Assembly (NCBI GenBank): GCA_945271295.1
Contig: CALYPG010000004.1
Span: 62,001 to 126,000 of the forward strand
Direction of reading: 5' to 3'
From: an uncultured Gilliamella sp.
Lineage (GTDB): Bacteria > Pseudomonadota > Gammaproteobacteria > Enterobacterales > Orbaceae
DNA: 64,000 bases
Shown here: positions 1 to 64,000 of the stretch, one piece after another
Layout of the letters: every line of letters begins with the position of its first letter
How positions within the stretch are numbered: the first letter of the stretch is position 1
Program-made: the position numbers and the translations under genes
Notes under the pieces: generated by a model
What the model saw: only the letters and a program-made list of their open reading frames with translations
Told to the model about the DNA's origin: nothing
Database searches by the model: none

Positions 1-1689
1 AAATTGATTACCTGATAATGTATTTTGTTGTTCTTGTATATAATTCCAAAGGTTAATAAATGCAATAAAATCAGACTCTTTGTCGGCAAATCGACGATGT
101 TTTTCATCTGATGCTTGTTGTTTGTTAAAAGGTCTTTCTCTTGGATCTTGAATTGACAATGCTGCAGTAATAATCATAATTTCTTTACTACAACCTAAAC
201 GTCTTGCATCAACAAGCATTCGCGCTAATCGTGGATCGATCGGCAGTTGAGCTAAAATTTTTCCGATTTCGGTTAAATGATATTGATGATTTTTGGTGTA
301 AATTGCACCTAGTTCTTCTAATAATCGAATTCCATCGCGAATGTATTTAGAATCAGGTGATTCAACAAAAGGAAATGCCGCAATATCCCCTAGTCCCAAT
401 GAAGTCATTTGCAATATTACTGATGCAAGATTGGTACGTAATATTTCCGGTTCGGTAAACTCGGGACGTGATAAAAAATCTTGTTCATCATATAAACGAA
501 TACAAATACCATCAGAAGTCCGACCACATCTTCCTTTACGCTGATTAGCTGAGGCTTGTGATATAGGTTCAATGGGTAGTCGTTGTACTTTTGTTCTATA
601 ACTATAGCGACTGATTCTGGCTAAGCCCGGATCAATAACATATTTAATTCCTGGAACAGTTAATGAGGTTTCAGCAACATTAGTGGCCAGTACTATGCGT
701 CTTTTAGAGTGTAATTGGAATATACGATTTTGTTCAGAAGCCGACAATCTTGCATATAATGGTAAAATTTCAGTATTACGTAGCTCAAATTTATTGAGAA
801 TATCAGCTAAGTCACGAATTTCACGTTCCCCTGTCAAAAAAACTAATATATCTCCATCACTTTCCTGTGAAAGTTCATCAATAGCATTAACAATAGGTTG
901 AAAATCACTATTTTTTTCATCTTCACTATCGTTTTCTTCATTAAGCCAAGGTCGATACCTAACTTCAACAGGATAAGTTCGTCCTGAAACCTCAATAATA
1001 GGAGCTTGATTAAAATGTTTTGAAAAACGTTCAACATCGATTGTAGCTGAGGTAATGATAACTTTTAGGTCTGGTCGTTTAGGTAATAATTGTTTTAAAT
1101 AACCTAAGATAAAATCAATATTTAAACTACGTTCATGCGCTTCATCAATAATAATAGTATCATATTGTAATAATAGTTTATCTTTTTGAATTTCAGCAAG
1201 TAAGATGCCATCTGTCATTAATTTGATTAATGTTGTATCGCTTACATGATCAGAAAATCTAACTTTAAAACCAACCAGATCCCCTATTTCCGTTTTCAGC
1301 TCTTCAGCAATCCGATTAGCAACAGAACGTGCCGCTAATCGCCGTGGTTGAGTATGTCCTATATAACCTTTAACACCTAAACCTAACTCCAAGCAAATTT
1401 TTGGAATTTGAGTGGTTTTACCGGAACCTGTTTCACCGGCAATGATTACCACTTGATGATTTTTGATAGCAGCATAAATATCCTCTTTTTTTTCAACTAC
1501 CGGTAAATTACTGGGGAAATCAATTTGTTTGGGTAACGATTGTACTCGAGCTTCATAATGAATAATCGCCTGCTGTATGGCTGAATCGACTTCATCTATG
1601 TTTTGAGTTTTTCGAATCAATTTACTTATTTTCTGCTTATCAAGGTAAGTCATCGATTCGAGTAGTTTTAATTGTGGTTGAGTTAACAT
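1..1689 (-). CDS. hrpA: ATP-dependent RNA helicase HrpA, N-terminal 563 residues (cut by window edge)
   Basis: DEAH-box RNA helicase of the HrpA type, implicated in mRNA processing and rescue of stalled ribosomes. Reading the minus strand from the ATG at 1689 gives an open frame to base 1 with no stop. Walker A (GETGSGKTT) lies near residue 85, followed by the DEAH box (IIIDEAHERS), the SAT motif (ITSATID) and the C-terminal RecA-lobe motif (QASANQRKGRCGR). The order and spacing match the first ~560 residues of E. coli HrpA (about 1300 residues), so more than half the gene lies beyond the window. A TAA in frame at 1696-1698 fixes the start at 1689. The N-terminus is somewhat shorter than in E. 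coli. Seen: motifs and open frame. Known: the family role. Confidence 0.95.
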   Translation of the reverse strand, partial: MLTQPQLKLLESMTYLDKQKISKLIRKTQNIDEVDSAIQQAIIHYEARVQSLPKQIDFPSNLPVVEKKEDIYAAIKNHQVVIIAGETGSGKTTQIPKICLELGLGVKGYIGHTQPRRLAARSVANRIAEELKTEIGDLVGFKVRFSDHVSDTTLIKLMTDGILLAEIQKDKLLLQYDTIIIDEAHERSLNIDFILGYLKQLLPKRPDLKVIITSATIDVERFSKHFNQAPIIEVSGRTYPVEVRYRPWLNEENDSEDEKNSDFQPIVNAIDELSQESDGDILVFLTGEREIRDLADILNKFELRNTEILPLYARLSASEQNRIFQLHSKRRIVLATNVAETSLTVPGIKYVIDPGLARISRYSYRTKVQRLPIEPISQASANQRKGRCGRTSDGICIRLYDEQDFLSRPEFTEPEILRTNLASVILQMTSLGLGDIAAFPFVESPDSKYIRDGIRLLEELGAIYTKNHQYHLTEIGKILAQLPIDPRLARMLVDARRLGCSKEIMIITAALSIQDPRERPFNKQQASDEKHRRFADKESDFIAFINLWNYIQEQQNTLSGNQF

Positions 1690-1766
1690 AAAGAATTAAA
1701 TATATTAGTTTTATAATAATTACTTTTAATTATAACAAATCTTACCTTTCTTAGGAGTGTGCTTAT

Positions 1767-2186
1767 ATGAAAAAAAACGGTCTTGCGGTTGCATTAGTTG
1801 TCGGTATAACTGTTTTATCAGGATGTAATAAATCTAATATAATATCTGAGACAGATCTTTTGCATCATCGTTTTGTGTTAATCAAAGCTAATAACCATAA
1901 TATTTCATCAGAAAATCAGCTTGAACTAGTTTTTGGAGAAAATATGCATATAACCGGTAAAATGTGTAATCATTTCAGCAGTCAAGTAAGTCTTAAAGAT
2001 GGTATAATCAAAGGATCTGCAATTGCTATGACTAAGATGTTATGTAATGATGAACAATTAGACAAATTAGACTTGACCATCAAACAACTTATTTCCAAAG
2101 GCGCACATATCTCGCTAAATAAAGATCAATTAATTTTAAAAAATGATAATGACAAACTTATTTATCAACTTAAAGACTTAATGTAG
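1767..2186 (+). CDS. hslJ: HslJ-like META-domain lipoprotein
   Basis: 139-residue predicted lipoprotein. The N-terminus is a short lysine-rich stretch, a hydrophobic core and the lipobox VLSGC with Cys20 as the acylation site. The mature part is a single META domain. LLHHRFVL, FGENMHITGKMCNHFS, AMTKMLC and the closing YQLKDLM follow E. coli HslJ closely, including the paired cysteines after ITGKM and AMTKM. E. coli HslJ is heat-inducible and linked to novobiocin resistance; its biochemical role is unsettled. An AGGAG lies about 11 bases before the ATG. It is divergent from hrpA, with about 77 bases between start codons. Confidence 0.88.
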   Translation: MKKNGLAVALVVGITVLSGCNKSNIISETDLLHHRFVLIKANNHNISSENQLELVFGENMHITGKMCNHFSSQVSLKDGIIKGSAIAMTKMLCNDEQLDKLDLTIKQLISKGAHISLNKDQLILKNDNDKLIYQLKDLM

Positions 2187-2489
2187 ATAAACCTATTCAA
2201 TAGTTTAATGAATCAATTTAATAGTTACAACATTATTTGCTTAAACATAAAGCATATTTATACATAAATAACTTTATTTAGAAAATAGTAAAGACTATAA
2301 TAACTACAATTTTTATGGCTCCATATTATTGATGAAATTGATTTATTCCTCATATATTATATGTGAATTCGGTAACTATTCTTCTGTTACTTATGCCCTT
2401 TTATATGCCAATCATTCTGATACTCTGACCTTGGATTATTTAAAATTTAACCTTTAACCTTTAACCTTAACAACTTAGTAGATGATATT
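2187..2489. other. Intergenic region upstream of pykF
   Basis: About 300 AT-rich bases with no credible ORF. It should carry the pykF promoter. The one notable structure is the heptamer tandem repeat directly before the gene. No strong Shine-Dalgarno precedes the pykF ATG. Confidence 0.6.
2446..2471 (+). repeat. Tandem heptamer TTTAACC, about 3.7 copies
   Basis: Three exact consecutive copies of TTTAACC (2446, 2453, 2460) and a partial fourth, ending 18 bases before the pykF start codon. It therefore lies in the 5' leader or core promoter. Copy-number change by slippage could alter leader length without touching the coding frame. Confidence 0.85.
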
Positions 2490-3902
2490 ATGAAAAAGAC
2501 AAAAATTGTTTGTACCATTGGACCAAAATCTGAATCAAAAGAAATGCTGACAAAGCTATTGAACGCTGGCATGAATGTTATGCGTTTAAATTTTTCCCAT
2601 GGTGATTATGAAGAGCATGGTAACCGAATAAAAAACTTACGTGAAGTGATGCAAGAAACTGGATTAAAAGCAGCAATCATGTTGGATACAAAAGGTCCTG
2701 AAATCCGTACCATTAAATTAGAAGGTGGTAATGATGTCTCACTTACTGCAGGCCAAACTTTCACATTCACAACCGATAAATCTGTGATTGGTAATTCAGA
2801 GCGTGTTGCCGTAACTTATGATGGCTTTGCCCATGATCTTAAACCTGGTAATCGTGTTTTAGTTGATGATGGTTTAATAGCCATGGATGTTAAAGAAATT
2901 AAAGGCAACGAAGTTATTTGTACTGTTTTAAATAATGGTGATTTAGGTGAAAATAAAGGTATTAATTTACCGGGTGTTTCTATCAAATTACCAGCACTGG
3001 CTGAAAAAGATAAAAATGATCTTATCTTTGGTTGTGAACAAGGTGTTGATTTTATCGCTGCTTCTTTTATTCGTAAACGTTCAGATGTTGAAGACATTCG
3101 TTCACATTTGAAAGCTCATGGTGGTGAAGATATCAAAATCATATCTAAAATTGAAAACCAAGAAGGTTTAGATAATTTTGATGAAATCCTTGAAGCTTCT
3201 GATGGCATTATGGTTGCTCGCGGTGATTTAGGTGTTGAAATCGCTGTTGAAGAAGTTATTTTTGCTCAAAAAATGATGATCCATAAATGTAACAGAGCGT
3301 CAAAACCTGTTATTACCGCAACACAAATGCTAGACTCAATGATCAAAAATCCACGCCCTACTCGCGCTGAAGCTGGAGATGTGGCTAATGCAATCATAGA
3401 TGGTACTGATGCTGTCATGCTTTCGGGTGAAAGTGCTAAAGGAAAATATCCACTTGAAACTGTTAATGTCATGGCTACTATCTGTAAACGAACTGACAAA
3501 ACAATTCCTGCATCTTTAGAATTAAACTCAAAAGAAGAAACTTTACGTATTACAGCTGCGGTTTGTTGTGGTGCGGTTGAAATTGCAGAACGCTTAAATG
3601 CTCCATTAATCGTTGTTGCTACTCGTAGTGGTAAATCAGCTCGTGAAGTTCGTCATTATTTTCCGAAGGCTCGTATTTTAGCTCTTTCATCTAGTCAAAA
3701 AACCGTTAATCAATTAGCTGTATCAAAAGGTGTTGAACCAATATTAATTGATGCAATTAATTCGACTGACGACTTTTATCGTTTAGGTAAAGAAATGGCA
3801 ATGAAAATTTGTGGTTTAAAACAAGGGGATATTATTGTCATGGTATCCGGTGCTCTTGTACCAAGTGGAACAACAAATACAACCTCTGTTCATCGTATTT
3901 AA
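2490..3902 (+). CDS. pykF: Pyruvate kinase I
   Basis: Final step of glycolysis: phosphoenolpyruvate + ADP to pyruvate + ATP, in the cytoplasm. The 470 residues equal the length of E. coli PykF. Family motifs appear in order: [12 protein letters not shown] at the N-terminus, the active-site [16 protein letters not shown], the B-domain LVDDGLIA, the catalytic-lysine segment [18 protein letters not shown] and [10 protein letters not shown]. The C-terminal domain ends in the allosteric region ([14 protein letters not shown]). It is monocistronic, with a strong hairpin terminator 80 bases downstream. PykF-type enzymes are activated by fructose 1,6-bisphosphate; that regulation is inferred from the family. 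Confidence 0.97.
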
Positions 3903-3980
3903 TTAAATTTATATTGTGTTGTATGTTCAATTATCAATAACAATATTTGATGACTTGATTAACAAAAGCATGACAAAATA

Positions 3981-4010
3981 AAAAAGCTAGCTATTTGCTA
4001 GCTTTTTTTT
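3981..4010 (+). terminator. Rho-independent terminator of pykF
   Basis: 11-bp stem AAAAAGCTAGC / GCTAGCTTTTT with a 5-base loop (TATTT), followed by further Ts. It lies between pykF and ppk on the coding strand. Confidence 0.92.
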
Positions 4011-4063
4011 TAACTTAAGTTATGCTGTAATAAATTGAATTACATGAATTGTAAGAGAAAAAA

Positions 4064-6136
4064 ATGAGTGAAGAAAAAATGTATATACCTAAGGAACTCA
4101 GTTGGCTATCTTTTAATCAACGAGTTTTACAAGAAGCCGCAGATAAGACTAATCCTCTTATTGAGCGAATTCGATTTTTAGGTATTTATTCAAGTAATCT
4201 TGATGAATTTTATAAAGTTCAATTTGCTAACTTAAAAAAATATGTCCTAATAGAACAAGAACAAGGACATTCGTCTTCATCTAATGCTAAACATTTATTA
4301 CGTCAAGTTAATCAGAAAGTTATTCAACTAGAATTGCAATTTGATCAACTTTATAATGAATTACTACTAGAAATGGCTCGAAACCAGATTTTTTTGATTA
4401 ATGAACGACAATTATCTTCGTATCAAGAAAATTGGATTAGAAATTATTATAAACAAAATTTGAGACAATTCATCACCCCTATTCTCCTTGATAGCCATAC
4501 AGAACTTATTCAATTTTTAAAAGATGATCATGCTTATTTAGCGGTAGAAATCATCTGTCACGATAATATTAGTTATGCTTTACTTGAATTACCAACTGAT
4601 CATGTTCCTCGTTTTGTATTGTTACCTTCTGAAGTTTCAACTAAAAATAAATCAATCATCTTTCTGGATAATATTTTACGCTATTGTTTATCTGATATTT
4701 TTAAGGTTTTTTTCGATGCAACTGAATTAAATGCTTATTCCATTAATATTAATCGAGACGCTGAATACGAATTAAATACCGAATTGGATAGCTTACTTGA
4801 ATTAATGTCCCAAGGTTTAAAACAACGTTTGACTGCTCAACCTGTACGTTTTACGTATCAAAAGGATATGCCTAAAGCATTATTTGAATTACTGATTAAT
4901 AAATTGAGATTAACCGAACAAGATGCAATGCAAGGCGGACGTTATCCAAATTTTAAAGATCTTGTCAAATTCCCTGATTTAGGTGGGAAAAATTTATTAA
5001 ATAAAAAATTGCCAAGCCTTGCTTATAATCGATTTAAACAGTTTAGAAATGCCTTTGCTACTATTAAAAATCGAGATGTTTTACTTTATTACCCTTATTA
5101 TTCCTTTGGTCATGTATTAGAAATTATGCGTCAAGCATCGTTCGATCCAGCAGTCACCCATATACGAATGAATATCTATCGAGTAGCCAAAGATTCGCGT
5201 TTTATCCATGCTGCTATTAATGCTGCTAATAATGGTAAAAAAGTGACGGTAGTGGTTGAATTACAGGCTCGTTTTGATGAAGAAGCGAATATTAAATGGG
5301 CAAAAAGATTGATCAGTAGTGGCATTAAGGTCATTTATTCCCAACCAAAACTGAAAATTCATGCCAAATTATTTTTAATCGATCGTAAGGAAGAGGAGCA
5401 AATTGTCCGCTATGCTCATATTGGTTCCGGAAATTTTAACGAAAAAACTGCTCGTGTCTACACAGACTTTTCATTATTAACTGCAGATCCGGCTATTACT
5501 GACGAAGTGATTAAAGTGTTTAACTTTATTGAAAATCCATTCAAACCCGTATCCTTTAATCATTTATTAGTATCACCACAAAATACACGTTTACGCTTTC
5601 ATGAATTTATCGAACGTGAAATAGCAAATGCTAAATCAGGCAAAGTAGCAGGCATTTATCTCAAACTTAATGCTATTACCGATAAAGAAATGATAAAACA
5701 GCTATATCGTGCTTCATGTGCTGGAGTAAAAATAAGAATTATCGTGCGAGGTACCTGCGTATTAGTACCAAAAATACCAAATTTAAGTGAAAATATATTT
5801 GTTACAAGTATTGTAGATCAATTTTTGGAACATGCTCGTGTTTATATTTTTGAAAATAATGGACAAAAAGATACATATATTTCGTCAGCAGATTGGATGC
5901 CTCGTAATATAGATAATCGCATTGAAGTTGGTGTAAGAATTTTTGATCCTAGTATAAAATCAACTATTCATGATATTTTCAATATTCAATGTAATGATAA
6001 TGTTAAAGCTCGTATTATTGATAAAGATAACATGAATAACTATGTACAAAGAGGCAATAAGAAAAAAATAAGAGCTCAACATGCAATTTACGATTATTTG
6101 AAACAATTAGAAATCCACAATAAGGATGTTTCATAG
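4064..6136 (+). CDS. ppk: Polyphosphate kinase 1
   Basis: Reversible transfer of ATP gamma-phosphate onto polyphosphate; a peripheral membrane enzyme in E. coli. 690 residues, the standard length. The N-terminal domain ([16 protein letters not shown]) leads into the phospholipase-D-like catalytic domains. The HxK motif IHAKLFLID holds the histidine that is autophosphorylated in the family, and is followed by [20 protein letters not shown]. The C-terminal domain contains SSADWMPRN and RIEVGVRI. The stop codon overlaps the GTG start of ppx by one base, so the two genes form a coupled operon for making and degrading polyphosphate. Confidence 0.96.
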
Positions 6137-7659
6137 TGAATAAATTTAATGAATATGCGGTAATTGATTTAGGTTCAAATAGTTTTCATATGGTAATTGC
6201 GCGTTGCATTGATGGAGCAATTCAAATTATTTATAAAAATAAACAAAATGTCCATTTAGCAACGGGGCTAAATTCCAATCAAGAATTGAGTGAATCTAGT
6301 CTTAAACGTGGTATAGATTGTCTTACTTTATTTGCAGAAAGATTAAATGGTTTCCCTGCTGACAATGTTAGAATTGTTGCGACTCATACTTTACGAGTTG
6401 CAAAAAATAGACATCAATTTTTAACTGCAGCAGCAAAGATATTACCCTATCCGGTAGAAATTATTTCCGGTCAAGAAGAAGCTCGCTTAATTTACTTAGG
6501 TACCATGATTATGGAACCTACTTCCGCATCTGATACTAAATTTGTGATAGATATTGGAGGGGGGTCAACTGAAATTGCAATAGGAAAAGGAAATGGCTTG
6601 AAACCAATAATTGTAGACAGTCGCCCTATGGGATGTGTAACATACGCGAAACAATTTTTCCCAGATCAACAGATTAATAAAAATGCTTTTCAACAAGCAA
6701 AATTAGCTGCTGAACAGCAAATAGAATGCATGATAAATATTATAAAAAAACAAAATATTACAATTGCATTTGGTACATCTGGTACCATAAAAAGTATCTA
6801 TAATATATTGCTAGATCTTGGTGTAAGTGATGGCATAATTACCCCTAAAAGATTAAATGATTTAATCAGTTATGTACTAGAGTTTAAATCTTCTCAAGAA
6901 ATTGATTATCCTTCTCTTTCTAAAGAAAGAAAAACTGTTTTTGTCAGTGGCTTAGCTATATTCAATGGTGTTTTTGATGCTTTAGGGTTAGAAGCATTAC
7001 AATATAGTCCAAGTGCATTACGCGAAGGTGTTTTATATGAATTAATTGATAAACCTAATTATGGTGATATAAGACAAACTACTGCCCTATCACTTGCCCA
7101 ACATTATAATATTGATAAACGTCATGCTGAGCAAGTTGTGAAGACAGCTAAATATCTCTTTTCCCAATGGAAAGAACAGTCATCTTTAACTATTCCAATT
7201 AATTTAGAAGCAATTTTATATTGGGCCGCACAATTACATGAAGTTGGATTGAAAATTAATTTTTCATCTATTCATAAACATTCCAGTTATATTTTATTAA
7301 ATAGCAATCTACCTGGATTTAATGAAGAACAACAATTATTATTAGCTACACTAGTTCGTTATCATAGAAAATCAATAAATATCGATGAATTACCCTATTT
7401 TAGTCTATTTGAATATAAGCATATCATTCCACTTTTACAAATTCTTAGATTATCAATCTTGATCAATAACCAACGAAATGCAGAACTTGATTTACATGCT
7501 TTTCATTTAAAATTAGCTAATAATAAACTAACAGAAATTACCCTAGAAATTAATAAAATATTTATCAAAAATAATAAACTTATTTTACTAGACTTAGAAC
7601 AAGAGCAGAAATATTGGAACTCAGTCAATCACTGGAAATTATTAATTGAAACGCACTAA
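6136..7659 (+). CDS. ppx: Exopolyphosphatase (Ppx/GppA family)
   Basis: Processively removes terminal phosphate from polyphosphate. 507 residues, as expected for Ppx. The N-terminal ASKHA fold is visible as AVIDLGSNSFHMVIAR, VIDIGGGSTEIAIG and GTSGTIKS, and a helical HD-like C-terminal half contains AAQLHEVGL. The start is a GTG at 6136 that shares its G with the ppk stop (TAGTG), which implies translational coupling. Ppx is preferred over the paralogue GppA because of this gene order. Confidence 0.93.
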   Translation: MNKFNEYAVIDLGSNSFHMVIARCIDGAIQIIYKNKQNVHLATGLNSNQELSESSLKRGIDCLTLFAERLNGFPADNVRIVATHTLRVAKNRHQFLTAAAKILPYPVEIISGQEEARLIYLGTMIMEPTSASDTKFVIDIGGGSTEIAIGKGNGLKPIIVDSRPMGCVTYAKQFFPDQQINKNAFQQAKLAAEQQIECMINIIKKQNITIAFGTSGTIKSIYNILLDLGVSDGIITPKRLNDLISYVLEFKSSQEIDYPSLSKERKTVFVSGLAIFNGVFDALGLEALQYSPSALREGVLYELIDKPNYGDIRQTTALSLAQHYNIDKRHAEQVVKTAKYLFSQWKEQSSLTIPINLEAILYWAAQLHEVGLKINFSSIHKHSSYILLNSNLPGFNEEQQLLLATLVRYHRKSINIDELPYFSLFEYKHIIPLLQILRLSILINNQRNAELDLHAFHLKLANNKLTEITLEINKIFIKNNKLILLDLEQEQKYWNSVNHWKLLIETH

Positions 7660-7778
7660 CTTTTAATAACCTTTATAGATAATTAGATTAGTTATTATTA
7701 TAAAATTGTCATTAAATAAAATATCGCCAACATATGTTGACGACATAAATAAGGAAATAAATATTATATGATAGGATA

Positions 7779-9239
7779 TTAGTTTAAGCCTAATATCTTC
7801 CACCATAAAATTCCAACAGTAAATACTATTAATAAATTTACCACACTACATATAAAACCAACCTTCCACCATGTTTTTACTGGTACAAATCCTTCAGCAA
7901 ATAATAATGGGTTTCTAGCATTAGCAAATTGAGTAATTGAACCGAAATAGTTAGTACAAATAACTAATGCAAAAATAGCAATAAAAGTTGGTACCCCAAG
8001 CGAAATTGCTACTGATAAAAACACAGGGAATAATGCTGCAATGTGCGCATTTCCACTGGCAAAGAAGTAGTGTAAATAAACATAAGCAACGCATAAAATA
8101 ACCAATACAAGAATCCAACTGCTTTCACCCAAATTACTCTGTACTAGTTTGCCAATAGTATCTCCTAACCATTTAGTTACACCAAGTTTATTAATTTGCC
8201 CTGCCATCATTAATAACGCAGCAAACCAAATTAATGTATCCCAAGCTGATTTTTCACCTTTTACATCATCCCAACTCAACACTCCAGTTAATAACAAAAT
8301 AGTCAAACCAATAAAAGCAGTTGTAGTTCCTTCAATGCCAAAATTACCACCACAAATCCAAAGTACTAACAACAAAATCACCGTTATGCCCATGATTATT
8401 TCTTTAGTGGTTATTCCACCCATTTTTTTGAGTTCATCTACAGCCATTCTAGGTGCTTCGGGAGTTTTTTTAAGTTCTGGATTAGTTAAAAAATATATAA
8501 CTAGAGGAATAACAATAAAAGATACTAGACAAGGTACAATTGCCGCAATGAACCATTGTGCCCACCCTAAAGTGATATTTAAATTTGTGGTCACCAGTTT
8601 TGCAGCTAATAAATTACCGGTAAATGCCGTTAAAAACATTGCCGATGTAATATCATTAACATGACTAATGGTCAACATTAAAAATGTCCCAATTCGGTTT
8701 CTTGATTCATCTTTCGGATTAGAATTAAAGTTAATTGATAAAGCTTCGGCAATTGGATAAATCACGCCTCCGGCTCGAGCAGTTGTACTTGGAATAGCGG
8801 GTGCTAATGCGATATCTGTCACTGACAAGCCATATGCTAATCCAAGTGTATTTTTCCCCAAAATTTTAACTAAATAGTAAGCAATACGTTTACTTAACCC
8901 TGTTTTTATAAATCCTCGAGCGATCATAAAAGCAATAACAATAAGCCAAATAAGACTACTGTTTAATTCACTTAAAGATATTTTGATTGATTCAGTTGCA
9001 TTTGTGGCTCCCGATGGTCTTAATATTGCAAATACAGTAATAGCTAATAATCCAATTGCGCCAATCGGCATTATTTCAGCGACAATACAGGCAATTGTTG
9101 CTACAAAAACGATACTAGTTCGCCAACCTTGGATCGTTATACCTTCCGGAGGTGAAATAAATAGCCATAATATTGCAGAAACTGCAATAATAATAATCAA
9201 TGGAAACCATTTTACTGACGGTTTTTTCACTATATTCAT
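7779..9239 (-). CDS. DASS-family anion (di/tricarboxylate) transporter
   Basis: 486-residue polytopic inner-membrane protein of the divalent anion:Na+ symporter family (SLC13/CitT-like), with about 11-14 hydrophobic segments. Two family substrate/sodium-site regions are visible: PSTTARAGGVIYPI in the first half and SITQFANARNPLLF in the second. Length and motifs resemble CitT and plastid-type 2-oxoglutarate/malate carriers. A Shine-Dalgarno (AAGGAAAA) precedes the ATG. It follows the flavin reductase and apbE on the same strand after a 92-base gap, so it probably imports fumarate or another dicarboxylate, perhaps in exchange for succinate. The substrate is inferred from context only. Confidence 0.85.
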   Translation of the reverse strand: MNIVKKPSVKWFPLIIIIAVSAILWLFISPPEGITIQGWRTSIVFVATIACIVAEIMPIGAIGLLAITVFAILRPSGATNATESIKISLSELNSSLIWLIVIAFMIARGFIKTGLSKRIAYYLVKILGKNTLGLAYGLSVTDIALAPAIPSTTARAGGVIYPIAEALSINFNSNPKDESRNRIGTFLMLTISHVNDITSAMFLTAFTGNLLAAKLVTTNLNITLGWAQWFIAAIVPCLVSFIVIPLVIYFLTNPELKKTPEAPRMAVDELKKMGGITTKEIIMGITVILLLVLWICGGNFGIEGTTTAFIGLTILLLTGVLSWDDVKGEKSAWDTLIWFAALLMMAGQINKLGVTKWLGDTIGKLVQSNLGESSWILVLVILCVAYVYLHYFFASGNAHIAALFPVFLSVAISLGVPTFIAIFALVICTNYFGSITQFANARNPLLFAEGFVPVKTWWKVGFICSVVNLLIVFTVGILWWKILGLN

Positions 9240-9331
9240 AGTATTTTCCTTTTCAATTTTAAATCACTCAAATTTTATTCATAAGCAAATATTATATGTT
9301 GTATACAATGCCTTTATTCATTTATTAGATA

Positions 9332-10297
9332 TTAGTAATAGCTGATTAAATATTGTTTATCTAGCAATTTGAAAGAAATATTTTCATGATTTACCAATGC
9401 TATCGTTTTATTTTTTAATAAAAAAATGGCTGATATATTTTGATGTTTTTGCAAAAATTTTTTGCTTCTTTCAATGCCTAATCCATATAAAATAGTTGAA
9501 TAAATATCTCCCTCTAGTGAGGTATTTGAAATAATTGTGACACTTTCTAATTCATTGTCTAATGGATATCCTGTTGTAGGATTAAAAATATGATGGTATA
9601 AACGATTGTTTTGAATAAAAAAACGCTCATAAATACCAGAGGTCACGACTGATTTATTATTAACGTTAAAAATACCCACTAACTCATTATTAAACGAAAA
9701 TGGTTTTCTCAATCCTACATGCCAATATCCATCTTCACTTAAAAGTGATTGTCCTATTGTTAGTACATTCCCACCTAAATTGATTATGGCTTGATGAATA
9801 TTATGCTTACATAGAATAATCTTAGTTATATCGGCTATATAACCTTTGGCTATTGCGCCTAAATCAATTTCCATTCCCTCTTTTTTCAAAAAAACGGATT
9901 GTATTGCTGAATTAAGTTCAATGTCCTCTGGCTTAGTTAATAATAATTGTTGTTTAATTTGCTCATCATTGGGAACTTGATGTCCCTTAAATCCAATCTT
10001 CCAAAGTTTTACTAACGGGCCAATTGCTAAATTAAAGCAATTATTAGGTATAAGACTCACTTTATATGCTTGTTCAATTAAAGAAAACACAACTTGACTA
10101 ACTATGACTGGATGTTTTCCTGCAGCTAAATTAACTGACATAACTTCAGATAATTGACGATTTACTGTCAATTTATCCTCAAGCATACTAATGGTTTTAA
10201 AAACAATTTTAGCTACAGTTTCATTAGGTTCTAAAAGTGTTAATGAAACCGTGGTTCCCAGTAAAGTTTTGTTATATTCGTAAGTCGTGTTTTCCAT
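9332..10297 (-). CDS. apbE: FAD:protein FMN transferase (ApbE), cytoplasmic form
   Basis: Transfers FMN from FAD onto a Thr/Ser of target FMN-binding domains. 321 residues from the ATG at 10297; a TTG nine bases upstream is possible but less likely. ApbE family signatures are present: EIDLGAIAKGYIADI, NLGGNVLTIG, a TSGIYERFF segment and HHIFNPTTGYPLDN. There is no signal peptide or lipobox, unlike the periplasmic ApbE that serves Nqr/Rnf, so this copy should act in the cytoplasm. It begins 15 bases after the end of the reductase gene, whose central domain carries the flavinylation motif. That reductase is the obvious client. Confidence 0.93.
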   Translation of the reverse strand: MENTTYEYNKTLLGTTVSLTLLEPNETVAKIVFKTISMLEDKLTVNRQLSEVMSVNLAAGKHPVIVSQVVFSLIEQAYKVSLIPNNCFNLAIGPLVKLWKIGFKGHQVPNDEQIKQQLLLTKPEDIELNSAIQSVFLKKEGMEIDLGAIAKGYIADITKIILCKHNIHQAIINLGGNVLTIGQSLLSEDGYWHVGLRKPFSFNNELVGIFNVNNKSVVTSGIYERFFIQNNRLYHHIFNPTTGYPLDNELESVTIISNTSLEGDIYSTILYGLGIERSKKFLQKHQNISAIFLLKNKTIALVNHENISFKLLDKQYLISYY

Positions 10298-10312
10298 ATC
10301 AAACAAAATAAA

Positions 10313-13084
10313 TCAGCCATTGATATAATCGGTAGCTTGTTTACCCGCTTGTATACCAAAAATAATGATATCAGCAACCGCATTACCACCAATCCGGTTA
10401 GCACCATGTACGCCGCCTACAACCTCACCGGCTGCAAATACACCTTGTATTATATTTTTATGAGTATCTAATACCTGTGTTTGCGTATTTATTGTGATGC
10501 CACCCATAGTATGATGAACACCAGGAGCAATTTTGATTGCATAAAATGGCCCCTTATTTATAGGATGGCGCATTCCGGTTGTTCGACCAAAATCATCATC
10601 TTGTTTTTTAATAACAAATTGATTATAGCGTTCAATTGTTTTTATTAATTCGGCACTATTTATAGCTAGTTTTTGTGCTAATTCATTGATGGTATTGGCT
10701 TGGATGACTAAATCATGAGATAGATATTCTTCAACAGCTTTGTTTTCATCTCTAACTTGTTGATCAAATAGGATGTAAGCATAATGCTCAGGTAATTTGA
10801 TAATATCTGCAGAAACTTTATCACGCGTATCTAATTCATTGACAAAACGTTTACCATTTTGAGTAATAAGGATAGCTCCACCACCACGAATTGATTCGGA
10901 AATCAAATACGAAGTAGTCTGCTCAACTGTTGGGTGGATTTGGATTTCACTCATATCAACTGTCCCTGCTCCCAGTTTTTCTAAAATTAGAATACCTGAA
11001 CCTGTTGCCCCTTTATGATTTGTCGTTACAAATCCTTTAAGATCCGGACGATATTTTTCAACCATTTCCTTATTAGCACTAAATCCACCTGTAGCAATAA
11101 TAACCGCTTTAGCTTTTATAATTTGAACTGAGCCATCCTCATCAGAAACTTTAACTCCAACTACTTTATTATTTTCTGTTACAATTTCGGTTACAGAAGT
11201 ATCTAACATAACTTCGATACCTCTTTTATTAATATTTTTTACCAAACCACTAATTAAGAAACCGCCAACTGCAGCCCCACTTGCTGGTCTATGCGTGCGA
11301 TCAACGCTCATACCACCAGTTGTAGTTAAACCACTCAACTCGATACCATTATCGTCTAACCAATTTATAGCATCTGGGGCATTTTCAACAAAGTAATGCA
11401 ATAACTCTGGGTTATTTTTATTTTTACCACCTGTCATGGTTTCTTTATAAAAGAGTGCTTTACTGTCAACGATACCTTTTAGTTTTTGAAATTTTGTTTC
11501 AGCAGCATTCATGCCTGCTGAGGCTTTATTGGTATTTCCGCCTATAACAGACATTTTTTCTACAATAATAACATTAGCCCCCAAATCATGAGCTTTGATT
11601 GCCGCGGCAAGTCCTGCACCACCACTACCTACAACAACAATATCATATGATTTATCATTAGGATCACCACCTTCAGCTAAAATAGCTTCTTTATTAGATT
11701 TTGCCATAGCTTTAGTGACAGCTTTTTTGAAAGCTTCACATTGTGTGGTGGCACCAGAAACTGCATCTACATGAGGACTATTTGAATCAATAATTCTATT
11801 TTTAATTACTGAGAAATTATCGAGGACTTCGTGATCAAACTCTTTAGCATTCACCAATTGCATATCTTTTATGAAGTCTTTACCTAATTCAACATTAATG
11901 AGGAATTCATAAGATTCATCATTGACTTTTTCTTGATAACTTCCCGGTTTGAATTTTTTGACATTGAGGTTAACATCACGAATCAAGCTTTCAACTAAAG
12001 AAAAATGCCATAATGGCTCAGGGATCTTTAGTGCCTCACGTTGATCACTGTTAATAACTAATTCTAATTTTTCACCTTTTTCAATGCGGTTAATCCAATC
12101 AGGATAAGCAATGCATGCTCGCCCTACCGCGACTAAATCATAACCGTTGTCAATAGCTGCATCTATATCACTTTGGTTGATAACATTACCTACTCCTACT
12201 ACAGGAATTTTAGCTAATTTATCAGATCGCATTGCCACATACTTATTTATTAAAGGAGTTGGATCTTGCGTATCGACAATTGATGGTCTAAGGATTGCTC
12301 CCATTGAAAAATGCACATAATCAATACCTTTTTCAGCTAATTTTTCCAATAAATACATTGAATCATCAAAACGAATACCAGGAACTTCTAATTCCTCAGG
12401 TGAGAATCGATAACCAACAATAAAATCTTGGTTAGCATATTTCTTAACCATATCATGGGTAATATCTAATACTGCTAAAGGGAATCTAGCTCGATTATCA
12501 CGGCTACCACCCCATTTATCGGTTCTTTGGTTGGAATTTGGCGAATAAAATTGTTGAATTAAATAGGTATTTGCACCATGAATTTCCACTCCATCAAATC
12601 CCGCTTGAATAGCTCGACGAACAGCTTGTCCAAATTTATCAAGCATTGCATCAACTTCTTCTGGTGTTAATTCAATTGGTGTAGGAGCATTAGGTCGAGG
12701 AGCGGCAATGGCACTAGGTCCTACAGGGGATTGCCCACCAATTAATTTAGGTTCAACCATTCGTCCACCATGATAAACTTGAATCACAGCTTTTGAACCC
12801 TTTTCTTTTATAACTTGAGCTATTTTAGCTAATCCTTCAATTTTCTCATCATTATCTAGACCTATAGCACCAGGAAAAGCTAAACCTTTATTATCAACAA
12901 ATCCACATTCAACAATAATTGTGCCAATTTCTCCAGCTCTTGCTTGATAATATTCAATTAAATCATGAGTAACAGAGCCTTCATAAAAACCAGAACACGT
13001 TGTCATTGGTGCCATCATTATTCGATTTTTTAATTCCACACCATTTGGTAATGTTAATGGCTTAAAAGCGATATTATTTTTCAT
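10313..13084 (-). CDS. Three-domain NADH-dependent flavin reductase (OYE / FMN_bind / fumarate-reductase-like)
   Basis: 923-residue soluble fusion with no signal peptide. Residues ~1-370 are an Old Yellow Enzyme-type NADH:flavin oxidoreductase (His169 and Asn172 of HGAN). Residues ~375-470 are an FMN_bind domain with DAVSGATT, where Thr446 is the expected covalent FMN site. Residues ~480-923 are a FAD-binding fumarate-reductase domain (GSGGAG near 486-491). Counterparts of the Shewanella FccA catalytic residues are present: His717, Glu730, Arg733, Arg754, His857/858 and Arg897. Such three-domain proteins are known as cytoplasmic NADH:fumarate or NADH:acrylate reductases. The ATG at 13084 is preferred over a GTG at 13093 because AGGTG lies 7 bases upstream. 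The operon continues into apbE and a DASS transporter. Fumarate is the likely acceptor; other enoates remain possible. Confidence 0.9.
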   Translation of the reverse strand: MKNNIAFKPLTLPNGVELKNRIMMAPMTTCSGFYEGSVTHDLIEYYQARAGEIGTIIVECGFVDNKGLAFPGAIGLDNDEKIEGLAKIAQVIKEKGSKAVIQVYHGGRMVEPKLIGGQSPVGPSAIAAPRPNAPTPIELTPEEVDAMLDKFGQAVRRAIQAGFDGVEIHGANTYLIQQFYSPNSNQRTDKWGGSRDNRARFPLAVLDITHDMVKKYANQDFIVGYRFSPEELEVPGIRFDDSMYLLEKLAEKGIDYVHFSMGAILRPSIVDTQDPTPLINKYVAMRSDKLAKIPVVGVGNVINQSDIDAAIDNGYDLVAVGRACIAYPDWINRIEKGEKLELVINSDQREALKIPEPLWHFSLVESLIRDVNLNVKKFKPGSYQEKVNDESYEFLINVELGKDFIKDMQLVNAKEFDHEVLDNFSVIKNRIIDSNSPHVDAVSGATTQCEAFKKAVTKAMAKSNKEAILAEGGDPNDKSYDIVVVGSGGAGLAAAIKAHDLGANVIIVEKMSVIGGNTNKASAGMNAAETKFQKLKGIVDSKALFYKETMTGGKNKNNPELLHYFVENAPDAINWLDDNGIELSGLTTTGGMSVDRTHRPASGAAVGGFLISGLVKNINKRGIEVMLDTSVTEIVTENNKVVGVKVSDEDGSVQIIKAKAVIIATGGFSANKEMVEKYRPDLKGFVTTNHKGATGSGILILEKLGAGTVDMSEIQIHPTVEQTTSYLISESIRGGGAILITQNGKRFVNELDTRDKVSADIIKLPEHYAYILFDQQVRDENKAVEEYLSHDLVIQANTINELAQKLAINSAELIKTIERYNQFVIKKQDDDFGRTTGMRHPINKGPFYAIKIAPGVHHTMGGITINTQTQVLDTHKNIIQGVFAAGEVVGGVHGANRIGGNAVADIIIFGIQAGKQATDYING

Positions 13085-13114
13085 AAATTGCACCTAATTG
13101 TCTTTAAATTTCAC

Positions 13115-13136
13115 ATGTTACCGGTAATCATAACAT
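13115..13136. promoter_or_regulatory. Candidate operator dyad upstream of the reductase operon
   Basis: Perfect inverted repeat ATGTTA-N10-TAACAT, with the nested 10-bp palindrome TTACCGGTAA at 13118-13127. It lies 31-52 bases before the reductase ATG, a natural position for a transcription factor. The cognate regulator is unknown. Confidence 0.45.
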
Positions 13137-13269
13137 CACTTATAGTCATTTTTAATAACATTAAGCCTATTAATGCAATTAAGTATCAATTTTTCGACAG
13201 ACAATTTTCTATATTTATTAATAAATTACATAGTTAGTTAGTAATGCTGAACTTGTTCTATCTGACTTT

Positions 13270-13283
13270 TTGAAAAAAATCAT
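13270..13283. promoter_or_regulatory. Weak FNR-like site
   Basis: TTGAAAAAAATCAT fits the FNR consensus TTGAT-N4-ATCAA at 8 of 10 defined positions. It would make sense for an anaerobic reductase operon starting about 190 bases away. The sequence is AT-rich, so a chance match is quite possible. Confidence 0.25.
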
Positions 13284-13493
13284 AATAAGAATTAAGAAAT
13301 CGTCATAAAAATCTAAAAAAAAACACTTTAACCTTTTCATTTACTTAGATATTTATAATAAATTACGACTTGAACTTTATTTTTTATTGGATAAAATGCA
13401 GTAAAATTTTATGCAAAGAGAATTTAACTGTGAACGTAATATACCAACATGTCTTAAAACCTAAAAATTATTCTCTTGCAAATCTATTTATTG

Positions 13494-13519
13494 ATCCTCC
13501 TAAATGGAGGATTTTTTTT
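13494..13519 (+). terminator. Terminator-like hairpin in the leader of the DHODH-like gene (possible attenuator)
   Basis: 7-bp stem ATCCTCC / GGAGGAT with a 5-base loop, followed by a run of Ts. It stands 80-100 bases before the start codon and downstream of a plausible promoter, so transcripts must read through it to reach the gene. Confidence 0.6.
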
Positions 13520-13601
13520 ATCTCAAAAAATTTCACATTTTATTATCACCACATCTTTTTGATAAGCATCAGTTCAATATCATCCACAAACAGGAGACAG
13601 T

Positions 13602-14651
13602 ATGAAACCGTTGATTCCATTTTATAATCCAACTATTAGTTATGAAGATAATTATGCCCAAGGACCATTTGGACTTTTTGCACAATCAGATAAAGCGGAA
13701 AAAGTCGATACTAAACCAAGTAAATTTTTAAATCTTGATGTGAACTTACCATTTGGTATTCCGGCTGGACCATTATTAAATGCCAATTATATCAAAGCCG
13801 CTTTTGCTTATGGATTTGATTTATGTGTATACAAAACAGTAAGAACTAAATTACAAAAATGCCATCCGTTACCAAATGTCTTATCCGTTCATCCAAAAGG
13901 TAGATTATCCAGTAATCTTGATACTGTTTTGGCAGATACGAATTATGATCAACCTTTATCTATTACTAATTCATTTGGTGTGCCCTCTTTCTCCCCTGAT
14001 GTTTGGCAACCTGATATGGAAAATGCTGTAAAATCTGCAAGCAAAGGACAATATGTAATTGGTAGTTTTCAAGGTACAAAAGGTAATGGTGAAATAGAGA
14101 AAGATTATGCATTAGCAGCTAAATTAGTCAGAGAAACCAATGCCCCAATTTTAGAAGCAAATTTAAGTTGTCCCAACGAGGGGGCAAGCAAACTACTTTG
14201 CTTTGATGTAGATAAAGTTGAACGAATTGTTAAAGAAATTAAAACTGCAGTACCTGATAGACCACTTATTTTAAAACTTGCTTATTTTCCAGATGATGAA
14301 AGGATTATCTCATTACTCAGCCGGGTCGGTTCAATTGTAGATGGGTTAAGTGCGATTAATACTCTTTCAGCAAAACCTGTTGATGCATCAGGCCATCCTG
14401 CTTTAGGCGAAAAGAGACCTGAAGGAGGAATATGTGGTGAAGCTATACGTTGGGCAGGTTTAGATATGGTAAGTCGTTTGGCTAAATATCGTCAAAAAAT
14501 GGATTTAAAATTTACTATTATTGGCGTTGGAGGCGTGAGTAATAGTGAGCATTATCACCAGTTTTTAAAAAGTGGCGCAGATGCCGTTATGAGTGCCACC
14601 GGTGCAATGTGGAACCCATTACTTGCTATTGAAATCAAAAAAAGTCTTTAA
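13602..14651 (+). CDS. Dihydroorotate dehydrogenase-like flavoprotein (class 1 signature)
   Basis: 349 residues with the FMN-binding TIM-barrel of the PyrD family. The segment ANLSCPNEG near residue 190 has cysteine at the active-site base position, as in class 1 cytosolic enzymes; class 2 membrane enzymes have serine there. Further family features are FGIPAGPLL, KLAYFPDD, IGVGGVSN and SGADAVMSATGAM. The N-terminal ~40 residues and overall divergence do not match well-known class 1A enzymes. It may be the pyrimidine-pathway enzyme or a related dihydropyrimidine oxidoreductase. AGGAGA precedes the ATG by a short spacer. It is divergent from the flavin reductase operon and followed by its own terminator. 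Confidence 0.75.
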   Translation: MKPLIPFYNPTISYEDNYAQGPFGLFAQSDKAEKVDTKPSKFLNLDVNLPFGIPAGPLLNANYIKAAFAYGFDLCVYKTVRTKLQKCHPLPNVLSVHPKGRLSSNLDTVLADTNYDQPLSITNSFGVPSFSPDVWQPDMENAVKSASKGQYVIGSFQGTKGNGEIEKDYALAAKLVRETNAPILEANLSCPNEGASKLLCFDVDKVERIVKEIKTAVPDRPLILKLAYFPDDERIISLLSRVGSIVDGLSAINTLSAKPVDASGHPALGEKRPEGGICGEAIRWAGLDMVSRLAKYRQKMDLKFTIIGVGGVSNSEHYHQFLKSGADAVMSATGAMWNPLLAIEIKKSL

Positions 14652-14697
14652 AAATAACATTTAAATTAATGAAGACTATTTATAGTTAACAATAATG

Positions 14698-14723
14698 ATA
14701 CAGGGCTTGTCCCTGTATTTTTA
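14698..14723 (+). terminator. Rho-independent terminator of the DHODH-like gene
   Basis: 8-bp stem ATACAGGG / CCCTGTAT with a 5-base loop, followed by TTTT, about 45 bases after the stop codon. Confidence 0.85.
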
Positions 14724-14737
14724 TCAAGTGTAGGGGG

Positions 14738-15100
14738 TTAGCGTTTACGAAAGTAAAGATAGCCAAAAATAAGATGTGCTAGAAAAACAACAACTAAAAT
14801 AATTCGGACATGTAACGAATCAAAAATAATAAATGGAATAAATAAAACAAGAAATACCATCATCAACATTTTAAACAATCCTGACTTAGTAGCCTTCTTC
14901 TCCAAAATCATTTGTTGAATATAAATTTGATAATAACGAGTATGAGTAAAATAATAATAAAGCCGATTTGAGCTATTTAACCAAAAATAAGCGGTCAATA
15001 AATAAAATGGCACAGTGGGTAAAATTGGAACAAAAATTCCGACAGTTCCAAGTGCAAAGGTCAAACCACCTAAAATAATAAAAACCCATTTTTTAAGCAT
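14738..15100 (-). CDS. ybaN: YbaN-type DUF454 inner-membrane protein
   Basis: 120-residue small membrane protein with two to three strongly hydrophobic helices. The DUF454 pattern is clear: a glycine-rich first helix (LGGLTFALGTVGIFVPILPT), PFYLLTAYFW and a TRYYQIYI segment before the last two helices. The family is widespread in Proteobacteria and its function is not established. It is convergent with the DHODH-like gene. Confidence 0.85.
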   Translation of the reverse strand: MLKKWVFIILGGLTFALGTVGIFVPILPTVPFYLLTAYFWLNSSNRLYYYFTHTRYYQIYIQQMILEKKATKSGLFKMLMMVFLVLFIPFIIFDSLHVRIILVVVFLAHLIFGYLYFRKR

Positions 15101-15255
15101 GACTTAGATACCTTAATTGTGCCCGTTATTACATTAGTAAAGTTGTTAATTTGAATTAATACAGCAATTTGATATTATTTTAATCAGAAATAACAGAATA
15201 AATAAGATGAAGAAATGATAACAGTTCAAATAACATTATTTCTCCTGATCAAGAA

Positions 15256-15660
15256 TCATCCATTAGGGTTATTAACATCAGTATAAGGATGTATCTTTCT
15301 AATACAACTAATTAATTCATTATCATTATTTATATGAATATTATACCGATATTTACAATAATTAATTTGTCTTTGTTTCTGTTTTTTACTTAAATTTTCA
15401 AATTTAGGAATCCCTCCATCTTGTAAATAAATATCATAAAACTTCAGTTGAAACGTAGGATTTTTTTTAAGAAAAAAATGAGGTATTGGTTTATCATCAA
15501 AGGGATAAATAATATAACCGGTAAAAAACCAACTAGCAAAAAAGATAAAAAAATTGATTAGTAAAATAATACATCCCTTTTTATGAAAGCCTCGTTGAAA
15601 GAAGTTAATTGATTTAAAAAAAATAAGTAAAATCAATACAGCTATTAGAAAAAAAACCAA
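15256..15660 (-). CDS. Membrane-anchored hypothetical protein, probably the main part of a frame-broken gene
   Basis: 134 codons that I do not recognise. The first ~50 residues contain two hydrophobic helices (residues ~2-15 and ~30-50); the rest is a polar, Lys/Asn/Tyr-rich domain with two cysteines. The only start available in this frame is a TTG at 15660 with no Shine-Dalgarno. A well-placed GGAGG and ATG lie upstream in another frame, and the two frames meet in a run of eight Ts. The intended protein probably starts at 15725 (see next entry). Confidence 0.5.
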   Translation of the reverse strand: MVFFLIAVLILLIFFKSINFFQRGFHKKGCIILLINFFIFFASWFFTGYIIYPFDDKPIPHFFLKKNPTFQLKFYDIYLQDGGIPKFENLSKKQKQRQINYCKYRYNIHINNDNELISCIRKIHPYTDVNNPNG

Positions 15661-15725
15661 TACTCAACAATCACAATGAAGGAACGAAAAAAAATAGCTA
15701 ATATAGTTGCCATAATTTCTTTCAT
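15645..15725 (-). other. Short ORF with GGAGG that leads into the preceding gene through a T8 run
   Basis: The ATG at 15725 has GGAGG at 15736-15740. It opens 26 codons of hydrophobic sequence (MKEIMATILAIFFRSF...) ending at a TAA in 15645-15647. One extra T, or a -1 slip, in the T8 run (15649-15656 on the plus strand) joins it in frame to the 134-codon ORF, giving about 158 residues. A second T8 run lies inside it at 15686-15693. Candidates are true slippage, phase variation, decay or a base-calling error. Confidence 0.55.
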
Positions 15726-15952
15726 AACACAAATGCCTCCAATCCAACCATGATTGTATTAATGTTGTTTATTTGCTTTTGCAAGAACCTATTTTATCAT
15801 GCAATCCATTAAATTCTGCACAATGAATTTGATTAAGCAAATGTATCAATTTTTATATTAAGCAAATTAAGATAATTCTATTTACTGATAATAAGATCAA
15901 ATCAGAATTAATAGATATTTATGGGAGTCAATAAAATCTGACCAAAAAGAAT

Positions 15953-16029
15953 TGGCGGAACGGACGGGGCTCGAACCCGCGACCCCCTGCGTGACAGGCA
16001 GGTATTCTAACCAACTGAACTACCGCTCC
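15953..16029 (-). tRNA. tRNA-Asp (GUC)
   Basis: 77-nt cloverleaf on the minus strand with acceptor arm GGAGCGG / CCGTTCC, anticodon loop CTGTCAC (anticodon GTC), TTCGAGC T-loop and an encoded CCA end. It is nearly identical to E. coli tRNA-Asp. Confidence 0.97.
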
Positions 16030-16145
16030 GCTTTTATTGATAACTTTAATATAAGTAACTTAAAGTAGGCGTGATGTTAAAGATTATTTTTATCGACGTC
16101 AACATAATTTTTTATAAATGCGATTAACTGAATAGAAATCCATCA

Positions 16146-16880
16146 TTAAGATGAATGCCATAATGCCCCACCACTTTTTTTATCAATTTTTTTTAAAATA
16201 GTTTCGTGTTGAGAAATTTCATAATCTGAAGCTTTTATGACTTTCAATAATCCACCTGTTCGTTCTATTTTATTTATAGCTCCCTCATTGGTAAAAGACA
16301 AATTGTTTTCATCAGTAGCAAAAGAAAGAGTGGTTTGTCCACCTGTCATAGCTAAGTAAACTTCAGCTAAGATTTCTGCATCTAATAAAGCTCCATGTAA
16401 TGTTCGATGAGAATTATCAATTTGATAGCGTTCACATAAAACATCTAAGTTATTTCGTTTACCAGGAAATAATCGTCTGGCCATAGCCAAAGTATCGGTA
16501 ACAATACAATGATCAGCGGTTTTAAAATCCAGACCACAAAGACGAAACTCATAATCCATAAATCCTACATCAAATGAAGCATTATGAATGACTAATTCAG
16601 CACCATCGATAAATTTAATAAAATCATGAGCAATATTTTTGAAAATAGGTTTATCTTTAACAAATTCATCACTAATGCCATGAACTTTATATGCGTCTTC
16701 ATCTATAAGACGTTCAGGATTAATATAAACATGGAAATGATTGCCGGTTAAACGGCGATTTACGACCTCAACTGCACCTATTTCTATAATTTTATGGCCT
16801 TCATAATGATTACTGCCTTCTTGATTCATACCTGTTGTTTCAGTATCTAAAACAATTTGACGAGTAGAATTATTTATCAC
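16146..16880 (-). CDS. dnaQ: DNA polymerase III epsilon subunit (3'-5' proofreading exonuclease)
   Basis: 244 residues; editing exonuclease of the replicative polymerase core. The DEDDh exonuclease motifs are intact: VLDTETTGMN (Exo I), IHNASFDVGFMDYE (Exo II) and HGALLDAEILAEVYLAM (Exo III). The C-terminal ~60 residues are the polymerase-binding tail and vary in the family. It is divergent from rnhA, as in E. coli, with about 200 bases between the genes. Confidence 0.97.
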   Translation of the reverse strand: MINNSTRQIVLDTETTGMNQEGSNHYEGHKIIEIGAVEVVNRRLTGNHFHVYINPERLIDEDAYKVHGISDEFVKDKPIFKNIAHDFIKFIDGAELVIHNASFDVGFMDYEFRLCGLDFKTADHCIVTDTLAMARRLFPGKRNNLDVLCERYQIDNSHRTLHGALLDAEILAEVYLAMTGGQTTLSFATDENNLSFTNEGAINKIERTGGLLKVIKASDYEISQHETILKKIDKKSGGALWHSS

Positions 16881-17086
16881 TTTATTCTCTATTTTATTAA
16901 CAATTGGGAAAAAATACGGATGGTATGTTATAGTTTAACACCAAAATTACTTAATGTTGATACCTTGAATAAATCAAAATATTATGCAGTTTGTTATAAT
17001 TATCACATTACAACAATTTATTTTTGTTTATAAACCTATCATCTATTGATGATTTACTATCATAAATTAAAAAAGATAATTTACCA

Positions 17087-17551
17087 ATGCTAAAAAAAAT
17101 TGAAATTTTTACAGATGGCTCTTGTCTCGGCAATCCTGGACCAGGCGGTTATGCAGTTATTTTAAGATATAAACAAACTGAAAAAGTTTTATCTGGCGGT
17201 TTTTTTCGAACGACCAATAATAGAATGGAATTATTAGCAGCAATTGTTGCTTTGGAACAACTTAAACAAACTTGTCAAATTGATTTATATTCAGATAGCC
17301 AGTATTTACGTAATGGCATTTTAAATTGGATTCACGGTTGGAAAAAAAATGGGTGGAAAACGGCCAATAAACAACCTGTCAAAAATGTAGATTTGTGGAT
17401 AAAACTAGATGAATTAGTGCAACCACATAAAATTAATTGGATTTGGATTAAAGGTCATGCAGGACATTTAGAAAATGAACGATGTGATATCATAGCGAAA
17501 GCCAAAGCAGAAGCACCGACTTTAACAGATATCAATTTTGAACAATCTTAA
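17087..17551 (+). CDS. rnhA: Ribonuclease HI
   Basis: Cleaves the RNA strand of RNA:DNA hybrids (Okazaki primers, R-loops). 154 residues, about the E. coli length. The four catalytic acidic positions are in place: Asp in [14 protein letters not shown], Glu in [10 protein letters not shown], Asp in [11 protein letters not shown] and Asp in ENERCD. The basic handle region ([17 protein letters not shown]) is present. It is divergent from dnaQ, the conserved enterobacterial arrangement. Confidence 0.97.
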
Positions 17552-17772
17552 AATTTATTTTATTATCAATACTAAAAATAGTAATTGTGTTATTTTTTAG
17601 TATTTTTTCTGTTAATAAAGCGAAATAATTTTCATTAACAATGAAAATAGATTTATTTTTACACAATAAATTTCATTCTTACAATGGGTTATCGTTATTA
17701 TTTTTTTAGAAGCCAAAATGACATTTTTTTGATATAATATACGACTTAGGTTTTATTAAAATATATGAGATA

Positions 17773-19035
17773 ATGAGAAAATTATTAATATTTATAGTGT
17801 TAAGTTTGTTTTTAGATGGTTGCCAAAATCATCATTCCCTAACAAATAATAGTTTTAAAACGCAGAATATCGGGACAAAAGTTAGCAGCAAAAGTAATAG
17901 TAGTAATTTTACATCTATAACGAAAAATCCTTGGCAGTATATGCTAAGTCAGATCAATGTAAATGTTCCAGAAAATGATCGTGTAAAAGCGGAAAGAGAA
18001 CGTTTTTTGCGCAATCCTCAGGAATTTGAAACTATAGCTTTACGTTCTGAGCCATATGTCTATTATATAATCAATCAGTTGCGCAACAACCAGTTACCGG
18101 TTGAATTAGCTTTGATTCCTTTAATTGAAAGTGCTTATGATCCACTTGCGACTTCTTCTGCCCATGCGGCAGGATTATGGCAATTTGTACCAATTACAGC
18201 AAGAGAATATGGATTGAAACAAAGCCGAACCTTTGACCCTCGGCGCGATCTTATTGCTTCAACTTCTTCAGCTATATCTCTATTACAGAATTTAAATAAT
18301 CGTTTTAATGGAGATTGGTTATTAACTTTAGCGGCTTATAATGCTGGAGAAGGTCGGATAAGAAAAGCGATAGAAAAAAACAAAGCTAGTGGATTACCTG
18401 TAAATTATTGGTCTCTGGATCTTCCTTCAGAAACTATGCATTATGTACCTAAAATTTTAGCTATTATTGATATTGTCAAAAATAATAAAAAATATGGTAT
18501 TAAATTACCAGATTGCAATTATGAAAACTCGCTTGTTAGAATCGATATATCAAAAAATATTTCTTTAGCTAAAATTGCGCAATATACAGATATACCTCTT
18601 AATGATTTAAAAAGTTTCAATGCTGGTTATATTCAACAAACAGTAAATGGTCCTTTTCATTTGCTAATACCATATACCTATGCAGAGGATTTATTCCAAA
18701 AATTACAAGCTAAAAACCTTGTAACTTCTGAAATTACCGAACTTTTACAAGATGTACCGCATTCCAATATGCCATTTGAAATAAAAACAAGCACTATTCA
18801 ATATAGTGGCAGTGTTAATAATAATTTTAATTCCATCATTAAGACAAATAAAAAGCAGAAAAAGCAGAAAAAGCAGATAACTTATCTTGTTAAAGCAGGA
18901 GACAATCTTTATTCTATTGCTCAAAATTATCGAGTAAAAATTACCGATATATTAGAATGGAACAAATTGAAAAATCCTAGAATAAAAGAGGGAGATATCT
19001 TAACCATTAATCTTGCGAACGCAAATCCAATTTAA
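17773..19035 (+). CDS. mltD: Membrane-bound lytic murein transglycosylase D
   Basis: 420-residue lipoprotein that cleaves peptidoglycan glycan strands to 1,6-anhydro ends. The signal sequence ends in LDGC, so Cys17 is the likely lipidation site. The SLT domain has the catalytic Glu in PLIESAYDP, then SAAGLWQFVP-type and AAYNAGEGRI segments. A clear LysM domain closes the protein (YLVKAGDNLYSIAQNY...). E. coli MltD has two LysM repeats, so this version is a little shorter. A basic KKQKKQKKQ linker precedes the LysM. The last 29 bases overlap the convergent yafD gene. Confidence 0.93.
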   Translation: MRKLLIFIVLSLFLDGCQNHHSLTNNSFKTQNIGTKVSSKSNSSNFTSITKNPWQYMLSQINVNVPENDRVKAERERFLRNPQEFETIALRSEPYVYYIINQLRNNQLPVELALIPLIESAYDPLATSSAHAAGLWQFVPITAREYGLKQSRTFDPRRDLIASTSSAISLLQNLNNRFNGDWLLTLAAYNAGEGRIRKAIEKNKASGLPVNYWSLDLPSETMHYVPKILAIIDIVKNNKKYGIKLPDCNYENSLVRIDISKNISLAKIAQYTDIPLNDLKSFNAGYIQQTVNGPFHLLIPYTYAEDLFQKLQAKNLVTSEITELLQDVPHSNMPFEIKTSTIQYSGSVNNNFNSIIKTNKKQKKQKKQITYLVKAGDNLYSIAQNYRVKITDILEWNKLKNPRIKEGDILTINLANANPI

Positions 19036-19795
19036 ATTTAACTAATAAAGGATTATGATCAGATGCGGTAGTGCTAATTATTTGCGCTGCATCTAATTGT
19101 AATCCTCGATAAAATACAAAATCCAATGGTCTTCCCATAAATGTTTTTCGAATGTCGATGCTGAAATTTACTGGTTTAAGTTCGATTGATCTTACTAAAT
19201 GATACAATAGGTTTAAACGTTGTCGACTCCATGCATTAAAATCCCCTGCTAAAATAACAGGTCCATTATGTTCTTTTATACGATGTAATAATATATGCAT
19301 TTGTTGTTGATAGATTTTTATACCAAAACTAAAATTAATAGCATGAATATTGGCAACTAATAATTGTTGATTTGAATTATCAATGGAATAAACAGTAATT
19401 AAAGCAGATTTCGGTACGCGAATAAACGGTTCTTTTTCTCTAAATGACAAAAGTACTGTTGGTAATGTATTAGAAATTGTCATTACACCTGCATAAATAT
19501 CATTAAAAGCATAAGCTGGTACATGATCAGCTATTTTTTTATGCTGTGTAATAAAATTAATTAATTTTGATGTTGTTTGAGCTTCTTGTAATAAAATGAG
19601 TTTAGCTTCATTAACATATTGTTCTAATATATGGATGCTTTCAGCCTTTTTTTGCTTAAAAATATTCCAAATCAGAACGGTAAATGGTTCCTGATCAATT
19701 AACGGTTTATTAACCATTATATGTTGATTTGGCAAAATTAATTCAACATCACAATCTGCTTGATACCTTAACGTGTAATCCCTTTGCTTAAACAT
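19007..19795 (-). CDS. yafD: YafD-type endonuclease/exonuclease/phosphatase-family protein
   Basis: 262 residues of the EEP (DNase I-like) fold. VLIWNIFKQ, LLQEAQTT, LAGDFNAWSRQRLN, GRPLDFVFYRG and ASDHNPLLV carry the metal-binding Asn/Glu/Asp and the catalytic His. Both length and sequence follow E. coli YafD, whose substrate is not established. The ATG lies 2 bases after the gshA stop, so translation is probably coupled. The 3' end overlaps mltD tail-to-tail. Confidence 0.9.
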   Translation of the reverse strand: MFKQRDYTLRYQADCDVELILPNQHIMVNKPLIDQEPFTVLIWNIFKQKKAESIHILEQYVNEAKLILLQEAQTTSKLINFITQHKKIADHVPAYAFNDIYAGVMTISNTLPTVLLSFREKEPFIRVPKSALITVYSIDNSNQQLLVANIHAINFSFGIKIYQQQMHILLHRIKEHNGPVILAGDFNAWSRQRLNLLYHLVRSIELKPVNFSIDIRKTFMGRPLDFVFYRGLQLDAAQIISTTASDHNPLLVKFKLDLRSQD

Positions 19796-19797
19796 TT

Positions 19798-21360
19798 TTA
19801 TATTTTATTTTTTTGTTTTAAATATTCATCAAATGATATAGTATCACTTTGCTCTTTCTTTTTTTGCTTTTCAACAGATAAGTTACATTGCTGTATAAAT
19901 TCACTGTCGGTAAGTAATTCAAGTGGTTCAGACATTAGTTGCTTTTTATATTGATTAGCTAATACTAATCCAAATTTGGCAGTTCCTAAATCACTAATAG
20001 CTTGTAATGTTCTTGCTGATAGAGTCAATTCAGGTTGATCGAACATTATATTTAGTCGTTCACAAACTTTACGGTAGTTTTGTTTCTCATCTTGATGATC
20101 TAAAACATCAGCAACTCGCAGTAAATCTCTAAATAGATCATGCCCTACTTTTGCTAGCGGCTCGCGGTAACTATCACATCCTAAACCAATTTCAAGTCCA
20201 GGTTTGCGACCTTCCATAATAACACGATTCCAATTGCGTTTAGCACATTCAAGTTCATCACTACTCATTTCTGGTGCTGGTGCTAATGCACACCAAATTA
20301 AGAACAAATCAATAAAACGAATCTGTTCATCAGTAATTCCCACCGCTGAAAAAGGATTCACATCTAAGGCTCGCACTTCGATATACTCAATTCCACCACG
20401 TAACAGTGCATCAGATGGTGATTCATTAGCTCTAGGTACGCGTTTAGGTCGAATCGGAGCATAAAACTCATTTTCAATCTGTAATATATTATCATTTAAC
20501 TGACGATATTGACCGTTTACTTTTATACCCAAACAACTAAACTCAGCTGATTTGGTATGCGTTGCTCGTTTTAATCCTTCAACATAAGTATCTAAATGAT
20601 TAAAGGTAATACCTAATTGCTTTTGAGCATTATTGGTGTAGCCAATATCACTCAATCTTAATGAAGTTGCATAAGGTAAATAACAATTACCATTGGTTTG
20701 TTCAATAAAAGCTTTGGCCTTTTGAGGATCTTGAATAAATGAAGAACACATAGATGGAGAAGCGCCAAATAAATAAGGAATTACCCAGCCAAAACGATAA
20801 TAATTGCGAATTAAGGTAAAATAGCCTTCGGAAATAACAGTTCTCCCCTCTTCGGTATTTTTAACTCCATCCCTTGCTTGCCAAAAAGCGATTGGTAGTG
20901 AGAAGTTATAGTGCACTCCAGAAATGGTTTGCATCATAGCGCCATAACGATTTTTAAGTCCTTCACGATAGATGGTTTTAAAACGCCCCTCATTTGAACT
21001 ACCATATTGGGCTAAAATAATATCATCCTCATTAGCAACAAAACATGGCATGCTTAATGGCCACATCATTTCATCATTGATACTCGCACTAGCATAGCGA
21101 TGTAAATCACGTAAAAATGTCAACATATAATCTATATTGGTATTAACTGGTGTAATAAATTCTAATAAAGATTCTGCAAAATCAGTAGTGATCCAAGGAT
21201 GTGTAAGTGCAGCGCCTATTTTGGTAGGAAAAGGTGTTTTTGATAATGAACCATCAGGTAAAATACGTAAGGTTTCTCGCTCAATTCCACGTTGAATACC
21301 CTGCAAGATGGTATAATGTTTTTCTAACCAATTGAGTGCTTTTGAAACATCAGGAATCAT
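19798..21360 (-). CDS. gshA: Glutamate-cysteine ligase
   Basis: First and rate-limiting step of glutathione synthesis: ATP-dependent joining of glutamate and cysteine. 520 residues, against 518 in E. coli. Family segments visible include [45 protein letters not shown] and [17 protein letters not shown]. It leads a two-gene operon with yafD. The start has only a weak GGGA upstream. Confidence 0.96.
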
Positions 21361-21727
21361 AATTTTGTTTTCCCAAAATAGAATTAGAATTGTTTTATAT
21401 TAACATAATTTATTATTAACCATAGGCAATTTTAATACGATCTTAAAGGTGAAAATTGATTTGATACCATCATTGTTGGGTAACAGAGCTCATCAATATC
21501 TTTTAGTTAATAACGATGGAATTTTTACAAGCCAGTAATCGATTAGTTGATCAGCAATATATTGAATTGTATAACAAGATAATTTTTTATACATGACAAA
21601 ATACTCATATATAATTATGCAATTAGAAATATCACAAAGACTCATAACAATGAACCTAATAAACATAATGAGATGCAATACAGATCATAATGATTGATTC
21701 CCTGATAATTGAATCAATCATCTAATT
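21361..21727. other. Intergenic region between rlmC and gshA
   Basis: About 370 bases with no convincing gene. It holds the gshA promoter region and a perfect 10-bp inverted repeat TGATTGATTC-N10-GAATCAATCA at 21691-21720, directly after the rlmC stop codon and probably its terminator. A 61-codon minus-strand frame at 21493-21678 lacks a ribosome-binding site and recognisable content. Confidence 0.55.
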
Positions 21728-22882
21728 TTATTTTTTAAAATGTTTCAGTGTTAATAGCACTAACACTTCCATATGCGCTGTATGGGGAAACATATCAAAT
21801 AACTGAACATTAGTGAGTTGATAGTTTGGCAGTATTTTTAAATCATCAACTAATGAGTGTAAATTACAACTTGAATATATAATAAAAGTTGGCTGCACTT
21901 GTTCTAAATATTGCATCAAAGCGGTCCCCGCTCCACGTCTGGGCGGATTAAGTAGTACTAAATCAGGAATAGCTTGCTGGGCAATAGCATAATGCGTGGC
22001 ATCTAAGGATTTAAATGATAATTGCTCAAAACCAAGTTTACCTGCCGACTTAGATGCACATGCAATTGCATCCGGGCTAATTTCAATACCTGTTAATTCA
22101 ATACTACGATTAGGTAACTGATTGACACAATGTAAACCAAAACCACCTACGCCACAAAACAAATCCCAAATAGATTGAATAGGAAAATCCGTGACCCAGT
22201 CACTTGCTGTTTTATAGAGATTTTCAGCTACGCGAGTATTGGTTTGAAAAAAGCTTTTAGGTTTTATATAAAGAGGAATCTGATTTAACATGATCGGTAA
22301 AAATGGCGTAGTTGTTAGCACGATTTCTTCATCGCCTTCTAAAATAGCAGCATGATTAGGTTGAATATTAATCGACACAACTGCTAAATTATGGATTTTG
22401 TCTTGAAGTTGTTTAAACGAGTTTTTAATTTTTTCTACCAATTTATGGGATTTAATCACTAACCGCAGCATAAATTGCTGCGTTTCTTGATTTGTACTTT
22501 CGGTAACAATAATGTACTTTAATTCACCTTTGCGCTTATTAATATTGTAAGGTACCAAACCTTGGTTACGGATATAAGTTCGCACAATTTTAAGAATATT
22601 TTGCATGCTATTTGAGTAAAGTGGGCAATCGCATAAATCCACCGCTTCATCACCATTTTGTATACCTAATATTGGTTTTTCAACCGTGCCAAGGACAGCC
22701 ATTTTAGCCTTATTGCGAAAAGCTGACTCAGCGCTAGCAAAAGGATTAACAATATTTTGCGGATTGAATTGAGTTAATTGCTGTAATAATTGCTGCTGTT
22801 TTTTTTCAAGTTGTGCCTGATAGGGATAATTGATCCAATTACACGATAAACATTTTTGTTGCTGATAATAGTGACATTGCAT
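21728..22882 (-). CDS. rlmC: 23S rRNA (uracil-747-C5)-methyltransferase
   Basis: SAM-dependent C5 methylation of U747 in 23S rRNA. 384 residues from the ATG at 22882, supported by GAGG upstream and by the MQC start shared with E. coli RlmC. An ATG-type start 27 bases further upstream would add an unrelated tail. Four N-terminal cysteines of the iron-sulfur site are visible (Cys3, CLSCNW, CDCPLY). Further motifs are the SAM-binding DLFCGVGGFGLHC, the LNPPRRG motif and the catalytic Cys in YSSCN. RlmC is chosen over RlmD/TrmA from overall alignment to E. coli YbjF. Confidence 0.93.
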   Translation of the reverse strand: MQCHYYQQQKCLSCNWINYPYQAQLEKKQQQLLQQLTQFNPQNIVNPFASAESAFRNKAKMAVLGTVEKPILGIQNGDEAVDLCDCPLYSNSMQNILKIVRTYIRNQGLVPYNINKRKGELKYIIVTESTNQETQQFMLRLVIKSHKLVEKIKNSFKQLQDKIHNLAVVSINIQPNHAAILEGDEEIVLTTTPFLPIMLNQIPLYIKPKSFFQTNTRVAENLYKTASDWVTDFPIQSIWDLFCGVGGFGLHCVNQLPNRSIELTGIEISPDAIACASKSAGKLGFEQLSFKSLDATHYAIAQQAIPDLVLLNPPRRGAGTALMQYLEQVQPTFIIYSSCNLHSLVDDLKILPNYQLTNVQLFDMFPHTAHMEVLVLLTLKHFKK

Positions 22883-23097
22883 AGTAATAAAGCCTCTTTT
22901 TATAATCAAATATTATATACTTAAACTATTTCAATAAGCAGCAGTTTTAAATTTTATACTTAAACGTATAGTGTTCCTTAAACATTTTTACAAAACTAAT
23001 TTAAGCTAGCCCAACCAATGGAGTCATATCTTGCTATGATTTGACGAAATTGCGGTATATGATAGGATAATGCGATAATAATTACAGGAACAATCTA

Positions 23098-23886
23098 ATG
23101 TCTATTAAGTTAAAAACTACCACTGAAATTGAAAAAATGCGTATTGCGGGTAAACTCGCAGCTGAAGTACTAGAAATAGTTGAACCCTATGTTAAACCAG
23201 GGATTAGTACTGGTGAGCTAGATAAAATCTGTTATGACCATATTGTTAATGTTCAAAAAGCCATTCCGGCCAATATTGGCTACAGTGGCTATCAACATAC
23301 TAGCTGTATTTCTATTAATGATGTGGTCTGCCACGGTATTCCTAACTTTGAAAAGAAGCTAAAAGATGGGGATATTTTAAATATCGATGTAACGGTAATT
23401 AAAGATGGTTATCATGGCGATACCTCAAAAATGTATATTGCAGGGAAACCAACGGTGACTGGAGCAAAATTATGTGAGGTTACGCAAGCAAGCCTGTATG
23501 AAGCAATCAAGATTATTAAACCAGGCATACGGTTAAAAGAAATTGGTAAAACCATCCAAAACTATGTTAGTAAATTTGGTTTTTCATCAGTGCGCGAATA
23601 TTGTGGTCATGGTATTGGTGAAGTCTATCACGATGAACCACAAGTACTTCATTATGACGCTGATGATGGCGGAGTAATTTTAAAACCAGGCATGACATTT
23701 ACTATTGAGCCGATGATCAATACCGGTGATTGGCGCACACGCACGATGAAAGATGGTTGGACAGTTAAAACTAAAGATCATGGCTTATCAGCACAATATG
23801 AACATACCCTTTTAGTGACTGATAATGGTGTTGAAGTATTGACGTTACGTAGTAATGAAGATTTTCCTCGAATCATTGAACATTAA
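23098..23886 (+). CDS. map: Methionine aminopeptidase, type I
   Basis: Removes the initiator methionine from nascent proteins. 262 residues; type I without insertion. Metal ligands are in the expected places: two Asp in NIDVTVIKDGYHGDTSK, His in YCGHGIGEVYHDEP, Glu in FTIEPMIN and Glu in SAQYEHTLLV. It is divergent from rlmC. The gene stands alone here and is not next to rpsB as in many bacteria. Confidence 0.97.
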   Translation: MSIKLKTTTEIEKMRIAGKLAAEVLEIVEPYVKPGISTGELDKICYDHIVNVQKAIPANIGYSGYQHTSCISINDVVCHGIPNFEKKLKDGDILNIDVTVIKDGYHGDTSKMYIAGKPTVTGAKLCEVTQASLYEAIKIIKPGIRLKEIGKTIQNYVSKFGFSSVREYCGHGIGEVYHDEPQVLHYDADDGGVILKPGMTFTIEPMINTGDWRTRTMKDGWTVKTKDHGLSAQYEHTLLVTDNGVEVLTLRSNEDFPRIIEH

Positions 23887-23890
23887 TAAA

Positions 23891-23926
23891 AATGATTCAA
23901 CAGTAAAAATTTATTGTTGAATCATT
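23891..23926. terminator. Shared hairpin between convergent map and cnoX
   Basis: 12-bp perfect inverted repeat AATGATTCAACA / TGTTGAATCATT with a 12-base AT-rich loop, between two convergent stop codons. It could end transcription in both directions, although the T-tract is poor. Confidence 0.55.
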
Positions 23927-23947
23927 CAATTCTAAAGCAGCACTAAT

Positions 23948-24817
23948 TTAGTATAACAAAGTATACAATTTACGACGATAATTAGCGGCTAATGGATTAC
24001 TGGTTCCCAATGCTGCTAACAAATCAAGCAAAGCTTTTTTCACTTGTCCATCACCAGCATTAAGATCTTTAGTTAAAGGTTGATATAGTAGTTCTAGTGC
24101 TTCTTCATGTCGCCCTACTTGCATAAGCTGTGACGATAATTGAATCATTAATTCAATATTATCGGGTTGTTTTGCTAACTCAGCTTGTAAAAGCTGTAAT
24201 TCCGGTGAATTGGCTGCTTGCTCAAGCAATTCAATTTCGGCTTGTAAACCATGATAAGTTGAATCCTGATCTTGCAGAGGGATGGTTGCTAACACGTCTT
24301 TCGCTTCACTTAGTTGTTTTAATTCTATCTGGGTTTTCGCTAGCATTAACCCAATATCTGATCTAGCTTTACCTAGATGATCAGTTAAAGTCTTCCAACA
24401 ATGCCTTAATAAAGGTAAAGCTTGTTCATAATTGGCCTCAGCAAGTAATTTTTGCGCTTCAATCAGTTTAAGTTCATCTTCATTAGGCAACACTTTAGTT
24501 AAAAACTCCTTAATCGTCTCTTCTGGTTGTGGTCCTTGAAAACCGTCAACCGGTTGACCATTTTGGAATAAATAAACAGTTGGAATCGCTCTTAATCCAA
24601 ATTGCGCAGCTAGCATTTGTTGGTCATCACAATTAACACTGGCTAAAATAAATTGTCCATGGTACTCATTGGCTAATTTATTCAAAGTTTGCGTCATAGC
24701 CTCATGATTTGGACTTCTTGCCGACCAAAAATAAAATAGTACTGGTTGCTTAAAAGATCCCTCTATGATCTCACTAATATTTTGTTCATTAACATCAAAA
24801 ATGAATTGGCTTTGCAT
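23948..24817 (-). CDS. cnoX: CnoX/YbbN thioredoxin-TPR co-chaperone
   Basis: 289 residues: an N-terminal thioredoxin fold (residues ~1-110) and C-terminal TPR repeats (~120-285). The position of the thioredoxin CxxC reads SARSPNHE, so the domain is redox-inactive at the canonical site, as known for YbbN/CnoX, which works as a chlorine-activated holdase with GroEL. The rest of the fold is intact (ASVNCDDQQMLAAQFGLRAIPTVYLF). It is followed upstream on the same strand by the SDR gene ybbO, the E. coli neighbour pair. Confidence 0.9.
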   Translation of the reverse strand: MQSQFIFDVNEQNISEIIEGSFKQPVLFYFWSARSPNHEAMTQTLNKLANEYHGQFILASVNCDDQQMLAAQFGLRAIPTVYLFQNGQPVDGFQGPQPEETIKEFLTKVLPNEDELKLIEAQKLLAEANYEQALPLLRHCWKTLTDHLGKARSDIGLMLAKTQIELKQLSEAKDVLATIPLQDQDSTYHGLQAEIELLEQAANSPELQLLQAELAKQPDNIELMIQLSSQLMQVGRHEEALELLYQPLTKDLNAGDGQVKKALLDLLAALGTSNPLAANYRRKLYTLLY

Positions 24818-24842
24818 ATAATGTCCTGAAAAATTTAATTGG

Positions 24843-25613
24843 TTATTTATTTACTAAAATTTTATCCATTAATCTATCCGGAAGCAAACGTTTAGCTAGA
24901 TTGGCAATTTTAGTTATTTTGGTTACCCTGTAACGTATTTTGGGTGATTTATGCTCTAATGCATGAATTAATACTGGTAACACTGCTTCTGGAGGTAAAG
25001 TAAAACGTTTAGCTATAGGGGGATTTTTGACAAGATTCTGTTTTTCTGTTTGATTAACATTATTAGAAAAATAGGTCTTTAATGGTCCCGGTTCGATTAA
25101 ACTGACTTTAATATTGGTTTTTGCTAATTCTAATCTTAGCACATCTGACCAAGCTTCTAATGCATATTTGCTAGCTGAATAAGCACCGCGTCCAGGGGTA
25201 GCAATAATGCCTACAATTGAACTGGTTTGAATAATACGACCTTCATTTTGTTCCAACATAGCAGGAAGCAACAATTGGGTTAATTGATGAACACCAAAAA
25301 AATTGGTTGCAAACTGTGATTCTAATTGTTCACGGCTAATGGTTGTTAGTCGACCGTAGACCCCAAACCCTGCATTATTAAATAATGCATATAATTTACC
25401 CTGAGTTAAAGTTAAAACTTCTTGAGCTGCTTGATTAACCGACTCAGGATCATCGAGATCAAGTAATACCGTTTCAAAGCCTTGCTCTATCAATTTTTGT
25501 TGGTCTGCCCTTTTACGGCAAGAAGCTATGACTCGATAACCACGTTTTTTTAAGGCAATTGCTGAAATAAGCCCTATTCCGCTTGAACAGCCTGTAATGA
25601 ATATTGTGCGCAA
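24843..25613 (-). CDS. ybbO: Short-chain dehydrogenase/reductase (YbbO)
   Basis: 256 residues of the classical SDR fold: the TGCSSGIG nucleotide motif at the N-terminus, NNAGFG, and the catalytic Ser...Tyr-x-x-x-Lys (QTSSIVG ... YSASKYALEAW). It aligns throughout with E. coli YbbO, an NADP-dependent oxidoreductase. I place the start at a TTG (25613), because ACGGAG lies 8 bases upstream and the protein then begins at the usual point just before the Rossmann motif. An ATG-like extension to 25661 would add 16 residues without support. It probably shares a transcript with cnoX. Confidence 0.88.
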   Translation of the reverse strand: MRTIFITGCSSGIGLISAIALKKRGYRVIASCRKRADQQKLIEQGFETVLLDLDDPESVNQAAQEVLTLTQGKLYALFNNAGFGVYGRLTTISREQLESQFATNFFGVHQLTQLLLPAMLEQNEGRIIQTSSIVGIIATPGRGAYSASKYALEAWSDVLRLELAKTNIKVSLIEPGPLKTYFSNNVNQTEKQNLVKNPPIAKRFTLPPEAVLPVLIHALEHKSPKIRYRVTKITKIANLAKRLLPDRLMDKILVNK

Positions 25614-25710
25614 ATGAATAGCTCCGTAAGATTCATATATTGTCAAGTTTAAGTATAGCAATTATGATAGCACATCTAGATTGAAGTTAGTTAAACAGCA
25701 TGAGGATTCT

Positions 25711-26418
25711 ATGAAAATCGCGATTATTGCAGCAATGGAAGAAGAAGTTGCTATATTAAAAAGTAAAATCACCAATTATCAGGTTGAACGTTATTTAGGT
25801 TGCGATTTTCATCTTGGGCAAATAGCCGGTTGCGATATTGTGTTACTACAATCCGGAATAGGTAAAGTAGCAGCTGCATCAGGAACGACCTTGTTATTAA
25901 ATAACTATAAGGTCGATGCTGTTATTAATACTGGTTCTGCTGGCGGTTTATTCTCTACACTGAATATTGGTGATATTATTGTTTCAAAAGATGTTTTTTA
26001 TCATGATGTTGACTTAACTGCCTTTGGTTATCAGCCTGGGCAAATGTCGGGCTGTCCGGTTACTTTTGCTGCCGATCAACATTATCAATCATTAGCCAAA
26101 TTTTGCATTGAAAAACATGGTGTAAATGCAGTTGAGGGTGCTATTGGCAGTGGCGATGCGTTTATTAATGGTAAACAAACACTGGCTAATATTAAGCAAA
26201 CCTTCCCTAATGCTATTGCTGTGGAAATGGAAGCCGCCGCAATTGGTCATGTCTGTTGGTTGTTTAAGGTACCATTTGTAGTAGTAAGAGCAATTTCAGA
26301 TAATGGTGATAATGAATCTGCAGTTGACTTCCAGTCATTTTTAAAATTAGCCGCCAAGCAATCATCGTTAATAGTTGAATCCATGCTAAGTGAACTAGCC
26401 AAACAAGTTGCGGTTTAA
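25711..26418 (+). CDS. mtn: 5'-methylthioadenosine/S-adenosylhomocysteine nucleosidase
   Basis: Hydrolyses MTA, SAH and 5'-deoxyadenosine to adenine and a thioribose derivative; the SAH branch yields the precursor of autoinducer-2 when LuxS is present. 235 residues from the ATG at 25711, preceded by TGAGGA; the frame opens further upstream but the added residues are not family-like. Motifs include [42 protein letters not shown] and the catalytic Asp in [10 protein letters not shown]. Confidence 0.95.
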
Positions 26419-26456
26419 TTTTACGCTATTGAGTTATAGCTTTTATTAAAAAACTT

Positions 26457-26489
26457 AGCACTAAATATTTTGGTATCTTATTTAGTGCT
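26457..26489. terminator. Hairpin between convergent mtn and rnd
   Basis: 10-bp perfect inverted repeat AGCACTAAAT / ATTTAGTGCT with a 13-base loop, located between the two stop codons. Confidence 0.6.
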
Positions 26490-26511
26490 TACAACCAATC
26501 AAGGTCAAGAA

Positions 26512-27594
26512 TCATAGCACAAATTTCGCGAATAATGGTTTTCGCCAACCGCTTATAATTTCGGGTTCTTTTGCTTTATGTTCAGCTTGCCATTTTACAT
26601 AGTTATTAATCAGTTTGCGTGAAAGTAACAGATCAGGATTAAGCCCTGTTTGCATCGCAATGGTTTGAGTGGCTTGCTTAAGTTGCTCACTTATTTGTTT
26701 ATAATTTGGATATGTATTAACGCGTTTAATAGCTGGAACAGCTGGCAATGGTTCGGTTAACATAGCCAGAACTTTTTGACCATATAAGCGGATTTCTTTG
26801 CCCTTCATACCTAATTTTTCTAATTCAGCTAATGAAGTTGGAAAATAATTGGCAATTTTCCATAAGACTTCCTCATGTATTACAAAATTTAACGCAATAT
26901 TCTGAGTTTTTGCTATGTCATAGCGCCAATGAGCCAACTTTTTTAAGGCTCCTAGATTTTTACCTTTTAATTGCCAATTATTTTTGATGGTTAAATAGGC
27001 ATCCTCAGGATTAGTAATTATCGCTTTACGCCCTGTAAGTAATTGACATTCTTGGTAAGCTGCCTCTAACCAATTAGTGGTGATTAACAATGCTTTTAAT
27101 TTTTCAATTAATGGCAATAGATATAACACATCATTGATTGCATATTCACATTGTTTTTCCGTTAAGGGGCGATTTAACCAATCGGTTCGGGTTTCACTCT
27201 TATCAAGATCCACATTTAAATATTTTTTAACCAAACTAGCATAACCACTACTCAAAGGATTATCTAAAAATGAAGCTAAAATTTGGCTATCAATAATTGG
27301 GGTCGGGATACAATTAAACTGGTGCTGAAAAACCTCAATATCTTCACTACATGAATGCAAATATTTTTCGATTTTAGGGTTAATTAATATAGCAATAAAA
27401 TCCTGCCAATTAGTAATGGCTAAAGGATCAATTAAGGCTGCAACATGACCATCAAATACTTGAATTAATCCTAAGTGAGGATAAAAGGTGCGCGTACGCA
27501 CAAACTCAGTATCTAAGGCAATAGCAGGACTGTTTGCTATTTGCAAACAAAAGGCAGCTAGTTGTTCATTGTTGATAATAAACTGATATGACAA
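26512..27594 (-). CDS. rnd: Ribonuclease D
   Basis: 3'-5' exoribonuclease that trims tRNA and other stable RNA precursors. 360 residues (E. coli 375). The N-terminal DEDDy exonuclease has ALDTEFVRTRTF, LHSCSEDIEVF, DSQILASFL and the Tyr of YAINDVLYLLPL. The HRDC domain follows (LKKLAHWRYDIAKTQNIALNF), and a second, divergent C-terminal helical domain ends the protein. It begins 10 bases after the phosphoesterase stop on the same strand, so the two may be co-transcribed. Confidence 0.94.
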   Translation of the reverse strand: MSYQFIINNEQLAAFCLQIANSPAIALDTEFVRTRTFYPHLGLIQVFDGHVAALIDPLAITNWQDFIAILINPKIEKYLHSCSEDIEVFQHQFNCIPTPIIDSQILASFLDNPLSSGYASLVKKYLNVDLDKSETRTDWLNRPLTEKQCEYAINDVLYLLPLIEKLKALLITTNWLEAAYQECQLLTGRKAIITNPEDAYLTIKNNWQLKGKNLGALKKLAHWRYDIAKTQNIALNFVIHEEVLWKIANYFPTSLAELEKLGMKGKEIRLYGQKVLAMLTEPLPAVPAIKRVNTYPNYKQISEQLKQATQTIAMQTGLNPDLLLSRKLINNYVKWQAEHKAKEPEIISGWRKPLFAKFVL

Positions 27595-27604
27595 AACGGA
27601 TTCC

Positions 27605-28759
27605 TTATTGTGGTGAATTTGTTAATTTTTGTTGATTATTAAAAGTAATATCAATAACAACAATTTCGGAACGCGTCATTAAACGAATCGGTGGCCCCCA
27701 TAGTCCATAACCACTACTGACAATACTAGTAAAATGCTGCTCTGGGTTTTGAAACATTCCATAAGAATTTTTATACATTGCCGCTACGACTAAATTAATG
27801 GGGAATACTTGTCCTCGATGGGTATGCCCGGAAATCATTAAATCAATACCTAAGTTAGCGGGTTCATCCAGATCTTTGGGTTGATGATCTAATAAAATTA
27901 TAGGTGTAGTAGTATCGGCAAACATAATCAGATCTGCTAGTGAAGCCCGTTTTACATCATAACGCGAAGATGATAAATCATCACGACCAATTAAGGTGAT
28001 GCCAACATCATCCAAATACACAATATCATCTTTTAAAACCTTCATATTAGCTTGTTGAAAGGCTTTAATAATATCTTGTTCACTATTATTAGCTTGAGTG
28101 GTGCCTAAATATTCATGATTACCAAAAACAATATAGGTACCGTATCTTGTTTTTAGTTGCTGGAATTGCTTATCAAAACCTAGCTCAGTGAATGGTTTTA
28201 AACGTCGATCCAATGTATCACCTGTGATCACAATAAAATCTGCATTTAATTGATTAACTTTATCAATCATCAGTTGAATAGATTTATGGGTGGTGAGTTC
28301 ACTAATATGGATGTCTGTTAATTGCACCAAACGTAAATGGTCAACATTAGCTGGTTTGTCAATTTTAACTTGATATTCAACAATTTTTGGATTAATCGCC
28401 ATTTCATTGCCGAAAATAAATAAGCCAACTACACATGCAATATATAGGATCTTATTGAGTAAATTGGCTGTAAAATGCCCTTTACTCAACCGCCTAATCG
28501 CATCAAAGATTAATGTGACAAAAATCGCACAGATAATTAAGCCAAAAATCACATTACTAATTAGTGGTAGCCAATAGGTTGAAATACCACTAAAAATTAT
28601 TGACAAAATAAAGGATAATCCTGCCACAAACACAACTATCCAATAAGCTATTTGGTAATAGCCAGTTAATTCAAAATTGAACCAAAATTGCCAGCGTTTT
28701 CCTAAATAGATGGAGATTAAAAGACTAACAATAATGGCAATAATAGCAACAAAACTCAT
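27605..28759 (-). CDS. Membrane-anchored metallophosphoesterase (YkuE/YpbG-like)
   Basis: 384 residues. The first ~125 residues hold four to five hydrophobic helices, followed by a calcineurin-type phosphoesterase domain. All metal motifs are present: QLTDIHIS, ITGDTLD, VFGNHEY, LDHQP and SGHTHRGQVFP. Members of this membrane-linked group act on phosphodiester or lipid substrates; the substrate here cannot be read from sequence. It is divergent from cmoA with 71 bases between start codons. Confidence 0.82.
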   Translation of the reverse strand: MSFVAIIAIIVSLLISIYLGKRWQFWFNFELTGYYQIAYWIVVFVAGLSFILSIIFSGISTYWLPLISNVIFGLIICAIFVTLIFDAIRRLSKGHFTANLLNKILYIACVVGLFIFGNEMAINPKIVEYQVKIDKPANVDHLRLVQLTDIHISELTTHKSIQLMIDKVNQLNADFIVITGDTLDRRLKPFTELGFDKQFQQLKTRYGTYIVFGNHEYLGTTQANNSEQDIIKAFQQANMKVLKDDIVYLDDVGITLIGRDDLSSSRYDVKRASLADLIMFADTTTPIILLDHQPKDLDEPANLGIDLMISGHTHRGQVFPINLVVAAMYKNSYGMFQNPEQHFTSIVSSGYGLWGPPIRLMTRSEIVVIDITFNNQQKLTNSPQ

Positions 28760-28797
28760 AATTATCCGCTAAATTAACTATAAAAATGGTATCATAG

Positions 28798-29562
<765 letters not shown>

Positions 29563-29592
29563 TAAATTAATAACTACAATAAGGATTAACGC

Positions 29593-30561
29593 ATGATTGA
29601 TTTTGGTGATTTTTACCAGATTATCGCAAAAAATAAACTCATTAGTTGGCTTGAAGTCTTACCTGCCCAACTCGCAAATTGGCAAAAGCAAAATTTAGAT
29701 AGCCGTTTTAATCAATGGTTAAATAGCATTAAACATTTACCAGCAATTACCCCCAATCAACTGGATTTATTGCATAGTGTTACCGCAACAACTGCACAAC
29801 CATTGTCTAGTGGTGAACAACAACGCATCACCCAGTTATTAAAAAATATGCTGCCATGGCGTAAAGGCCCTTTTCATTTATATGGTGTACATATTGATAC
29901 CGAATGGCGTTCTGATTGGAAATGGGAACGTTTAATTAATCATATTGAAAGTTTAGAAGGCAAAATGGTTTTAGATGTAGGTTGTAACAGCGGTTACCAT
30001 CTTTGGCGAATGATAGGCGCTGGTGCTAAACTGGCTATAGGTATTGATCCGATGGCACTTTACTTATGCCAATTTGAAGCCATCCGTAAATTACTTGGTA
30101 ATGATAAACGAGCTCATTTGTTACCGCTTGGCATTGAAGAATTACCTAAGCTTAACGCCTTTGATACTGTGTTTTCAATGGGTGTGTTATACCATCGTCG
30201 TTCGCCACTTGATCATCTGTTGCAATTGAAAGATCAATTGGTTAATGGTGGTCAATTAGTACTAGAAACATTAGTTATCGATGGTGAGGAACATCAAGCG
30301 TTAATGCCGGGCGAACGTTATGCACAAATGCGTAATGTCTATTTCATTCCATCAGTACCGACCATGATTAATTGGTTACATAAATGTGGATTTTCTGAAG
30401 TTAAAGTGGTTGATATTTCTCAAACTAGCTTAAATGAACAACGGCAAACCGAGTGGATGACATCAGAATCTCTAGCTGATTTCCTAGATCCAAACGATCT
30501 AACCAAAACAATTGAAGGTTACCCTGCACCTATACGTGCTGTTTTCACCGCCACAAAATAA
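29593..30561 (+). CDS. cmoB: tRNA U34 carboxymethyltransferase
   Basis: Uses the carboxy-SAM made by CmoA to carboxymethylate 5-hydroxyuridine at tRNA position 34, widening codon reading. 322 residues, the E. coli length. Typical segments are [49 protein letters not shown] and MRNVYFIPS. Confidence 0.96.
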
Positions 30562-30656
30562 TAACATTTGGCTTTTTTTAAGGCCAAATACCAACTTGTA
30601 AATGACTAATATATAATATTTTTGTCTAATGGTAATCATACTCTAAAGGAATAAAT

Positions 30657-31025
30657 ATGTTAGCAAAATATCAATGGATAGAACATGCAGCGTTAAATCT
30701 AAAAGGTAGCAAAATAATCTTTAAACCAGAATGGCAGGCTTTTCAATTTTTAATTGCAGATAAAATGTTTGCCTATGCAGGCAAAAACAATCATAACCAA
30801 GATATCATTACCTTAAAAGGTGATCCAGCTAATAACCGGTTAATGATTGAAATGTATGAAAATATAACTGAAGGTTATTATGCTAATAAGATACATTGGA
30901 TCTCTATCATCCTTGATACACCTAATCCTATAGATCAAACTATGGTTATTGACCTTTTAAAGCAGTCATATAATCTGGTATTTAATAAACTACCGAAAAA
31001 AACAAAGCAACAAATAGAATGTTAA
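30657..31025 (+). CDS. YjbR/MmcQ-family protein
   Basis: 122-residue cytoplasmic protein. The second half fits the YjbR fold: NKIHWISIILD followed by a helix with LLKQSYNLVFNKLPKKTK, equivalent to the end of E. coli YjbR. The first half is divergent. The family has a double-wing DNA-binding-like fold and no established function. AAAGGA lies 9 bases before the ATG. It is separate from cmoB and ends about 160 bases before the 3' end of the 4.5S RNA gene on the opposite strand. Confidence 0.65.
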   Translation: MLAKYQWIEHAALNLKGSKIIFKPEWQAFQFLIADKMFAYAGKNNHNQDIITLKGDPANNRLMIEMYENITEGYYANKIHWISIILDTPNPIDQTMVIDLLKQSYNLVFNKLPKKTKQQIEC

Positions 31026-31182
31026 CATTATTAGCTAATTAATGGTTCTTTTGGTAGATGAATAATGGAAATTAAGTGTAATGTTATTTAATATTAAACT
31101 TATTTTATTAGCGTTAAATCTAAATTTAATATAATACCAAACACTGAGAAATTGATTTTTTGAATTGAGGAAAATTTCTGGA

Positions 31183-31291
31183 GGAGACCCTATCAGCCAC
31201 ATCCCACACACGTATTTTTTACTTTGGCTGCTTTCTTCCGAACCTGACCTGATGAGCAAAAAAACATTGCAAGAGGACCCACAGAGCCTCC
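31183..31291 (-). ncRNA. ffs: 4.5S RNA (bacterial signal recognition particle RNA)
   Basis: About 109 nt on the minus strand. The ends pair as GGAGGCTCT with AGGGTCTCC, forming the long SRP hairpin. The apical domain carries the universal Ffh-binding sequence: GGTCAGGTTCGGAAGAAAGC, then AGCC, with the GGAA tetraloop and the asymmetric internal loop. It aligns along its length with E. coli ffs. A promoter lies just upstream. Together with Ffh it targets membrane proteins to FtsY and the translocon. The 5' end at 31291 is taken from pairing and assumes RNase P trimming of a short leader. Confidence 0.95.
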
Positions 31292-31305
31292 ATAAGAGAA
31301 GCATT

Positions 31306-31334
31306 ATTATCCTCGAATCAGTAAATGAATACAA
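31306..31334 (-). promoter_or_regulatory. Predicted sigma-70 promoter of 4.5S RNA
   Basis: Minus-strand -35 TTGTAT (31329-31334), a 17-bp spacer and -10 GATAAT (31306-31311). Transcription would begin near 31299, a few bases upstream of the mature 5' end. Confidence 0.65.
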
Positions 31335-31356
31335 TCATTTTTACAAAAATCTAACA

Positions 31357-31397
31357 AAAAAACCTCCGAATTGTTAAATAACAATTTAGAGGTTTTG
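31357..31397 (-). terminator. Rho-independent terminator of ihfA
   Basis: Minus-strand hairpin with arms AAAACCTC and GAGGTTTT, an inner AATTGTT / AACAATT stem and a run of seven Ts at the end. It lies about 30-70 bases after the ihfA stop and just upstream of the 4.5S RNA promoter. Confidence 0.85.
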
Positions 31398-31427
31398 TAC
31401 TTTAAAAAGTAAAATATAAATGAAGAA

Positions 31428-31721
31428 TTATAATGTTAAATTCTTCTCTATACGTTCTCTGAATTTTATACCTGGCCTAAATGTAACGACTCGCCGCGCG
31501 GAAATATCAACACTTTCACCTGTTTTTGGATTACGACCTGGTCTTGAAGTTTTGTCACGAATAGAAAAATTACCAAATCCAGATAATTTAACAGGTTCTC
31601 CTTTTTCTAACGCCACTCGAATCTCTTCAAAAAAAAGTTCTACAAGGACTTTAGATTCTTGACGATCAATACTAAATTTTTCGGCAAGACGATCTGCAAT
31701 ATCAGCTTTAGTTAATGTCAT
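31428..31721 (-). CDS. ihfA: Integration host factor subunit alpha
   Basis: 97 residues; HU/IHF-type DNA-bending protein that pairs with IhfB. The diagnostic region is [20 protein letters not shown], then LSGFGNF and the DNA-intercalating arm [10 protein letters not shown] followed by [10 protein letters not shown]. Alpha is chosen over beta by its close match to E. coli IhfA and by its place directly after pheT. Confidence 0.97.
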
Positions 31722-31726
31722 AGTGA

Positions 31727-34114
31727 TTATTCTCTTAATAGGGCTTTAAAATGATGTTGTAAGGCTGAGACACATCTGCTTACAATATTTGTTATATCTT
31801 CTTCTTCAAGTGTACGCAATTTATCTTGCATAATCAGGCTGATAGCAAGACTCTTCTGATCTTCTTTGATATTATCACTATGATATACATCAAAGAGATT
31901 AACTTTTATAAGTTGCTGACCACCAGCATCTTTACATACTGAAATAATATCTGCTGCAGGAATAGAATTTTTAATAATAATTGCTATATCCCTCTTATTC
32001 GATGGATATTTAGATAGATCTTGAAAAACAGGAATTTTTTTATCATTAATTTTAGCTAAATTTATCTCAAAAACAAGCGCTTTACTATTTAATGATAATT
32101 TTTTTTCAATTTCTGGATGTAAGACACCTAAATAACCAATCAACTCATTATTAATATATAATGAAGCACTTTGTCCTGGGTGTAAAGATGGTAGTTCTGA
32201 TTTTTTGAACTGAATCTCATCAGCACAACCTAAAAGTGAAAAAATAGATTCTAAATCACCTTTTAAATCAAAAAAATCAACTGGCTGTTTAGGCAAGCTC
32301 CAATGTTCTTCATAAAGACTCCCGGTTACTACACCCGAAAGCACTAACTCTTGCCGTACACTAAATTCTGAATTTTCATCTGGTATAAAACGCAAACCTG
32401 TTTCAAATAATCGAATGCGAGATTGTTGGCGATTTTGATTATATATAACCGCACCTAACAATCCAGACCATAATGATAAACGCATTGTAGACATTTCACT
32501 TGAAATTGGATTCGGTAAAATTATTTGTTGCTGCTCAGGATGTAACATTTGTTGAATTTTAGGATCAACAAAGCTATAAGTAACAGCCTCTTGATAACCT
32601 AAGTCAGCTAATAACTCTTTTATTCTTATAAGTGAAATCTGTCCTTCAGGTACTGCTTTCATTACTGTTTCTATTTTCAAATTAGCATTTGGGATATTGT
32701 TATATCCATAAATGCGAGCAACTTCTTCCACTAAATCTTCTTCTATTTGTAGATCAAATCGCCAACTAGGTGTTTTTACCTGCCAAATATTGTCCTTATA
32801 TTTAACTTGACAACCGAGTCTTGTCAAAATATCGGTTATTTTTTGCGATTCAATCTCACAACCGATAATTCGATCTATTTTATTACGACGTAATGAAATT
32901 ACTGATTGAATAGGTAATTCATTTAGATTAGTTTTATCAATAATAGGACCAACATCGCCACCACAAATATCAACTAATAATTTTGTTGCTCGCTGTATTG
33001 CCACCATTTGTAAATCGGAATCTACCCCACGTTCATAACGATGAGATGCTTCAGTGTGTAAACCATATTCACGAGCTTTACCGGTAATTGCTAACGGTGC
33101 AAAAAATGCAGCCTCAAGAAGAACATCTTTAGTTGTTGACGTTACACTTGAATGTTCACCACCCATAATGCCAGCTAATGCTAATATTTTTTGGTGGTCA
33201 GCTATAACTAAAGTGTTGTCATTAACTGTAACTTCATTACCATTGAGTAAAACTAATTTTTCATTAGTGTTGGCATAACGGACTACAATGCCTTTTTCGA
33301 TTTTAGCTAAATCAAATGCATGCATAGGATGGCCAAGTTCTAATAAAACATAATTAGTCACATCTACTACTGCATCAATAGAACGAATTCCACCACGACG
33401 GAGTTTTTCTTTCATCCATAGTGGTGTTGTTGCATTAACATTAATATTTTTAATAATTCGACCTAAATAACGAGGTGCCGCACTTGGTTCATCAACTTGA
33501 ATTGATATGGTATCAGTTATAGTTGTGGCAACGTCATCCATATGCATTTCACGCATAGGTATATTGTTTACTGCTGAAATATCTCTAGCTACGCCAACAA
33601 TACCAAAACAGTCAGCACGGTTAGGCGTTACACTAATATCAATCATAACATCATCAAGTTTTAGATATTCACGAATATCTTGCCCTAAAGGTGCATCATG
33701 AGGTAACTCAATAATACCATTGTGATCATCACTTATACCTAATTCGGAATAGGAACAAAGCATGCCTTCAGAAGGTTCTCCACGAAGTTTTGCAGCTTTA
33801 ATTTTAAAATCCCCTGGCAATACTGCACCAATAGTGGCACAAGCCACCATTAATCCTTGACGACAATTAGGTGCACCACAAACTACATTAAGTAATTCAG
33901 ATTTACCTATATCTACTTTGGTGACACGCAATTTATCTGCATTAGGATGCTGCATACATTCAACAACTTTACCTACAACTACACCGGTAAAATCGCCGGC
34001 AACTTTTTCAACGTCATCAACTTCTAAACCGGCCATAGTTAATTGGTCAGTTAATGTTTCGCTACTAATTTCTGGATTGATCCATTCACGTAGCCAGCTT
34101 TCACTAAATTTCAT
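31727..34114 (-). CDS. pheT: Phenylalanyl-tRNA synthetase beta subunit
   Basis: 795 residues, identical in length to E. coli PheT. The N-terminal tRNA-binding EMAP-like domain ([19 protein letters not shown]), the B3/B4 editing domain, B5 and the C-terminal ferredoxin-like anticodon-binding domain ([16 protein letters not shown]) can be followed in order. It forms the alpha2-beta2 enzyme with PheS. It starts 16 bases after pheS and ends 5 bases before ihfA. Confidence 0.97.
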
Positions 34115-34130
34115 GTTTTGATCTCCAGAA

Positions 34131-35251
<1,121 letters not shown>

Positions 35252-35284
35252 AATCAATAATTCTTTAAATTAATATCATCATCT

Positions 35285-35312
35285 AATAAATAAAAGCCGA
35301 GATAACTCGGCT
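35285..35312 (-). terminator. Terminator after rplT
   Basis: Minus-strand stem AGCCGAG / CTCGGCT with a 4-base loop, followed by TTTATTTATT, just past the rplT stop. It separates the ribosomal-protein transcript from the pheST part, as in E. coli. Confidence 0.85.
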
Positions 35313-35324
35313 CTTATCAAGACA

Positions 35325-35681
<357 letters not shown>

Positions 35682-35710
35682 TTATATCCTCTAAATAATT
35701 AACCAATAAT

Positions 35711-35908
35711 TTAAACGTATGGAACACACGCTGTAACTAAACCTAAATCACCTTTTGACACTGTAGTCAAACCACGTAAATGACGTTTACGTTTAGTTGA
35801 TTTTTTAGTTAGGATATGACTCTTGTTAGCTTGTTTATGCTTAAAGCCACCTGATGCTGTTTTTTTAAAGCGCTTTGCTGCGCCTCTTACCGTCTTAATT
35901 TTAGGCAT
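35711..35908 (-). CDS. rpmI: 50S ribosomal protein L35
   Basis: 65 residues from the ATG at 35908, beginning [17 protein letters not shown] as in E. coli. An upstream in-frame start at 35965 would add 19 residues unlike any L35. The sequence ends in the usual SKGDLGLV region. It sits 32 bases before rplT. Confidence 0.97.
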
Positions 35909-35994
35909 TTTATTAATTCCCACTTCGCATTGTTGATAATAATAAAATAATGGTGTAATTTTCAATAAAAATCAAAAATTAACTTGCAGAACCA

Positions 35995-36534
35995 TTATTT
36001 TTTCTTCGGCGCTAACACCATAATCATTTGACGACCCTCGATCTTAGTTGGATAAGATTCAATGATAGCCAAATCAGCCAAGTCTTCCTTAATGCGATCA
36101 AGCATTTCAGTACCTAACTGTTGGTGAGCCATTTCACGTCCACGAAAACGCAACGTAACTTTAGCTTTATCGCCATCTTCTAGAAAGCGAATCAGGCTGC
36201 GGAGTTTTACCTGATAATCACCTTCATCTGTACCAGGTCGGAATTTTATTTCCTTAACCTGAACAACCTTTTGCTTCTTTTTTTGTTCTTTTGTTGCTTT
36301 ACTCTTTTCATAGAGGAATTTGCCATAATCCATAATTCGACAAACAGGTGGTTCTGCATTAGGGCTTATTTCAACTAAATCTAAAGTCGCTTCTTCTGCT
36401 TGTTTTATTGCTTCATCTAAGCTAACAATACCAAGTTGTTCACCATCGACACCTGTTAATCTTACCTCACGTGCAGTAATTTCATCATTAATTTTATGTG
36501 CACGAGTTGACTGAATACGTTTACTGACTTTAAT
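35995..36534 (-). CDS. infC: Translation initiation factor IF-3 (AUU start)
   Basis: Binds the 30S subunit and proofreads start-codon choice. From the ATT at 36534 the frame gives 179 residues, against 180 in E. coli, with [52 protein letters not shown] and [10 protein letters not shown]. The first ATG in frame (36333) would remove the whole N-terminal domain. GGAGG lies 8 bases before the ATT. The rare AUU start is the known basis of IF-3 autoregulation, since IF-3 discriminates against it. A tiny ORF (ATG AGA TAT TAA) overlaps this start. Confidence 0.95.
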
Positions 36535-36561
36535 ATCTCATTCCTCCAAATTAATTTATTT

Positions 36562-38487
36562 CTAATTCATTTGTTCTAATGAACGGTTATGAATTTCATT
36601 AAGCAACAATTCTATAACATGTTTCACTTCAAAGCTACCAAGATCTTTACCTTGACGAGTTCGAACTGAAATTGTACCAGATTCCATTTCTTTGTCACCA
36701 CAAACAAACATGTATGGAACCCGTTTTAAAGTATGCTCGCGAATTTTAAACCCTATTTTCTCATTTCTCAAGTCTGCTTTTGCTCGAATGCCAACTTTTT
36801 GTAATTGTTCGGTCAATTGTTTTGCATATTCAGCTTGGTTATCTGTAATGTTCATAACCACAACTTGCAATGGTGCAAGCCATGTTGGGAAAAATCCCGC
36901 ACAGTTTTCGGTTAAAATTCCTATAAAACGTTCCATTGAACCTAAAATTGCTCTATGAATCATTACCGGAACATGACGTTCATTATTCTCACCTACATAA
37001 GTTGCATCCAATCGGCCTGGCAACATAAAGTCAAGTTGCACTGTACCACATTGCCATGCTCGACCTAAACAATCATATAATGTGAATTCAATTTTTGGAC
37101 CGTAAAATGCCCCTTCTCCAGGTAAATATTCAAATTTAATGCCATTTTCAGTCAAACATTCAGCTAAATCTTTTTCGGCCAAATCCCAGGTTTCATCATT
37201 ACCAATACGTTTTTCTGGGCGAGTTGATAATTTAACCGTAATATCAGTAAAGCCAAAAGTACTATAAATGTCGTACACCATTTTTATACAACCATTGACT
37301 TCACTACGGATTTGCTCCTCAGTACAAAAGATATGCGCATCATCTTGGGTAAAACCACGAACACGCATTAATCCGTGTAAAGAACCAGATGGTTCATTTC
37401 GATGACAGCTACCAAACTCTGCCATACGTAAAGGTAAATCACGATACGATTTCAAACCTTGATTAAAAATCTGGACATGCCCTGGACAATTCATTGGTTT
37501 AATACAATACTCACGATTTTCCGATGAGGTAACAAACATTAAGTCTTTATAATTGCCCCAATGACCTGTTTTTTCCCATAAAACACGATCCATCATAAAT
37601 GGGCCTTTAACTTCCTGATAATCATATTCTTTTAATTTGGTACGAACAAAGACTTCAAGTTCACGGAAAATAGTCCAGCCATCATTATGCCAAAATACCA
37701 TGCCGGGTGCTTCTTCTTGCATATGGTATAAATCAAGTTGTTTACCAATTTTACGATGGTCACGTTTAGCTGCTTCTTCTAAAAGTTGCAAATAGCTATC
37801 GAGTTGCTTTTTATCAGCCCAAGCTGTGCCATAAATACGTTGTAACATTTTATTGTCACTATTACCACGCCAGTATGCACCTGCAACTTTTTGTAATTTG
37901 AAATGATGACAAAAACGCATATTAGGAACATGCGGTCCACGACACATATCTATATATTCTTCGTGGTGATAAAGTGCAGGTTTTGAATCTTTAGGAATAT
38001 TTTCATCTAAGATAGCAATTTTATAAGGTTCTTTTCGATCCCAAAATACTTCTCTTGCGCGTTCCCAACTTACTACTTCTTTTTTTACTTCATAATCTTT
38101 TTTAGCCAGCTCATGCATTCGCTTTTCTAATGCATCAATATCTTCCTGTGTTAAAGAGTGATCTAAATCAACATCATAATAAAAACCATTTTCAATGGTT
38201 GGTCCTATGGCCATTTGCGTATTTGGCCATAATTGTTTAATTGCATGACCTAATAAATGAGCACAAGAGTGACGAATAATTTCCAGTCCATCATCATCTT
38301 TAGCGGTGATTATAGCTACTGTGGCATCTTTATCGATTACATCACACGCATCTTTACGTTCACCATTCACACGCCCTGCAATACAAGCTTTAGCTAGACC
38401 AGCTCCAATACTTTGAGCAACTTCTAAAACAGTAACTGGTTTGTCGAATTGACGTTGAGATCCGTCAGGAAGAGTAATAATTGGCAT
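36562..38487 (-). CDS. thrS: Threonyl-tRNA synthetase
   Basis: 641 residues from the ATG at 38487 (E. coli 642), beginning [14 protein letters not shown]. Upstream in-frame codons to 38571 are leader sequence. Domains in order: TGS; the editing domain with the zinc-type motif [11 protein letters not shown] and CRGPHVPN; the class II catalytic core ([35 protein letters not shown], the motif 3 region [15 protein letters not shown]); and the anticodon-binding domain. It heads the translation cluster. A hairpin mimicking the tRNA-Thr anticodon arm lies in its leader. Confidence 0.97.
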
Positions 38488-38512
38488 AATTAAATTAATC
38501 CTTATAACAGTG

Positions 38513-38533
38513 GTGCGCCCTACGAAAGCGCAC
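38513..38533 (-). promoter_or_regulatory. thrS translational operator: tRNA-Thr anticodon-arm mimic
   Basis: In the minus-strand leader RNA, GUGCGC pairs with GCGCAC, closed by a U-G pair around the 7-base loop UUCGUAG. This has the form of an anticodon loop: U at position 33, CGU (a Thr anticodon) at 34-36 and A at 37. It ends 26 bases before the thrS AUG, matching the place of the E. coli thrS operator, where ThrRS binds its own mRNA and blocks translation. Confidence 0.75.
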
Positions 38534-38755
38534 ATGCATACAATAATAAAATAGACGGCGTATCTTACCACCTATCATAAGGATTTAAAATAGAATATCT
38601 TAGATTAACGCAAGATTTTATAACAAATATTAAATATGAATTATTTAATAACAATAAATTATAAATGCGAGTAACAAATGCATAGTTAACTAAAAAAATA
38701 TTATATATAATTGCGATACATCTGGTTAACTAGATATAAAGGAATGAAAATCATT

Positions 38756-39505
38756 ATGAAGAAATTATACACCAAATATTTTATCACTATTTTATCTTTG
38801 CTGACTTTAATTATAACAGGTTGTCAATCAGGTCGCCATAGTGACACTGTAACATCTGATGTTAGTCGGGATATCACTACTAGTAGATCCTTGGGTACTC
38901 AATGGGGCGATGGCATTGAATCACATGTTCAACAAGTAAGTATGCAACGCACCAGTTTTAGTCCTATCGATGTTATTACTATTAATTATTCAGGGCATCA
39001 ATATAACGGAAAAACGATTTCGGAAGTTATGCTAAATAATGGCAGGGTTGGTATGGCTTTTCTTGATGATCGCGACAATAAATGGCCATTAACTAAGCAA
39101 AATAACAATGTTAGGCTGCAAGGTAAGTCCGGACAAAGTTACCAATTATTCTACCGTAATTACTCCGGTAATACCTATGAAATCATAGCAACTGTTGATG
39201 GATTAGACGTTATTAATGGTAAAGCTGGTTCATTCTCAAATGGTGGCTATATTTTAAGACCATTTGATACTCTTGTAATTAAAGGCTTCCGTAAAAGTAA
39301 TAATGAAGTAGCCGCTTTTACTTTCTCTGACAGTTCTAATGCCTATGCTAATCATACTACTGAAGGTTCGTCAAGAAATATTGGTGTTATTGGCACGGCA
39401 ATATTCCAGTTAGAAGATAACAATAAAAACTATCAAAAAGTAAGTCCAAATGCCTTCCCTGCAAATAAAGCTAATGGTACTTATGCCCAATCACCCGTTT
39501 ATTGA
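38756..39505 (+). CDS. Conserved lipoprotein of unknown function
   Basis: 249 residues from the ATG at 38756; an ATG at 38744 is also possible. The signal peptide ends in the lipobox IITGC (Cys23). The C-terminal half has the pattern TVDGLDVINGKAGSFSNGGY, then a TLVIKGFRKS segment and FTFSDSSNAYA, ending with NIGVIGTAIFQLE. I recall this from a family of uncharacterised proteobacterial envelope proteins with a beta-sandwich appearance. It is divergent from thrS and convergent with recO. Confidence 0.65.
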   Translation: MKKLYTKYFITILSLLTLIITGCQSGRHSDTVTSDVSRDITTSRSLGTQWGDGIESHVQQVSMQRTSFSPIDVITINYSGHQYNGKTISEVMLNNGRVGMAFLDDRDNKWPLTKQNNNVRLQGKSGQSYQLFYRNYSGNTYEIIATVDGLDVINGKAGSFSNGGYILRPFDTLVIKGFRKSNNEVAAFTFSDSSNAYANHTTEGSSRNIGVIGTAIFQLEDNNKNYQKVSPNAFPANKANGTYAQSPVY

Positions 39506-39522
39506 GTTAGAAGCAATTACCT

Positions 39523-39545
39523 TTCCGTCAACTTAGTTGGCGGAA
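39523..39545. terminator. Hairpin between convergent lipoprotein gene and recO
   Basis: 10-bp stem TTCCGTCAAC / GTTGGCGGAA (one G-T pair) with a 3-base loop, 18 bases after the lipoprotein stop. No T-tract follows on either strand, so termination is not certain. Confidence 0.45.
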
Positions 39546-39588
39546 TTGTCAAAAAAAATCCTCACACATAATTAAGCAACAATACCCG

Positions 39589-40281
39589 TTATATTTTCAA
39601 AAATAACTCTCTACTTTTAAATTGCTTGGCACCTACATAAGGTTTTAAAGCCATCCTAGTAAAGCGTTTTGCTGCTTTAAGAACATCTTGATTATCAAAT
39701 TGACGATAGCCTAACGCTAAAACTTGCTCACCGGTAAAACTGGTACTATTTTGCAATAAGCTACTTATAAATCCTTTTTCTGATTGAAATTGATAATTCA
39801 TAGCGGCAACGATATCATCACCAGTGACACTACAATGAAAAAAATCAACGTGATAGCCTAAATTTTCTAATAAAGCGAGTTCGAAAGATCGCAACACATT
39901 TTCAGCAGAGTCTTGTTTTGCCAACTGTTGTAAACTATGTAGATAATGTTCAAACAGTGTAGTGGTATCACTATCAGCAACTAATACTCGATGCAATAAC
40001 TCATTTAGATAAAAAGCACTATATAACGAGTTTGAAACAAGAGGTAAAGCTAATGCCATAGCTTCCACTTGGCGTAAAATTTTTATTTCTCCATGACCAA
40101 AATACTGCACAATTAGTGGGGTAAAAGGTTGTAACACTCCTTTCAATGGGGATTTTTTCCGTCTAGCGCCTTTAGCTAATACGGTTATCTTTCCAGCATT
40201 TTCAACAAACAGATCCACTAATAAACTGCTTTCAGTATAAGTTCTGGTGTGTAATATAAAAGCTCTTTGCCAACTATTCAT
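39589..40281 (-). CDS. recO: DNA repair protein RecO
   Basis: 230 residues (E. coli 242). The N-terminal OB-fold (WQRAFILHTRTYTESSLLVDLF, AKGARRKKSPLKGVLQPF) and the helical C-terminal domain (FELALLENLGYHVDF) fit RecO. With RecR it loads RecA on SSB-coated DNA in gap repair. In many enterobacteria recO sits with era and rnc; here it is alone. Confidence 0.94.
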   Translation of the reverse strand: MNSWQRAFILHTRTYTESSLLVDLFVENAGKITVLAKGARRKKSPLKGVLQPFTPLIVQYFGHGEIKILRQVEAMALALPLVSNSLYSAFYLNELLHRVLVADSDTTTLFEHYLHSLQQLAKQDSAENVLRSFELALLENLGYHVDFFHCSVTGDDIVAAMNYQFQSEKGFISSLLQNSTSFTGEQVLALGYRQFDNQDVLKAAKRFTRMALKPYVGAKQFKSRELFLKI

Positions 40282-40430
40282 TTAAAAATACCATCTCAGT
40301 TTATAACATTGCTTTTTAGAGTAATAAAGCATCTGGCTAAAAAATGAGTCATTTTAAAAATTTTTACCTGAAATTTAGTTAAAATTCCGATATAATCAGT
40401 AACTAATTTTAAATAACCCAAAGAATAACG

Positions 40431-42062
40431 ATGGAACTTTTTTCAACAATATTACTCATAGTATTAATTGTATCACTTTCAGGTGTATTTATTAAAATGC
40501 TACCTATGCAAATTCCTTTACCACTAATGCAAATATTACTTGGATGTATATTAGCTGCTTTCGGAATTTATGTTAAATTTGATCCGACTTTATTCCTAGT
40601 GTTATTTATACCACCATTATTATTTGCCGATGGCCGCAAAACGTCAGTTAAAGATTTTGTATACAATGTTAGAGAGATTGTTGGGCTTGCATTGGTTTTA
40701 GTCGTTATTACTGTTGTTGCTTTAGGCTACCTACTTTATTGGATGTTACCAGAAGAAATTGAATTAGCACCTGCTCTTGCATTAGCCGCAGTATTATCAC
40801 CAACCGATGCGGTTGCATTAAGTGGGATTGTCGGGAAAGGTCGTATTGATAAAGAAAAAATGGAAATTATCGAAGGTGAAGCGCTAATGAATGATGCTTC
40901 AGGCTTAGTTTCATTAAAATTTGCTATCCTAATTGCAATAGGATCAATACAGTTCGATTTATTACAAATTAGTCTAAGTTTTATCATTGTAGCTATTGGT
41001 GGATTAGCTATTGGTGTATTATTTACTTGGCTATATGCACGAATCCTACGCAAAATAAATCAATTAACCCATAACGATTCGGCTATTCAAATTGTATTAC
41101 TATTCCTATTACCATTTGCGGCATATATTATTGCAGAAGAATGCCATTGTTCAGGTATTTTAGCTGCCGTAAGCGCAGGTATGACAGTGAATCAATCAGG
41201 AATGATGAGAAACGCCCCGCTGACAGCGCGTTTACAATCTGACAGTACCTGGTCAATGCTAACTTTTGTTTTTAACGGTTTTGTTTTTGTTCTATTAGGT
41301 ATTCAATTACCAAGTATTTTGACTAGTACCTTTGCTGAAAACCAAAGAGATTCATCAATTGAAGTATGGCAACTTTGTTTAATCGTTTTATTTGTATTCA
41401 TTGTGTTAATGGGAACTAGGTTTGCTTGGTTATGGGCAATGAAACATATGCCTACCATGCCATTTGGTACCCGACGCCCTCTTGCTTTTAAATCATATAC
41501 CACAAGAGATTTATTAATATCAACATTTGCTGGCGTTCGAGGTGCAATTACGCTTGCTGGTGTGCTATCTATCCCAATGACAATTGGGGGACGTTATCAA
41601 CTTGTATTTATTGCAACTGGAATAATATTGATTTCATTAATTACAGCAGTAATAATATTACCGATATTACTACGTGGAAGGGTTATTTTAGATAATTCTC
41701 AACAAGATAATGAAATCTTAACGGTTAAAGGCTATATGGCTGAAGAAGCCATTGTAAGTCTTGAAAAAATGCAAAATAATTTATTACAAGAAACAACTGA
41801 AGATGGTTTAGATCAAGAAATTATTCATGAGGTTGGGTCCCGTGTTATTGGCTCTTTGCGACGCCGTACAGGTCTTAAAGATTTAGAAAAAAAAGCATTA
41901 GAAGCTGAAAATCTAGAAAGACGTATGCGTCTAGTCGCAATAGGTGCTGAACGTACAGCTTTATTACAAATGAAAATTCGTAGCGAAGTAAGTGAAGAGA
42001 CTTTTGAACATTTAAATACAGATTTAGATATTTATGAGAAAATGATTTCTGGAGATGCCTAA
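40431..42062 (+). CDS. yjcE: Na+/H+ antiporter, NhaP/CPA1 family (YjcE-like)
   Basis: 543 residues: about 12 transmembrane helices in the first ~420 and a cytoplasmic C-terminal tail of ~120 residues rich in charged helices. CPA1 ion-path motifs are present: FIPPLLFADG, LSPTDAVALSGIVGKGRI, GEALMNDASGLVS and FAGVRGAITLAGVLSIP. It aligns along its length with E. coli YjcE, including the tail. The stop (TAA) is followed without a gap by the ubiT ATG. Confidence 0.9.
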   Translation: MELFSTILLIVLIVSLSGVFIKMLPMQIPLPLMQILLGCILAAFGIYVKFDPTLFLVLFIPPLLFADGRKTSVKDFVYNVREIVGLALVLVVITVVALGYLLYWMLPEEIELAPALALAAVLSPTDAVALSGIVGKGRIDKEKMEIIEGEALMNDASGLVSLKFAILIAIGSIQFDLLQISLSFIIVAIGGLAIGVLFTWLYARILRKINQLTHNDSAIQIVLLFLLPFAAYIIAEECHCSGILAAVSAGMTVNQSGMMRNAPLTARLQSDSTWSMLTFVFNGFVFVLLGIQLPSILTSTFAENQRDSSIEVWQLCLIVLFVFIVLMGTRFAWLWAMKHMPTMPFGTRRPLAFKSYTTRDLLISTFAGVRGAITLAGVLSIPMTIGGRYQLVFIATGIILISLITAVIILPILLRGRVILDNSQQDNEILTVKGYMAEEAIVSLEKMQNNLLQETTEDGLDQEIIHEVGSRVIGSLRRRTGLKDLEKKALEAENLERRMRLVAIGAERTALLQMKIRSEVSEETFEHLNTDLDIYEKMISGDA

Positions 42063-42569
42063 ATGATTGAAAAAGAGCATCAATTTCTTAAGTTTCTCCA
42101 CTCACAATTTGTCAATAAAACCCCACAAATGCTGGGGTTAACATTACGTTATATACCCTTCGAGATCAAAAAAAGAGCTATTGAGCAACTATTGCAATTA
42201 CAATTTAAAAATTCGCTTGAAGATGGTGATCTTGATTTTCTTGAGAATCGCTGGCTTAAAATTCAAGTTGTTGATCTGCAATTAATTTGGTTTGTTAGTC
42301 TGATTGATAACAAACTTGTGGTAAGTCGAGAAGAAATTGCTGATGTGAGTTTTATTGGAAATGCCAATGATCTCATTATGATAGCAACCAGACGTCAGGA
42401 TCCTGATACCCTATTCTTTCAACGTCGTTTAATCGTTGAAGGCGATACTGAATTGGGTCTTTATGTTAAAAATCTTATGGACTCAATAGAATTAGAAGCA
42501 ATGCCTAAGTATTTAAGACTAACTCTTGAAAAGCTAGCAAATATTATTCAAACTTCACCCTCCTGTTGA
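42063..42569 (+). CDS. ubiT: Anaerobic ubiquinone biosynthesis accessory factor UbiT
   Basis: 168-residue SCP2-domain protein. The core LEDGDLDFLENRWLKI ... RQDPDTLFFQRRL then VEGDTELGLYVKNLMDSIELE follows E. coli UbiT (YhbT) almost residue for residue. UbiT is a lipid-binding factor needed with UbiU and UbiV for oxygen-independent ubiquinone synthesis. In E. coli it lies next to ubiUV; here it follows an antiporter with TAAATG at the junction, so translation is coupled to a gene of unrelated function. Confidence 0.93.
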   Translation: MIEKEHQFLKFLHSQFVNKTPQMLGLTLRYIPFEIKKRAIEQLLQLQFKNSLEDGDLDFLENRWLKIQVVDLQLIWFVSLIDNKLVVSREEIADVSFIGNANDLIMIATRRQDPDTLFFQRRLIVEGDTELGLYVKNLMDSIELEAMPKYLRLTLEKLANIIQTSPSC

Positions 42570-42787
42570 AAATAAAGACCTAGATAGATAACAACCTTAA
42601 AATTGGTAATTATTTTTTATAAGTTATAATAAATTTTATTTTAAGTAATGCGAATTTTTAGAAGCTAAAATATTTGCAAGTTTACAAATAAATAATATTT
42701 AATTACTTGTAAATAAAAATGTAAAAAAACAATTATAATTTATTGAGAATAAATCAATAAAATAACAATCATGAGCACAACTGTATA

Positions 42788-44221
42788 ATGAAAAATAATG
42801 ACCGACAGTTAACTTTTTACTTCCATGACTATGAGACTTTTGGCATTAATCCTGCCTTAGATAGACCAGCTCAATTTGCTGGCGTCCGCACAGATAGTAA
42901 CTTTAATATTATTGAAGAACCACTAGTTATATATTGTCAGCAATCTCAAGATTATTTACCCAACCCGGAAGCGGTGTTAGTTACAGGCATAACGCCTCAA
43001 GAAACCAATCTAAAAGGACTTTGTGAAGCAGAATTTACTAAGCAAATTCATCAAGCTTTTAATAAACCCAATACTTGTATATTAGGCTATAACAATATCC
43101 GTTTTGATGATGAAGTGACACGTAATCTTTTATATCGTAATTTTTATGATCCTTATGCTTATAGTTGGCAAAATGGAAATTCCAGATGGGATCTTCTTGA
43201 TATTGTTCGCGCTTGTTATGCCTTACGTCCTGAAGGTATTAATTGGCCAATAAATGATGCGGGGTTGGTAAGCTTTCGTTTAGAACATTTATCTAAAGAA
43301 AATAATATCACTCACGAACATGCTCATGATGCCATGTCCGATGTTTATGCAACTATTGCTATGGCTAAATTAATTAAAGAAAAACAACCAAAATTATTTA
43401 ATTATTTTTTCTCATTACGTAATAAAAATAAAGTCGCCGAGCTTATTGATATTGTCAATATGACACCTCTTGTTCATGTTTCAGGAATGCTAGGTAGTTA
43501 TCGTGGTAATTTATCATTAGTGTGTCCTATAGCCTGGCATCCTGTACAAAATAATGCTGTTATAGTTTGCGATCTTACTGGTGATATTGATTCAATTATC
43601 GATTTACCTGTCGAATACATTAGAGAAAAGCTTTATACCAAAACTGAAAACCTTGATCTTGATGAATCACGTATTCCTTTAAAGTTAATTCATATTAATA
43701 AATGTCCTATTGTTGCACCAATTAAAACTCTATTGTCTGAAAATGCTAAACGATTTGATATTAATGTGGAACAATGCTTACATAAACAACAAAAATTGTT
43801 ACAGCATCAAAGTATTTTACAAGATAAAATGAGAGAATTATTTAATACAAATAATGATTACTCCGTCGATCTGGACGTGGAAGCCCAAATTTACAATAGA
43901 TTTTTAAATAATCAAGATAAATCACGTTGTGAAACTATTCGAACTACATCACCTAATTTATTAGACACTTTGTCAATGACATTTGATGATTCTCGGCTAA
44001 CAACATTATTTTTTAGATACAAAGCTCGTAATTATCCCCAAACATTAACCGAACAAGAACAAATAATTTGGAAAGATTATTGTCGTGACAAGCTTAATAC
44101 AAACAAAATACGAGACTATTTATTACATTTAGAACAACTGGCAGAAATTTATAATCAACAACCAGAAAAATTAACAATTATTAAAAATTTATATAATTAT
44201 TGCTATTATTTAGTTGGATAA
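42788..44221 (+). CDS. sbcB: Exodeoxyribonuclease I
   Basis: 3'-5' single-strand DNA exonuclease acting in recombination and mismatch repair. 477 residues (E. coli 475). The DnaQ-like catalytic motifs are YFHDYETFG, LGYNNIRFDDEV and HDAMSDVYATIAMAK. The SH3-like and helical ExoI-specific regions follow (HVSGMLGSYRGN, LVHINKCPIVAP-like). No Shine-Dalgarno is obvious; a 5-codon ORF (ATG AGC ACA ACT GTA TAA) overlaps the start as TAATG. Confidence 0.95.
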   Translation: MKNNDRQLTFYFHDYETFGINPALDRPAQFAGVRTDSNFNIIEEPLVIYCQQSQDYLPNPEAVLVTGITPQETNLKGLCEAEFTKQIHQAFNKPNTCILGYNNIRFDDEVTRNLLYRNFYDPYAYSWQNGNSRWDLLDIVRACYALRPEGINWPINDAGLVSFRLEHLSKENNITHEHAHDAMSDVYATIAMAKLIKEKQPKLFNYFFSLRNKNKVAELIDIVNMTPLVHVSGMLGSYRGNLSLVCPIAWHPVQNNAVIVCDLTGDIDSIIDLPVEYIREKLYTKTENLDLDESRIPLKLIHINKCPIVAPIKTLLSENAKRFDINVEQCLHKQQKLLQHQSILQDKMRELFNTNNDYSVDLDVEAQIYNRFLNNQDKSRCETIRTTSPNLLDTLSMTFDDSRLTTLFFRYKARNYPQTLTEQEQIIWKDYCRDKLNTNKIRDYLLHLEQLAEIYNQQPEKLTIIKNLYNYCYYLVG

Positions 44222-44326
44222 TTGAATTTGAGGGGCGTATGATAACGTGCGAACATTATTATTCCTTTTTATATATCAATATAATTTCTCATCATTAAAA
44301 AATAAAATAATTAGTACTTATATATT

Positions 44327-44778
44327 ATGAAACACTTTTTAGCTAAACACGCTACAATAAAGCATAGACTATATTCTTTGTACTACACACTTTTCAGTTA
44401 CGGACGAGGGTTAATCATCTTAACCTTTTGTTTATGGATCGGTAATATCATCTCTAAAACATTACCTATAATGATACCCGGCAGTATTATTGGTTTATTA
44501 ATTTTGTTCTTCTTACTAGCATTTCAGTTGATTCCTACTTGTTGGATTAAAAACAGTTGTAATTTATTTATGCGTTACATGACAGTACTATTTATTCCAG
44601 CAGCAATGGGTATAATGGATACTTATTCACTATTATTGGACAACTGGGTACCAATTATTTTTGGCTGCATTGGTGGATCAATAATCGTATTATTTTTAAC
44701 AGCATTTTTAACTGAATCTTTGCACAAACCTCGTATTAAACCAGCAATTACTGCAACTAATAATAAGGAAAATCAATC

Positions 44779-44782
<4 letters not shown>
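44327..44782 (+). CDS. yohJ: CidA/LrgA-type membrane protein (YohJ)
   Basis: 151 residues with four transmembrane helices. FCLWIGNIISKTLPIMIPGS and the following GLLILFFLLAFQ segment are typical of the LrgA/YohJ family, which resembles holins and is linked to murein hydrolase control or small-molecule export. Its TGA overlaps the ATG of the next gene by 4 bases (ATGA), so the pair is coupled as in E. coli yohJK. Confidence 0.88.
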
Positions 44783-46117
<1,335 letters not shown>

Positions 46118-46274
46118 TTTTCCTAATTAATGTTCTTGCCAAAATGTTTCAGGTCAGCTATACGTTTCAGTATAAATTGTATCTAAAAAATGCATTGTCT
46201 CATATTTTAGATTGCATTTTTATGCAATAAAAAGTAATATTTAGTCAATTTTAAACATTAAGCAATAATTAATA

Positions 46275-47003
46275 ATGAATATAGAATTAAAGCATATCAA
46301 CTGCTTTTATGGTAGCCATCAAGCATTAAATGATGTTTCTCTTTGTTATCCGCTTGGCGAAACGATTGTTTTATTAGGTCAAAGTGGTGCAGGCAAAAGC
46401 TCTTTATTAAAAGTATTTAATTTACTTGAAATCCCAACTTCAGGGGAAATGACTATCGCAAATTCGCATTTTGACTTTACAGAAAAAATCAGTGAACCAA
46501 AAGTACGAGAACTTAGGAAAAATGTTGGTATGGTTTTTCAAAATTATAATTTATGGCCGCATTTAACAGTAACTGAAAATTTAATTGAAGCACCATGTCA
46601 AGTATTGAAACTATCTAAGAAAGAAGCTAGTGATAAAGCAATGTCGATTTTAAAGCGATTACAAATTGATGAAATGGCACACCGCTATCCACTTCATCTT
46701 TCCGGTGGGCAGCAACAGCGAGTAGCTATTGCCAGAGCATTAATGATGGAACCACAGATTTTATTGTTTGATGAACCTACAGCCGCATTAGATCCAGCGA
46801 TTACATCACAAATTGCTGAAATTATTAATGAGCTTTCACAAACAGGCATAACACAAATTATTGTTACTCATGAAGTCGATTTTGCACGCAAAGTTGCCTC
46901 ACAAGTAATTTACATGGAACAAGGTAAAATTATTGAGCAAGGACAACTAGATAGCTTTGCTCATCCAAAGACAGAACAATTTAAATCTTATTTATCGCAT
47001 TAA
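46275..47003 (+). CDS. artP: Arginine ABC transporter ATPase ArtP
   Basis: 242 residues. Walker [16 protein letters not shown]-loop, signature [15 protein letters not shown], Walker [14 protein letters not shown] and the switch His (VTHEVDFA). The PAAT-type polar amino-acid ATPase and the following gene order (binding protein, two permeases) identify the arginine system artPIQM. Confidence 0.93.
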
Positions 47004-47026
47004 TTAATATGAAATTGGGTGGATAT

Positions 47027-47761
47027 ATGAAAAAAACTTTATTAGCTATCTTACTAGCAAGCACAGCTTTTGTTGCTCAGGCAGCTGAAAATCTAATTAT
47101 TGGCACTGAAGCGACTTATGCGCCTTTTGAATTTACTAATGACAAAAATGAAATCATTGGATTTGATATTGATGTAATCAATAAAATTTGTGATGAAATG
47201 AAAGTCTCTTGCAAAATCGTTAATCAATCTTTCGATGGTTTAATTCCTAGTTTAAAAACACGTCGTATTGATGCTGCAATTGCAGGTATTGATATTACTC
47301 CTGAACGCCAAAAACAAGTTGATTTCACCAAAATTTATTATGATGATAGTTCAATTCAATTTATTACATTAAAAGACTCATTAACTACCTTAGATCAATT
47401 AAAAGGTAAACGTGTAGGTATTCAAAAAGGTACCACTTATTCAAAATATATAAACGAAAAATACCCTGATGTTAAACCAGTTAGTTATGATAGCTATCAA
47501 TTTGCATTTTTAGATTTGAAAGCTAAACGTATTGATGCAATTGTAGCTAGTTCATTCGTTGCTGGTGATTGGCTAAGTAAAGATGCAGATATTATGCCAT
47601 TAAGTGATAAAATAACTGATCGTGAATTTTTTGGTGAAGGTTTAGGTATTGCTTTGCGTAAAGGTAATGAGCAATTACTAGATCAATTCAACCAAGCGAT
47701 AGATAAACTAAAAGCTAATGGTGAGTTAGATGCCATTTATAAAAAATGGTTTAACCAATAA
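47027..47761 (+). CDS. artI: Periplasmic arginine-binding protein
   Basis: 244 residues from the ATG at 47027 (MKKTLLAILLAS), preceded by GGTGG; an in-frame start 18 bases upstream is unlikely. The signal peptide is cleaved after QAA. The mature part is a type II solute-binding protein: LIIGTEATYAPFEFTND, GFDIDVINKIC, AAIAGIDITPERQKQVDFT, GIQKGTTYSKYI. ArtI and ArtJ are near-identical paralogues in E. coli; ArtI is chosen by operon position. Confidence 0.9.
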   Translation: MKKTLLAILLASTAFVAQAAENLIIGTEATYAPFEFTNDKNEIIGFDIDVINKICDEMKVSCKIVNQSFDGLIPSLKTRRIDAAIAGIDITPERQKQVDFTKIYYDDSSIQFITLKDSLTTLDQLKGKRVGIQKGTTYSKYINEKYPDVKPVSYDSYQFAFLDLKAKRIDAIVASSFVAGDWLSKDADIMPLSDKITDREFFGEGLGIALRKGNEQLLDQFNQAIDKLKANGELDAIYKKWFNQ

Positions 47762-47795
47762 TTTTATATATTTAATTCACTATATTAGTGTGATC

Positions 47796-47826
47796 TCGCC
47801 GCATTATATTGCGGCGAATTTATTTT
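47796..47826 (+). terminator. Intra-operon hairpin between artI and artQ
   Basis: 8-bp stem TCGCCGCA / TGCGGCGA with a 6-base loop, then a T-rich tail. It lies between the binding-protein gene and the permease genes, where partial termination or 3'-end protection would give more binding protein than permease. Confidence 0.8.
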
Positions 47827-47848
47827 TTAATTTAACTATGGTTTTTTT

Positions 47849-48622
47849 ATGTTAGATTTTTTAGCAAATGGAATGAATTGGCTCTTGTCCATTTTTGATG
47901 GATACATTTTACCATTAGCCCAAGCAACGTTAATCACAATATCATTGGCAACTGTGTCATTAATCATTGGGATGATCTTGGCTTTTGTCTTTACCCTATT
48001 AGAATCGGCGCCGTTCAAACCTGTTGCCTGGTTAATGTCGTTATTTAATTTAACGATTCGTGCATTACCTGAATTATTAATTGTCTTAGCAATTTATAAT
48101 GGATTACCATTGTTATTGAAGGCCTTAAATGATGGAATTACTATCTCTCTTGGTATTACATCTTTTATTTTACAAATTAATATTACTAATACTCAGCCAG
48201 ATCCATTTTTATGTGGTGTGATTGCATTATCATTACTTTATGCTGTCTATGCTTCACAAACACTGCGCGGTGCATTTAAAGCTATTTCAAGTGGGCAAAA
48301 GCAAGCTGCTCAAGTTCTTGGATTAAGCAAATCCCGTACGTTCTTTCGCATTATTATGCCGCAAATGTGGCGTCATGCTTTACCTGGATTAAGTAATCAA
48401 TGGTTAATTTTATTAAAAGATACTGCATTAGTTTCAGCAATAGCTATTGACGACCTAATGATGCAAACAAAAACGATAATCGCCAGAACAAATCAACCAT
48501 TTATCTGGTATTTTATTGCTATGATTATTTATTTAATAATTTCGGTTTTAAGCCAAAAAGTAATTCAAAGAATTGAAAAAAGAGCAATTTATTTTGAACA
48601 ATCTAATTCAGTTAATAGGTAA
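47849..48622 (+). CDS. artQ: Arginine ABC transporter permease ArtQ
   Basis: 257 residues, slightly longer than E. coli ArtQ (238) at the N-terminus. The pattern LCGVIALSLLYAVYASQTLR then GAFKAISSGQKQAAQVLGLS is the permease EAA-type contact region for the ATPase, and MPQMWRHALPGLSNQWLILL and KDTALVSAIAIDDLMMQTK match ArtQ. Five membrane helices are predicted. artM follows after 4 bases. Confidence 0.93.
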   Translation: MLDFLANGMNWLLSIFDGYILPLAQATLITISLATVSLIIGMILAFVFTLLESAPFKPVAWLMSLFNLTIRALPELLIVLAIYNGLPLLLKALNDGITISLGITSFILQINITNTQPDPFLCGVIALSLLYAVYASQTLRGAFKAISSGQKQAAQVLGLSKSRTFFRIIMPQMWRHALPGLSNQWLILLKDTALVSAIAIDDLMMQTKTIIARTNQPFIWYFIAMIIYLIISVLSQKVIQRIEKRAIYFEQSNSVNR

Positions 48623-48626
48623 TAGT

Positions 48627-49304
48627 ATGTCAGATAATTTTATCTACTATCTTAAAATCATTATTCAAGGTCTTCCTGATACATTAAGTCTGAGCGTTTT
48701 GGGTATTTTATCAGCAGGACTATTAGCGATTATTTTTTCTTGTTTATTATCATTGAATTCTTATATTTCGTCTAAAATCATTCGTATTTATATTACGATA
48801 TTTACTGGTTCTCCATTACTTGTACAACTATTTTTAATCTATTATGGACCATCACAATTTGGTAATATTTTAAGTAAAGTACCAACTTTTTATAACATCA
48901 TTTCTTCACCTTGGTTTTGTGCTTATTTAGCTTTAACACTAAATAGCGCTGCTTATACTACGCAAATTTTTTATGGAGCATTAAAGTCTGTTCCACAAGG
49001 TCAATGGCAAGCTTGTAAAGCTTTAGGTATGAATAAATGCCAAACGCTGAAAGTAGTATTACCATATGCCTTGAAACGAGCGCTTTCAACCTACTCCAAT
49101 GAAGTCGTTTTTGTAGTAAAAGGAACCGCATTAGCATCAATGATCCCAGTAATGGATGTTATGGGATATAGTGGTCTATTAAATGGTGAATACTATGATT
49201 TTTCTATTTTTATCGTGGCTGGACTAATATACCTCTTGATAAACGGTTTATTAAGCACCATTATGAGGTTAATAGAGAAAAAAGCCCTCACATTTGAAAA
49301 CTAA
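48627..49304 (+). CDS. artM: Arginine ABC transporter permease ArtM
   Basis: 225 residues from the ATG at 48627; the frame is open upstream inside artQ but the added residues are not family-like. [40 protein letters not shown], then [12 protein letters not shown] and [19 protein letters not shown] match ArtM. It pairs with ArtQ as a heterodimeric channel. uvrC starts 2 bases after its stop. Confidence 0.93.
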
Positions 49305-49305
49305 T

Positions 49306-51141
49306 ATGAGCCAATTTGATTCAATAGCCTTCTTAAAAACTGTCCCACATAAACCAGGTATTTATCAGATGTTTAATGATAAAGAGACGATTATATATGT
49401 GGGCAAAGCCAAAGATCTTAAGAATCGTCTAAAAAGTTATTTCAATAGCAGTAAAAAAACAATAAAAACTGATAGATTAGTGAGTCATATTCATCGAATT
49501 GAATTTACGATAACTAATACCGAAACTGAAGCATTATTGCTTGAACAAACATACATCAAAAAATATCAACCTCGTTATAATGTACTTTTGAAGGATGATA
49601 AAAGTTACCCTTTTATTAAACTCAGCAAAGAACGACATCCACAACTATCACTTTATCGAGGTGCAATTAATCGCAAAAAAGACGAATTTTTTGGTCCATA
49701 TCCAAGTGGATATGCTGTCAAACAAATATTGACCTTATTACAAAAAACCTTTCCGATAAGGCAATGCTTAAACACTACTTACCGCAATCGAACTCGTCCA
49801 TGTTTGCAATATCAAATCAAACGTTGTTTAGGGCCTTGTGTACCGGGTTTAGTCAGTGATGAAGATTATGAAGAACAAGTTAATTATGTAAGATTATTTC
49901 TATCAGGACAATCTGAACAAATTTTACAAAAAATAACAGAAGATATGCATAAAGCAAGTAGTGAGTTAAATTTCGAGAAAGCCGCAGTACTGCGCGATCA
50001 ATTACAAGCTATCAAGCATATTAATGAAAAACAAGCAATCTATAATAATAACGACAACCTTGATGTGATCGGCTTCCATTATGAATTAGGTTTAGCTTGT
50101 ATTTATGTTTTATTTATTCGCAATGGTCAAACATTTGGTCATCGCTCTTACTTTCCTAAAGTACCGTCTAATACAGAATTGGAAGAAGTGATTGAAACAT
50201 TTTTAGGACAATTTTATCTACAAGGCAATCAAAATCGTAATATCCCGAAAAAGATTTTACTTAACTTTTCTCTTTCCGACAAACAACCTATGGAAGAGAC
50301 ACTGTCACTTTTAGCCGAGCATCAGGTAAAATTGGTGGATGAGCCTAAAGGTGATAATCTAAAATTACTAAATATTGCCACCATAAATGCACAAACTGAA
50401 GTCAAAAATAAGTTGCTAGAAAATTCCACAATAAAACAACGATATGATGCGCTTAAAACCTTCTTAGGTATTGATAAAATCAATCGTATGGAATGTTTTG
50501 ATATCAGCCATTTTATGGGTAAAAATACTATAGCTTCTTGTGTTGTTTTTGATGAAACTGGTCCAGTTAAATCTGAATTTCGTCGTTATAATATTACTGG
50601 TATCACTCCTGGTGATGATTATGCAGCAATGGAACAAGTCTTAACACGTCGCTATAGCAAAAAAGATCTACCAGATGAAAAAATACCAGATATCATATTC
50701 ATTGATGGTGGCAAAGGACAATTAAATCAAGCATTACACGTATTTGCACAATTAGAGGTAAATTGGGATAAATCACACCCAATTTTAATTGGGGTGGCAA
50801 AAGGTGCGGAACGTAAAGAAGGGTTAGAAACGCTTTTTTTTGAAGCACATGGCACTGGACATTATCTAGATGAACATTCCCCTGCTCTATTATTAATTCA
50901 GCAAATTCGTAATGCTTCGCATGATCATGCTATTGTTGGACAACGTAAAAAAGGTGTTAAGCAACTGACAGATAGTGCTTTGGAACATATCGAAGGCATC
51001 GGCGCGAAAAAGAGACAGGCATTACTTAAGCATTTTGGCGGGTTAAGAGAGCTAAAAAATGCGAGTATCGATGAAATTGCACAAGTTCAAGGTATTTCAA
51101 AATCATTAGCTGAAAAAATTTATCTAAATTTACAACAATAA
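49306..51141 (+). CDS. uvrC: Excinuclease ABC subunit C
   Basis: Makes both incisions in nucleotide excision repair. 611 residues (E. coli 610). The N-terminal GIY-YIG nuclease (HKPGIYQMF ... [17 protein letters not shown]), cysteine-containing linker ([13 protein letters not shown]), UvrB-binding UVR motif ([15 protein letters not shown]), RNase H-like endonuclease ([17 protein letters not shown]) and C-terminal helix-hairpin-helix pair are all present. It starts 2 bases after artM, so it may be read from the art transcript, and is followed by pgsA as in E. coli. Confidence 0.96.
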
Positions 51142-51248
51142 CACATTGAAAAATTAACATTTTTCAGGCAACATAAGCATCAAGAAAATACTGTTTTTTT
51201 AACTATCGCTAATGGTTTGATTAATAAAACAAAAAGAGCATATGTCAC

Positions 51249-51803
51249 ATGAAAATCAATTTTCCAACAATCTTAACATTATTTAGAATTATTTTAATTC
51301 CTTTTTTTGTGCTGGCATTTTATCTATTCCCTGATGAATGGTCAGGCTTTTTTTCTGCACTATTATTTTTAATAGCAGCAGTGACAGATGTTTTAGATGG
51401 TTACCTTGCTCGTCGCTTAGGCCAAACAACCAAATTTGGTGCATTTTTAGACCCTGTTGCTGATAAAATTATGGTTACTATCGCTTTAGTACTCATCACT
51501 CAATATTATCAAGCATGGTGGATTTCAGTTCCGGCTATTATTATTGTTTCTCGTGAAATTGTTATTTCAGCCTTACGTGAATGGATGGCTGAAATGGGTA
51601 AACGAAATAATGTAAAAGTGTCCTCAATAGGTAAAATTAAAACCATTGCTCAAATGACTGCATTAACTTGGTTACTTTGGCGCCCTTGTGATTTAGTCAT
51701 TTATGCAGGTTTAATAGCGTTATTAATTGCAACCATTTTAACACTACTTTCAATGTGTCAATATTTATGGATAGCACATAGCGATTTACTTGATGACGAA
51801 TAG
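51249..51803 (+). CDS. pgsA: Phosphatidylglycerophosphate synthase
   Basis: Committed step of acidic phospholipid synthesis: CDP-diacylglycerol + glycerol 3-phosphate to phosphatidylglycerophosphate, in the inner membrane. 184 residues with four to five helices. The CDP-alcohol phosphotransferase motif (D-G-x2-A-R-x8-G-x3-D-x3-D) is intact: [13 protein letters not shown] then [10 protein letters not shown]. The order uvrC-pgsA-tRNAs is conserved with E. coli. Confidence 0.96.
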
Positions 51804-51971
51804 TTGCTTATATCCTATTTTATTAAAATACCAAAATGTAGCTAATTAATTAAAAAACCAGACAAACATTGAGCAATTAATCAATTATTTTCATTTTTTT
51901 ATTGACTGAATAAATAAGATGGGTAAAATGCACAGCATTCAAAGCGATGTTGTAACAAATATCTGTTTTGA

Positions 51972-52059
51972 GCCCGGGTGGTGAAATCGGTAGACACAAG
52001 GGATTTAAAATCCCTCGGCCTTTTTGGCCGTGCGAGTTCAAGTCTCGCCCCGGGCACCA
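51972..52059 (+). tRNA. tRNA-Leu (UAA)
   Basis: 88-nt class II tRNA with acceptor GCCCGGG / CCCGGGC, anticodon stem GGGAT / ATCCC around TTTAAAA (anticodon TAA), a long variable arm (CTCGGCCTTTTTGGCCG) and encoded ACCA. It is equivalent to E. coli leuZ, which also follows pgsA. Confidence 0.96.
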
Positions 52060-52078
52060 CTTAATTAACATCTCATAT

Positions 52079-52154
52079 GCGGGAATAGCTCAGTTGGTAG
52101 AGCGCAACCTTGCCAAGGTTGAGGTCGCGAGTTCGAACCTCGTTTCCCGCTCCA
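52079..52154 (+). tRNA. tRNA-Gly (GCC)
   Basis: 76-nt cloverleaf starting GCGGGAA, with anticodon loop TTGCCAA (anticodon GCC), TTCGAAC T-loop and encoded TCCA. It lies 19 bases after tRNA-Leu, so the pair is one transcript; in E. coli the same site has glyW-cysT-leuZ. Confidence 0.96.
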
Positions 52155-52374
52155 AGTTTTCATGCCAATATTTCCTATAACGTCCAGTTTTATCATAAAA
52201 TCAAATTGTTGTTCTCCCCCATTCTGTCAAACCGTTGACGTGGTAGAACAATTACTGGATTTACGTTATCCATGGCAGCCTTATTTACAGTGTCACCGAA
52301 CCAAGCCAAAAGATATCATCAGTAAAAATATCCTTGTAAATACCCCATTCTTAGTACACAACTCACGTTGAAAA
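52155..52374. other. Unassigned stretch between tRNA-Gly and the IS remnant
   Basis: About 220 bases. A plus-strand frame (52162-52371) is open but has no ribosome-binding site and no recognisable content, and I do not call it. The segment looks like residue of past insertion next to the tRNA. Confidence 0.4.
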
Positions 52375-53215
52375 TTACTCCGGATGTTTTAGTGTTTTAT
52401 ATTTAATCGGCGTTATATTATTTAATGCCTCATGGGTCTTTCGGTATTATAAATGGTTAACCACTCCTCAGTTATTTTCCTTACTTGCTTCTGATTGTTA
52501 AAAAGATATAAGTCCAATATTTCTATTCGATAAATACGATTAAATCGTTCAATATAGTCAATTCCATTTATAACCAAGCTTTCTGATGCGATTAAAACAT
52601 TTAGGAAAACCCCAACGTAAATGCTGGTCGATAATCGTATTGAGTATTGAAATAATCTCGAATCATCCTGTAACTTAGGTTGATAATAGTAAGCACAGCG
52701 ACTTAAGCCAACAATTGCACAACTTAGGGCTATAGTAAGGCATTTAATGGTTTGTAATTTCTCTGCCCATCTCTTACGAGCCTTAGTTGGCACTACAGCT
52801 TTTTCATGATTTCTTCCTGTAACTGTGATTTTAAACTCAATTGCGCAACCATTTGTTTAATATTACGATTTTCTGATTCTAATTCCTTTAATCGCTTGAT
52901 ATCTGAGGTGTCCATACCGTCCTATTTTTCTCGCCATTTGTAAAAAGTTGAGTTTCCTATGGCATATTTTTGGCAAAGCTCCTTAACCGGAATGCCAGCT
53001 TCAGCTTCTTTTACTTTTCTTTTCTAAGCGCAATAATCCGTTGCTCCTCTGGCGTTAATTCGCAGCGACTAATTTTATTGGGGGCAAGTTTATTGATCGA
53101 GGGTTGATTACCTATGCCAAAATGATTGGTTAGTTTACTTATAAAAAAGGTGTGCATTTATCAGTGCATAATCAGCGGATTGTTGTTTGAATTTAAGACT
53201 AAATTTTTTGACCAT
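52375..53215 (-). mobile_element. Decayed, composite IS3-family remnant
   Basis: Reading the minus strand: an OrfA-like start at 53215 (MVKKFSLKFKQQSADYAL...) stops after 26 codons and its frame is broken. Next comes a second OrfA-type helix-turn-helix (KEAEAGIPVKELCQKYAIG, STFYKWREK) and a MDTSDIKRLKELESENR coiled coil. Then comes an OrfB start (ARKRWAEKLQ ... AYYYQPKLQDDS), a frameshift, an LRWGFPKCFNRIRKLGYKW piece, and an internal deletion that removes the DDE catalytic core. The tail (TEEWLTIYNTERP, then EALNNITPIKYK in another frame) ends at 52375. The two OrfA segments come from different IS3 relatives, so this is a fused remnant and cannot be active. I found no clear terminal inverted repeats. 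Confidence 0.85.
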
Positions 53216-53289
53216 GCTAATTTTTTCTATGATTTTTATTTATAACATAGAAGAGACTTCCATCTACTTTTTAGATGAAGATCTGTGCA

Positions 53290-53919
53290 CTATTCAAGTT
53301 GAAAACTCACTAAAAAAAAGTCTCTTGGATAATCATCCTTTTCAATAAAGAACTTATTGTGTACTCTAAACATAACTTTTAATTTAGGATTAAGCTTCCA
53401 ATGATAAGTGTATAAATAAAAGGAGCCAAGTTCTTTTCCATTTGACACAATTACTTTTTTATTTTTCTCTTCAAAAATTAAATCCAATTCTTCGGTAAAA
53501 TCTTCAGCAGTAAATAAAGTTGTTAACTCATTAGTATTAAATCTATTGTGATCAAACGAAATATTACCGGAATTCCAAGCAATCCCATCTTTGTTATTTT
53601 TAGTTAAATTTAATTTTAAAAATAGATTTTTAGTTAAAGACACTTTATCTATCGGACCATTTTTTGGATACTTATAACTGAAACTATCAAAAAATTTTGA
53701 TTCTTTTTGTTCTTCTAATAAATTATTATCATTTAATACTCTTATTGCTATCTTAATCGTTGTCATTAACTCTTCTCGCTCTGGCGGTGTCAGTCTATTT
53801 GTAAAATCAGGTTTAGCCATGCTATTTTCGCCAGTAATAGTTGAACCTTTAGTTGCGCCCGTGCTAATAATTGGTTTGATCAAAAGCAATGTTAATAAAA
53901 TAAATTTTATATTCATCAA
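53290..53919 (-). CDS. Exported hypothetical protein
   Basis: 209 residues, unrecognised. A typical signal peptide (MMNIKFILLTLLLIKPIISTGA) precedes a polar domain rich in Lys, Asn, Phe and Leu, with no cysteines in the mature part. Beta-strand-like segments dominate the C-terminal half (GSFYLYTYHWKL, KVMFRVHNKFFIE, DFFLVSFQLE). It lies between the IS remnant and the sugar-transport operon, which suggests an accessory gene. No function can be assigned. Confidence 0.6.
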   Translation of the reverse strand: MMNIKFILLTLLLIKPIISTGATKGSTITGENSMAKPDFTNRLTPPEREELMTTIKIAIRVLNDNNLLEEQKESKFFDSFSYKYPKNGPIDKVSLTKNLFLKLNLTKNNKDGIAWNSGNISFDHNRFNTNELTTLFTAEDFTEELDLIFEEKNKKVIVSNGKELGSFYLYTYHWKLNPKLKVMFRVHNKFFIEKDDYPRDFFLVSFQLE

Positions 53920-54195
53920 GACTCCTAGTTTGACTTTTTACTTTGGTATGCCCATACTTTTTAGTATTTTATTGTCTTAATTGGCAAACAGTAACGTTCC
54001 GCTCCTCATTTAGCTGGTATTAGGCTTTGAGTGACCTATCGATGTGCAGCCAAATTTTTTAATAAATTATCTAGTCACTTATTTAAGAATAAAACACTAA
54101 TCCTAAAATAAAAACAGTTTTTTTTATACTGCCTTCTTATACACTCACACTTTCAAAATGAAATCATAATTTAATTATTTACTTTTATTTCGAAA

Positions 54196-54217
54196 ATTTG
54201 AGAGTTATATCACAACA
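54196..54217. promoter_or_regulatory. Predicted CRP-binding site
   Basis: TGAGA-N6-TCACA (54199-54214), one mismatch from the CRP consensus TGTGA-N6-TCACA and flanked by the usual A/T. It is upstream of the sugar transporter operon, where catabolite control would be expected. Confidence 0.55.
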
Positions 54218-54269
54218 ATATTTACATCAATAACTATACTTATAACTGGTAACATTGTGTTACACGTAT

Positions 54270-54308
54270 TTACCGAAATATTAAGATTTTAATTTGATAT
54301 TACGGTAA
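54270..54308. promoter_or_regulatory. Candidate operator: long interrupted inverted repeat
   Basis: TTACCGAAATAT (54270-54281) and ATATTACGGTAA (54297-54308) are inverted copies with 11 of 12 positions matching, separated by 15 bases. This looks like a two-half-site operator for the sugar operon. The DeoR-type protein at 59906-60733 is the nearest candidate binder. Confidence 0.5.
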
Positions 54309-54469
54309 GTAAAAAAAGAGAATTAAAAATCTCAGTTTTACTAAACCAGATTTTTAACTATTTGCATTACATTTTATAAGTTACAAGATTGTTATATTTT
54401 AAAATTTAGATGAATTATTCTTTTTTTGTTAAGGTTAATTCGCATTCTTATAAATAAAGGACTTTTTCT

Positions 54470-55357
54470 ATGAAAAAAATACCAAAACTCATTTGTATGG
54501 TTGCCCTATTTTTTTTCACTTTGGGTGCATATGCTAAGCAAAATCATATTGGTGTTTCATTATTAACACAACAACACCCTTTTTATATATCTTTAGCTAA
54601 TGCCATAGAGCAAAAAGCTCAAAAAGAAAATGTTGTTTTATCGTTATCTATAGCAAATCAAGATCTCAATAAACAAATTTCAGATATAGAAGATTTCATT
54701 ACTAAAAAAGTTGATTTAATTATTATATCGCCGGTTGATTCTAAAGGCGTACAAGCTGCCATTTTGAAAGCTGAAAAGGCCAATATTCCTGTTTTTACGG
54801 TTGATGTACCCGCCATTGGTGTTAGAGTTGTGAGTCATATTGCAACAAATAATTACGCTGGTGGTGTTACTGCAGGAGAATTGATGGGGAAACTACTAAA
54901 CGGAAAAGGCACTGTTGGTATTATCGATTATCCAATGGTGCAATCAGTAGTTGATCGCATAGAAGGATTTAAAAAAGGTTTATCTAAAACACCTGGTGTC
55001 AAAATTGTTTCTATCCAAACTGGTATTACCCGAGCAGAAGCACTTACTGTTGCACAAAATATGTTACAGGCTTATCCAACCTTAAATGGTATTTTTGGTT
55101 TTGGTGATGATGCTGCACTATCTGCAGTTATCGCAGCAAAATCAGTTAAAAATAATGATATAAAAATTATCGGTTTTGATGGTATGGACGAAGCAAGAAA
55201 AGCCGTAGATAAAGAAAAAACATTTGTTGCTGTAATCCAGCAATACCCGGATAAATTGGGTGAAATAGCAATATCCACTGCAATTGACTACCTAAATGGT
55301 AAAAAAGTCGATGAAGTAATCCCCGTAATGCCTGGCATATATACAGGAAAAGAATAA
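54470..55357 (+). CDS. Periplasmic sugar-binding protein (RbsB-like)
   Basis: 295 residues: signal peptide (cleavage near AYA-KQ) and a type I periplasmic-binding fold as in ribose, allose or galactofuranose binders. GVSLLTQQHPFYISLANAIE, IISPVDSKGVQAA, PVFTVDVPA, IIGFDGMDEARKA and VIQQYPDKLGEIA are family segments. It is first in the four-gene operon SBP-ATPase-permease-PfkB kinase. The sugar cannot be read from sequence; a pentose or hexose that is phosphorylated after entry fits the context. Confidence 0.88.
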   Translation: MKKIPKLICMVALFFFTLGAYAKQNHIGVSLLTQQHPFYISLANAIEQKAQKENVVLSLSIANQDLNKQISDIEDFITKKVDLIIISPVDSKGVQAAILKAEKANIPVFTVDVPAIGVRVVSHIATNNYAGGVTAGELMGKLLNGKGTVGIIDYPMVQSVVDRIEGFKKGLSKTPGVKIVSIQTGITRAEALTVAQNMLQAYPTLNGIFGFGDDAALSAVIAAKSVKNNDIKIIGFDGMDEARKAVDKEKTFVAVIQQYPDKLGEIAISTAIDYLNGKKVDEVIPVMPGIYTGKE

Positions 55358-55408
55358 TTCAAAATTAGGGATAGGATAATAACTATCCCTCTTACAAGGA
55401 ATCAACTA

Positions 55409-56902
55409 ATGAATAATATTATATTATCTGTGGATTCTATTGCCAAAAATTTTGGTCCAATTCAAGCTTTGAAAAATGTGAGTTTAGACATCTATCAAGG
55501 AAGAGTTCATACCTTACTAGGTGAGAATGGTGCTGGAAAATCCACATTAATGAAAATTTTGGCTGGAATCTATTCGCCCAGTAGTGGAACAATTACCTTT
55601 AAAGGTCACAAAGTAAATATCAAAAACCCAACAGAATCAAGGAAAATAGGAATTGCTATTGTTTTTCAAGAATTAAGTCTAAGTAATAATTTGACTATTG
55701 CTCAAAATATTTACGCAAATAATGAACCAAATAAATATGGCATTATCTCTGATGATGAGATGATTAAAAATTGCACGGCCTTATTGAATGAGTATGGCAT
55801 CAAAATGAACCCATCTCAAATTGTTGGCACAATGTCTATGGCGAAGAGGCAATTAGTCGAAATTGCGAAAGCACTAAGTTATCAGGCACAAGTGTTAATC
55901 ATGGATGAACCAACCTCATCGTTAAGTGATAACGAAGCTGAATTACTATTCAATATTGTGGAAAAATTGAAAAAAAAAGGGGTTGCCATTATCTATATTT
56001 CACATCGTATGGATGAAATCATGCGTATATCTGATGATATTTCGATTATGCGCGATGGCGAATATATCGCAACTCATAAAAAAACAGAAACGACAATAGA
56101 ACAGCTCATAGCTGAAATGGTTGGTCGTGAAGTACAAAATATTTACCCACCAAAACTAAAACAAGAAATATCAGAAAATATTCCTTTATTAGAGGTTAAA
56201 AACTTAAATCATATTAAAGAATTTAAAGATATTAGTTTTAGCGTTCACTCTGGTGAAGTAGCAGGATTTTTTGGTTTAGTCGGTTCTGGCCGTTCAGAAG
56301 TAATGAAAGCGCTGTTTGGTATCACTGAGTGCGACGGCGATATTTTGATCAAAGGTAAAAAAGTCAATATTAAATCCCCAACTCAAGCAATTGAACACGG
56401 TCTTGCATTTGTTACAGAAAACCGCAAGGATGAAGGACTTGTGCTAATGCACGATGTTGATTCAAATATTAATCATGTTGCTTTTCAACACCAGTCATCT
56501 TTTATTATTAATAGTAAAAAAGAACTATTGAATTCTATTCATTACATAAAAAAAATGGCTATTAAAACTAGTAATCCATTCCAAATAACGAGCAGTTTAA
56601 GTGGTGGTAATCAACAAAAAATCGTTATTGCAAAATGGTTGGTTCAGCAACCTAAAATACTAATTTTAGATGAACCCACGCGAGGAATAGATATTGGAGC
56701 AAAATTAGAAATATATAAGTTAATACGAGAACTATCTGCACGAGGAACAGCAATCATCATGATTTCATCAGAACTACCCGAAGTTATGGCTATGAGTGAT
56801 CGGTTGTTTGTTATGCGTAACAAAAGAATTATAAAAGAATTTAATACAGAAGGATTAACTCAACCAGAAGTAATGAATATAGCAACAGGAGCATCAACAT
56901 GA
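55409..56902 (+). CDS. Sugar ABC transporter ATPase, tandem domains (RbsA-like)
   Basis: 497 residues with two ABC domains. The first is complete: Walker A LLGENGAGKSTLMKIL and Walker B VLIMDEPTSS. Its signature is weak (TMSMAKRQLVEIAKAL), as usual for this carbohydrate group. The second has the degenerate P-loop FFGLVGSGRSEVMKALFG, signature LSGGNQQKIVIAKWL and Walker B ILILDEPTRGIDIGA. Length and layout are those of RbsA/XylG. It overlaps the permease gene by 4 bases (ATGA). Confidence 0.93.
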   Translation: MNNIILSVDSIAKNFGPIQALKNVSLDIYQGRVHTLLGENGAGKSTLMKILAGIYSPSSGTITFKGHKVNIKNPTESRKIGIAIVFQELSLSNNLTIAQNIYANNEPNKYGIISDDEMIKNCTALLNEYGIKMNPSQIVGTMSMAKRQLVEIAKALSYQAQVLIMDEPTSSLSDNEAELLFNIVEKLKKKGVAIIYISHRMDEIMRISDDISIMRDGEYIATHKKTETTIEQLIAEMVGREVQNIYPPKLKQEISENIPLLEVKNLNHIKEFKDISFSVHSGEVAGFFGLVGSGRSEVMKALFGITECDGDILIKGKKVNIKSPTQAIEHGLAFVTENRKDEGLVLMHDVDSNINHVAFQHQSSFIINSKKELLNSIHYIKKMAIKTSNPFQITSSLSGGNQQKIVIAKWLVQQPKILILDEPTRGIDIGAKLEIYKLIRELSARGTAIIMISSELPEVMAMSDRLFVMRNKRIIKEFNTEGLTQPEVMNIATGAST

Positions 56903-57885
56903 ATACTAGTAAAAATACATTGACGATTAGTCATACTAATTTTAAAGATAAGTTTTTTAGAATATTTCGTCAATATGGTGGAATTGTTATCGGACTTATT
57001 GCTTTAGTCATTCTTTTTTCATTTATGAATAGTAACTTTTTAACTAGCACAAATGTTATGAATATCTTCTTGCAAGTATCAATTATTGCGATTACCGCAT
57101 TTGGAATGACATATGTCTTACTTCTTGGCGATATAGATTTATCCGTGGGTTCTATAATTGCTTTAACCGGAACGTTAGCTGCCTTAGCTTTAGTTTGGGG
57201 AGTACCATTTTATATTGCAATACTTCTCGCTTTGATGCTTTCAATTATTGTTGGTTTTATAAATGGTAGTTTAACTGCTCTTGCTGGAATACCTGCATTT
57301 ATTGTTACGGTCGCTACAATGGGAATTTTCCGTGGTATTGCTTATATCATTACAAAAGGAAAACCTGAAATAATTATGGATGATACATTTCTTGAATTAG
57401 GTAATGGTGATATTTTTTCAATACCTAATCCAATTTGGATTTTATTAATATTGCTAATTGTAAACCATTTTATTTTATCCAAAACAACATTTGGACGAAA
57501 AATATATATTACAGGTGGAAATAAAGAAGCCGCTATATATTCTGGAATAAACGTTAAAAAATTAAAAATACAAGTATTTATGATAACCGCATTATTGGCT
57601 GGAATTAGTGGATTACTGTTAGCATCAAGACTTTACTCAGGCCAACCAAGTACGGCTCAAGGTTACGAATTAGACGCAATTGCCTCTGCCGTTTTAGGCG
57701 GAACAAGCTTAAATGGCGGTTATGGTACCATAATTGGAACAATGATAGGCGCCCTAATTATTGGCGTTATTAATAATGGCATGAATTTAATGAATATCCC
57801 TTATTTTTACCAACTCGTTGTTAAAGGGTTAGTAATTTTATTAGCTGTATATATTGATGTGCGTAATAAAAAAAATCGAGTCTAA
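56899..57885 (+). CDS. Sugar ABC transporter permease (RbsC-like)
   Basis: 328 residues with 8-10 transmembrane helices. YVLLLGDIDLSVGSIIALTG, GIPAFIVTVATMGIFRGIAY, GINVKKLKIQVFMITALLAG and AIASAVLGGTSLNGGYGTII are signatures of the BPD_transp_2 carbohydrate permeases. It acts as a homodimer with the tandem ATPase. Confidence 0.93.
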   Translation: MNTSKNTLTISHTNFKDKFFRIFRQYGGIVIGLIALVILFSFMNSNFLTSTNVMNIFLQVSIIAITAFGMTYVLLLGDIDLSVGSIIALTGTLAALALVWGVPFYIAILLALMLSIIVGFINGSLTALAGIPAFIVTVATMGIFRGIAYIITKGKPEIIMDDTFLELGNGDIFSIPNPIWILLILLIVNHFILSKTTFGRKIYITGGNKEAAIYSGINVKKLKIQVFMITALLAGISGLLLASRLYSGQPSTAQGYELDAIASAVLGGTSLNGGYGTIIGTMIGALIIGVINNGMNLMNIPYFYQLVVKGLVILLAVYIDVRNKKNRV

Positions 57886-57901
57886 ATAAGGATGAATAAA
57901 T

Positions 57902-58843
57902 ATGAAAAAAATTTTTACATTAGGTGAAATTGTTGTTGAGATTATGGCAAACCAAAAAGGTCAACTATTTACCCAAGATGGTATTTGGAAAGGACCATTT
58001 GCAAGTGGTGCACCAGCAATATTTATTGATCAAGTAGCCAAATTAGGAGAACAAGCAGCAATGATCAGTTGTGTTGGTAATGATGGTTTCGGTGAGCTAA
58101 ATATTAAAAAACTACAAAGTGATGGCGTAGATATATCCAATATCAGCATTATTAACGATCAAACAACAGGAAGTGCTTTTGTAACTTATCATGAAGATGG
58201 TAGCCGAGATTTCATTTTCAATATAAAAAATTCTGCTTGTGCTTGTATTAATGAAGAAATGGTCAGTCAAAATATTTTGCAAGATTGTGATCATCTCCAC
58301 ATTATGGGTTCTTCGCTATTTTCCAAAACAATTTTCAATACAGCCAAAAAAGCTATAGATATTGTCAAACAAAATAATGGAACCATTTCATTCGATCCTA
58401 ATATTCGTAAAGAGATACTACATTCACCAGGTGTGAAAGATGCTCTTTTATTTATACTAAAACAAACAGATATTTTCTTACCAAGTGAGAGTGAAGTTAC
58501 ACTGTTAACAAATACAGATAATGAAAAACAAGCAATTGATTATTATCTAAATAATGGTATATCCTCCATTGTTGTGAAAAAAGGTAATAAAGGTGCTAGT
58601 TATTACTCAAGAAAAGAATTTTTTGACATTTCACCTCATTTAGTAAAAGAAATAGATCCTACAGGAGCAGGAGATTGTTTTGGGGGGGCTTATATTGCTT
58701 TAATTCATCGTGGGTTAACGCCTAGAACAGCATTGACGTATGCTAATGCATGCGGTGCGATTGCTGTTACACAACAAGGGCCGATGCAAGGTACATCAAC
58801 ATTAGAACAAATTGAAAAGTTTATGCAGCAAGAGAAAAATTAA
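57902..58843 (+). CDS. PfkB-family sugar kinase
   Basis: 313 residues of the ribokinase/PfkB fold. The N-terminal GPFASGAPAIFIDQVAKLG and the anion-hole motif DPTGAGDCFGGAYIAL with the catalytic Asp are intact. SFDPNIRKE and FLPSESEV are also typical. The closest relatives I can recall are ketose kinases of the tagatose/fructose type from sugar and sugar-alcohol operons, so a ketohexose substrate is plausible but not shown. It is the last gene of the ABC operon, 17 bases after the permease, and a paralogue lies convergently next to it. Confidence 0.85.
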   Translation: MKKIFTLGEIVVEIMANQKGQLFTQDGIWKGPFASGAPAIFIDQVAKLGEQAAMISCVGNDGFGELNIKKLQSDGVDISNISIINDQTTGSAFVTYHEDGSRDFIFNIKNSACACINEEMVSQNILQDCDHLHIMGSSLFSKTIFNTAKKAIDIVKQNNGTISFDPNIRKEILHSPGVKDALLFILKQTDIFLPSESEVTLLTNTDNEKQAIDYYLNNGISSIVVKKGNKGASYYSRKEFFDISPHLVKEIDPTGAGDCFGGAYIALIHRGLTPRTALTYANACGAIAVTQQGPMQGTSTLEQIEKFMQQEKN

Positions 58844-58862
58844 TTTATTTCAATAATATAAA

Positions 58863-58887
58863 AGCACCTTATTTAGGTGCTCTTTCT
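58863..58887 (+). terminator. Terminator of the sugar ABC operon
   Basis: 7-bp stem AGCACCT / AGGTGCT with a 5-base loop, then CTTTCT, 20 bases after the kinase stop and before the convergent second kinase gene. Confidence 0.75.
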
Positions 58888-58929
58888 ATATATGCATTCC
58901 AAAACAATTACAATGAAACTGTTAAAACA

Positions 58930-59904
58930 TTAACTAATTTTACTGTGTTTTTTAATTAGGCGTTCAATTTCTTGCAATGTTGAAGTTCCTTCCATAGGGC
59001 CCAATTTAGAAACGGCAATGCTTCCACTTGCATTAGCATAAAGCAATGCTTTGTCAACACGATACCCTGCTAACATCAAGCTAACGAAGGTTGCTCCAAA
59101 ACAATCTCCTGCTCCAGTAGGATCGACTACTTCACTTTTGAATCCATCTACATGGCAACTTTTGAGTTGCTTTTTGTCATCAAAACCATAATAAGTTGCT
59201 CCTTTTTCACCTGATTTAACAACAACATGCTTGACCCCTCTTCGTAAAATTGATAAAGCCATATTCGAGGCGGTACATTCATCATTATCTTCAATAAAAT
59301 AGCCAACCTCACTTTCACTAGGTAAAAAGAAATCAGACAATTCAATAATATAATCAAAAGATTGTATCATTTCTGGAATATTTAACATTTCTTTGCGGAT
59401 ATTAGGATCAAATGAAATGGTACCATTATTACTTTTTATAATATCAATGGCTTTTCTCATAGCATCTATAACTCTAAAAGAATAAAGAGAAGATCCCATC
59501 ACATGTAAATGAGTACAATCTTTTAATAATTTTTCATTAATATGATCAAATGACAGTAACCCACATGCACTATTTGGAATATTAAAAATAAAATCTCGCA
59601 AATATTGAGATTGATAAGAGACAAAAGCACTACCGGTATTCATTTTGGTATGAATAGAGATCCCATCAACATTAACGCCATCTTGTTTTAAACGTTTTAT
59701 GCACATACTTCCGAAAGGATCTTTTCCTACACAACTAAAAAATACACCTGAAAATCCTAATTTAGCAATTTGATCAGCAAATATTGCAGGAGCACCACTA
59801 GGAAATGGACCAATAAATTCGCCTGGTTTGTCAAACCGTTGATGAGGCTGTTTTGCTAAAAATTCAACTAACAACTCACCAATAATACAAATTTTGACAC
59901 TCAC
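58930..59904 (-). CDS. PfkB-family sugar kinase, paralogue
   Basis: 324 residues from a GTG at 59904, supported by GGGAG 8 bases upstream; a longer frame to 59979 would run back into deoR. GPFPSGAPAIFADQIAKLG, NGTISFDPNIRKEMLN, FFLPSESEV and DPTGAGDCFGATFVSLM track the neighbouring kinase closely, so the two are clear paralogues. The GTG starts one base after the deoR stop (TAAAGTG), so it is translated as the second gene of a deoR-kinase operon. Confidence 0.85.
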   Translation of the reverse strand: MSVKICIIGELLVEFLAKQPHQRFDKPGEFIGPFPSGAPAIFADQIAKLGFSGVFFSCVGKDPFGSMCIKRLKQDGVNVDGISIHTKMNTGSAFVSYQSQYLRDFIFNIPNSACGLLSFDHINEKLLKDCTHLHVMGSSLYSFRVIDAMRKAIDIIKSNNGTISFDPNIRKEMLNIPEMIQSFDYIIELSDFFLPSESEVGYFIEDNDECTASNMALSILRRGVKHVVVKSGEKGATYYGFDDKKQLKSCHVDGFKSEVVDPTGAGDCFGATFVSLMLAGYRVDKALLYANASGSIAVSKLGPMEGTSTLQEIERLIKKHSKIS

Positions 59905-59905
59905 T

Positions 59906-60733
59906 TTAAATACTCCCTGTATTTTGATATACAACACTATATTTATTAATGCTACATTGTTCAAATATATTATTAACAATCTGTTGATGATATTCAGCTA
60001 TGGTCGAGTTAGAAAGAATTAAGACATCAAACTGTTGTAATGAACCAAATCCAAAAGTATCATTTTCTACAACTCGGTAAGGTAACAAAGCCAAACTACA
60101 ACGAGCACTCTTTAACAATAATTGATAACCTTCAGTCAATTGCATATTTGAAATAGCAACTTCATCGTCTGAGTGAATAGCCTCTATTTCAAATACAACA
60201 ATAGACAATTCATATTTTGATAAAAGAGTTTGAATATTATTTTCATCAAAAATAACACAATTTGCATTGAGAATCCCACCAATTACGACTATTTCACCTT
60301 GAACATATTCTTTAGCTAACATTGCATGACTTAAATCATTCACTATCAAAGTGATATTTTTCTTATCATACAAATAAGGAATTAATTTTTTAGTAATACT
60401 GCCATTTAATAAACAGACTGTATCTCCATCATTGATAAACGACAAACATCGCATAATCAAACTAATATCCGAAGAACAATTGTTAATTTCAATTTTTGAT
60501 TCATGATGAGATTTACTAATATTCTTTTTTGCTTGCAAATAAATGGCACCCCCAAATGATCGTTTAAGATAACCTTGTTGTTCTAGATAATTTAAATCTT
60601 GTCTTATAGTTACACCCGAAACATTCAGTAATTCTGATAATTCATCAACTTTAACTTCACCTTGCTTCCTAACTATCTCAGCAATATCTAATCTTCTTTT
60701 TAATAATGAAGTATTTACTTTGGCCAATTTCAT
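59906..60733 (-). CDS. DeoR-family transcriptional regulator
   Basis: 275 residues. The N-terminal DeoR helix-turn-helix (RRLDIAEIVRKQGEVKVDEL, SELLNVSGVTIRQDLNYLEQ, GYLKRSFGGAI) is followed by a sugar-phosphate sensor domain of the DeoRC type. That domain is rather divergent; the usual SALGID-like motif is not obvious. Such proteins usually repress sugar operons and respond to phosphorylated sugars, which fits the linked kinases. AAAAGG precedes the ATG. Targets are probably its own operon and the convergent ABC operon. Confidence 0.85.
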   Translation of the reverse strand: MKLAKVNTSLLKRRLDIAEIVRKQGEVKVDELSELLNVSGVTIRQDLNYLEQQGYLKRSFGGAIYLQAKKNISKSHHESKIEINNCSSDISLIMRCLSFINDGDTVCLLNGSITKKLIPYLYDKKNITLIVNDLSHAMLAKEYVQGEIVVIGGILNANCVIFDENNIQTLLSKYELSIVVFEIEAIHSDDEVAISNMQLTEGYQLLLKSARCSLALLPYRVVENDTFGFGSLQQFDVLILSNSTIAEYHQQIVNNIFEQCSINKYSVVYQNTGSI

Positions 60734-61297
60734 TTACCTTTTCATAAAATGATTTACTAATGATCTCTTCATAAACTACATGTTAAAAGACCTTTTAAAA
60801 AATAAAACTCATTTTTGTGATCGTCATCACGCAATATCAATATTAATATTAATTTTCATTTTTTAATATATTTTACTATTTAATTATTTCATGTTGAAAT
60901 TTGAAATAAGTTCACCATCATTTTTTTCTAATCAAAAAGTCATTACGTTTATTAATTCAAACAACAATATCAATAGGTTAGAAATGTATAACAGCAACTT
61001 TACGCAATGCCGATTTTTAACATCCATAATTAGAACACTTTGTTTATAATGATGTTGCATCCTAATTACCACAGGTTAAAAGCTTGCATAATTTTGTCAT
61101 TAATCTGCTTGGAACTTTAAAGTAATAAGATAGTCATTTTGATCTGCCATACTAACTGGCATTGAAAGAAATGAAACTTCTACCTACATAGAAGTAAAAC
61201 AAAGGATAATACTAAATCAAACATATGCAATGTATTGTTCACATATCAGTGATCATCATATAATTAGATAGTTTCTTAGCCAATAACAGCAAAATCG
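60734..61297. other. Intergenic region between hisN and deoR
   Basis: About 560 AT-rich bases. Nearest deoR it contains a good CRP site. Further down is a small inverted repeat ACTTCTA-N6-TAGAAGT (61176-61195), which could form a hairpin about 100 bases past the end of hisN. No gene is visible. Confidence 0.5.
60813..60834. promoter_or_regulatory. Predicted CRP-binding site upstream of deoR
   Basis: TGTGA-N6-TCACG (60816-60831) in an A/T-rich flank, nine of ten consensus positions, about 85 bases before the deoR start codon. Confidence 0.65.
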
Positions 61298-62089
61298 CTA
61301 ATGATTAAGTACATTTAATGCTTGTTCATGTAAAACTGCATTAGCAGAAGCAAGCACAGATCCACCTGACTCAGCACGTTGACCAGTTAAAGTGGTAACC
61401 ACACCTCCAGCTTGTTCAATAATTGGAATCAAAGCAACAATATCATAAGGTTGTAATGAAAACTCAAAACAAAGATCGATCTGCCCTGCGGCTAACATTG
61501 CCATAGCATAACATTCACCACCAAAGCGAGTCATTAAGGTCTGTTCTGATAATGCTTTGAAATTAACTTGTGGGTAAGCTGATGCTAATTCAGCAGAGGT
61601 GGTATGTAATATTGCTTGTGACAATGTCACATTTTGGCGAGTTTTCAACTGCATTTCACCCAGAGGCCCTTTAGTCCATGCCTGTTTGCCATCAGCCCAA
61701 AATATTTCATTAGTAAAAGGTTGACTCATTATTCCCATTACTGCCCGATGGTTTTGTAATAAACCAATTAAGGTTCCCCAAACGGGTATACCACATAGGA
61801 ATGGACGGGTACCATCAACTGGATCCAGTACCCACTGGATAGGGCCGCTACCGGTAGTACCAAATTCTTCACCCATAATGGCATGTTCAGGGTAAGTTTC
61901 ATTAATGAGTGCTCGAATCGCCCTTTCTGCTTCACGATCGGCATCAGTTACTGGATCAAAGCGAAAGCCCTCTTTTGGTTTAGTGTCTATATGTAAATTG
62001 CCTGAAGACCGAAAACGAGGCAAGGTTTGCTTACTGGCCACCTCCACTAATTTATGGAAAAAAGCTATATCAGGAAGAGTTTGGTTCAT
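61298..62089 (-). CDS. hisN: Inositol-monophosphatase-family phosphatase, HisN-type histidinol-phosphatase
   Basis: 263 residues. Metal-binding motifs of the lithium-sensitive phosphatase family are complete: GEEFG, WVLDPVDGTRPF and the C-terminal LQPYDIVALIPIIEQAGG. The pattern GIPVWGTLIGLL with FTNEIFWADG is typical of the HisN-type histidinol-phosphatases known mainly from alphaproteobacteria and actinobacteria; related members hydrolyse inositol or other sugar phosphates. GC is visibly higher (roughly 45-57% in the lines I counted) than in neighbours, suggesting recent transfer. No other his genes are in the window. It starts 16 bases after the cysteine-rich ORF. Confidence 0.75.
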   Translation of the reverse strand: MNQTLPDIAFFHKLVEVASKQTLPRFRSSGNLHIDTKPKEGFRFDPVTDADREAERAIRALINETYPEHAIMGEEFGTTGSGPIQWVLDPVDGTRPFLCGIPVWGTLIGLLQNHRAVMGIMSQPFTNEIFWADGKQAWTKGPLGEMQLKTRQNVTLSQAILHTTSAELASAYPQVNFKALSEQTLMTRFGGECYAMAMLAAGQIDLCFEFSLQPYDIVALIPIIEQAGGVVTTLTGQRAESGGSVLASANAVLHEQALNVLNH

Positions 62090-62105
62090 AGTATCCCTCG
62101 TTTAA

Positions 62106-62459
62106 TTACTTGTTATGGAAAAATTCATTTTTACAACTAGCACAGGCTATATGACAATTGTAATGCATTAAGTTTTTTTCAACAAAAGTTATCAGTGGTG
62201 ATTGGTCTGTAGGGCAACATAATCTGTTTTTAACTATAGCAAGGGGGTGTTTATTTGGTGCATATTCAGCGTTGGTGAAACTGATATATAAATTACCTTT
62301 AGAACCACATGAACATTCAAAATCAAGATGACATTTATCGTAAGTTATATAACATAAATAAGCAATTGTCTTTTTGCAACCTGTACAATAAACCCAACTT
62401 GCATATTCTTTTAATAGAGATACACCATTGAGTTGCTTTTTTATTGGCGATCTTGCCAT
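62106..62459 (-). CDS. Small cysteine-rich, probably zinc-binding protein of unknown function
   Basis: 117 residues with about ten cysteines in pairs: CTGC near residue 25, CSCG near 50, CC near 81 and CHIACASC near 103. This suggests one or two zinc ribbons. The N-terminus is basic. No catalytic motif or known domain name can be given. It is the promoter-proximal partner of hisN, but its lower GC argues for a separate origin. Confidence 0.6.
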   Translation of the reverse strand: MARSPIKKQLNGVSLLKEYASWVYCTGCKKTIAYLCYITYDKCHLDFECSCGSKGNLYISFTNAEYAPNKHPLAIVKNRLCCPTDQSPLITFVEKNLMHYNCHIACASCKNEFFHNK

Positions 62460-63147
62460 AAATCCACCTTAATTTTCAGTTGTAAAGTAATGTTATTAAT
62501 AAATCTGATTAAGTATTATACAAAAAATGGCCATAATGCCTTGTTTTAAATTAGTGGAATGAATCCATCAAAATGAGGACTTAATACTATTGCCACTGGT
62601 TTGCCACTCATGTCCTTTACTGCAGCGAAAAGTATATTTATCACAACTACGAGTATAAGACGTCGACAAGCAAGTTCCGCCTTGTTGTTTGGCGATAGTC
62701 TTATGTCTAATACCCCAAATGTATATAGGTAAGTTAGATTTTAATTATTAGTAATTACAAAGTTAAAAGAACTTACATTTACTTTTATAATATTATTTCA
62801 ATCATCTTTTATACATATATACCGATAAGCTTATTTATACTAACAAATTAAACGACTTTCTAGATCTTATCAAGATTTTTTTAAAGTAACCAAGATATTA
62901 GTATACAGTTTATATTAATGATCAAGGCTAAAATAGAAATTATTGCAAACTATTAAATCGGAATTGAATATTAGTAGGTCATTAACTGAATAACCGTAGA
63001 TCTTAGTTAAGTGTATCTATTTATCGTGAAAACTAAACACTGTTTATTTGATTATTTCTTTACCATATGGTGTCTTGTACTCTATTGAATCTTATTGCTA
63101 TTGTTAAAAATATTTCACCAAAAAAAGTAGCTCAAACAATTTACTGA
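62460..63147. other. Intergenic region with a zinc-ribbon gene fragment
   Basis: About 690 AT-rich bases between two minus-strand ORFs. Apart from the fragment at 62568-62730 I see nothing that can be called. Confidence 0.5.
62568..62730 (-). pseudogene. Fragment of a zinc-ribbon/treble-clef repeat protein
   Basis: The minus strand reads KTIAKQQGGTCLSTSY, then CDKYTFRCSKGHEWQTSGNS and a stop. GGxCLSxxY ... CxxGHEW is the hallmark of a repeated zinc-binding unit that usually ends in a WCPxC pair. Here the stop comes just before that pair, and no start codon with a ribosome-binding site precedes it. It looks like a remnant broken at both ends. Confidence 0.6.
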
Positions 63148-63687
63148 TTATTGAAAATGTATATTTGTTATTGTTAAGTAATTAAATTGCTCATTATTAG
63201 AGTACACTTTCACTAATAAAGCCTTGATTAAAATCGTACGCCCTTTAACATTAAATTGACAATATTTATCAATTAGCTTTTCACTTGATAAATTAAGATA
63301 AAAGTGATTTTCATCTTGAACAAGATTTAAGGCCGTTGGTTCAATTTGTTTTTCAATATATTGTGAATAAAGTAAATATTTTTCAAATGAATTAAAATAT
63401 TTATAATTATCAATATTATCAAACAAAAAATATCCTTTCCCACAGCCACTATCATCAATCCTTGCATGAAATACAATAGATTCAGTTTGTATATTATCTA
63501 TTTGTGATGGCATATCCTTGTTTGAGGATAAAAATATTTTTTTTCCATTGGATTGCTTAAGTAAATATTGATAATTTTTAGTCGGTCGGTTATTTAATAC
63601 AGAAATTGAATTAATATCACTTTGGTCACATAAAGCAAATGGTGCATGAAGAACATAAATAATAATTCCGACTATCAATGAAACCAT
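63148..63687 (-). CDS. Exported hypothetical protein
   Basis: 179 residues, unrecognised. The signal peptide (MVSLIVGIIIYVLHAPFALC) is followed by a polar domain with two cysteines that could form a disulfide (DSGCGKGYF and DKYCQFNVKG). The second half looks beta-rich. AGGAGA lies 10 bases before the ATG, which supports translation. No neighbours point to a role. Confidence 0.6.
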   Translation of the reverse strand: MVSLIVGIIIYVLHAPFALCDQSDINSISVLNNRPTKNYQYLLKQSNGKKIFLSSNKDMPSQIDNIQTESIVFHARIDDSGCGKGYFLFDNIDNYKYFNSFEKYLLYSQYIEKQIEPTALNLVQDENHFYLNLSSEKLIDKYCQFNVKGRTILIKALLVKVYSNNEQFNYLTITNIHFQ

Positions 63688-64000
63688 TTTTATTATCTCT
63701 CCTTAATTTTCCTATGTATGTAATGCAGTAATTTTGATTTTTATAACTTAAGAAGTATAAAATTCATTTATCCGCTATACCTTTAATTTTTACGCATTAC
63801 ATATACGATACAACCCATTGCTATTAAAACAACAAAATGATCTATTGTTTTACCAGCGTTATATATTGATTAACCATCAATAAATGACAAAATATTACTT
63901 ATAAGCACAACTAAAAAATTCTGGATAGAAAAAAGCACAAAACAATCGTATACCTAAATTACATATATTCATATCCTATCTTACCAATAAATCTCAATCA
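63688..64000. other. Window end, no feature visible
   Basis: About 310 AT-rich bases upstream of the last exported protein. I see no ORF, tRNA, hairpin with T-tract or repeat worth calling. Confidence 0.5.

Follow-up and report, generated by a model that had tools for sequence, protein, structure and literature searches.

A putative fumarate-disposal cassette of a soluble reductase, its flavin transferase and a candidate fumarate/succinate exchanger in Gilliamella

Three genes on the reverse strand of the genome of a Gilliamella from the bee gut, at 7779-13093 of the window (the whole stretch of 64,000 nucleotides analysed here), probably form a cytoplasmic fumarate-disposal cassette that would take fumarate in and put succinate out. 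They encode a three-domain reductase (Frd), an ApbE flavin transferase and a carrier of the DASS family. The enzyme type is known, and a survey that reports similarity along the whole length has already matched the Gilliamella gene with the Klebsiella pneumoniae NADH-dependent fumarate reductase (PMC11325843). What is added here includes DASS as a likely transporter candidate.

Results

Open reading frames, Pfam and NCBIfam matches and the N-terminus of ApbE bear out the anatomy given in the original prediction, i.e. a fusion enzyme with a nearby signal-less ApbE and a linked dicarboxylate-type carrier (Table 1). The position 13084, where that reading ended, is an in-frame ATG at codon 4 of frd (923 aa); the frame itself extends to 13093, where it starts with GTG (926 aa). 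Only 6 bp separate frd from apbE, and 92 bp lie between apbE and DASS. The same gene order was found again throughout Gilliamella and in G404, a further genus of Orbaceae, so the arrangement goes beyond chance.

Table 1. Features of the locus in window positions; residue ranges in the Frd Pfam rows are counted in a 925-aa frame beginning at codon 2.
Feature	Position	Strand	Evidence and remarks
DASS	7779..9239	-	predicted fumarate/succinate antiporter; exchanger signature R155, H390, H399; Na_sulph_symp and TIGR00785
apbE	9332..10306	-	FAD:protein FMN transferase, predicted to flavinylate Frd; PF02424; N-terminus without visible signal peptide
frd	10313..13093	-	predicted three-domain NADH:fumarate reductase; ORF, Pfam, TIGR01813, NF005064
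FAD_binding_2 / fumarate reductase domain	10376..11644	-	residues 483-905, 5.5e-88
FMN_bind (PF04205)	11705..11875	-	residues 406-462, 5.6e-6, 27.4 bits (cut-off 22); also 31 bits
Codon of predicted FMN-bearing Thr449 (Thr446 counted from ATG) in DAVSGATT	11747..11749	-	motif
Oxidored_FMN (Old Yellow Enzyme, PF00724)	12065..13066	-	residues 9-342, 1.5e-78; H172/N175

The K. pneumoniae fumarate reductase has the domain order OYE/FMN_bind/FAD_binding_2. Frd likewise carries these three domains on one chain, and it is from this domain set that we infer its independence of quinones. It scores above the NCBIfam cut-offs of TIGR01813 (flavo_cyto_c) and NF005064, reaches up to 406 bits against flavocytochrome c fumarate reductase, and has full-length homologues in Gilliamella. 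The OYE domain is predicted to oxidise NADH with a non-covalent FMN. Its H172 and N175 are conserved in all but one of the 101 aligned rows, and that row (a partial fetch) has a gap; these rows are redundant, as the window's own genome contributes three and many genomes are represented twice.

The FAD domain resembles that of Shewanella Fcc3, from which Frd differs by carrying OYE and FMN_bind domains instead of a haem domain; no haem domain family is among its Pfam matches and no signal peptide was seen. The list of Fcc3 fumarate-site residues agrees in its letters with the 1p2e row. Six of the seven positions checked are kept in Frd, where H720, E733, R736, R757, H860 and R900 correspond to Fcc3 H365, E378, R381, R402, H504 and R544, and each of the six is invariant in the 101 rows; the exception is Leu730 at Fcc3 M375. 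Urocanate reductase UrdA shares the FMN and FAD domains but not the OYE domain, and it has its specificity residue, Tyr373, at the Fcc3 His365 position (PMC7921117, excerpt), where Frd has His720. Of the proposed fumarate or enoate substrates, fumarate is thus favoured by the site residues, which point to it rather than to urocanate and disfavour Frd as a urocanate or general enoate reductase.

Further related flavoproteins use other enoates. This, the use of another enoate by UrdA itself (PMC7921117, excerpt) and the presence of hydroxycinnamate amides in pollen (PMC5726620, excerpt) would fit an Frd that reduces not fumarate but another 2-enoate, such as acrylate, urocanate or hydroxycinnamate. 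We hold this to be very improbable given the constancy of the six positions, including the His lost both in UrdA and in the second FMN_bind enzyme of the genome. The latter has Met in place of the site His and neighbours a monocarboxylate-type MFS carrier, whereas the partner of Frd is of dicarboxylate type; it appears a better candidate than Frd for other enoates.

Covalent flavinylation is predicted at the motif Dxx[S/T]GA[S/T] (as defined in PMC12052999, excerpt), and the DAVSGATT of Frd fits it. The attachment residue, originally numbered Thr446, is indeed there, and becomes Thr449 when counted from GTG; it is T in 101/101 rows of the redundant set. ApbE matches PF02424 (7.4e-76, 255.6 bits against a cut-off of 25.6), its nearest solved structure being 7esa (218 bits). 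Neither a lipobox Cys nor a hydrophobic signal stretch could be seen by eye in its first 40 residues, and we predict a cytoplasmic, signal-less ApbE that flavinylates Frd. Frd has the domain fusion, the motif and the signal-less ApbE in common with the soluble fumarate reductase of K. pneumoniae, the nearest type of relative that has been characterised. Such an ApbE is required for covalent flavinylation of the K. pneumoniae enzyme, which works in the way first proposed for such fusions, as a soluble NADH:fumarate reductase (PMC12052999, excerpt). PMC8238504 (excerpt), which concerns extracytosolic flavinylation, sheds no light on this. Among 44 Orbaceae genomes, ApbE and FMN_bind occur in exactly the same ones (34 with, 10 without).

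The carrier belongs to the DASS family (Na_sulph_symp, PF00939, 9e-139; TIGR00785 dass above cut-off). Its R155, H390 and H399 substitute for the Na1 and Na2 ions, and since this Arg/His/His signature is that of sodium-independent exchangers, the protein is probably a dicarboxylate/succinate exchanger of this type. Fumarate/succinate antiport is likelier than the sodium symport implied by the NCBI family name, which these residues disfavour. Arg and His are found at the cation sites of the exchangers LaINDY and CitT and of plant DiT1 and DiT2.1. TtdT, a known antiporter, differs at both His (R/R/Y), hence the His part of the signature is not absolute, which counts against the cassette. The nearest solved structures are DiT2.1 (406 bits), DiT1 (394 bits) and LaINDY (323 bits); VcINDY was matched by profile only, at 69 bits, where DiT and LaINDY score above 430 bits. 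Identity to CitT and TtdT is 32% and 31%, and, unlike theirs, the Gilliamella gene is linked to a soluble fumarate reductase.

In our sample of 44 Orbaceae genomes DASS is present in 31 of the 32 with frd and absent from 11 of the 12 without detected frd (Fisher p = 1.8e-8, uncorrected for shared ancestry). The exception, wkB178 (G023), keeps frd and apbE. An adjacent apbE is missing in 3 of the 32 (G002, G006, G011), and wkB7 has frd and DASS with ApbE at another locus only. The predicted linkage is therefore strong but not absolute, and neither DASS nor an adjacent apbE is strictly required.

It also extends beyond Orbaceae. Of 15 Enterobacteriaceae-type loci one lacks ApbE and two lack DASS; 13 of the 15 pair frd-apbE with a different exchanger subfamily, TtdT-like, divergent and upstream, where the Gilliamella DASS is downstream, co-directional and 33-35% identical. 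Subfamily and placement of DASS thus separate our locus from the K. pneumoniae type, as judged on Enterobacteriaceae-type genomes that may or may not be Klebsiella. The frd-apbE pair also occurs on three Neisseriaceae/Snodgrassella MAG contigs; two of these loci lack DASS, and the third contig stops about 130 bp past apbE. These Neisseriaceae loci, together with an apbE-DASS gap wider than that between frd and apbE, are what one would expect if the functional unit were frd-apbE and DASS an unrelated neighbour. Yet the presence and absence of DASS follow frd in Orbaceae, and another subfamily has been paired with frd in Enterobacteriaceae-type genomes, which makes such a chance neighbourhood quite unlikely.

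A DHODH-like gene (13602-14651) was rejected as a member of the cassette, since 43 of the 44 Orbaceae genomes carry it, the frd-less ones among them; in G003 and G010 it lies ~130 and 138 kb from ppx. We also scanned 30 frd-dhod intervals, excluding the window, with TTGATNNNNATCAA against mononucleotide shuffles (n=200). No conserved FNR box emerged upstream of frd, the best matches being at shuffle level in 26 of the 30 intervals. The other four (L103, L106, L015, L025) have a one-mismatch site, at differing positions, that 12-23 of 200 shuffles also reach. In the window itself a site with a single mismatch lies at 13559-13572, at a distance of 29 bp ahead of the DHODH-like start and of 465 bp from frd; it says little because matches exceed expectation window-wide (161 against a mean of 104). 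The scan for FNR boxes thus lends no weight to the proposal that the cassette works under anoxia.

Discussion

These observations suggest a short redox route. DASS, as a likely exchanger, would bring in fumarate from outside in return for succinate from within. NADH would be oxidised at the OYE domain of Frd, its electrons would travel to the FMN that ApbE is predicted to attach and then to FAD, and fumarate would be reduced to succinate. Overall this would amount to NADH + H+ + fumarate(out) -> NAD+ + succinate(out), neither involving a quinone nor drawing on an ion gradient. We infer the NADH donor, the covalent FMN, the fumarate substrate, the succinate counter-ion and this net effect from the sequences. 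Disposal of fumarate could also free glycolytic acetyl-CoA for acetate formation, which yields ATP.

Where would the fumarate come from? The Lyase_1 family is represented in this genome by ArgH, PurB and a PurB/PcaB-like protein, none of which passes the FumC or AspA models, and genes leading from oxaloacetate to fumarate were not found in 95 Gilliamella genomes (PMC11325843). This would call for fumarate import. The same survey found no fumarate transporter in these genomes, suggested an undescribed import mechanism, and proposed scavenging of the fumarate from purine and arginine synthesis. As ArgH and PurB are encoded here, Frd might be an NADH:fumarate reductase that mainly clears this internal fumarate, with DASS mainly exporting succinate or importing malate, 2-oxoglutarate, citrate or the like. 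DASS is after all absent from one frd genome, and its nearest solved relatives are the plant DiT2.1 and DiT1. DiT-type relatives transport malate, 2-oxoglutarate or glutamate. We nevertheless find this division of labour unlikely, for DASS accompanies frd in almost all Orbaceae frd genomes and a different exchanger adjoins it at most Enterobacteriaceae-type loci, a pattern that speaks for a substrate or product in common. The putative fumarate/succinate exchanger, two genes downstream of frd, is a ready and likely candidate for the transporter that the survey did not find. No paper linking Gilliamella to DASS was found in the open-licence PMC literature.

The picture in bees is mixed. Gilliamella depletes malate and fumarate, less than citrate and glycerate, and Snodgrassella takes up succinate from Gilliamella spent medium (PMC11343714, excerpt). 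Against the cassette, succinate is listed there as a cooperative synthesis by two symbionts and not as rising with Gilliamella alone, and in mono-colonised bees it accumulated with Firm-5 only (PMC5726620, excerpt).

One might go further and speculate, though we are rather doubtful, that insect-gut bacteria possess here a self-maturing and mobile cassette for fumarate/succinate redox exchange. DASS would then be the missing fumarate importer of Gilliamella and an ion-free exchanger, the cassette would have been assembled at least twice from unrelated exchangers, its frd-apbE core would have passed between Orbaceae and Snodgrassella-type Neisseriaceae, and the redox disposal of one symbiont would feed succinate to the other. 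The candidate exchange would couple NAD+ regeneration to a fumarate/succinate swap at no ion-gradient cost, and the cassette would tie the depletion of gut fumarate by Gilliamella to the succinate used by Snodgrassella.

The predicted fumarate reductase and its neighbours

The original prediction read three genes of the window as a cytoplasmic NADH-driven module for fumarate or enoate reduction: a reductase (frd), a flavin transferase (apbE) and a carrier of the DASS family. All the domains it named were borne out by Pfam and NCBIfam searches; the three-gene finding is real and the reading largely correct. The genes, on contig C4 of a 2.8 Mb genome, are co-directional (7779-13093, minus strand), with gaps of 6 bp (frd-apbE) and 92 bp (apbE-DASS). 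Of 36 loci whose genomes are named, the one with the most similar frd is that of Gilliamella sp. wkB112 (90% identity), and on this basis we take the organism to be a Gilliamella, one of the Orbaceae of the bee gut. A divergent gene nearby is the genome's only dihydroorotate-dehydrogenase family match above the Pfam cut-off, with one weak match below it. Its product is far under every listed NCBIfam cut-off for that family (best 84 of 269 bits), and the gene is present in 43 of 44 Orbaceae genomes. Its electron acceptor may be quinone, NAD or fumarate.

Coordinates of the genes and loci discussed (window positions unless a locus is named; L041 is G000:C15:24000-40000 of the same genome)
Feature	Position	Strand	Remarks
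frd	10313-13093	minus	926 aa from GTG, 923 aa from ATG at 13084
apbE	9332-10306	minus	ApbE
DASS carrier	7779-9239	minus	DASS family
Dihydroorotate-dehydrogenase-like gene	13602-14651	divergent	
ApbE, second module	L041:4934-5854		signal-less (by eye)
LysR regulator	L041:5882-6832	divergent	
FMN reductase	L041:7077-7700		
Fusion	L041:7667-10126		819 aa, FMN_red/FMN_bind/FAD_binding_2
MFS carrier	L041:10164-11393		
PurB/PcaB-like lyase	L142:1018-2397		459 aa
Frame with partial DASS matches	G000:C15:10456-12306		652 aa
frd and DASS without adjacent apbE	L115 (G006), L116 (G002), L117 (G011)		

The FAD domain of frd matches the flavocytochrome c fumarate reductases of Shewanella with up to 406 bits. 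Residues H365, E378, R381, R402, H504 and R544, which we take to be site positions of Fcc3 (the residue letters agree with the 1p2e row), correspond to H720, E733, R736, R757, H860 and R900 of frd. Each is invariant in 101/101 aligned rows, i.e. the window and 100 fetched loci, among which its own genome occurs three times and many genomes were fetched twice. At a seventh position, M375, all 101 rows have Leu. In the urocanate reductase UrdA, Tyr373 occupies the position of Fcc3 His365, and its change to His is described as giving low fumarate activity (PMC7921117). Since frd keeps the six Fcc3 residues and has His where UrdA has Tyr373, its active site looks like one for fumarate. Thr449 (Thr446 counted from the ATG) is predicted to bear the FMN. 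Flavinylation of the soluble fumarate reductase of K. pneumoniae is reported to need a signal-less ApbE (PMC12052999), and this Gilliamella gene has already been assigned to that type of frd, with possible horizontal acquisition (PMC11325843). By this published assignment the enzyme, whose activity is predicted, belongs to an already known kind.

Distribution in Orbaceae and the second module

Among 44 Orbaceae genomes (35 Gilliamella), frd is present in 32, i.e. 31 Gilliamella and G404, where it is a 928-aa frame (locus L128). It had no match in six other Orbaceae genomes nor in G035, and G403 was scored negative from the absence of any FMN_bind match. ApbE and FMN_bind have one and the same distribution, present in 34 genomes and missing from 10. 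The carrier is also found in 32 genomes, 31 with frd plus G031, a 59% complete genome with apbE and DASS at a contig start, which may simply have cut off frd. The predicted linkage thus fails in one frd genome, G023, where frd and apbE are present and no DASS was found. The association of frd with DASS is strong (2 x 2 counts 31, 1, 1, 11; Fisher p = 1.8e-8, shared ancestry ignored). The expected adjacency of apbE to frd holds in 29/32 genomes; the exceptions (G002, G006, G011) have frd and DASS, and their sole ApbE match lies at the second flavinylation module. Since they have no other ApbE, this one presumably serves both targets.

In the window's own genome this second module is locus L041. 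Its fusion has Met at the fumarate His position and no equivalents of E733 and R736, and the module resembles a reductase that would use NADH on an enoate, perhaps a hydroxycinnamate, together with a transporter of its own. Frames of this kind (819-832 aa) occur in 13/44 Orbaceae genomes. The MFS carrier exceeds the L-lactate transporter model (415.6 bits, cut-off 320) and is below the cut-offs of the oxalate/formate antiporter models. The name oxlT is given in 32 Gilliamella genomes (PMC11325843); if this is the same gene, its adjacency to an enoate reductase suggests an organic acid other than oxalate as substrate. In three further loci (L094, L095, L096) the protein is about 1010 aa long and has a third domain arrangement: its OYE and FMN_bind domains resemble frd (47-49% over residues 6-537), and its FAD domain is more similar to that of the second enzyme (56-58%). 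In L095 and L096 a second-type ApbE adjoins it.

Loci outside Orbaceae

Three MAG contigs labelled as Neisseriaceae or Snodgrassella (L016, L019, L029) carry frd (69-70%) and apbE (58-62%), an enzyme of the NADH:fumarate reductase type in a lineage described with an aerobic TCA cycle. No DASS was seen in L016 and L029; the L019 contig stops about 130 bp past apbE, leaving the downstream side outside the data. A 44-row tree unites them with G404 (100/99) and joins this group to the Gilliamella rows (100/100), away from those of Enterobacteriaceae type. Both the rooting and the link to G404 are weak points of this tree, because the program marks L128 (the row of G404), L093 and OUT_L096 as long-branched and of uncertain placement, and the branch to the outgroup is also very long. 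The flanks of L029 resemble housekeeping genes (by eye), and parts of them match L016 at 71-86%. It is therefore likely that frd-apbE was transferred between gut symbionts, although the contigs may instead reflect mis-binning of MAGs.

Searching 394 genomes of the order (E 1e-150 or better) matched 41, of which 26 are Gilliamella and 15 others. One of the latter (G207) has another architecture; the remaining 14 (13 of family f19, one of f27) gave fifteen three-domain loci, all of which were read. We take f19 as Enterobacteriaceae because the best named matches of the L079 protein, among the best 120 of 802, are Enterobacter and Lelliottia. Their frd proteins are 62-69% identical to that of the window, and apbE adjoins frd in 14/15 loci. 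A DASS gene lies upstream and divergent in 13/15, all thirteen with the exchanger-signature residues R/H/H, and is 47-50% identical to CitT, 53-55% to TtdT and only 33-35% to the Gilliamella carrier. Since the two carriers differ in subfamily, side and strand relative to frd, they are best read as exchangers recruited separately, twice, to the same enzyme, although one DASS may instead have been replaced, or be fast-evolving.

A candidate fumarate transporter

Among solved structures, the window carrier is closest to DiT2.1 and DiT1 of plants and to the exchanger LaINDY; the sodium cotransporter VcINDY is matched by profile only (69 bits). In LaINDY, Arg159 and His392 are described as filling the sodium sites, conserved in exchangers and absent in cotransporters (PMC7553777). 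The window carrier has R155 and H390 at these positions and H399 at His401; CitT has R/H/H and TtdT R/R/Y. As TtdT is a known antiporter, the His part of the signature is not absolute. The predicted mode of transport is exchange without sodium dependence. The genome's other DASS-family matches are two partial ones within one 652-aa frame, to the two halves of the model with a gap between (37.6 and 32.5 bits); this is probably another anion transporter.

Most simply, the carrier would bring fumarate in and succinate out. This simple picture is weakened by reports that in mono-colonised bees succinate rose with Firm-5 only (PMC5726620) and that succinate is classed as a cooperative synthesis (PMC11343714). 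As to internal fumarate, the Lyase_1 family is represented in the genome by ArgH, PurB and a PurB/PcaB-like protein, and all three fail the FumC and AspA models. The last is above the TIGR00928 purB cut-off and below that of PRK08937, and might release fumarate from some other substrate.

A survey of 95 Gilliamella genomes reports finding neither genes for making fumarate from oxaloacetate nor a fumarate transporter gene, though fumarate import is known; the words symporter, anion and dicarboxylate are absent from its main text (PMC11325843). What is new here is an exchanger-like DASS carrier which, because it is co-distributed with frd and a second, non-orthologous pairing exists in other bacteria, is a candidate for the missing fumarate transporter of Gilliamella.
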